Under the pieces are notes generated by a model. The model was given only the letters and a program-made list of their open reading frames with translations, had not been told where the DNA came from and made no database searches. From positions 1-25,740 of IMG/VR virus record IMGVR_UViG_3300023184_000470: a stretch of 25,740 nt of DNA. One strand, written 5' to 3'. The DNA is from a virus. This document shows, piece by piece, positions 1 to 25,740 of this stretch (position 1 is its first letter; every line of letters starts with the position of its first letter). Made by a program: the position numbers and the translations under genes.

Positions 1-119
1 GGTTTAATGCTGTCGGGTACCGACATGGGGTTTCTCTTTTCCGCCGCACTTTTCGCTTTCACTAATTGCGACCTATATATTAATACTTTTACTTTTATAG
101 TTTTAGTTACAGTTACCAT
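1..119 (-). CDS. Partial basic small protein, 3' end outside window
   Basis: The frame opens with an ATG that overlaps the stop of the preceding 46-residue gene by seven bases and stays open for 39 codons to the window edge. The visible part starts MVTVTKTIKVKVLIYR and is rich in Lys and Val. I recognise no family. A GC-rich palindrome (TGTCGG-GTA-CCGACA, 11-25) lies inside it, so the end of this stretch could instead be a hairpin or a non-coding region. The overlap with the upstream stop is the main reason to call it a gene. Confidence 0.4.
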   Translation of the reverse strand, partial: MVTVTKTIKVKVLIYRSQLVKAKSAAEKRNPMSVPDSIK

Positions 120-253
120 CCGTTTAAACACTTACTCGAATGGGTATGTAATGAGTATTGGACAAGGTAGGCACCCTTTGTAGGGGCGTATAGCTTTGTG
201 CTACAGGCACCACAACTGCCGTACCACTCTTGACCAAAGAAATCATAAGTCAT
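113..253 (-). CDS. 46-residue protein with a CxxC pair
   Basis: This small ORF begins MTYDFFGQEWYGSCGAC. Cys14 and Cys17 form a CGAC knuckle and a third Cys lies near the C-terminus (KCLNGW), so weak zinc binding is possible. A purine-rich AAGGCGG ribosome binding site lies just before the ATG, and a near-consensus promoter (TTGACT-N17-TATACT) precedes it. It follows the 54-residue zinc-ribbon gene by about 30 bases. Function unknown. Confidence 0.6.
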   Translation of the reverse strand: MTYDFFGQEWYGSCGACSTKLYAPTKGAYLVQYSLHTHSSKCLNGW

Positions 254-272
254 ATTTCCGCCTTCCGCCCTA

Positions 273-301
273 AGTATATATTATTTATATATTATAGTCA
301 A
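273..301 (-). promoter_or_regulatory. Sigma70-like promoter
   Basis: On the minus strand TTGACT (296-301) and TATACT (273-278) are separated by exactly 17 bases. The predicted start lies about 13 bases before the AAGGCGG ribosome binding site of the 46-residue gene. Its -35 overlaps the 3' end of the upstream zinc-ribbon gene. Confidence 0.55.
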
Positions 302-449
302 CCATTTTATAAATACATTTTGGACACTCTTTGTGGTTCTTAAACTTGGAAAATGTAGTCATATATCTAATTCCACAAGTTTGGCATAATACACTTAATT
401 GTCCATTAAACTTCTTTTCCCAGTATATTGGGCTTCTAAATTTAATCAT
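285..449 (-). CDS. 54-residue zinc-ribbon microprotein
   Basis: The protein starts MIKFRSPIYWEKKFNG and has two CxxC knuckles, CQTC (about residues 22-25) and CPKC (about 45-48), separated by a basic stretch. That spacing is typical of a small zinc ribbon. Its ATG overlaps the TGA of the upstream 81-residue gene (ATGA), which implies translational coupling and supports the start. The target is unknown; nucleic-acid or protein binding is the usual role of such ribbons. Confidence 0.65.
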   Translation of the reverse strand: MIKFRSPIYWEKKFNGQLSVLCQTCGIRYMTTFSKFKNHKECPKCIYKMVDYNI

Positions 450-691
450 CTTAATCTTCCTCTAAATGGAGTTATATTTGTTTTACCACTTCCACCCCTA
501 TATCCCATATCAAAATCTTTTAACTCGTCATAACCATATCCACAGATAGACCCCTCTGCTATATCTGCTGCTATATTCATCCATTTTACTACAGACTCAT
601 GTTGCCAAAGAATGAATTGATCTTTTTCTGGAATAGCATTTCTAATAGATTCAGCTATTTCTTTTCTAATATCTACTTCTAATTTATTCAT
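446..691 (-). CDS. 81-residue conserved-looking phage protein
   Basis: The N-terminal half is charged and probably helical (MNKLEVDIRKEIAESIRNAI). The C-terminal half is Gly/Asp/Arg-rich and ends in a basic PFRGRLR tail. A good ribosome binding site (AAGGATGA) precedes the ATG, and a hairpin separates it from the gene upstream, so it probably starts a new unit with the 54-residue ribbon. No signal peptide or membrane segment is visible, and I recognise no family. Confidence 0.6.
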   Translation of the reverse strand: MNKLEVDIRKEIAESIRNAIPEKDQFILWQHESVVKWMNIAADIAEGSICGYGYDELKDFDMGYRGGSGKTNITPFRGRLR

Positions 692-711
692 ATCATCCTT
701 AGATTAAAGTA

Positions 712-731
712 CCCCCTAATTTCTTAGGGGG
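712..731 (-). terminator. GC-rich hairpin, terminator-like
   Basis: A perfect 8-bp stem, CCCCCTAA / TTAGGGGG, encloses a four-base loop. On the minus strand a short T-containing tract (ACTTTAATC) follows; on the plus strand TTTGTTT follows. It sits between the 33-residue gene and the 81-residue gene, where a transcript end is expected. The T tracts are weak, so termination may be partial. Confidence 0.5.
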
Positions 732-747
732 CTTTGTTTCACTGAAA

Positions 748-849
748 TTAAATTACTGCAGTTTCATCAAATCTATCTATTTGGTCATCAATAGTATTTA
801 CTATATCAACAAATAAGTCTGATGAACTACTTACTGTTTGACCACACAT
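748..849 (-). CDS. 33-residue acidic microprotein
   Basis: This tiny ORF starts MCGQTVSSSSDLF and ends in an acidic helix-like segment (about residues 14-30, rich in Asp and Ile). It begins three bases after the stop of the 72-residue basic protein, as expected for a coupled unit, and ends just before the terminator-like hairpin. A weak AAGAAAG element is the only candidate ribosome binding site. The position supports it more than the sequence does. Confidence 0.4.
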   Translation of the reverse strand: MCGQTVSSSSDLFVDIVNTIDDQIDRFDETAVI

Positions 850-851
850 AA

Positions 852-1070
852 TTAAACTTTCTTGGGTCTTCCAGTTTTCTTTGGAGCCAGATTAGTTTCT
901 CTACGTATTCCATGTTTATTTCGATCAATTTTGGTTGCAGGTCTATCTGTTTTAAATCCAGATCTAAATCCGCCCTGCTTAGGATTTTTTCTTGTAGCCT
1001 CTTCGCTAGTTACTGCACCAGATGGTGCGTTAACTGCAGGTGAAGCCATTCCTGTACCATTATCGCTCAT
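852..1070 (-). CDS. 72-residue basic protein with AT-hook-like tail
   Basis: The protein is Lys/Arg/Pro/Gly-rich with low hydrophobicity, and the second half is strongly basic (NPKQGGFRSGFK, RNKHGIRRE). It ends KKTGRPKKV, where the GRPKK core resembles an AT-hook that binds the minor groove of AT-rich DNA. DNA binding or packing is inferred. The start overlaps the end of the 52-residue gene. Met8 is an alternative start. The protein is probably largely disordered. Confidence 0.6.
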   Translation of the reverse strand: MSDNGTGMASPAVNAPSGAVTSEEATRKNPKQGGFRSGFKTDRPATKIDRNKHGIRRETNLAPKKTGRPKKV

Positions 1071-1218
1071 TAATAAATCTTTCTCTTTGTTCTGGAGTTG
1101 CTGTCATATTTAATGTAAGACCTGCTTCTCCGTCTCTTGAAACGTTTAGTATGCCACCTTGAATGTCTGACATTCCAGCTTGACTACCAAATGCTTCGCA
1201 GCCACATTCAACGCACAT
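1060..1218 (-). CDS. 52-residue Cys-rich N-terminus microprotein
   Basis: The protein starts MCVECGCEAFGSQAG, with three closely spaced Cys that could bind a metal, followed by a mixed segment and a charged C-terminal helix (TPEQRERFINER). The ATG lies two bases beyond the TAA of the upstream 50-residue gene, and its own end overlaps the next gene by 11 bases. This tight packing supports expression. Function unknown. Confidence 0.6.
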   Translation of the reverse strand: MCVECGCEAFGSQAGMSDIQGGILNVSRDGEAGLTLNMTATPEQRERFINER

Positions 1219-1220
1219 TG

Positions 1221-1373
1221 TTACTTAGGTCCTTGTGCTGATGATTGATTAGAAACATCACTTGCTGGGAAAGCTGCTGCTGGTGCTTGTCCAGTTGGAT
1301 TAAGATCCAAAGTGTTTGAGCCTGATTGCTCTCCTGTTTCATTAAATCCTGTTAAATTTAATCCGTTTGTCAT
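1221..1373 (-). CDS. 50-residue low-complexity microprotein
   Basis: The composition is Asn, Gly, Ser, Ala and Gln with no charged core (MTNGLNLTGFNETGEQSG..., ending SAQGPK), so it looks disordered. A strong AGGAG ribosome binding site lies about seven bases before the ATG. That site and the tight spacing to the next gene make it a convincing expressed ORF. It could be a minor virion or linker protein, but nothing shows this. Confidence 0.6.
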   Translation of the reverse strand: MTNGLNLTGFNETGEQSGSNTLDLNPTGQAPAAAFPASDVSNQSSAQGPK

Positions 1374-1405
1374 TTTGTTCTCCTATAGGTTGTATTTAGA
1401 TGGGT

Positions 1406-1519
1406 CTAGAAATCCATCCATGAACCCATTATAGCATTTTCCTCGTCATCATGGATATCCATGAGGTCATCTGGGACTGAGGCTAATTTATCTATTAAAG
1501 ACCATAATTTATCTATCAT
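1406..1519 (-). CDS. 37-residue acidic microprotein, possibly frameshifted
   Basis: The protein starts MIDKLWSLIDKLASVPDDL and continues with an Asp/Glu-rich segment. Its ATG overlaps the TGA of the upstream zinc-finger gene (ATGA). The annotated frame stops at 1406. Moving back one base at the ATGGGT codons would continue it as GFMDGFLDPSKYNL and end at 1383, which leaves only nine bases to the next start. The short version may therefore be a sequencing indel or a programmed shift. Function unknown. Confidence 0.55.
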   Translation of the reverse strand: MIDKLWSLIDKLASVPDDLMDIHDDEENAIMGSWMDF

Positions 1520-1632
1520 ATTTTATACTTTTCCTGGTAGCATTCGTTACAAATCTGTATATACCTTGTGTCTGTGGCAGTAATCCTACTTGCCACACCC
1601 TCACAATTTTCTACTTCACATTTATCTGACAA
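1516..1632 (-). CDS. 38-residue treble-clef-like zinc finger, TTG start
   Basis: Cys5, Cys10, Cys28 and Cys31 form a Cx4C...CxxC pattern (CEVENC and CNEC), as expected for a one-zinc finger. No ATG is available. A TTG codon sits five bases after an AGGAA ribosome binding site, and the ORF ends in an ATGA overlap with the next gene, so TTG is chosen as the start. Probably a binding adaptor; function unknown. Confidence 0.55.
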   Translation of the reverse strand: MSDKCEVENCEGVASRITATDTRYIQICNECYQEKYKI

Positions 1633-1640
1633 TACTATTC

Positions 1641-1766
1641 CTATTTCTTTTCTATTTTTCTGACTATATAATTTAATACATCATTAGGTTTCCACTCATA
1701 CGGAAGCTCTAAATATCTTATTTCATCCGCTATTTTTTCCCTAATTTGATCCTCTATATAATCCAT
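1641..1766 (-). CDS. 41-residue charged helical microprotein
   Basis: The protein starts MDYIEDQIREKIADEIRYLELP and ends in a basic stretch (VRKIEKK), so it is probably all helical. No Shine-Dalgarno sequence precedes it. Instead TAAAAT lies six bases before the ATG with TTGCCC 17 bases further upstream, which predicts a leaderless mRNA. It is the first gene after the terminator of the 532-residue surface protein and appears to start the microprotein run down to about 850. Function unknown. Confidence 0.55.
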   Translation of the reverse strand: MDYIEDQIREKIADEIRYLELPYEWKPNDVLNYIVRKIEKK

Positions 1767-1772
1767 ATCTAT

Positions 1773-1801
1773 ATTTTATCATTTAAATAGTAAAGGGGCA
1801 A
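1773..1801 (-). promoter_or_regulatory. Leaderless-type promoter built into a terminator
   Basis: TTGCCC (1796-1801) and TAAAAT (1773-1778) are 17 bases apart on the minus strand. The -10 ends six bases before an ATG that has no Shine-Dalgarno sequence. The -35 lies within the 3' arm of the terminator hairpin of the preceding gene, so one unit would end and the next begin within about 50 bases. Confidence 0.45.
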
Positions 1802-1822
1802 GGACCTGGTCCCTGCCCCTTT
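1792..1822 (-). terminator. Rho-independent terminator after the 532-residue protein gene
   Basis: A long hairpin (AAAGGGGCAGGGAC / GTCCTTGCCCCTTT on the minus strand, with one G-T pair) starts 11 bases downstream of the TAA and is followed by TTTACTATTT. The stem is nearly perfect over 14 pairs. On the plus strand it is followed by TTTTATTTAATTATTT, so it could act in both directions. Confidence 0.8.
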
Positions 1823-1833
1823 TATTTAATTAT

Positions 1834-3432
1834 TTAAGCTTTTACTTTCTTTTGAATCTTAAGAACTAAATTCGTAAGAGTTGTAATCAAAGCTTTTAGA
1901 CTTGCTACAGTCTTTGCTAATTCAGTCACAGCAGCAAGTGCTTGTGATGCTGAATCGGTTACTGTTGCAGAAGTGGTTACTTTAACCTGTCCTGCTGTTG
2001 GAAGATCAGATCCACCAGTAGCAGAAACTGTTACTGAACCAGCACTTAGTGGCATGAAAACTTTATAAGTTTTTACACCATTGGCATCTGTTGTAACAGC
2101 AGTTGCTGTAATAGTATCACTTGATCCGCCAAAGGAATAACTTGTAGTAATTCCACCGCTAGCAAGTAGGTTAGCATATGTCTTTCCAGACAATACTGCG
2201 CCAGTTGCATCAACTGGAGTAAGTGTAATAGTTGCTTGTTCTCCTGCTGCATAGTTTGCTTTATCAAAAGACAACTTAACAGAAGCAACGGAAGCCTCTA
2301 CACGAACTGTTACTGTATCTGCAGAAACTGTGCCACTTTTTACAACTAAACCTGCTGAACCAGTTTTAACACCAGTTAGAGGAAATAGTGCTTCACCATT
2401 AACAATAGAAGCGCTTGTTGCAGAGTTGCTAATTACTGTCAAATCACTTGAAGTAGCAGTTAATGTTCCTGCACCTACAACTACTCCAGCAGCGTCATAC
2501 GCCACTGCAGAAATTGCGTCTGCATTTGAACCAACTGCAACTGTTGGCTTCTTTACAGTTGTAACAATCTTGGCAATATCGCCATAGAATGTTACCTTCT
2601 CTGTTGCTAGTAGTACTCCAGATTGTGAAGTAAGTGTAATTGTTCCTACACCAGATGTTCCATCAGAGAATACTCCAATATAGTTTCCTGCAGGTACAAC
2701 TAATGATCTACCTAGGCCACTAATTGTTGCATGATTTGTACCATATCCTAACATACCAGCTCCTGAGATTGTTGCGGTAATAGATTCTGAAGCAGAACCA
2801 TTAGCAGCATTCTTTTGAGTTAAAACAATTACTGCTGCAGCATCAGATGAAACTGCCTTTGAAGCATATACTATAGCATCTGTAGTTGCTGAGATTGTCT
2901 CACCAGCATTAATAAAAGATGTTGTATATGCAGAAGAGGCCTTAAGATCTGGTGCAGTTACTGTAACTGTCCAAGTTAGGGCTGGAGATGTTACTGAACC
3001 TGAAGCACTTGTCAATGTAGGAATAAATCTAATTACATATGATCCAGGTACACTAGGTACATAAAATGATGATGTTAGCTTTGCAGTAACATAACCACTC
3101 GTATTTGTTGCTGGAGAAACTGCTGCTGTCTTTGTATCTGCTGATAGTGCCACTGTTGCGCTAGATGTTTCTGTAACGGCAAACTGTGGAACGCTAGTAG
3201 TAGATGGTGCAGACAATACTGCAGATATTACCGAAACGGTATCTCCAACACTTGTTCCTAAAAATGATACTGATACTACTGCTGTTGCAGTCTCACCAGG
3301 ATTAATTGTATCTGCTACTGCATCAATGGTGACAACGTCAGCATATACAGTAGCATGTGTCGGCAGGGCCGACAATGTGCCAAAAGTTAGGGCTGCAGCC
3401 AAAACTGTGGCGATTTTTTTAAATGAACTCAT
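1834..3432 (-). CDS. Exported surface-layer-like protein with Ig-like repeats
   Basis: The 532-residue product has a signal peptide (MSSFKKIATVLAAALTFGTL..., cleavage probably near THA or VYA, residues 26-31). A long beta-rich Ala/Thr/Val/Ser region follows, with repeats of bacterial Ig-like character (INPGETATA, YAAGEQATI). The C-terminal helix (about 495-532) is hydrophobic-heptad-like and ends KIQKKVKA. This layout is what I recall for surface proteins of low-GC freshwater Actinobacteria. The gene looks richer in G+C than its neighbours and has a strong GGAGGAG ribosome binding site and its own terminator. I infer a host-derived cargo gene that coats or alters the infected cell surface; a virion fibre is the alternative. 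Confidence 0.7.
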   Translation of the reverse strand: MSSFKKIATVLAAALTFGTLSALPTHATVYADVVTIDAVADTINPGETATAVVSVSFLGTSVGDTVSVISAVLSAPSTTSVPQFAVTETSSATVALSADTKTAAVSPATNTSGYVTAKLTSSFYVPSVPGSYVIRFIPTLTSASGSVTSPALTWTVTVTAPDLKASSAYTTSFINAGETISATTDAIVYASKAVSSDAAAVIVLTQKNAANGSASESITATISGAGMLGYGTNHATISGLGRSLVVPAGNYIGVFSDGTSGVGTITLTSQSGVLLATEKVTFYGDIAKIVTTVKKPTVAVGSNADAISAVAYDAAGVVVGAGTLTATSSDLTVISNSATSASIVNGEALFPLTGVKTGSAGLVVKSGTVSADTVTVRVEASVASVKLSFDKANYAAGEQATITLTPVDATGAVLSGKTYANLLASGGITTSYSFGGSSDTITATAVTTDANGVKTYKVFMPLSAGSVTVSATGGSDLPTAGQVKVTTSATVTDSASQALAAVTELAKTVASLKALITTLTNLVLKIQKKVKA

Positions 3433-3528
3433 TTATTTTTTCTCCTCCGTATCCACTCCTTTTCGGTGTGGAAATCTATTTTATATCTTATTTGTATAGA
3501 CACTTAATTATGTAAAATGTTGTATTGG

Positions 3529-3705
3529 TTAAGCATCCCATAGTTTTATATGAAAACTACATGGATCCCCGCCATCTTCCCATTCTTCCATTTCTTCATC
3601 AGATAATGGTGGACCTTCATGAGTATCACAAAATACTTCTGACACCCAATTCTTTTCACGACCATATTCATACCAAGATTGTACATCTAAAAATTCTATA
3701 GCCAT
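3529..3705 (-). CDS. 58-residue acidic Trp-rich protein
   Basis: The protein begins MAIEFLDVQSWYEYGREKNW and contains a very acidic middle (DEEMEEWEDGGD) and two Cys. Its ATG lies within the last codons of the thioredoxin gene (10-base overlap), and AAGGATGG gives a plausible ribosome binding site. Coupling to thioredoxin hints at a shared role but proves nothing. No family recognised. Confidence 0.6.
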   Translation of the reverse strand: MAIEFLDVQSWYEYGREKNWVSEVFCDTHEGPPLSDEEMEEWEDGGDPCSFHIKLWDA

Positions 3706-3998
3706 CCTTCAAGCTCCTGCACCATTTTGTGTTTAGGTTGTGCACCAATAATATTTTTTACTGGTATTCCATTTTCAAAAACAACAACGGCTGGAATTGA
3801 AGATATATTGTATTTACTAGCCAATTCTGGATAGTCATCAATATTTACTTTTCCAATTTCTATACTGTACTCTGATGATATTTCGTCTAAAATTGGTGCA
3901 AGCCTTTTACAAGGACCACACCACTCTGCCCAAAAATCAACAATCATGATGTTTTTACTGGCAACCTCTTGGTTAAAAGATTCTTCAGTAAGTATCAT
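3696..3998 (-). CDS. trxA: Thioredoxin
   Basis: This 100-residue single-domain thioredoxin carries the active site WCGPCK (Cys27 and Cys30) after the MIVDFWAEW strand, and the cis-proline SIPAVVVF (Pro69). It would reduce disulfides in the cytoplasm; phages use such proteins as electron donors for ribonucleotide reductase or as polymerase processivity factors. The start chosen is the ATG at 3998: GGAGAA lies five bases upstream, and the ATG overlaps the upstream TGA as ATGA. A longer reading from 4034 would add 12 residues inside the upstream gene and has no ribosome binding site. There is no signal peptide. Confidence 0.9.
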   Translation of the reverse strand: MILTEESFNQEVASKNIMIVDFWAEWCGPCKRLAPILDEISSEYSIEIGKVNIDDYPELASKYNISSIPAVVVFENGIPVKNIIGAQPKHKMVQELEGWL

Positions 3999-4465
3999 TT
4001 TTTCTCCATATGAGTTGGCCAGTAATAACTGCAAGATTCACAGCAAGTATACCCTAATTCACGATAGTCTGCAAAGTCGGAATAGAAATAATACTTATCT
4101 GGATCTTTTTCAAACAACCTGCCCTTGTGACTATAATGAAGCTTATCATTTCCTAGCCACCAAGGGGAGTCTGTTTCTAAAAGCATAAAGTTTTCTTGGT
4201 AAATTTCATCAAATTTTTCTCTTGTGCTATTCTTGTATCCACGAAGTATGATTTCTTTGATAATTGCTTCATTGTACATAAATAACCAGTCTTCATGACC
4301 ATCCCACATTTTTACTGCTGGATGATTTTTCCATGCACCTGAACTATAAAGTCCAACTAAAGACTTTAATATTTGTAAATTTTCTACGCTTTGTTTAATA
4401 AGACGTTTGCGATCTAAATGTTTTGCTGTCTTACTAAAATCCGCCTCTGGTAAAAATGTTTGCAT
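3995..4465 (-). CDS. Pyrimidine-dimer glycosylase-like protein (MSMEG_6728 type)
   Basis: The product begins MQTFLPEADFSKTAKHLDRK, with KQSVENLQIL and WKNHPAVKMWDGHE following, and later PWWLGNDKLHYSHKGRLF. I recognise these as the hallmarks of the actinobacterial MSMEG_6728 family, related to T4 endonuclease V (Pyr_excise). The expected role is repair of UV damage, useful to a sunlit freshwater phage. A Cys pair (CCESC) sits near the C-terminus. The start is placed at 4465 because family members begin MQTFLP. The -10 box TAGAAT ends seven bases before this ATG, so the ORF running back to 4501 would begin inside the promoter. Activity is inferred. Confidence 0.75.
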   Translation of the reverse strand: MQTFLPEADFSKTAKHLDRKRLIKQSVENLQILKSLVGLYSSGAWKNHPAVKMWDGHEDWLFMYNEAIIKEIILRGYKNSTREKFDEIYQENFMLLETDSPWWLGNDKLHYSHKGRLFEKDPDKYYFYSDFADYRELGYTCCESCSYYWPTHMEKK

Positions 4466-4472
4466 AATACCC

Positions 4473-4501
4473 ATTCTACTAAATATAGTCGAGTAGGTCA
4501 A
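4473..4501 (-). promoter_or_regulatory. Leaderless-type promoter for the glycosylase-like gene
   Basis: TTGACC (4496-4501), a 17-base spacer ending in ATTTAG, and TAGAAT (4473-4478). The -10 is seven bases from the ATG at 4465 and there is no Shine-Dalgarno sequence. The same ATTTAG block directly precedes the -10 of the protease and Ntn-hydrolase promoters. Confidence 0.7.
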
Positions 4502-4519
4502 CCCCTACCCCAACTTTAA

Positions 4520-4732
4520 TTACTCTGGCTTATCCTTTAGTTCTTCTGCTGCTTGATTGAATTTATTCATAAAAGTTTGAATTACAAAAAATGTAGTTTC
4601 GCCAGCATTTTTCATTAATGCCTCAGAAGACATTTCATTTTTTTCTTCTTCAGGCATAGCGTTGTACCATTTTTGATATAATTCAGAAGAAACTTCTTTA
4701 ACTATTTCTTCCAATACAGTTAGATTAGACAT
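4520..4732 (-). CDS. 70-residue acidic helical protein
   Basis: The protein starts MSNLTVLEEIVKEVSSELYQ and is rich in Glu, Met, Lys and Asn, with no Cys and a Phe-containing helix in the second half (TFFVIQTFMNKFNQ). It is probably a small all-helical protein. The ATG abuts the stop of the protease gene with one base shared region and no clear ribosome binding site, so it may depend on readthrough from that gene. No family recognised. Confidence 0.65.
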   Translation of the reverse strand: MSNLTVLEEIVKEVSSELYQKWYNAMPEEEKNEMSSEALMKNAGETTFFVIQTFMNKFNQAAEELKDKPE

Positions 4733-5752
4733 TTATTTTTTATTCCAATCTGCTCGAATACTATTAAATTCAGATTGATACTCTGTTTCTATAAAATCAA
4801 TCTCATTTTTTTGATCCTGTAAAGCAATTGCGGCATTTAAATCAATTAATTTTCCAAATTGACCTCTAGATCCATAAATTTGTTTAGAAGTTTTTGAAAA
4901 TAAATCAATTAATTGTTGTTGAGAATAATTTGGATATTTAGACTTTAAAACAGCCCAAGCGGTTGCTGCCACTTGAACTGAAATTGAAGAACCTCCAACA
5001 CTTTTTGTATATCCGCCTGGGACTGAAACTTTCATGTTGCCTAAAGCATAGAAATCTAAATTGTTTTTATCAAAATTGCTATTTGAAGATATTTTGTCGT
5101 ATTGATCGGACCACCCCACAGAAATAGATTCTTGAATACATGCTGGCCAATCTAGTCTTGCGTGATCTCCAGCATTGCCTGCTGGGAAAAATGTAGCAAC
5201 TCCAGCATTAGCCAAAGATACTAATATATTTTTAGTATCGGGAGTTGAAGGACAATACTCTGTTCCAACTGGACCTAGGTTATGATGACCTTGAGACATT
5301 GCAATAGATTTAATATTATATTTATCTTTATTTGCTAATACCCAAGACAACGCATTATTTACAGTAACCTCACTTGCCGATTGTCTTTGACCATAAGCTG
5401 TATTTCCAATTATTCTAATAAACACTATTTTTACATTTGGATCTGTATTTACAACAACAGATGAAACTCCAGTTCCGTGATCAAAACCTCTGCCATTATT
5501 CAACATAGAAATTGGAAGAGTTGCTGCCCCTGGTCCATCCATAAAATTTGTTCCATTTGGACAGGAGTTCCATTCTAAAATACAAACTTCGTAAGCAATT
5601 CTATCTTTAAAAATTGGCAATGAAGTGTCCAAAGCTGTATCTAAAATAGCTACTACAGGAGATTGACTTGCTTGCGCTATAGGTGCCACTTGAATTAAAG
5701 TGGAAACAGAGAATATTATGGTAACTACCGCTCTTATTGATTTTTTATTCAT
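4733..5752 (-). CDS. Exported subtilisin-like serine protease (S8)
   Basis: The 339-residue product has an N-terminal signal peptide (MNKKSIRAVVTIIFSVSTL, cleavage near AQA-S, residue 29). An S8 catalytic domain follows. Asp38 lies in VVAILDTALD, His92 in FDHGTGVSS, the oxyanion Asn193 in PAGNAG, and Ser256 in GGSSIS, where the usual GTSMA has become GSSIS. There is no obvious inhibitory propeptide: mature sequence starts almost at the first catalytic strand. The last 35 residues are a charged helix. It should act outside the cytoplasm, on host surface or phage structural proteins. Transcription comes from its own promoter with no leader. Secreted S8 proteases are unusual phage cargo; acquisition from a host is inferred. 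Confidence 0.85.
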   Translation of the reverse strand: MNKKSIRAVVTIIFSVSTLIQVAPIAQASQSPVVAILDTALDTSLPIFKDRIAYEVCILEWNSCPNGTNFMDGPGAATLPISMLNNGRGFDHGTGVSSVVVNTDPNVKIVFIRIIGNTAYGQRQSASEVTVNNALSWVLANKDKYNIKSIAMSQGHHNLGPVGTEYCPSTPDTKNILVSLANAGVATFFPAGNAGDHARLDWPACIQESISVGWSDQYDKISSNSNFDKNNLDFYALGNMKVSVPGGYTKSVGGSSISVQVAATAWAVLKSKYPNYSQQQLIDLFSKTSKQIYGSRGQFGKLIDLNAAIALQDQKNEIDFIETEYQSEFNSIRADWNKK

Positions 5753-5759
5753 AACCCTT

Positions 5760-5789
5760 ATTTTACTAAATATGGGTGAGTTTTGTCAA
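5760..5789 (-). promoter_or_regulatory. Leaderless-type promoter for the S8 protease
   Basis: A consensus TTGACA (5784-5789) and TAAAAT (5760-5765) are 18 bases apart, and the spacer ends in ATTTAG. The -10 is seven bases from the ATG at 5752, and no Shine-Dalgarno sequence fits. The -35 overlaps the stop codon of the preceding 56-residue gene. Confidence 0.7.
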
Positions 5790-5956
5790 CGGTTTCCGTC
5801 AAGTTTTCTTTGATACCATTTTCCAGCGTCTAACTCTGGTTTTTGCAGATTATTCATATCTAATAATAACTGAACCACTGCATTTAAAGATTCAATTTGA
5901 AATTCAAGTCTAAGCAATTGCATTTCAATTAATCTGAGTCTTTCTGATTTTCTCAT
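5786..5956 (-). CDS. 56-residue coiled-coil microprotein
   Basis: The first 40 residues (MRKSERLRLIEMQLLRLEFQ onward) have Leu/Ile at heptad spacing with Arg/Glu between, typical of a short coiled coil. The tail is basic (KWYQRKLDGNR). The ATG overlaps the TGA of the upstream zinc-ribbon gene as ATGA, which implies coupled translation. It could be a dimerising partner of that ribbon protein; this is speculative. Confidence 0.65.
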   Translation of the reverse strand: MRKSERLRLIEMQLLRLEFQIESLNAVVQLLLDMNNLQKPELDAGKWYQRKLDGNR

Positions 5957-6165
5957 TTTTCTATCCTATCTACTGGGGTTGGAGCCGTCGCTAGACTGCC
6001 ACAATTTATGCATTCCATATCGAGAAAATATGTTGCAATTTCAAAATCTTCAAAAACAACCTTAAGATTCCAAATATTACATCCACATGGACAAACGTGT
6101 GTAGGCGTACCTCTTAAATCCATTGCATGGTTATAATTTTGTGGCCTAAGGTCATTTATATCCAT
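5953..6165 (-). CDS. 70-residue zinc-ribbon protein
   Basis: Two knuckles, CPCGC near residue 25 and CINC near residue 53, flank a beta-rich core (LKVVFEDFEIATYFLDME). The end reads ATAPTPVD. I recall similar small proteins in actinobacteriophages but no assigned function. A TATAAT box nine bases before the ATG and TTTACA 17 bases further upstream give it a promoter with almost no leader. It is followed by the coiled-coil gene with an ATGA overlap. Confidence 0.7.
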   Translation of the reverse strand: MDINDLRPQNYNHAMDLRGTPTHVCPCGCNIWNLKVVFEDFEIATYFLDMECINCGSLATAPTPVDRIEK

Positions 6166-6174
6166 ATTAGTTTA

Positions 6175-6203
6175 ATTATACTCTAGACTTCAATTATTGT
6201 AAA
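6175..6203 (-). promoter_or_regulatory. Leaderless-type promoter for the zinc-ribbon gene
   Basis: TTTACA (6198-6203) and a perfect TATAAT (6175-6180) are 17 bases apart. Nine bases separate the -10 from the ATG at 6165 and no Shine-Dalgarno sequence is present. The -35 overlaps the 3' end of the Ntn-hydrolase gene. Confidence 0.7.
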
Positions 6204-6752
6204 GGGTGGCCTAACTGTCATGTTAAACTTAGAAGCCGCTTCTAGAGCCATTCTGACCCGTTTACGAGGGGTTTTAATGTTTGCTGTAGAAAATAAAGAT
6301 CCTAGGGCAAGGTCCTGTCCCGCACCTTCAGCCATATACTGAATATCTGCTTCTCCTATATGAAAATCTGTATCCATAGTAAATATTCTTCCAGAACCTT
6401 GAACTGTTATTATAAATACCCCACCCTCATCACCATCTTCAGTAGAACCAGGAGTTTGATTTCCATATCCATGTTCTTTAAAAGCTTCCTTGACTGACTC
6501 AATAAATTTAGTTCTCATAAATTTATCTAAATTTCTATATCCAGAAGTTGGTTTATAAATTGGTGGTGTCCAGTTATATTGTAAGATTTGGCCCATCCTA
6601 AAACTATCTACAAATCCTATTCCAAATTGACCCACTTTAAATACTTTAGGGTCTGTTCTTGAAAATATTAATCCAGATTTATCATCTGATGCTGCAGAGT
6701 CTCCTCCTAAGAGGACTTTATTATCATGGATTAGGGCGACTATACAGGTCAT
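6183..6752 (-). CDS. Proteasome-beta/HslV-like Ntn hydrolase
   Basis: The 189-residue product starts MTCIVALIHDNKVLLGGDSA. Removal of Met would expose Thr1 as the nucleophile. Asp17 (mature numbering, in GGDSA) and a Lys in DPKVFKVG near position 35 match the Asp17/Lys33 positions of proteasome beta subunits and HslV. There is no propeptide. The middle (about 60-115) is an unusual insertion with GSTEDGDEGG. It may be an amidase or peptidase that forms rings or works alone; the substrate is unknown. Similar proteins occur in actinobacteriophages. Its own promoter (TGGACA-N17-TATACT) ends six bases before the ATG, predicting a leaderless mRNA. Confidence 0.75.
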   Translation of the reverse strand: MTCIVALIHDNKVLLGGDSAASDDKSGLIFSRTDPKVFKVGQFGIGFVDSFRMGQILQYNWTPPIYKPTSGYRNLDKFMRTKFIESVKEAFKEHGYGNQTPGSTEDGDEGGVFIITVQGSGRIFTMDTDFHIGEADIQYMAEGAGQDLALGSLFSTANIKTPRKRVRMALEAASKFNMTVRPPFTIIEV

Positions 6753-6758
6753 ATCCCT

Positions 6759-6787
6759 AGTATACTAAATTTAAAATTCTGTGTCCA
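6759..6787 (-). promoter_or_regulatory. Leaderless-type promoter for the Ntn hydrolase
   Basis: TGGACA (6782-6787, one mismatch from consensus) and TATACT (6759-6764) are 17 bases apart, and the spacer ends in ATTTAG as in the protease and glycosylase promoters. Six bases separate the -10 from the ATG at 6752. Confidence 0.65.
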
Positions 6788-7088
6788 AAGATGCGGATAT
6801 TTCAAGGTGGGACAGTTCAGATAGAGCGTTTTCAAGCTCAGATTTAACAGAAATTAATTCTTGAATTGCCTCATAGTATTTATCTTTCCATTCTATAAGA
6901 TCACGCTCAAGCCTATATAATTCTATTTTCAAATCTTTGACTTCTAATTTAAGAAGGTCCTGCTCACGCTCTTTTTGTCTATTTTTTTCTTTTTTACTCT
7001 CGTGTATACCAGCAATTATAGCCGTTCCCATGCCGCTCAATACTGCGGCAGCAATGGCAATAGTTATAGAGGTCAGATCTAGATTCAT
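6771..7088 (-). CDS. Membrane-anchored coiled-coil protein, spanin-like
   Basis: This 105-residue protein has one transmembrane helix near the N-terminus (about residues 8-28, ITIAIAAAVLSGMGTAIIAG). A long basic-then-acidic coiled coil follows (about 30-98, with regular Leu/Glu heptads). The layout resembles membrane-anchored lysis helpers of the spanin type, or a scaffold. It is not beside the endolysin, which weakens that reading. Its own TATAAT box lies nine bases before the ATG and no Shine-Dalgarno sequence is visible. Family not recognised. Confidence 0.65.
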   Translation of the reverse strand: MNLDLTSITIAIAAAVLSGMGTAIIAGIHESKKEKNRQKEREQDLLKLEVKDLKIELYRLERDLIEWKDKYYEAIQELISVKSELENALSELSHLEISASLDTEF

Positions 7089-7097
7089 TATACATTA

Positions 7098-7125
7098 ATT
7101 ATACCCTATAATTGATGCTAAACAA
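7098..7125 (-). promoter_or_regulatory. Promoter for the membrane coiled-coil gene
   Basis: A perfect TATAAT (7098-7103) lies nine bases before the ATG at 7088. The best -35 is TTGTTT (7120-7125) at 16-base spacing, which overlaps the upstream stop. It is less consensus-like than the other leaderless-type promoters. Confidence 0.5.
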
Positions 7126-7354
7126 ATAATTCTGATGCTGATATTTCTTGACCTTCATATCTTTTTTTAAGAATATAATCTCTTACAGATTCAGATCCTT
7201 GTTGTCTACCAGCTAATATGACTACCCACCTTGGTTCATACTTTAAAGATATACATGTTTCGCACATCAATAGATTAATTGGAAACAAATTAGATCTTTT
7301 TAGATTTAGCTTATGTTTATTTTTACTACAAGAGTAACATAGAACTTTATTCAT
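7118..7354 (-). CDS. 78-residue zinc-finger protein
   Basis: CYSC (residues 6-9) and CETC (about 31-34) form a two-knuckle zinc finger. A segment EPRWVVILAGRQQG and a C-terminal helical part (VRDYILKKRYEGQEISASEL) follow. I recall the same C-terminal pattern in uncharacterised actinophage proteins. An AGGAAG ribosome binding site lies inside the end of the upstream gene, and the ATG overlaps its stop. Function unknown; nucleic-acid contact is plausible. Confidence 0.7.
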   Translation of the reverse strand: MNKVLCYSCSKNKHKLNLKRSNLFPINLLMCETCISLKYEPRWVVILAGRQQGSESVRDYILKKRYEGQEISASELFV

Positions 7355-7551
7355 TAATTTTCTTCCTCTACATGCTCAAAGACAATTTCATCCATTATGG
7401 AGAACTCATCATTTTCTAGAGTAACTTCATACTCTATTCCATCTTTCGTATATCTTACATTTGAAGCAAATGCGCCTAGTTTTTCACAAGACCCATATAC
7501 ACCCTCTTTATGAATAAATATTATAGACACAATATCATAATACTTTTTCAC
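7354..7551 (-). CDS. 65-residue conserved phage protein, GTG start
   Basis: The start chosen is GTG at 7551, six bases after AAGGAG, giving (V/M)KKYYDIVSIIFIHKEGVYGS. The longer ATG start at 7584 has no ribosome binding site and would overlap the upstream gene by 50 bases. The small protein is beta-rich and acidic toward the C-terminus (EIVFEHVEEEN), with one Cys. I recall similar sequences in other phages without a function. Confidence 0.65.
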   Translation of the reverse strand: MKKYYDIVSIIFIHKEGVYGSCEKLGAFASNVRYTKDGIEYEVTLENDEFSIMDEIVFEHVEEEN

Positions 7552-7840
7552 TAGGGACTCCTTCAAGTTCGCATCGCACACCATATGACTCTATTACTTT
7601 TTTTACTTTAGTAACATAATCTATGACTAGCTCTTTTTTTACTCCATCAAATTGTATAAAATTATCTTCATACAATCTTATAGCTAAAAATTCTGGATAT
7701 TTTACAATGTCCATTAGCAACTTATTTGAAGGCTTAATAATATTTCTAACTGCTTTTGCCATTTCTTGATTATAGAATACGGGTTTATTGGGCTCACCAG
7801 TCCATTGATTTATTCCATATTTAAAATGATTAGAATCCAT
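7535..7840 (-). CDS. 101-residue uncharacterised protein
   Basis: The protein has a polar N-terminus (MDSNHFKYGINQWTGEPNKP) and an alpha/beta body that ends in a charged helix (VTKVKKVIESYG). No metal knuckles, signal or membrane segment is visible. The ATG overlaps the end of the WhiB gene by 11 bases and AAGGA lies six bases before it, so it is probably co-translated with WhiB. No family recognised. Confidence 0.65.
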   Translation of the reverse strand: MDSNHFKYGINQWTGEPNKPVFYNQEMAKAVRNIIKPSNKLLMDIVKYPEFLAIRLYEDNFIQFDGVKKELVIDYVTKVKKVIESYGVRCELEGVPSEKVL

Positions 7841-8141
7841 TTTTATCCTTTAATCGTTTCCACACTTCTGGAGTTTTATGTAAATTTCTAGTTTTATCCA
7901 TTAATCCAGAAGTTAGATATACTCCACCCCATACTCCATATTCATTATTTTCTACGCCTGAGTCATAACACATTTTACTAACTGGACAGGAAAGGCAGGC
8001 TTCATCTATATTTTTTGCAATGTTTGGATCCATTTCATATTTATCATAAAATAAATTTGTATCCATTCCACGGCATACACCTAAATGCCACCAATCAAAA
8101 TCTTTTTCGTCTACACCTAATTCATTTAAAATATTTGACAT
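7830..8141 (-). CDS. whiB: WhiB-family Fe-S transcription factor
   Basis: The 103-residue product has the four-Cys WhiB signature: Cys23, then Cys49-x2-Cys52-x5-Cys58, which bind a [4Fe-4S] cluster. The GVWGG turn (69-73) and a basic C-terminal part with KTPEVWKRLKDKNGF follow. WhiB proteins are essentially restricted to actinobacteria and their phages, where they act with the primary sigma factor or redirect host transcription. This gene is the best host marker in the window. It overlaps both neighbours by 11-20 bases and lacks a clear ribosome binding site. Confidence 0.9.
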   Translation of the reverse strand: MSNILNELGVDEKDFDWWHLGVCRGMDTNLFYDKYEMDPNIAKNIDEACLSCPVSKMCYDSGVENNEYGVWGGVYLTSGLMDKTRNLHKTPEVWKRLKDKNGF

Positions 8142-8355
8142 ATTGTTTTGGCAGCTTCCATATACCTTGATTATTAACAGACACCCTGTCTGCTATTCCC
8201 CATGCATTTTTTCTAAACATGCCTTTTTTATTTGTATAGCCATTACTATTTTTTTTCCAAATTATCAGATCGTAATTATCCCAATGCGGGTCTATATTAT
8301 TTGATACGGCTTTTTTTATAAATATCTCTACACCTAGCGGATTTAAATATAACAT
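8122..8355 (-). CDS. 77-residue basic protein upstream of WhiB
   Basis: The protein is basic, with many Asn, Lys and Trp (DPHWDNYDLIIWKKNSNGY, RKNAWGIADRVSVN). The C-terminal half, NAWGIADRVSVNNQGIWKLP, looks like a compact DNA- or RNA-contacting fold, but I recognise no family. It is the first gene after the terminator that ends the lysis region, and AGGA lies four bases before the ATG. It overlaps whiB by 20 bases, so the two are coupled. Confidence 0.65.
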   Translation of the reverse strand: MLYLNPLGVEIFIKKAVSNNIDPHWDNYDLIIWKKNSNGYTNKKGMFRKNAWGIADRVSVNNQGIWKLPKQYVKYFK

Positions 8356-8373
8356 ATTATCCTAAATACTAAA

Positions 8374-8413
8374 CCGCAACATCCCAGATATTATTATACA
8401 GGTAATGTTGCGG
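8374..8413 (-). terminator. Long-loop inverted repeat, probable terminator
   Basis: Perfect 9-bp arms CCGCAACAT (8374-8382) and ATGTTGCGG (8405-8413) enclose a 22-base AT-rich loop. On the minus strand GTTTAGTATTT follows. It lies 23 bases downstream of the 362-residue gene and separates it from the WhiB group. The loop contains TATAAT in the minus orientation. The long loop makes it less typical than the other terminators. Confidence 0.55.
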
Positions 8414-8436
8414 CTTTGTCAAGGCTATTTTATAAG

Positions 8437-9525
8437 TTATTTCCAGTTTTCTGGAATCATATTTTCAGCATTTAATGCTTTTGCACGTCTTTTAATGTGT
8501 GCTTTTACCTTTGGATCTGCTCCGCCACGACCCCAAGATCTAATTGCATTCATTAAATCAGTTCTATTTGCGATAGGATATGATCCGTCTGGCATTGCTT
8601 CTCCAGAGTCAGCCATTTCTTTTCTTTGTTTTGCGTTAAATTTACGCTTTACTAATTTATATGGATCTAAATTATCAAATAATGATTTCTTAATTTTAGG
8701 CTCTTCTTGCTCTTCCATATCGTATGATTTTTCTACTGGAACACAATTGGGCACCATTCGGCCATTTTTTTCTTTCATGCCTCTTTGTGTATACCCTGTC
8801 CAGCATTTTTGCATACTATTATCCCATTTATCTTCATCTTCATTATCAGATTTATATACTTCTGAATCTTCTGATTTTGATATTGGCCAGTTTACATCAT
8901 TCTTTTCTGCATCACCAATGGGCACAGGATTTGATGAATTTGAGTCTTCTGTTTCCATTTCAGGAGCTTCAGTTTCTGACTCAGTATCTTCTTCCATTTC
9001 TGGAACCTCAATCATAGCCTCAATTGCTTCTTGAAGATGTTCAATAAGTGCATACATTTGTTCACGAGTTACTTCTGGCCTCAATGCTTTTGTAATTTCT
9101 TGATCATCTGGAATTTCAATTACAGTATCCACTGGATTAACTACATCATCTAAAATATCTTTAATTTCTTCTACAAGCTCACTTGATGTTATTGATTTTT
9201 TCATATTTTTCTCTCTCTCTGTTATTTTTCTTGACCATGAGAATCCAGCGTCTCCGCCCCACGCATCCCACATAATTCTGCCATTGGAAGGATTTGATGT
9301 ATTATAAAAATCTTTTCCTTTTTTATCTACTTCATGACGTGAAAAGAAAGAGTACATTCTTTTTACAGTAGAAAGACTTAATGTTTCTCCTCTAGCGAGT
9401 TGTCCTGCACGAGTCCATCCTACTGCAGTTCCTGCTCCTTTAGCCTTACCCTGTTCTTTCCATCTAATAGCACGTTTTGCTGCAGACTTCATTCCAGCTG
9501 TAGGTTTATATCCTTCCTTAGCCAT
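8437..9525 (-). CDS. Head-maturation-like mosaic phage protein
   Basis: Three modules are visible in 362 residues. Residues 1-105 (AAKRAIRWKEQGKAKGAGTAVGW, SLSTVKRMYSFFSRHEVDKK, MWDAWGGDAG) match a module I know from phage head-maturation and structural proteins. The middle is acidic and disordered (160-230) and carries CWTGYTQRGMKEKNGRMVPN, another recurrent phage motif. Residues 300-362 (ANRTDLMNAIRSWGRGG...KAHIKRRAKAL) match a DUF6582-type tail. I see no clear Ser protease triad, so protease activity is not claimed. It follows endolysin and a 47-residue gene and ends at a terminator. Confidence 0.6.
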   Translation of the reverse strand: MAKEGYKPTAGMKSAAKRAIRWKEQGKAKGAGTAVGWTRAGQLARGETLSLSTVKRMYSFFSRHEVDKKGKDFYNTSNPSNGRIMWDAWGGDAGFSWSRKITEREKNMKKSITSSELVEEIKDILDDVVNPVDTVIEIPDDQEITKALRPEVTREQMYALIEHLQEAIEAMIEVPEMEEDTESETEAPEMETEDSNSSNPVPIGDAEKNDVNWPISKSEDSEVYKSDNEDEDKWDNSMQKCWTGYTQRGMKEKNGRMVPNCVPVEKSYDMEEQEEPKIKKSLFDNLDPYKLVKRKFNAKQRKEMADSGEAMPDGSYPIANRTDLMNAIRSWGRGGADPKVKAHIKRRAKALNAENMIPENWK

Positions 9526-9668
9526 TATTTCTCCTTTACACTAATCATTTTTACAGACTTGACTTCTTCGTCAATTCCAAAAATATCATTAATATATTCT
9601 ATAGCATCTTCTTCGCTAAATGCTTGTACCTCTGCATTTATTTCAAGCTTAATGCTATAGGTTTTCAT
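9525..9668 (-). CDS. 47-residue acidic microprotein
   Basis: The protein starts MKTYSIKLEINAEVQAFSEE and reads as a short beta-alpha-beta piece with an acidic middle, similar in feel to small sensor or ferredoxin-like folds. Its ATG shares one base with the stop of the endolysin gene, and its TAA shares one base with the ATG of the 362-residue gene (TAATG both times). That packing is the main support. Function unknown. Confidence 0.6.
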   Translation of the reverse strand: MKTYSIKLEINAEVQAFSEEDAIEYINDIFGIDEEVKSVKMISVKEK

Positions 9669-10243
9669 TATTTAATTTCTTGATTACAGGCTGGACAAGT
9701 CTTCTTTTCTGTAGATGAGGTTACTGTTTTTGCAGATCCTACACCTTTAAATTTAGGACGACCAAATCCAACAATAGAAATTTGTACCTTTTTTGAATTC
9801 TTTTTAAAAGCACGGAGTTTTTTACAAACTTCTCCTCCGTTACGCTGGCTACCTTTTGGATCTCCAGAAGTATTTCCTTCAACACACCAAACTGTTCCAT
9901 CACCATTATCGGCAATAACAATTCCAACGTGACTAATTCTATCTACACCATCTGCAGGAAAATCAAAGTAAGCAATATCTCCTGGCTCTGGATCTGCTAA
10001 ATCTCCATCAATCCATTGACCAGCTTTTTTAAATGCTGCTGCTCCACCTGGCGTATAAACAGTATTTGGTATTTTTACTCCAGCTTCATTAGCACACCAC
10101 ATAACAAATGAACCACACCAAGGCTGCAAATCAGCCTTGGTGAATTTTCCGTATTTAGTTTCATTGTCTTTAGGACCTTCAACAGTTCCTATTTCTGCCT
10201 TAGCAACTTCAACTAGTTTTTCTGCAGTGCCTTGATCTGACAT
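9668..10243 (-). CDS. CHAP-domain endolysin
   Basis: The 191-residue product contains an N-terminal CHAP amidase/peptidase domain. The catalytic Cys43 lies in QPWCGSFVMWCANEAG, His105 in RISHVGIVIADN, and a polar residue follows in CVEGNTSG (about 122-124). It should cut the peptide part of the host peptidoglycan. The tail (about 170-191) is a linker with a single CPAC knuckle, not a known wall-binding repeat. There is no signal peptide, so export would need a holin. It sits directly after a two-helix membrane protein, which supports a lysis role. Confidence 0.85.
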   Translation of the reverse strand: MSDQGTAEKLVEVAKAEIGTVEGPKDNETKYGKFTKADLQPWCGSFVMWCANEAGVKIPNTVYTPGGAAAFKKAGQWIDGDLADPEPGDIAYFDFPADGVDRISHVGIVIADNGDGTVWCVEGNTSGDPKGSQRNGGEVCKKLRAFKKNSKKVQISIVGFGRPKFKGVGSAKTVTSSTEKKTCPACNQEIK

Positions 10244-10653
10244 TATTCTTTATCCCAAGTTGTGTCTACTGGTTGTTCTGCTGGCATTGCACCGTCTGGT
10301 TTAGCTAATCTACGTGCCTTAGCCTCATCAATTTCTGCCTCTAATTTTTTATCTGCTTGTGTATTTTTTGCATCTACTTCTTTGTTAGCAATTTGTGCTG
10401 CCATAACATCTTTAGCGCCTGATTGTCCAATTAATAATCCAGCCAATGTTCCAGTAATAAATGTAGCAACGCTACCTAATACGTTAAAAAACATTTTGTC
10501 ATTCTCGGATTGTCCAGTAATTGGTTGTGTAACAAATATTAAAGCATACATGATACCAACTGAAGTTAAAAATAAAATAGAACCTAGTGTAATACCTAAA
10601 ATAAATTTAAGTCTTGCATCTAAATCTTGTGGGGATAATCTTTCTCTAGCCAT
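10243..10653 (-). CDS. Two-helix membrane protein, probable holin
   Basis: The 136-residue protein has two hydrophobic helices (about 18-40, FILGITLGSILFLTSVGIMY, and about 57-78, VLGSVATFITGTLAGLLIG). A long charged Ala/Lys/Glu-rich C-terminus follows (DAKNTQADKKLEAEIDEAKA). The position just before the endolysin and the two-helix layout fit a class II-type holin. The charged C-terminal tail is longer than usual. It overlaps the lipoprotein gene by eight bases and shares one base with the endolysin start. Confidence 0.65.
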   Translation of the reverse strand: MARERLSPQDLDARLKFILGITLGSILFLTSVGIMYALIFVTQPITGQSENDKMFFNVLGSVATFITGTLAGLLIGQSGAKDVMAAQIANKEVDAKNTQADKKLEAEIDEAKARRLAKPDGAMPAEQPVDTTWDKE

Positions 10654-10843
10654 TTGCTACTTCCTTTGTATTTGCTAAATCTTCTGGACATGCTCCATTA
10701 GCTGTACAGATAGGTGGTTTACATTCTGCATTCTCCCAATTAGCAGGGTCTTGACATGGATATCTATAGTGACCATCATAGCCACATCCACTTAAAGACA
10801 GCACCAAAAGGCTAGACGCTAAAAACACCTTTATTTTTTTCAT
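10646..10843 (-). CDS. Small lipoprotein of the lysis region
   Basis: The 65-residue precursor has a lipoprotein signal peptide (MKKIKVFLASSLLVLSLSGC) with lipobox LSGC at residue 20. The mature part is Pro/Cys-rich (YRYPCQDPANWENAECKPPI...), with four more Cys that could form two disulfides. Small lipoproteins next to holin and endolysin are often Rz1-type spanins, but an actinobacterial host lacks a Gram-negative outer membrane. A surface role, such as superinfection exclusion or wall attachment, is an equal guess. TGCTATAAT ends six bases before the ATG. Confidence 0.7.
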   Translation of the reverse strand: MKKIKVFLASSLLVLSLSGCGYDGHYRYPCQDPANWENAECKPPICTANGACPEDLANTKEVANG

Positions 10844-10849
10844 AAGTCT

Positions 10850-10858
10850 ATTATAGCA
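10850..10858 (-). promoter_or_regulatory. Extended -10 promoter for the lipoprotein gene
   Basis: TGCTATAAT on the minus strand is a perfect extended -10 element, six bases before the ATG at 10843. No convincing -35 is present at 16-18 bases, as is common for extended -10 promoters. The transcript would be leaderless. Confidence 0.55.
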
Positions 10859-10875
10859 AATATAGCTTCAAGGTG

Positions 10876-11064
10876 CTAGTCTTCTTCTTTTTCGGCTCTT
10901 TCTCTAATACCTATTGTTAAAAACCATATAGCTACTGAGGCTAAAGTTACATAACCTACTACTGTTTTAGCGCTTCCCTCTAATACTACCCAGGCTACAA
11001 AAAATCCTAAGAACGTAAAGTTTTCACTAAGTATGGCTATTACTCTTTTTTTCAACCAGTTCAT
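10876..11064 (-). CDS. 62-residue two-helix membrane protein
   Basis: Two hydrophobic helices (about 13-30, ENFTFLGFFVAWVVLEG, and about 36-53, VVGYVTLASVAIWFLTIG) are joined by a short turn, with a basic N-terminus (MNWLKKR) and a charged tail (RERAEKEED). The size and layout suit a small holin or antiholin. The gene begins one base after the stop of the 828-residue exported protein. Whether this or the 136-residue protein is the active holin cannot be told from the sequence. Confidence 0.65.
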   Translation of the reverse strand: MNWLKKRVIAILSENFTFLGFFVAWVVLEGSAKTVVGYVTLASVAIWFLTIGIRERAEKEED

Positions 11065-11065
11065 A

Positions 11066-13552
11066 CTACCCCCTTATCCTCATTATTGCACTACCTAAAA
11101 TTACTTGTCCAACTAAAACCGCTGCAACAAGTACTTCTTTGGCTTTTTGTCTTTCTTGTGGAGACATATCTGCACCAATATTTGATAACGCTTTAAATAC
11201 TTCACATTTTTGTTCTTCTGTTAAACCTTCAATTGCTTCTTCTGGATTAAAACATCCTGCAATAGCATTAACTAGAGCAGCTGGTGATTCTAATGTTAGT
11301 AGTGCTGATGCTACTTCTGCTGTAATAACAACAGGATTTCCGTTTAAATCTGTTCTTACTTCTACTGGTATTAGTGGTGGAAGATCTGAATATTCAAGTC
11401 CTGCTGATTTTATATCTGCCGCTTTAACTGGAGCACCTTCTGCTGATTGTACTAAAACATCAGCAACCAGTTCTTTTTCTGCTAATGTAAATTTACCATC
11501 TTCTGATAATGCCTCTGCTAAATTTGTTACTTCTTCAACAGTAATTTCTCCATCTGCTGCTAATATTTCTGTAATTAATTCTGCTTCTGCTTCTGTTAAT
11601 CCACCTTCGGATAAATCAGATGACACTTCAGACATAACTTCTAAAGATATATCTCCATCTTGAGATAACATCTCCACTATTGACTCTATATCAGATTCTG
11701 TTAAGGCTCCTTCATTAATTAAATCATTAATAATTTCTTGTGCTTCTTCTATAGTTACTTCTTCAACAACAGGGTCTTCAATTGTAGGTTCTTCAATAAC
11801 TGGTTCTTCAATAGTTGGCTCCTCAATTACTGGCTCTTCTGTAGCTGGTTGTTCAGTTATTGGTTCTTCTGGGGTTGAAATTTCTGGTGCAATTATAAAT
11901 GCTGGTTGCGCTGGAGATTGAATAACTTCTTCTGCTGGTATTAAAACAATAACTTCTGAATATTGACTTACTGGTCCAGACCAGTTAGCAATTCTAATTG
12001 TATATGTAGCTCCCTCTGTTAAACCAGTTAATTGAATAGATTCTGGTGCCCCATCTGTATTTAATGTTTGACCTTCATATGGATTTTCTGCATTTGGATC
12101 ATCTGTTACAACTTGATAAAACCAAGTGTTTGGATTATATCCTTCTGGTAGTTCTGGCATAATAGTAACAGTTGTACCTTCAACTACTGGCTCTGATAAT
12201 ATTGGTGCTGGAGTAGGAATATTATCATTTATAGCATTAGTTAATTCTTGAGAATTTGTATTTAATGTTGTTTGTAAATTTGTTTTTGTTGTTGATGCTG
12301 TATTTATAGCATTAACTAATGATGTTGTATTAATAGCATTTATTGTTGATGTATTTAAAGTATTTTGAGCAACAACTGGGCTAAGACTTTGATTTAACTG
12401 CAAGATAACAGCGTTAGCTGCATCTACTGCTGCTTGAACTGTTGATATATTTGGATCTACATAAGGAGTAAATTCTGTACCCTGACTTATTTGTCCAGCA
12501 AATCCAGAGCCAGTATTTGTATCTTGGATGGGAATAATAGTTCCATTAGTAGTTGGTCTATAATTAAATCTAGCACCGTTTGGTATTGGTCCAGTAGCAG
12601 TTACGTTTGCCATCCACGCACCATCAGTTGGATTAACATCAGCATTAAATCTAATTTGAACCATTTGTGTTGAAGCATCTTGTTGTGGATATGGACGAAC
12701 ATCCCATGCAATGTCTAATGAAGTTCCTGTTGTTGAATATGTAATTCCAGTTCCAGTACTCCAAGTTGTCCAGTCCCAACCAGCAATAGATACTGAAGGT
12801 GCATTTGGTGTTGTATAGTATACCCAACCCTCATCTACGCCAAAAGTAATTGTGGCATTTGAACCAACATAAACATTACTGTATAAAGTACCACCCATTT
12901 GTAAACTAAATGGAAGATTCATACGAATTCCTGCATCATCCACACCCGCAAGAACATTTGTTGTAGTCCCAATAGTTGCTTGTAAATTATTTACTGCAGT
13001 TTGAGCATTATCAATAGCAATATTTGCCTGAGTTAATTCTGTTTGTGCTGTCGCTTGAGCAGTAGAAGCGGCTGTTTTTGCAGTAACTACTTGAGAAACT
13101 TCTAATTGTGCAGTAGTTGTATCAATATTATTTATTGCTAATTGAGCGGTCAATACAGTTGACTTAGCATCTGTAACTATTTCAGAGCTTTGATCTACTG
13201 GATTAGTGGATAAATCTATATTATCAATAGTAGCAGTTGCAGTATCTACTAAAGAAACTGCAGTTTGAGCTGTAGAAATATTTTGGTTTAATTGAGTTAC
13301 TGCAGTTTGAGCTTGGGATAATTCATTCTGTGCTATTGTTACAGTAGCAGTAGCAGTATCTGTAGCTGCAATTGCTTGTTGAACCTCTGTAGTGGCTGTT
13401 GCAAGAGCTTGATTAACTGCTTGTTGAGCTGGACTAACAACTACCTGTTCTTGATTAGATTCATCTGTAGCCCAAGCATAACTTGGACCTATAAAAAATA
13501 GCCAGCCTGTTACAAAAAGGCTAGCTAAAAATAGTTTTATCTTTCTACTCAA
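11066..13552 (-). CDS. 828-residue exported multidomain surface or fibre protein
   Basis: The order is a signal peptide (1-28, ending YAWA-T); an Ala/Thr/Gln-rich coiled coil (40-195); a beta domain (198-365, Trp/Gly-rich); a second helical stretch (368-445); a fibronectin III-like domain (449-540); Glu-Glu-Pro repeats (561-600); three segments with DGDIS, DGEIT and DGKFT loops (631-700) that look like degenerate calcium-binding or tandem helical units; and a C-terminal hydrophobic helix (806-823). I recall similar C-terminal parts in metagenomic actinophage proteins. It may be an exported, wall-spanning protein or receptor-binding fibre. It begins with TTG, eight bases after GGAGAA. It heads the lysis group. 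Confidence 0.65.
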   Translation of the reverse strand: MSRKIKLFLASLFVTGWLFFIGPSYAWATDESNQEQVVVSPAQQAVNQALATATTEVQQAIAATDTATATVTIAQNELSQAQTAVTQLNQNISTAQTAVSLVDTATATIDNIDLSTNPVDQSSEIVTDAKSTVLTAQLAINNIDTTTAQLEVSQVVTAKTAASTAQATAQTELTQANIAIDNAQTAVNNLQATIGTTTNVLAGVDDAGIRMNLPFSLQMGGTLYSNVYVGSNATITFGVDEGWVYYTTPNAPSVSIAGWDWTTWSTGTGITYSTTGTSLDIAWDVRPYPQQDASTQMVQIRFNADVNPTDGAWMANVTATGPIPNGARFNYRPTTNGTIIPIQDTNTGSGFAGQISQGTEFTPYVDPNISTVQAAVDAANAVILQLNQSLSPVVAQNTLNTSTINAINTTSLVNAINTASTTKTNLQTTLNTNSQELTNAINDNIPTPAPILSEPVVEGTTVTIMPELPEGYNPNTWFYQVVTDDPNAENPYEGQTLNTDGAPESIQLTGLTEGATYTIRIANWSGPVSQYSEVIVLIPAEEVIQSPAQPAFIIAPEISTPEEPITEQPATEEPVIEEPTIEEPVIEEPTIEDPVVEEVTIEEAQEIINDLINEGALTESDIESIVEMLSQDGDISLEVMSEVSSDLSEGGLTEAEAELITEILAADGEITVEEVTNLAEALSEDGKFTLAEKELVADVLVQSAEGAPVKAADIKSAGLEYSDLPPLIPVEVRTDLNGNPVVITAEVASALLTLESPAALVNAIAGCFNPEEAIEGLTEEQKCEVFKALSNIGADMSPQERQKAKEVLVAAVLVGQVILGSAIMRIRG
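11453..11662 (-). repeat. Three DGxI/F repeat units in the 828-residue protein
   Basis: Residues 631-700 contain three copies of a roughly 25-residue unit with an acidic-Gly loop (QDGDIS, ADGEIT, EDGKFT) followed by an E-rich helix. Spacing and loop composition suggest calcium- or metal-binding loops, but the full 12-residue EF-hand pattern is not met. Confidence 0.5.
11759..11872 (-). repeat. Glu-Glu-Pro pentapeptide-type repeats
   Basis: Residues 561-598 alternate EEPVIEEPTI-type units with a five-residue (15-base) period and some decay to EQP and EDP at the edges. Such Pro/Glu spacers are extended rods that hold a domain away from a surface. Short exact nucleotide repeats make this stretch prone to length change. 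Confidence 0.7.
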
Positions 13553-13567
13553 TCTGGATTCTCCAAA

Positions 13568-13586
13568 GTAACAAAACTTTTGTTAC
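13568..13586 (-). promoter_or_regulatory. Perfect palindrome in the leader of the 828-residue protein gene
   Basis: GTAACAAAA-C-TTTTGTTAC is a perfect 9+1+9 inverted repeat located between the TATAAT box and the ribosome binding site. As DNA it could be an operator for a dimeric regulator; as RNA it would form a hairpin just upstream of GGAGAA. No second copy was seen. Confidence 0.55.
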
Positions 13587-13592
13587 ATTTGA

Positions 13593-13598
13593 ATTATA
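13593..13598 (-). promoter_or_regulatory. -10 box for the 828-residue protein gene
   Basis: A perfect TATAAT lies 40 bases before the TTG start, directly upstream of the palindrome. The 17-base -35 position holds only TAATTT, so the promoter may need an activator or rely on the -10. The predicted start falls at the edge of the palindrome. Confidence 0.4.
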
Positions 13599-13627
13599 TC
13601 ACAGTAAAGTTATTAAAATTATTTTAG

Positions 13628-13810
13628 TTACTTAGGATTGTCAGTTTTGTAAAAACCAGTTCCTTTAAACTGAACACCTATTGATCCATAAACTTTATTC
13701 ATAGGGCATGCACATTTTTCACAAATTTCTGTGGAATCTGCTTCAGAAAATGATTTGTTTACTTCTTTATTGATGTCACAGGATATGCATGAATACTCGT
13801 AGATTGGCAT
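13628..13810 (-). CDS. FmdB-type zinc-ribbon protein
   Basis: The protein begins MPIYEYSCISC and continues to CEKCACPM, with the two CxxC knuckles (Cys8/Cys11 and Cys30/Cys33) and the GVQFKGTGFYKTD ending that define the FmdB / CxxC_CxxC_SSSS family of putative regulatory zinc ribbons. The length of 60 residues is normal. The ATG shares one base with the TAA of the nuclease gene (TAATG), so the two are co-translated. Biochemical role in the family is unclear. Confidence 0.85.
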   Translation of the reverse strand: MPIYEYSCISCDINKEVNKSFSEADSTEICEKCACPMNKVYGSIGVQFKGTGFYKTDNPK

Positions 13811-14214
13811 TATTTCTTCTTTGCTCTTTGTTTGGCTAGTGCTTCAAAGTCTTTAACCTTGGTCTCTCCCATATATCCCCAAGCATATCCATCTTCAATC
13901 ATCTGCTCATTAATAGATTTAGAAGATCCGTCAACATATAACCAGCCTAAAATTCTTCCATACTTTTCAGAACTATCTGGTTTTTGTGTTTTAATAATTA
14001 TATCTTTTGCTTCTTTAACTTTATACTTAATATACTCTTTTGCTTCAAGTCCCAAAGCTTTCTCAGCTTTATCTGTTGTTCTTGATTCTGGAGTATCTAT
14101 TCCTGCCAGCCTAACTCTTTGAGAATACGATATGCTAAATCCTAAATCAATATCCACATCTATGGTATCACCATCAACCACATTTGTTATTTTCTTTACA
14201 CGATATTCGTACAC
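13810..14214 (-). CDS. Staphylococcal-nuclease-like endonuclease, GTG start
   Basis: The 134-residue protein is a compact SNase (OB-fold) domain. With the GTG at 14214 as residue 1, the active-site residues fall at the same numbers as in staphylococcal nuclease: Asp21, Arg35, Asp40, Thr41, Glu43 (RLAGIDTPE) and Arg87 (KYGRILGW). It should be a Ca2+-dependent DNA/RNA nuclease, perhaps for host DNA breakdown. GGAGG lies five bases before the GTG. A longer ATG start at 14262 would run through the hairpin upstream and is rejected. No signal peptide is present, so it acts in the cytoplasm. It is followed by the FmdB-type ribbon with a TAATG overlap. Confidence 0.85.
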   Translation of the reverse strand: MYEYRVKKITNVVDGDTIDVDIDLGFSISYSQRVRLAGIDTPESRTTDKAEKALGLEAKEYIKYKVKEAKDIIIKTQKPDSSEKYGRILGWLYVDGSSKSINEQMIEDGYAWGYMGETKVKDFEALAKQRAKKK

Positions 14215-14227
14215 TATATCCTCCAAT

Positions 14228-14324
14228 AATAAGGGGCAGTTTAAAGACTTGCCCAGGTCCATCAGTTATTTAATGTCGCTGTCTCCCCCGACATATCTGC
14301 GACTCCCCAGTGACGGGGTGCAGA
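14228..14324 (-). ncRNA. Candidate structured RNA or 5' leader upstream of the nuclease
   Basis: Between the hsp20 stop and the nuclease GTG the minus strand holds a promoter and three hairpins. The first is nested, TCTGC/GCAGA outside CCCC/GGGG (14296-14324). The second is ATGTCG/CGACAT with a ten-base loop (14273-14294). The third is GGGCAAGT/ACTGCCC (14233-14254) followed by CTTATTATT, which resembles an intrinsic terminator. The transcript would be about 95-100 bases, or a leader that attenuates the nuclease gene. No known RNA family is recognised, and there is no tRNA pattern. Confidence 0.4.
14233..14254 (-). terminator. Terminator-like hairpin just before the nuclease gene
   Basis: A seven-pair stem with one bulged base and a six-base loop ends in CCCC followed by TTATTATT on the minus strand. 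It lies immediately upstream of the GGAGG ribosome binding site, so it could end a short RNA or attenuate the nuclease gene. Confidence 0.5.
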
Positions 14325-14329
14325 CTACT

Positions 14330-14359
14330 ATTATACTATTATTTGATTTTGATTGTCTT
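14330..14359 (-). promoter_or_regulatory. Promoter of the candidate RNA
   Basis: AAGACA (14354-14359) and a perfect TATAAT (14330-14335) are 18 bases apart on the minus strand. The -35 lies in the last codons of hsp20. The predicted start is at about 14323, at the foot of the first hairpin. Confidence 0.45.
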
Positions 14360-14758
14360 TGGCTTTTTATCTTCAGGCACAATTTTTTCAACTGTAACTG
14401 ATAACAAGCCGTTTTTTAATTCAGCACCAGTGACTTCCATATACTCACCAAGCGCAAATGTGCGGGTAAATTTACGAGCAGCAATTCCCTTATGAATTGC
14501 TTCACCAGAATCTTCTGCCGATACTTGACCCTTAATGACAAGGGTTCCGTTATCAATAGTTATATCAACATCCTTCTTGTCAAAACCAGCTAAAGCTAAA
14601 TCGACACGAAAAACATCATCTTTAACCTTTACAATATTGTAGGGCGGATATGATTGATGTGATGCTGTTGTATGTACTGTATTTAGGCGATCAAACATGT
14701 CGTTGAAGCCAATAAAAAATGGATCCTTAAAAAGATCCAGCGTAAAATGTGTTACCAT
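14339..14758 (-). CDS. Small heat-shock protein (Hsp20)
   Basis: The 139-residue protein has a short N-terminal arm (MVTHFTLDLFKDPFFIGFND) and an alpha-crystallin domain (about 40-135). Visible marks are YNIVKVKDDVFRVDLALAGF, the strand DITIDNGTLVIKGQ, and AELKNGLLSVTVEKIVPE with the GLL signature. It is an ATP-independent holdase that keeps unfolding proteins soluble; such genes are found in aquatic phages and may aid virion assembly. A strong AAAGGAGG ribosome binding site lies six bases before the ATG. A stable hairpin precedes the gene. Confidence 0.9.
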   Translation of the reverse strand: MVTHFTLDLFKDPFFIGFNDMFDRLNTVHTTASHQSYPPYNIVKVKDDVFRVDLALAGFDKKDVDITIDNGTLVIKGQVSAEDSGEAIHKGIAARKFTRTFALGEYMEVTGAELKNGLLSVTVEKIVPEDKKPKTIKIK

Positions 14759-14786
14759 TTTATTCCTCCTTTAAGCAAATAAATTA

Positions 14787-14817
14787 ATATGTGGGTCCCG
14801 CTAGGCGACCCACATAT
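14787..14817 (-). terminator. Strong hairpin between H1-like gene and hsp20
   Basis: A perfect 11-bp stem (ATATGTGGGTC / GACCCACATAT) with a nine-base loop is followed on the minus strand by TAATTTATTTG. It lies 42 bases downstream of the Lys-rich protein gene. The U tract is loose, so it may act as a terminator or as an mRNA end stabiliser. Confidence 0.65.
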
Positions 14818-14858
14818 ATTATATCAAAAACCTTATTAGGTTTGCAAACTGGGCTAAA

Positions 14859-15011
14859 TTACTTGCCCTTTTTCTTTACTTTTTTCTTAACTGGTGCTTT
14901 TTTAACTGGAGCCTTTTTTACTGGCGCCTTCTTTGTTTTAGCCTTTAATGGCTTTTCTTCAATAATAACTTTAACAGATGGAAATAAAACTTCTTTTACT
15001 TTTTTTAACAT
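14859..15011 (-). CDS. 50-residue histone H1-like Lys/Ala/Pro repeat protein
   Basis: The product is a short N-terminal part (MLKKVKEVLFPSVKVIIEEK) followed by tandem KKAPV repeats and a KKKVKKKGK tail. About half the residues in the second part are Lys. Such tails resemble histone H1 and the basic C-terminal tails of actinobacterial nucleoid proteins, so DNA condensation or host nucleoid binding is inferred. The ribosome binding site is AGGAG, six bases before the ATG. It sits between a small phage protein and hsp20. Confidence 0.7.
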   Translation of the reverse strand: MLKKVKEVLFPSVKVIIEEKPLKAKTKKAPVKKAPVKKAPVKKKVKKKGK

Positions 15012-15019
15012 TTTTTCTC

Positions 15020-15199
15020 CTAGTATATTTTCTTTTTCTTGTCTTTCATTTTTTGCTCATCTGCAGTTGCTGCATAAAGTGCTCTCATGTGAGCCATTGC
15101 TGCAGCCTTTCCTGGATGGCAACCTTTTAGTTCGCCTTTGTCATTGACTACTGCATATCCGCTGCAGCCAGCAACATTTTGTTTAACATTATATGGCAT
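15020..15199 (-). CDS. 59-residue free-standing prohead-type motif protein
   Basis: The sequence GCSGYAVVNDKGELKGCHPG (residues 11-30) followed by KAAAMAHMRALYAATADE matches a short motif that I usually see attached to phage head-maturation proteins. Here it stands alone with a Lys-rich tail. Two Cys (12 and 27) flank the beta-hairpin. GGAG precedes the ATG. It may be a minor head or scaffold factor; the evidence for function is only this resemblance. Confidence 0.65.
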   Translation of the reverse strand: MPYNVKQNVAGCSGYAVVNDKGELKGCHPGKAAAMAHMRALYAATADEQKMKDKKKKIY

Positions 15200-15207
15200 A
15201 TTATCTC

Positions 15208-15537
15208 CTAATCATTTGGTATTTCTTTATCAAAAAGATCTACCAACCCGTACTCTTTTGCAAGAGCTTTTCCTTCTGGACTTAGTGTAAATGTAGCTTG
15301 TAAATTTTCATCATATTCTACAGACAATAAGTCTTTATCATATAAATCTAGCAAGGCCATATCTATATGTTGTTCATGTGATTCCCATAATTCAGGAGCC
15401 AACTCTTTTGCACTTTCATTAATGGAGTAAATAATTTCTCCATTTTCATCCACACCTTCTAACTCTACAACACCAATACTTAGATAATATTCAAGTCTTT
15501 CATCACTTGAATCCCCGACTATATCATCATCTTCCAT
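15208..15537 (-). CDS. 109-residue acidic, winged-helix-like protein
   Basis: The product is acidic, starting MEDDDIVGDSSDERLEYYLS. The C-terminal half (ALLDLYDKDLLSVEYDENLQ, FTLSPEGKALAKEYG) has the pattern of a winged helix with a beta wing. The start is uncertain. The frame is open back to a TTG at 15588, but a TATAAT box at 15544-15549 sits inside that extension and is six bases from the ATG at 15537. The later start also removes a 31-base overlap with the upstream gene. A small regulator is plausible; no family recognised. Confidence 0.6.
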   Translation of the reverse strand: MEDDDIVGDSSDERLEYYLSIGVVELEGVDENGEIIYSINESAKELAPELWESHEQHIDMALLDLYDKDLLSVEYDENLQATFTLSPEGKALAKEYGLVDLFDKEIPND

Positions 15538-15543
15538 ATTCAT

Positions 15544-15549
15544 ATTATA
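15544..15549 (-). promoter_or_regulatory. Leaderless-type -10 box
   Basis: A perfect TATAAT lies six bases before the ATG at 15537. The 17-base -35 position holds TGGAAC, a poor match. It fits the 6-9 base -10 to ATG spacing seen at other genes of this window. Confidence 0.4.
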
Positions 15550-15556
15550 CCCTGTT

Positions 15557-15808
15557 TTACTGTAATGTTCCATCATCATTTTTGTCAATAGTTGTCTCCA
15601 CTATTTGCTGTACGTACTCAGAAAAATGCTTTCTAATGCTTCCTTTGGGTCTAGTCCCCAAAACCTTCCATATTCTTTTATACTCTATTACATTTGCAAA
15701 TGTAGTTGGGCATAAAAGAACGTTATTGTATTCTTTCAATACAGTTGGCAAGGGTACATGCTTTCCACAGCATTTACACTCTTTAGCCTTTTCTTGGTAA
15801 GTACTCAT
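15557..15808 (-). CDS. 83-residue zinc-knuckle phage protein
   Basis: The N-terminus has CKCCGKHVPLPTVL (Cys11, Cys13, Cys14) and a further Cys in LLCPTTFAN (about residue 33), a plausible zinc site. A basic central part follows (YKRIWKVLGTRPKGSIRKHF). The ATG overlaps the terminase stop (ATGA), so it is co-translated with the large subunit. I recall similar small proteins beside terminases in other phages. Function unknown. Confidence 0.65.
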   Translation of the reverse strand: MSTYQEKAKECKCCGKHVPLPTVLKEYNNVLLCPTTFANVIEYKRIWKVLGTRPKGSIRKHFSEYVQQIVETTIDKNDDGTLQ

Positions 15809-17604
15809 ATTATCATCATCCTATCCATCGCTTCTCTCAGTCTATCTGGCATATGTGGTGCCCTAATCATATTTGTTGTTGTTGTGTCTTTTTCATCTCT
15901 AGCAAAGTCGTTATCGTAGCTCATAGATTGATAAGTATGTATTTTTATTTCCTGTTCTGAATTAAATTTACTTCTACTTATTGCATTATATATTGAACCA
16001 CAAACTGCATCTGCTAAATCTTTAGATCCTTTTCTTGGGTGATCTACCCTATCTCTCATAATTTTTAATTGAAGAAGTTCATCTATCAGCAATTGAATAT
16101 AAGGACCAATTAGTCTTTCCTCAGCAACTATCATTGCCATATCATCATAATGTTTTTTAGCGACAGATAGAATTTCTGTATTGATACCATATTGTTTTAA
16201 TTGTTGCATCATGTCATGAGAATTCCATCTGTCAAAGGTGCAAACTTTAATTTTAAACCCTCTTGTTTTTAATGAAAGAATATAATCTTTTACCTCTGTA
16301 AAATCTACAGATTTATCTTTAGTCGGCGTCCAGTATCTAACAGCATCGATCTCTACTATTGGAGCTGGCTGAGAGTAATCATTTGTTATTTTTATATTAA
16401 CCCATTTTTGAACATGTGACATAGATACAGCACAATGGTCGTGTTTTTGTGCAAGATCGACGTGAATAAAATATTCTTTATCTGGATCTGGAATAAACCA
16501 TTCTTGAAGTCTTCCAAAATTATCTACTGCTAGTTGACCAATATTAAACGCCTTTTCAATCTTCTCTTTTGATTTAAAAAATGCATCAATGGCATCTGGT
16601 GGCATGCAAGCAAATCTAGACAAAGCATCTTGTGGATTTGTATAAAATGCTGTTTTAAAATCATCTATTTTTCTTACAGGATTAATATCCCATGTTGGTC
16701 TTTTTAAAGCATATACTTTAGGTATTTTATATGAAATAATATGATCTTCTTCCCACTCTATGTCAAACTCATTACCTTCTGTATTGTCTGGCAGGTCTTC
16801 GTCCATTTTAAATTTATGAGATTTAATAACCGTTTCTTTGTCTGCTACAACAGCGTCATATCTTTGTTGAATGTAGTCATTTTTATATCTAGGAAATGAT
16901 AGCAATATCACTTTACCAAAATCTGGAAAACGAGAATCTACGGATGCTCTATACATATCATATATTGCCCCACCAGTTTTTGCCTGATCGTGCCCAGTAG
17001 TATTTTCAATACTAAACCCTGAAATTTCATCTAGAATTACTATAATTACGTTATAGCCCTCCCAAGCTTCTCTTTCTGAGTGGCCTGAATGCACTGTAAT
17101 ATTTTTATTAAATTTAATTTCTGAAGCTTTATCTGTATACTTGCCAACAAACCAAGGTGACTTATCTATTCTAGTTTTAAAACCTTTAAAGAATACGTTG
17201 CTTGCTTGTTGTGCGTTAATAGCAATATTAATGATATCTATTGAATCTCCAGGTGGCTTGCCATAATAGGCTGCTGGATCTTTAAGACATAACAATAAAT
17301 ATACAGTGTAGGCAACTGCAATTGTGGAGCAATAGTCTTTTCCAGAACCTTTTCCTAATTGAGCTACAACTTCATTTGCAGTTTGCTTAAATCTAATTTT
17401 TCCTTCTTCTTCTCCAAATAGCTTAATTAGTGTAGACTCTTTATAAATCTGTGAGCTTTTTTCAATGAGGGTGTATTGATAGTCTGATAGTTCTGGTAAA
17501 CCTAAATAATCTGGGTGTCTTACAAATGTTCTTAGATCGACTGGCTTTTCATCAAACTCTTCACCGTCAAGTATGTCGATAAGATCATTAAAATTAAGAT
17601 CCAC
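15805..17604 (-). CDS. terL: Terminase large subunit
   Basis: This 599-residue DNA-packaging motor has an N-terminal ATPase and a C-terminal nuclease. Counting from the TTG at 17619, the Walker A variant QLGKGSGKD is at 87-95 and the Walker B region VIIVILDEIS at 191-200. The RNase H-like nuclease carries Asp388 (IHVDLAQKHDH), Asp463 (CTFDRWNS) and Asp534/537 (KDLADAVCGSI). The start is placed at GTG 17604 (five residues later) because GAGGAAG precedes it; the TTG has no such site. It overlaps the small subunit by 11 bases. Confidence 0.9.
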   Translation of the reverse strand: MDLNFNDLIDILDGEEFDEKPVDLRTFVRHPDYLGLPELSDYQYTLIEKSSQIYKESTLIKLFGEEEGKIRFKQTANEVVAQLGKGSGKDYCSTIAVAYTVYLLLCLKDPAAYYGKPPGDSIDIINIAINAQQASNVFFKGFKTRIDKSPWFVGKYTDKASEIKFNKNITVHSGHSEREAWEGYNVIIVILDEISGFSIENTTGHDQAKTGGAIYDMYRASVDSRFPDFGKVILLSFPRYKNDYIQQRYDAVVADKETVIKSHKFKMDEDLPDNTEGNEFDIEWEEDHIISYKIPKVYALKRPTWDINPVRKIDDFKTAFYTNPQDALSRFACMPPDAIDAFFKSKEKIEKAFNIGQLAVDNFGRLQEWFIPDPDKEYFIHVDLAQKHDHCAVSMSHVQKWVNIKITNDYSQPAPIVEIDAVRYWTPTKDKSVDFTEVKDYILSLKTRGFKIKVCTFDRWNSHDMMQQLKQYGINTEILSVAKKHYDDMAMIVAEERLIGPYIQLLIDELLQLKIMRDRVDHPRKGSKDLADAVCGSIYNAISRSKFNSEQEIKIHTYQSMSYDNDFARDEKDTTTTNMIRAPHMPDRLREAMDRMMII

Positions 17605-18130
17605 TTGCTTCTTCCTCAATTATAATAGGCTCAACTATTCCAGTAATTTGAGATAATCTTTTAGCAACTTCCATTTTACACTTAGGGCAGGTTGCTGTTA
17701 CTTCTTTTAATATTTTAATAAGTATTTCTTGTTTATGTTCTGTTTCAGCAATTTGTGTGGCAATCTCAGCATTATCTAATAGGCCTACCTCTTGAAGCAT
17801 TCCAATTCTTTTGCCCTCAATGTCTGCAATAAGCTTTAGGGCGGTTGCCTTAACATTTAGTTGTCCCGCCTGATCTGCGTCCTCTACGGTCTTCCAGGCC
17901 TCTTTAATAAGCATTGCGTAGTGTTGGTCTGCACCAGAGATAGCTTCTTTAGCACGTTCTCTTGTACTAGTATCATTATGAACAACAGCCTTCCACTCAT
18001 CAATTAACTCAATGACTTCTTTTCTTTGAAGTCCAGTAATTGCGGCAATGCTGGTAGGATTATTGCCTTTAAGCAATTCACTAACAACCTTGTTCATTCG
18101 ATCAAAATGATCTGACAATTCAATTTCCAT
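17594..18130 (-). CDS. terS: Terminase small subunit-like protein
   Basis: This 178-residue protein lies directly before terL, the expected place for the DNA-recognition subunit. The N-terminal region (about 10-50, LLKGNNPTSIAAITGLQRK) looks like a helix-turn-helix. The central part is helical and suits ring oligomerisation (ATALKLIADIEGKRIGMLQE). A CPKC knuckle sits near the C-terminus, an uncommon addition. Sequence similarity alone is weak, so the call leans on position and layout. It has its own consensus promoter (TTGACA-N17-TATACT) seven bases before the ATG and no ribosome binding site. Confidence 0.7.
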   Translation of the reverse strand: MEIELSDHFDRMNKVVSELLKGNNPTSIAAITGLQRKEVIELIDEWKAVVHNDTSTRERAKEAISGADQHYAMLIKEAWKTVEDADQAGQLNVKATALKLIADIEGKRIGMLQEVGLLDNAEIATQIAETEHKQEILIKILKEVTATCPKCKMEVAKRLSQITGIVEPIIIEEEASGS

Positions 18131-18137
18131 ATATTAG

Positions 18138-18166
18138 AGTATAATTCTAGTTGACTAAAATGTCAA
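18138..18166 (-). promoter_or_regulatory. Consensus promoter of the terminase genes, leaderless type
   Basis: TTGACA (18161-18166), 17 bases, then TATACT (18138-18143); the ATG at 18130 is seven bases away. The -35 is the left arm of a small inverted repeat, TTGAC-N6-GTCAA (about 18151-18166), which could be an operator. Confidence 0.75.
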
Positions 18167-18486
18167 TTAGATTTGGCTATTTTATATAATATTAAGTACC
18201 CAATTAGGTCATCAATATCATTGTCTCCAGCAAATCCTTGATTATTTTTTACCCTATTTAATTTATCATCAATTCTAACTTTGAGTTGCTCTGTGGCATC
18301 TGAGGTTGAAAATATTCTTATTGGATTTAAAGCTGAGTCTCCATATGATATATTCTTTTCAATCAGCATTTGAGCTATATCAATACAGGAATTTAATATC
18401 CTTGTACCTGATGGTGCTGATAATGAATGCATATATAATTCATCATAGGCAAATTGTTTACTGTCTGAGTATACTGGTTTTGGCAT
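18163..18486 (-). CDS. Phage all-alpha protein of DUF1599/DUF6378 type
   Basis: The 107-residue protein contains ISYGDSALNPIRIFSTSDAT and KVRIDDKLNRVKN, then DDIDDLIGYLILYKIA. I know this pattern from small phage proteins related to MazG-like all-alpha pyrophosphohydrolases, one group of which is named nucleotide-modification-associated. The conserved Asp residues could bind Mg2+. The family assignment is from memory. It lies between the sugar nucleotidyltransferase and terminase, close to a glycosyltransferase, so a part in DNA-base or nucleotide modification is possible. Confidence 0.6.
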   Translation of the reverse strand: MPKPVYSDSKQFAYDELYMHSLSAPSGTRILNSCIDIAQMLIEKNISYGDSALNPIRIFSTSDATEQLKVRIDDKLNRVKNNQGFAGDNDIDDLIGYLILYKIAKSN

Positions 18487-19151
18487 TATTCCATCTCCCT
18501 ATATAATTGTTTTAATCCTTTTAAAGTTCCAATATCCATATATTTTCCGCCAGGCTTAATAGACGAAATATTAAATCCACTATTAATCCATTCCTGAATT
18601 TGTTTTCCTGGATGATCTAATTTTGGATCTATATATTTTATCATATTATTTTGGAATAGCATAGTCCCCCACATATATTTAAAATTACAATCTGGCACCT
18701 TATCTCTAGACTCTATTACATTTCCATTTTCCATAATTAATATTTGACCCACCCTACCTTTTAATTCACCTGAGCATTCCCATGCACCTAAAATTAAATC
18801 AGCGTCTGTATTTATAAATAATTCTTTATATATATTATGTGGTCCATTTAAAATATATGTATCTGGCATTCCAATAACCACTGTGTCTTCATAATCTCCA
18901 ACCATAAAATTAATAGCGTCTGACATTGTTGATGGCTCACGAACAATAAGTTTTATATTCATGTCCATGTTTTGGATAATTGGTATCCACTCTGGCCTTG
19001 TGGCAACTCTTACTTCATCACAAACTTCTAGCATTTGTTCTACATGCCACTGAAGTAAACATCTTTCATCTGAAATAGGTAAACAAAACTTTGGTATGCC
19101 CCCAACCCTTGAAGCTCTACCAGAAGCAGGCAATACTCCTATCGTAGCCAT
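18486..19151 (-). CDS. Sugar-1-phosphate nucleotidyltransferase
   Basis: The 221-residue product has the RmlA/GlmU-type fold. The nucleotide-binding loop is GVLPASGRASRVGGIPK (5-21, ending in the key Lys21), and the metal-binding Asp97 lies in VVIGMPDTY. The C-terminal part holds GGKYMDIGTLKGL, like the end of these enzymes. It should make an NDP-sugar from NTP and a sugar phosphate. At 221 residues it is shorter than RmlA and lacks the long C-terminal domain. It overlaps the glycosyltransferase by 13 bases, so it probably supplies that enzyme's donor. Confidence 0.8.
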   Translation of the reverse strand: MATIGVLPASGRASRVGGIPKFCLPISDERCLLQWHVEQMLEVCDEVRVATRPEWIPIIQNMDMNIKLIVREPSTMSDAINFMVGDYEDTVVIGMPDTYILNGPHNIYKELFINTDADLILGAWECSGELKGRVGQILIMENGNVIESRDKVPDCNFKYMWGTMLFQNNMIKYIDPKLDHPGKQIQEWINSGFNISSIKPGGKYMDIGTLKGLKQLYREME

Positions 19152-19780
19152 TCCTGATCCCTTCTTCTAGTTAATGACCAAGGCTTTGATATTTCAAAAT
19201 TTTTATTCATTTTATATTTATAATATTCTTGATTTTTTAAAAAAGTTTCATGATTTCTATTTTTTAAATTATCATCACTATTAATTGTTTGACTTCCAAT
19301 TTCTGGTGCAGTTTTAATAGATGTTGAAACTATAGTATTTTCTGGACAAAATCTTGCAACTCTTTCGTGAAAATCATTATCTTCAAAATATATAGGATAA
19401 AAATACTCATCAAACAATCCAACCTTTTCAATTATATTTTCTCCAACAGAAAAACATCCATAAGAATCATTTGTAAGTATTAATTTATCTGATCCGCTAA
19501 TAGAATCTATTTCTTGCAATGCTGTCTCACCCCAGACAGTATCGGCTGATGCAAAAAGCCAATATTTTAAATGAGGATATAATTTTATTCCCAAATTCCA
19601 TGAGGCGGACATTCCAAGATTTGTCGGCAAATTTAGTACTCTAATGTCTCTATTTGTTTTATATGTTCCACCATTATCAATAATTAAAATATTATCAACT
19701 GCATAATTAATAGAATCTAGCATTTTTTCTAATAAATCATATCTATTTAATACTGGTACTATTATTACTGGAATACTCAT
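19139..19780 (-). CDS. Family 2 glycosyltransferase
   Basis: The 213-residue GT-A enzyme begins VIIVPVLNRYDLLEKMLDSI and ILIIDNGG, followed by NLPTNLGMSASWNLGI, all typical of GT2 (rhamnosyltransferase-like). The metal-binding motif is the reduced ASAD (Asp80). The catalytic acidic pair is Glu133-Asp134 in YFEDNDFHERV. No membrane segment is visible, so it acts in the cytoplasm and could glycosylate DNA or virion proteins. The ATG overlaps the upstream helix-turn-helix gene as ATGA. The acceptor is unknown. Confidence 0.8.
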   Translation of the reverse strand: MSIPVIIVPVLNRYDLLEKMLDSINYAVDNILIIDNGGTYKTNRDIRVLNLPTNLGMSASWNLGIKLYPHLKYWLFASADTVWGETALQEIDSISGSDKLILTNDSYGCFSVGENIIEKVGLFDEYFYPIYFEDNDFHERVARFCPENTIVSTSIKTAPEIGSQTINSDDNLKNRNHETFLKNQEYYKYKMNKNFEISKPWSLTRRRDQEWLR

Positions 19781-19923
19781 CTTTTTTTAATTAATCCAAA
19801 CTGGTCCAAGTACCTTTGTATAGTCATTGGGGATACACCACATTCAATAGCAATTTCTGTGACTGTTTTCTTTTGCACAACATATCTTCTATATAGCCAT
19901 GGGTGGCTTTGATATAGTTTCAT
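19777..19923 (-). CDS. 48-residue helix-turn-helix microprotein
   Basis: The sequence YVVQKKTVTEIAIECGVSPM with TIQRYLDQFGLIKK following is a textbook helix-turn-helix of the kind found at the ends of homing endonucleases and transposases. It makes up almost the whole protein, with the recognition helix at about residues 30-38. ATGA overlaps join it to both neighbours. It could be a small DNA-binding regulator, or a remnant of a larger endonuclease. Confidence 0.7.
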   Translation of the reverse strand: MKLYQSHPWLYRRYVVQKKTVTEIAIECGVSPMTIQRYLDQFGLIKKR

Positions 19924-20078
19924 ATTGACATCCACCCTATGTATCCAGCATCGGGATTATCTTTGTGCCACTGTTTCATCATTTTATTTTGTTTTTTCCA
20001 ATCAGTAGTATGAGTTTCTAGTCCACATTTAGGACATGGACCAGGACCTAAATCTTTATATACATGTTCACAATTCAT
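19920..20078 (-). CDS. 52-residue zinc-ribbon microprotein
   Basis: An N-terminal Cys3/His5 pair and the knuckle CPKCG (about residues 15-18) give a possible C/H-CxxC zinc site, followed by a Lys/Trp-rich helix (DWKKQNKMMKQWHKDNPDAG). The ATG overlaps the stop of the RuvC-like gene as ATGA. It may act with the adjacent helix-turn-helix protein as two halves of an endonuclease-like DNA-binding unit; this is inference. Confidence 0.65.
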   Translation of the reverse strand: MNCEHVYKDLGPGPCPKCGLETHTTDWKKQNKMMKQWHKDNPDAGYIGWMSI

Positions 20079-20641
20079 CTTTTAGTTAACACCTCATTAG
20101 AATAATGGGCTATGCCAAATGCGTCTGCCACATCAAAATCTGTTAAAAATAATTTATATTTATTATTAAAATAATCTACAGTTCTTTGTTTACGCATATT
20201 TCGTAATTGGTTTTTATACCAAGAATCGGCATAGCCTGGATTCTTTAATCTTATTGCAGCTTTTTCTTCTTTGGTTGGGTTCTTATTTCCAATATATGCT
20301 TGCCAAGAACTCGGAGATATAGTAATAACACTAGCGCCAGTAGACATAAGCTCGGCAATGACGACTCCATAAACATAAGATAATTTTATCACAGCATCTG
20401 CGGATCTGACAAGTATGGCCCCTTCAACAACAATATAATCTGATTTTAATTGATCTAGCATGGCATGCATTTTATTTTTAGCATCATATATTTTTTCAAA
20501 TATATCTGATCCAACAAATTCTATTTTGCCCCACTTAATAGGATTATCATTCTCCATTAAACAGAAAGCAACTGAGTTTGTTGAGGCATCTATGCCTAAA
20601 ACTCTATATGCCTTAGTTTTAACTAAATCAGCTAATTTCAC
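20075..20641 (-). CDS. RuvC-like Holliday junction resolvase
   Basis: The 188-residue RNase H-fold protein has the RuvC acidic set: Asp18 in VLGIDASTNSVAFCL, Glu73 in YIVVEGA, and Asp170/Asp173 in FDVADAFGIAHY. It should cut four-way DNA junctions or branched packaging substrates. It lies downstream of RecA and the Cas4-like nuclease, in line with a recombination group. It starts with GTG and overlaps the upstream zinc-finger gene by 14 bases. A basic insertion at about 140-155 (WYKNQLRNMRKQR) is typical of DNA contact. Confidence 0.85.
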   Translation of the reverse strand: MKLADLVKTKAYRVLGIDASTNSVAFCLMENDNPIKWGKIEFVGSDIFEKIYDAKNKMHAMLDQLKSDYIVVEGAILVRSADAVIKLSYVYGVVIAELMSTGASVITISPSSWQAYIGNKNPTKEEKAAIRLKNPGYADSWYKNQLRNMRKQRTVDYFNNKYKLFLTDFDVADAFGIAHYSNEVLTKR

Positions 20642-20906
20642 TAATTATTTTCCATATCGTAGTTTTGCTTTCTTCATTAATTCTTTTTTCACAACCAGCG
20701 CAAACGTCTGTTTGATTATACCTACTCAACTGTGTTTTACATTTTTTACAAACTCTGGGTGCCCCATTCCTAATTGCTTTTTTCTCATAATATTTTTCCA
20801 TAATTCTACGATTAGTAGATACTCTGCAGCATTCATCTGAGCAGTATTTTTGATTATGAGTTTTTGGATTAAATTCTTTCGTACACTCATTGTTTGCACA
20901 TTTCAT
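20628..20906 (-). CDS. 92-residue double zinc-finger protein
   Basis: Two Cys clusters are visible: CANNECTKEF with CSDECC (residues 3-27), like the McrA/HNH-associated finger that contains KYCSDEC, and CKKC with CAGC (about 53-73). The linker is basic (RRIMEKYYEKKAIRNG). This suggests a DNA-binding accessory protein or a nuclease partner that has lost its HNH motif. It overlaps the Cas4-like gene by four bases. Confidence 0.65.
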   Translation of the reverse strand: MKCANNECTKEFNPKTHNQKYCSDECCRVSTNRRIMEKYYEKKAIRNGAPRVCKKCKTQLSRYNQTDVCAGCEKRINEESKTTIWKIISEIS

Positions 20907-21679
20907 ATTGATGGAACCTCAAATGCTTCTATTTGTACTGTGCCAGTTGGCATTTCCCAACAATCTTTTTTAATTGGACAATATTTACAGGCAGAGGTAG
21001 ATTTTGTAAATACCCTCATTGGTAAATCTCCGTCTTTAAAGTTATCCCAAACTTCACATAACCAAGTAAATGTGTCTTCAATTATCTTTTTATTTTTATC
21101 ATTCATTTGAATAGGTATTAAAAGCACCTCTTGTGTGTTTTTATTTTCATATAAAAAGAAACCTTCTTTTGCATTTGTCAGCTTCATATATGTTAAAAGC
21201 TGAAGCATATGATTTACTGAGGGTTTCATTTCTGCCTGTCTACCATCCCAGACTTCTTGCTTTGCGGTTTTTATTTCTCCTATTACTTCTTCACCCTTCC
21301 AGTCAAGGACTAAGTCTATAAATCCTCTAATTGGCGGATATTCATTTTTAATTTCTCTTTCTATTTCTTTTAAAACGCCAGTTGATTTAATTAGTTTTTG
21401 TAATCTTTCATGAGCCTGAGTTCCTTGAGCCATATTAGCTACTGCAATAGAATCGTTCTCGTCAATAAATCCAACTCCACTGAATGCTAAGTACCAATAT
21501 CTAGGACATTTGCCATGCCCATACCCAATTGTACTTGGACTAAAAGAAGTTTTGGTCATTGTTTGATCCCCACGCTTTGTTGCAAGATATGCGTTATCTA
21601 ACATTTTTGCAAACTCTGATGGATCAAATATTCCTGTTATTTTTTTAAATTTTAAATTGCTTACTATTTCTCTACCCAT
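20903..21679 (-). CDS. Cas4/RecB-family Fe-S exonuclease
   Basis: The 258-residue protein is a PD-(D/E)XK nuclease. The motifs are GTQAHERL (His90), RGFIDLVLD (Asp122), GEIKTAK (Glu135-x-Lys137) and HMLQLLTYM (Gln160). Cys58 and the C-terminal Cys231, Cys234 and Cys240 can bind a [4Fe-4S] cluster as in Cas4 and AddB. It should process double-stranded DNA ends from 5' or 3', making ssDNA for recombination. No CRISPR array or cas1 is near, so it is a phage recombination enzyme rather than an adaptation factor. It joins its neighbours with 1-4 base overlaps. Confidence 0.85.
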   Translation of the reverse strand: MGREIVSNLKFKKITGIFDPSEFAKMLDNAYLATKRGDQTMTKTSFSPSTIGYGHGKCPRYWYLAFSGVGFIDENDSIAVANMAQGTQAHERLQKLIKSTGVLKEIEREIKNEYPPIRGFIDLVLDWKGEEVIGEIKTAKQEVWDGRQAEMKPSVNHMLQLLTYMKLTNAKEGFFLYENKNTQEVLLIPIQMNDKNKKIIEDTFTWLCEVWDNFKDGDLPMRVFTKSTSACKYCPIKKDCWEMPTGTVQIEAFEVPSI

Positions 21680-22026
21680 TATGAATTATATCGGACTACG
21701 TATTTAAGACTATCTACTAGTCGGTCCAACGCCTCCTTGACTGAATAATAAATATTCTTTTTATTATTATTTACTGTTCCAGCTTTATCTTTAAGAATTG
21801 TAGAGTATACAGAAGCCAACATAGCAAACTTAGTAGACATTGCCTGTAGTTCTATAATAAGATTAGGGGCTTTTGCAGCAGGAATATCTGGATTCATTAA
21901 TAATTTAACAACTATTCCAAGGGTCCTGTCTAGGTGCTCATCTTTCATAAACTCATGCAAATCGTTAAATTCTGTAATTGTGCTAATTAACTCTAGACTA
22001 CTTTTGTCGTTTGGCATTGTACTCAT
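21679..22026 (-). CDS. 115-residue uncharacterised helical phage protein
   Basis: The protein is helical and polar with Leu-rich segments (TLGIVVKLLMNPDIPAAKAP, FAMLASVYSTILKDKAG) and a basic C-terminal part (SLKYVVRYNS). Its stop shares one base with the start of the Cas4-like gene, so it may be a partner of that nuclease. No metal site or membrane segment is seen, and no ribosome binding site is clear. No family recognised. Confidence 0.65.
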   Translation of the reverse strand: MSTMPNDKSSLELISTITEFNDLHEFMKDEHLDRTLGIVVKLLMNPDIPAAKAPNLIIELQAMSTKFAMLASVYSTILKDKAGTVNNNKKNIYYSVKEALDRLVDSLKYVVRYNS

Positions 22027-22028
22027 AA

Positions 22029-22160
22029 TTATTTTTTAACCTTCTTCTTAGGCTTATACTCTCCTAAATCTGCTTTAACAGTTCCATCTTTACGAAGTCT
22101 TATAATCCTTCCATTTTTTATAACTGTTTTATTAAATGGTATTTTATTATTTGATCCCAT
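22029..22160 (-). CDS. 43-residue very basic microprotein
   Basis: The product starts MGSNNKIPFNKTVIKNGRII and ends PKKKVKK, with net positive charge throughout, consistent with nucleic-acid binding. GGGAG lies about nine bases before the ATG. It overlaps the upstream gene by 14 bases, and the next gene starts soon after it. Function unknown. Confidence 0.6.
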   Translation of the reverse strand: MGSNNKIPFNKTVIKNGRIIRLRKDGTVKADLGEYKPKKKVKK

Positions 22161-22461
22161 TATTATTCTCCCAACATTCTACTAATTGTTCTAGCAATGA
22201 CCATTCGATTACTGCAAGCCTAGTCTTTTGATTATCTTTTCCTAAAATTATTTTAAGTACTGGGTATTTATCTCTACTTACTTTAAAGGTGTCTGTACAA
22301 ATTTTTGCCCAAATACTTTTTGATATAGAAATTGATTTCTCATATTCTTTATAATCAACAACAAAGTTATGCCATTGAGAGTCGCCTTTTTGATAATTTC
22401 CTCTACCACTATTCTTTTGTGGTTTTGCTTTATCACGTTTAACTTCAGATCTTTCTGACAT
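22147..22461 (-). CDS. 104-residue basic phage protein of the recombination group
   Basis: The N-terminal part is basic and disordered (MSERSEVKRDKAKPQKNSGR). The rest is a compact alpha/beta fold (HNFVVDYKEYEKSISISKSI, YPVLKIILGKDNQKTRLAVI). I recall related sequences near RecA or nucleases in actinophages but cannot name a function. It shares one base with the stop of the upstream zinc-ribbon gene. Confidence 0.6.
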   Translation of the reverse strand: MSERSEVKRDKAKPQKNSGRGNYQKGDSQWHNFVVDYKEYEKSISISKSIWAKICTDTFKVSRDKYPVLKIILGKDNQKTRLAVIEWSLLEQLVECWENNNGIK

Positions 22462-22649
22462 TAGCTAACCTTAAATGATGTCTCATGACCCTTGGAACAT
22501 TTCCAAGACATAGTAAATGAGGCTGCATCCCAATAATAAGAATTAACATCTTCATCACATTTAGAGCATGGTTTTATTCCGTCTATTTTTTGTAATTCTG
22601 CTTTATAGACTTGCTCTGGTTTATTAAGAAATTCATTAATATTTGGCAT
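22461..22649 (-). CDS. 62-residue zinc-ribbon protein after RecA
   Basis: A basic N-terminal helix (NKPEQVYKAELQKI) is followed by CSKC (about residues 28-31) and a second site with Cys50 and His54 (WKCSKGHE), which gives a CxxC...CxxxH zinc ribbon. It overlaps the recA stop by 14 bases, so the two are translated together. A RecA accessory role is possible but not shown. Confidence 0.65.
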   Translation of the reverse strand: MPNINEFLNKPEQVYKAELQKIDGIKPCSKCDEDVNSYYWDAASFTMSWKCSKGHETSFKVS

Positions 22650-23640
22650 TTATTTCTCCAACTAAGTTGTCTACAACATCTGGATTTTCTTTTAAATATG
22701 CGACAGCCTTTGCACGTCCTTGAAAACGTTCTCCATTTACCGTATACCATGCACCACCCTTTTCTACAATTCCACACATTTCTGCAACATCTAGAGTTTC
22801 ACCAACACGATCTACTCCCAAGGCATCGCCTTGATAATAAAAGTCATATTGACCTGAAAGATTAGGCGGACCAAGTTTATTATAATCAATAATCCAGTTT
22901 ACTGGTCTACCAACTCTTTGCTCAATAATTTTATCTCCCACTTTAACTCCAGCTTTAATGGCATTAGCCTCGGCTTCTGAAGACCAAAGTTTAATGACTG
23001 TTGATGAGAAAAACTTTACGGCCATTCCTCCTGTAGGAATATGAGAAGCATGCATACTACCAAACTGGTTTCTTTGTTGAGATATAAGCACAAGTAGTGT
23101 GTTTTTATTTGCGTAGTTAAGCATTTTAACAGCATGTGTCATATCTTTTGCTTCTGCACCAATTTGTTTTGTATCTTGTAAATCTTTCATTTCATTTCCA
23201 TCTTTTTCAAAATAAATAGCAGGTAATAATGCTGAGATAGAGTCTACAACAATCATGTCCACATCTGCTTCCATTAATTTTGCTGCAACATCTACCATAT
23301 CATTTACAGTTTTTGCTGGAGAATAAATTAATTTAGAAGAATCTACTCCTAATTTTTCTGCCCATTCTGGAGAGTATGAATGCTCTGCATCAATCCAAGC
23401 ACATGTTTTTCCTTCTTGTTGTGCTAAAGCTATCATTTGTAAACAGAATGAAGACTTTCCAGCTGATTTATTTCCCCAAACTAGGACTTGTCTGCCGTAA
23501 CCTAAACCACCCTGTAAAGCTAAATTTAAACCAATGCTTGGAGTTTTTTGTTTATGTATTTGTACATCTACTGCCGACTGAACTCTTTGTCTTGTCTTTG
23601 GATCTAATTTTGATAATACGTCATCTATTAAAATTGTCAT
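22636..23640 (-). CDS. recA: RecA/UvsX-type recombinase
   Basis: The 334-residue protein has the full RecA core. Walker A is GNKSAGKS (56-63), the catalytic Glu86 lies in WIDAEHSYS, Walker B is MIVVDSISALLP (Asp133), and the L2 loop starts ISQQRNQFGSMH (about 187-198). It forms filaments on single-stranded DNA and catalyses strand exchange for repair, replication restart and recombination. The C-terminal part (about 265-334) is shorter than in bacterial RecA and keeps the GETLDVAEMCGIVEKGG turn. GGAGAAAG precedes the ATG. Confidence 0.93.
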   Translation of the reverse strand: MTILIDDVLSKLDPKTRQRVQSAVDVQIHKQKTPSIGLNLALQGGLGYGRQVLVWGNKSAGKSSFCLQMIALAQQEGKTCAWIDAEHSYSPEWAEKLGVDSSKLIYSPAKTVNDMVDVAAKLMEADVDMIVVDSISALLPAIYFEKDGNEMKDLQDTKQIGAEAKDMTHAVKMLNYANKNTLLVLISQQRNQFGSMHASHIPTGGMAVKFFSSTVIKLWSSEAEANAIKAGVKVGDKIIEQRVGRPVNWIIDYNKLGPPNLSGQYDFYYQGDALGVDRVGETLDVAEMCGIVEKGGAWYTVNGERFQGRAKAVAYLKENPDVVDNLVGEINAKY

Positions 23641-23668
23641 TTTACTCTTTCTTTCTCCAAGTATAGCA

Positions 23669-24016
23669 TTAAAATAAGTTTCCGTGAAGTCTTGGCCTAT
23701 CTTTATTTTTATTAATTTTAGCCTCTAGGACCTCATCAAGGCTATGTAGTATTTGTTCTTCATTACGCATTGCGGCATAAACATCTAGTAATCTAATAAT
23801 TACATCTGCCATTTCTTCTACAATTTTTTCTGACCCATGGCTTTTTCTTATAGCCTCTAAAACCTCTGTTACTTCTGAGTGAACTAGGGCCAGCTTATTT
23901 CCTACTTTATCATTTGTATATTCGCCATCCCAAAATCCCTTTTCTTTTGCAGATTCGTGTAGAACTGCAGATAAGGCATCTAGACCATACTCTGTCATAA
24001 TATCAAACGTTTTCAT
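23669..24016 (-). CDS. mazG: MazG-like nucleoside triphosphate pyrophosphohydrolase
   Basis: The 115-residue all-alpha protein has the MazG metal motif: Glu48 and Glu51 in HSEVTEVLEAIR, then Glu68 and Asp71 in EEMADVIIRLLDVYA. It should cleave NTPs or dNTPs to monophosphates and could remove damaged nucleotides or lower the alarmone ppGpp during infection, as proposed for aquatic phages. GGGAG lies seven bases before the ATG. It overlaps the upstream 67-residue gene by 14 bases. Confidence 0.85.
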   Translation of the reverse strand: MKTFDIMTEYGLDALSAVLHESAKEKGFWDGEYTNDKVGNKLALVHSEVTEVLEAIRKSHGSEKIVEEMADVIIRLLDVYAAMRNEEQILHSLDEVLEAKINKNKDRPRLHGNLF

Positions 24017-24206
24017 TTGTCTCCCTTAAGCTAAACGTAAACGATGGGCCCTCTTCATCATAATCAATAACTAATTCTTTATTAGATGAATTAACATCTA
24101 AAAATCTTAAAGTTGGAACAGTTAATCTTTTATGCTCTTCTAAAATTGCAACCAATACCTGATTCATATTAATTGATGCTACTAGGTCTTCTATATTATC
24201 TGTCAC
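24003..24206 (-). CDS. 67-residue small phage protein, GTG start
   Basis: The protein begins (V/M)TDNIEDLVASINMNQVLV and ends in an acidic beta-type part (ELVIDYDEEGPSFTFSLRE). The GTG overlaps the polymerase stop (GTGA), and AAGGAG lies six bases upstream, so the start is secure and translation is coupled to the polymerase. No family recognised. Confidence 0.65.
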   Translation of the reverse strand: MTDNIEDLVASINMNQVLVAILEEHKRLTVPTLRFLDVNSSNKELVIDYDEEGPSFTFSLRETNENV

Positions 24207-25740
24207 TTTATCTCCTTAATCATAAGAGTTCCATCATCTAATTTAGACAATGTAATTTTACATTTCATGCCTTCTCTTAATTTTGCTAAAGCCATTTTGT
24301 ACATCGTTGGAAACGCAATGGCTCTAGTTAACTCTTTGTTTTTATTTGTAAATACTAAGTGAGCCATCATTTTGCCAGCCTTTGTTTTATATGGAGTATG
24401 GTTTAACACCATATACTCATCATCTTCCATATCGTATTCTTTTCTATATAAATAATCTACAAACAAATCTGAACCGCTAGGATCTATATCTGATACCTTA
24501 ATATACCTTGCAATTCTATTATCTCCCACAAGGATAAAGTACATTTGATTAGTTTCAATTTGTGTTTGTTCATGATGGAATAATCCGATTGAGCCAGTTT
24601 CATCTACAAGTTCCACTCTTGCCCAGCCAGTTCCACGTTTAATATTTTTAACCATACCAAACATAACAAAAGATCCTAAATCATCAAAGTCTTCTATTGG
24701 CCTTGCTTGAGCTTTAATTCTTGGTGGAAGATCTAAATTAAATGTAGGTATTCCTAAGAATTCGTAGTAGTTGTCTTTTTCTTTACCGCTTCTTTGATTG
24801 TCATCGAAAGCAGCACCACCAATAGCATTGAGAGCAGATATAGCCCTACTGTTAATACCACTACCTTTCGCAGAGGCTTTTTGTATGAAGTCGGAATAAT
24901 TGGCATAAGGCCTTCTTTCTATAATTTTATTTGCAATACTATCTGATATAAATTTTACTTCTGCTAATCCAAATCTAATTGCGTCTCCTTGTAATGAAAA
25001 ATATAAACTAGATTCATTAATATGCGGAAGTAATACTTTTAATCCTAATCGCTTAGCTTCAATTAAATATTCGGTTCTCGCATCTTTATCATTTTCATTT
25101 TTAAGAATTGAAAACATGAATTCAAGAGGGTAATAATTTTTAAGCCAAGCCGTATAATAACTAAGCATGGAATAAGCAACAGCGTGAGAACGATTAAAAG
25201 AATAGCCAGCATGAGCTTCGAAATTATTCCATAACGTTTTGGCTTTTTTCTCAGAAATGTGTTCTGAAGCGCCAGCAATAAACTTATCTTTGAACTGGTC
25301 GAATTCTTTTGCATCTTTCTTCTTTCCAATAATTTTTCTTACTTTGTCAGCTTCTGACCAAGACATTCCGCCTAGGTGTACACATGCCTGCATAACCTGC
25401 TCTTGATATATGATAACACCATATGTATTTTCAGTAAAAGGACGCATAATTGCATGGGTATAATCAACTGCTTCTCTGCCCTGTTTTCTATTAATATATG
25501 AAGCACCTACAGTATTCATAGCCCCTGGACGTACTAAAGCATTTGAGGCAACTAGATCTTCAAATTTATCTACTCCCATTTTAATTAATAGATTGGTATA
25601 TGGGGTTGCTTCCGCCTGGAATACACCTTTTGTATATCCCTCACTTAAAACTTTATATACTGCTGGATCATCAAAAGTTAAAGATGATAGATCTACATCT
25701 TTTCCAGATCTTTCTTTTATTGATTTTAAAGTATCTGAAA
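24203..25740 (-). CDS. dnaE: DNA polymerase III alpha subunit (DnaE-like), C-terminal part
   Basis: The reading frame runs in from the window edge, so only the last 512 codons are seen; the internal Met at 25579 is not the start. Visible marks are KGVFQAEATPYTNLL, DLVASNALVRPGAM, ADKVRKIIGKKK, and FNRSHAVAYSMLSYYTAWLK. A helix-hairpin-helix region follows (about ISALNAIGGAAFDD), then an OB-fold (VMFGMVKNIKRGTGWARVEL). The PHP domain and catalytic Asp triad lie outside. It is the replicative polymerase of the phage. The variant QAEATPYTNLL, where the bacterial enzyme has QFES, is a phage-type change. Confidence 0.9.
   Translation of the reverse strand, partial: SDTLKSIKERSGKDVDLSSLTFDDPAVYKVLSEGYTKGVFQAEATPYTNLLIKMGVDKFEDLVASNALVRPGAMNTVGASYINRKQGREAVDYTHAIMRPFTENTYGVIIYQEQVMQACVHLGGMSWSEADKVRKIIGKKKDAKEFDQFKDKFIAGASEHISEKKAKTLWNNFEAHAGYSFNRSHAVAYSMLSYYTAWLKNYYPLEFMFSILKNENDKDARTEYLIEAKRLGLKVLLPHINESSLYFSLQGDAIRFGLAEVKFISDSIANKIIERRPYANYSDFIQKASAKGSGINSRAISALNAIGGAAFDDNQRSGKEKDNYYEFLGIPTFNLDLPPRIKAQARPIEDFDDLGSFVMFGMVKNIKRGTGWARVELVDETGSIGLFHHEQTQIETNQMYFILVGDNRIARYIKVSDIDPSGSDLFVDYLYRKEYDMEDDEYMVLNHTPYKTKAGKMMAHLVFTNKNKELTRAIAFPTMYKMALAKLREGMKCKITLSKLDDGTLMIKEIK

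Follow-up and report, generated by a model that had tools for sequence, protein, structure and literature searches.

What is encoded between the hsp20 gene and a nuclease gene of this virus, and what would it do for the genes around it? The window, by which is meant the whole stretch of 25,740 bases that was analyzed, comes from a virus record whose genes lie chiefly on the minus strand. A first-pass annotation had placed between these two genes a possible new phage RNA or attenuator leader, composed of a promoter, three successive hairpins and a terminator-like hairpin with a T-rich tail. The feature is present on the minus strand, and Pfam confirms both of its neighbors, hsp20 (14339..14758, stop codon 14341-14339; PF00011, E 2.2e-18) and an SNase-family nuclease gene (13810..14214; PF00565, E 2.9e-18), homologues of which begin with M(Y/F)EY at the position matching the GTG start at 14214. 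The promoter had also been recognized correctly: a TATAAT -10 element lies right after the hsp20 stop codon (14330..14335, minus strand), with AAGACA 18 nt 5' of it, and predicts a leader RNA that starts at about 14323.

Downstream of this promoter, the layout is one of two hairpins and a pseudoknot, all on the minus strand. Two of the annotated hairpins are real, namely hairpin A (TCTGC A CCCC GTCACT GGGG AGTC GCAGA, 14296..14324), predicted to lie at or near the 5' end of the leader RNA, and hairpin C (ATGTCG GGGGAGACAG CGACAT, 14273..14294), which is seen in the window and in some relatives, but the 3' part had been misread. What had been taken for a terminator-like hairpin, GGGCA..TGCCC, is helix S2 (14254-14250 with 14238-14234) of an H-type pseudoknot (GGACCTGGGCAAGTCTTTAAACTGCCC, 14234..14260), interleaved with helix S1 (GGAC/GTCT, 14260-14257 with 14248-14245) and joined by the loops L1 (CT), L2 (A) and L3 (TTAAAC). 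Both comparative evidence and a match to model R1 (24.9 bits) identify this fold. The pseudoknot lies 78 nt past the hsp20 stop codon, with the promoter in between, and is followed by CTTATTATT, in which a T-rich terminator tail had been seen; in relatives this tail is of mixed A and T and leads into a Shine-Dalgarno sequence without a U-run. The Shine-Dalgarno sequence of the window is GGAGG (14220..14224), and 19 nt separate the end of the pseudoknot from the SNase start codon. The single-sequence folding energy of the leader was no better than that of shuffles (z = -0.58), a value that is uninformative on the pseudoknot because nested folding cannot model such structures; support for the predicted leader structure is comparative.

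Searching by the SNase protein, with no use of the motif, yielded 80 loci, about half of which carry the same leader 5' of the SNase gene. The leader cassette recurs across dozens of related phage contigs, standing 3' of hsp20 or other genes and 5' of SNase, a zinc-ribbon gene or others. Of 88 distinct hairpin A copies, 87 have TATAAT exactly at -17 relative to the core of the hairpin, and in 82 the pseudoknot, recognized by pattern, lies 3' of hairpin A. Hairpin A is near-invariant, with 98.6% of its cells paired in 54 aligned relatives; the alignment agrees with its pairing, but so little variation leaves covariation hardly anything to test. The middle of the leader is modular, with hairpin B, hairpin C, both or neither. 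Among the 70 SNase leaders compared, all have a Shine-Dalgarno-like sequence between the pseudoknot and the SNase start, and the spacing between these two is 18-21 nt in 69. In two relatives (L066, L067) the knot stands 8 nt past the hsp20 stop codon without TATAAT in between, and for this reason the promoter and hairpins were perhaps inserted between the hsp20 stop codon and an older 3' knot, a history that is plausible.

Whether the leader could instead be coding was considered as well. An in-frame ATG in the pseudoknot region of the window (14262-14212, minus strand) lengthens the SNase ORF to 150 aa. This longer ORF is not kept in relatives; the frame from the pseudoknot to the SNase start is open in the window, yet in only 25 of 70 relatives, so that the leader does not belong to an extended nuclease ORF, and the ATG is a trap for automatic gene callers. 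Rfam 15 contains no family that covers the pseudoknot or the leader at the gathering cut-off. The sole weak whole-leader match in the window, to EGFOA RNA (RF02955), was rejected at 13.9 bits (E 5.4) against a cut-off of 37.7, and other families likewise scored below their cut-offs. A resemblance of CCUGGGCA and GGGGAG to the ZTP riboswitch was considered and dropped, as it has no Rfam report and is absent from other family members. When the whole leader was compared with isolated phages by BLAST, only chance-level matches resulted, and the cassette itself is so far known from uncultured contigs only.

The pseudoknot belongs to a well-supported family with the consensus NNNC-CU-GAGCA-W-GNNN-nnAAAC-UGCUC, in which two interleaved helices both show compensatory changes. 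Statistics for S1 were drawn from 232 distinct 24-nt copies chosen without any S1 requirement. In these, pairs -1/+10 and -2/+11 are each formed in 98.3%, compared with 46% and 50% expected, and pair -3/+12 in 74%, compared with 41% expected; the two inner variable pairs show all four pair types, and the covariation score was 0.321 against 0.070 after shuffling (108 of the 232 copies). Among 59 distinct rows from a model search, in an alignment fitted to the model, 97.9% of S1 cells were paired. In S2, the SNase loci show the variants GAGCA/TGCTC, GAGTA/TGCTC, GGGCA/TGCCC, AGGCA/TGCCT and TGGTA/TACCA, the window pair GGGCA/TGCCC being itself a compensated variant, and at one locus an insertion (GAGCCA/TGGCTC) is present on both S2 strands. 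Because loci were fetched by pattern, the sets overlap partly, leaving the S1 statistics free of this bias and the S2 evidence only partly so, and sequences within one clade are related and hence not independent. A topology scan of 2.65 Mb of DNA found 236 copies, whereas three controls (a permuted loop motif in two, reversed sequence in the third) gave 1 apiece. The first-pass annotation had looked to compensatory changes in the stems for support, and such changes accompany the conserved pseudoknot stems in relatives. Its proposal of a new structured phage RNA thus stands, with a promoter, a conserved 5' hairpin and a conserved pseudoknot that match no Rfam family. No description of the pseudoknot was found in the openly licensed literature, where a published account may have been missed; the family is apparently undescribed, in the sense of "not found" rather than proven new.

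Pattern scans of viral contigs and GTDB genomes, the match counts of which are at-least values, placed the pseudoknot, among the matches listed, in phages and prophages of Actinobacteria, Cyanobacteria, Alphaproteobacteria and Firmicutes. Isolates that carry it include Roseobacter phage SIO1, Lentibacter phage ICBM2, Synechococcus phages S-EIVl and S-H35, Mycobacterium phage Labelle and a gut phage, and it is also found in phages and phage-like plasmids of Staphylococcus, Bacillus, Anoxybacillus, Lactobacillus, Arthrobacter and Rhizobium. Examples from Firmicutes, S. aureus phages included, have the knot between portal/minor-head and scaffold/major-capsid genes. Within one lactobacillus-type family, 20 of 151 genomes carry one or two copies each, as prophages would give. 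Part of the GTDB matches are due to chance or lie in coding regions, and several lack S1 complementarity. Copies also occur in tandem. At four loci, knot sequences lie between identical repeats in the manner of CRISPR spacers (L334 at 1786, L378 at 212, L420 with three matches, L436 at 930), which is what a common phage element would give. One viral contig with pseudoknot copies also bears a permuted tmRNA gene (L233, 11778-12019).

The position of these copies was described by the distance from the stop codon to the CC of the knot, with ORFs called mechanically and the longest ORF ending nearby taken as the upstream gene. In the viral set, no case was below 7 nt, while 24 stood at 8 nt and 17 at 9 nt; the bacterial set had 11 at each of these distances and three below 7 nt. 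With similar upstream proteins removed, 28 cases were found at 8 nt and 17 at 9 nt, followed by a decaying tail. The edge of S1 is thereby some 5-6 nt past the stop codon, which, judging from known footprints, would place it immediately beyond a ribosome whose A site holds the stop codon. The upstream proteins are unrelated, among them Hsp20, DUF932, ribonucleotide reductase, single-strand binding proteins, minor head proteins, DNA polymerase and ArdA, giving the family a REP-like location past the stop codons of unrelated genes that the window copy shares only loosely at its distance from hsp20. The next gene is co-oriented in 76 cases and opposite in 15, and since other gaps, used as a control, gave the same ratio (283 to 60), the knot belongs to the upstream gene. 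Eight loci in diverse bacterial contigs have a tiny conserved ORF of about 20 codons, for example MKRFMIPRTAHCDEGCRILS followed by its stop codon, which has an HCxxGC ending and overlaps the 5' half of the pseudoknot, with its UGA inside the knot. These loci differ from the rest of the family, because a translating ribosome would unwind the knot.

Several kinds of signal lie 3' of the knot. tRNAs within 200 nt were found downstream of 21 copies and upstream of 1. For 19 of the 21, the tRNA starts 5-15 nt past the knot; the cases are not all independent, since a single recurrent tRNA-Asp locus supplies many of them. U-runs follow 29 of 150 copies, compared with 2 in a control stretch, intrinsic terminators lie 3' of the knot in several bacterial contigs, and the first 7 nt past the knot are G-poor. 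In a contig binned as Polynucleobacter, two knots are each followed directly by a hammerhead ribozyme, and a pattern scan gave 10 further viral contigs with the knot 5' of a hammerhead-like sequence, most of them type III by eye. Two contigs each have one hammerhead that reaches the Rfam cut-off; two of the hammerhead-like sequences (L450, L457) are doubtful, and two others (L449, L456) are identical. The cut site of the type III ribozymes, as read from sequence, is 6 nt past the knot in one locus (L324) and up to about 20 nt past it elsewhere. Four pseudoknots occur in a single contig (L462, minus strand); hammerhead ribozymes come after two of them and other hairpin-like sequences after the remaining two.

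The best explanation, for and against which the probabilities seem evenly balanced, is that the window element is a promoter and structured 5' leader for the phage SNase gene and that the knot is a ribosome-abutting barrier at cistron ends, which blocks 3'-to-5' exoribonucleases. Such a function is suggested by position: the knot lies just outside the terminating ribosome, independently of the gene, and is often near signals that make 3' ends. Placed as near the ribosome as possible without being unwound, it would cap the mRNA 5' of it, as with REP elements. In the window, the knot would guard the end of the hsp20 mRNA or the promoter-proximal leader, while hairpin A would guard the leader 5' end. 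Decay of the SNase mRNA would then leave a stable RNA of about 90-100 nt, and a discrete leader RNA of this size may exist as a decay product whose 3' end lies at the pseudoknot. The window clade is not directly explained by a 3'-UTR role, because the knot there is far from the hsp20 stop codon and just upstream of the initiating ribosome, inside a promoter-driven leader. It also counts against a barrier that many copies have a co-oriented downstream gene and no visible 3'-end signal.

A further difficulty is the sequence of S2, L1 and the AAAC of L3, which is conserved well beyond what a mere barrier would seem to call for. Such conservation would suit a recognition site, bound by a host factor or phage protein (RNA polymerase, the ribosome, a nuclease or a translational repressor) and serving, for example, in antitermination or translation control, as would the tight spacing of knot and start codon in the window clade and the almost invariant hairpin A. 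However, loops as tight as those of a compact pseudoknot can restrict the sequence even if nothing binds to it, and across a family that spans phyla the partner would need to be conserved too. Moreover, it is stop codons rather than promoters that generally set the position of the knot, which also precedes intrinsic terminators. Recognition by a partner is considered rather unlikely on this balance.

Termination, in which transcription stops at the knot (by itself or together with a U-run) and SNase is made only after antitermination, is improbable. It draws on the excess of U-runs past the knot and on the tail of the window, but about four in five copies lack a U-run, the tail of the SNase leaders leads into a Shine-Dalgarno sequence, and tRNAs, ribozymes and structural genes that need transcription lie directly downstream. 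The window site was also absent from a mechanical terminator scan, and no GC-rich hairpin with an immediate U-run is conserved there in relatives. An attenuator that keeps a potentially toxic nuclease off, one possibility raised by the annotation, is not supported: there is no intrinsic terminator for it to act through, the cassette occurs before and after other genes, and the knot generally follows unrelated ones. Stimulation of read-through or frameshifting by the knot is very improbable. In its favor, the spacing resembles that of recoding pseudoknots, and spacings that would bring the UGA of CCUGAG into frame are the less common ones (21 of 97). Against it, no open, extended frame was found past the stop codon: with medians of 8, 10 and 11 codons, the frame past the knot does not exceed the other two in length. 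Of 97 stop codons, 51 have T as the next base and just 12 have C, and tRNAs, ribozymes and opposite-strand genes lie downstream.

A broader proposal can be made tentatively, with a probability somewhat short of even: one sequence-conserved knot may be a general 3'-end cap for phage mRNAs across phyla, paired with ribozymes, tRNA processing or U-runs and set at the edge of the terminating ribosome, as a bacterial counterpart of viral exonuclease-resistant RNA. If this reading holds, the small fold without an Rfam match would be among the most widely shared cis-acting phage RNA elements, including those in phages of S. aureus, lactobacilli, Synechococcus and mycobacteria. It would account for how phages set the stability of neighboring cistrons, such as those between portal and capsid genes, and would make sense of intergenic phage hammerhead ribozymes. 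The stop-codon spacing rule is a direct, testable prediction, and the knot could serve as a portable mRNA stabilizer.

DUF2800 RNA (RF02960) starts right past the knot in four Clostridia contigs, and a like sequence adjoins the 3' end of the knot in a gut phage. No pseudoknot is included in the DUF2800 model, and by pattern none was seen at more distant DUF2800 RNAs; the known motif could be just the 3' portion of something larger. The leader pseudoknot of phage T4 gene 32 is found at a single locus, where it is bound by gp32 for autoregulation; like it, the window knot is an H-type pseudoknot in a phage mRNA leader, 5' of a Shine-Dalgarno sequence. Unlike it, the family is multi-locus, gene-independent and mostly past stop codons, and the leader precedes SNase and other genes rather than a single-strand binding protein gene. 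Viral xrRNAs are also compact pseudoknotted RNAs, of a kind that viruses may use against exonucleases, but they have another fold and stop 5'-to-3' exonucleases of eukaryotes, whereas the putative activity of the knot is proposed to oppose 3'-to-5' enzymes. The REP elements of enterobacteria, which are intergenic, 3' untranslated and near stop codons, slow 3'-to-5' decay of upstream mRNA. The knot resembles them in these aspects of location, and its effect on decay is proposed by analogy only; REP elements are longer hairpins confined to some bacterial chromosomes, whereas the knot is a 24-nt pseudoknot found in phages and prophages across phyla.
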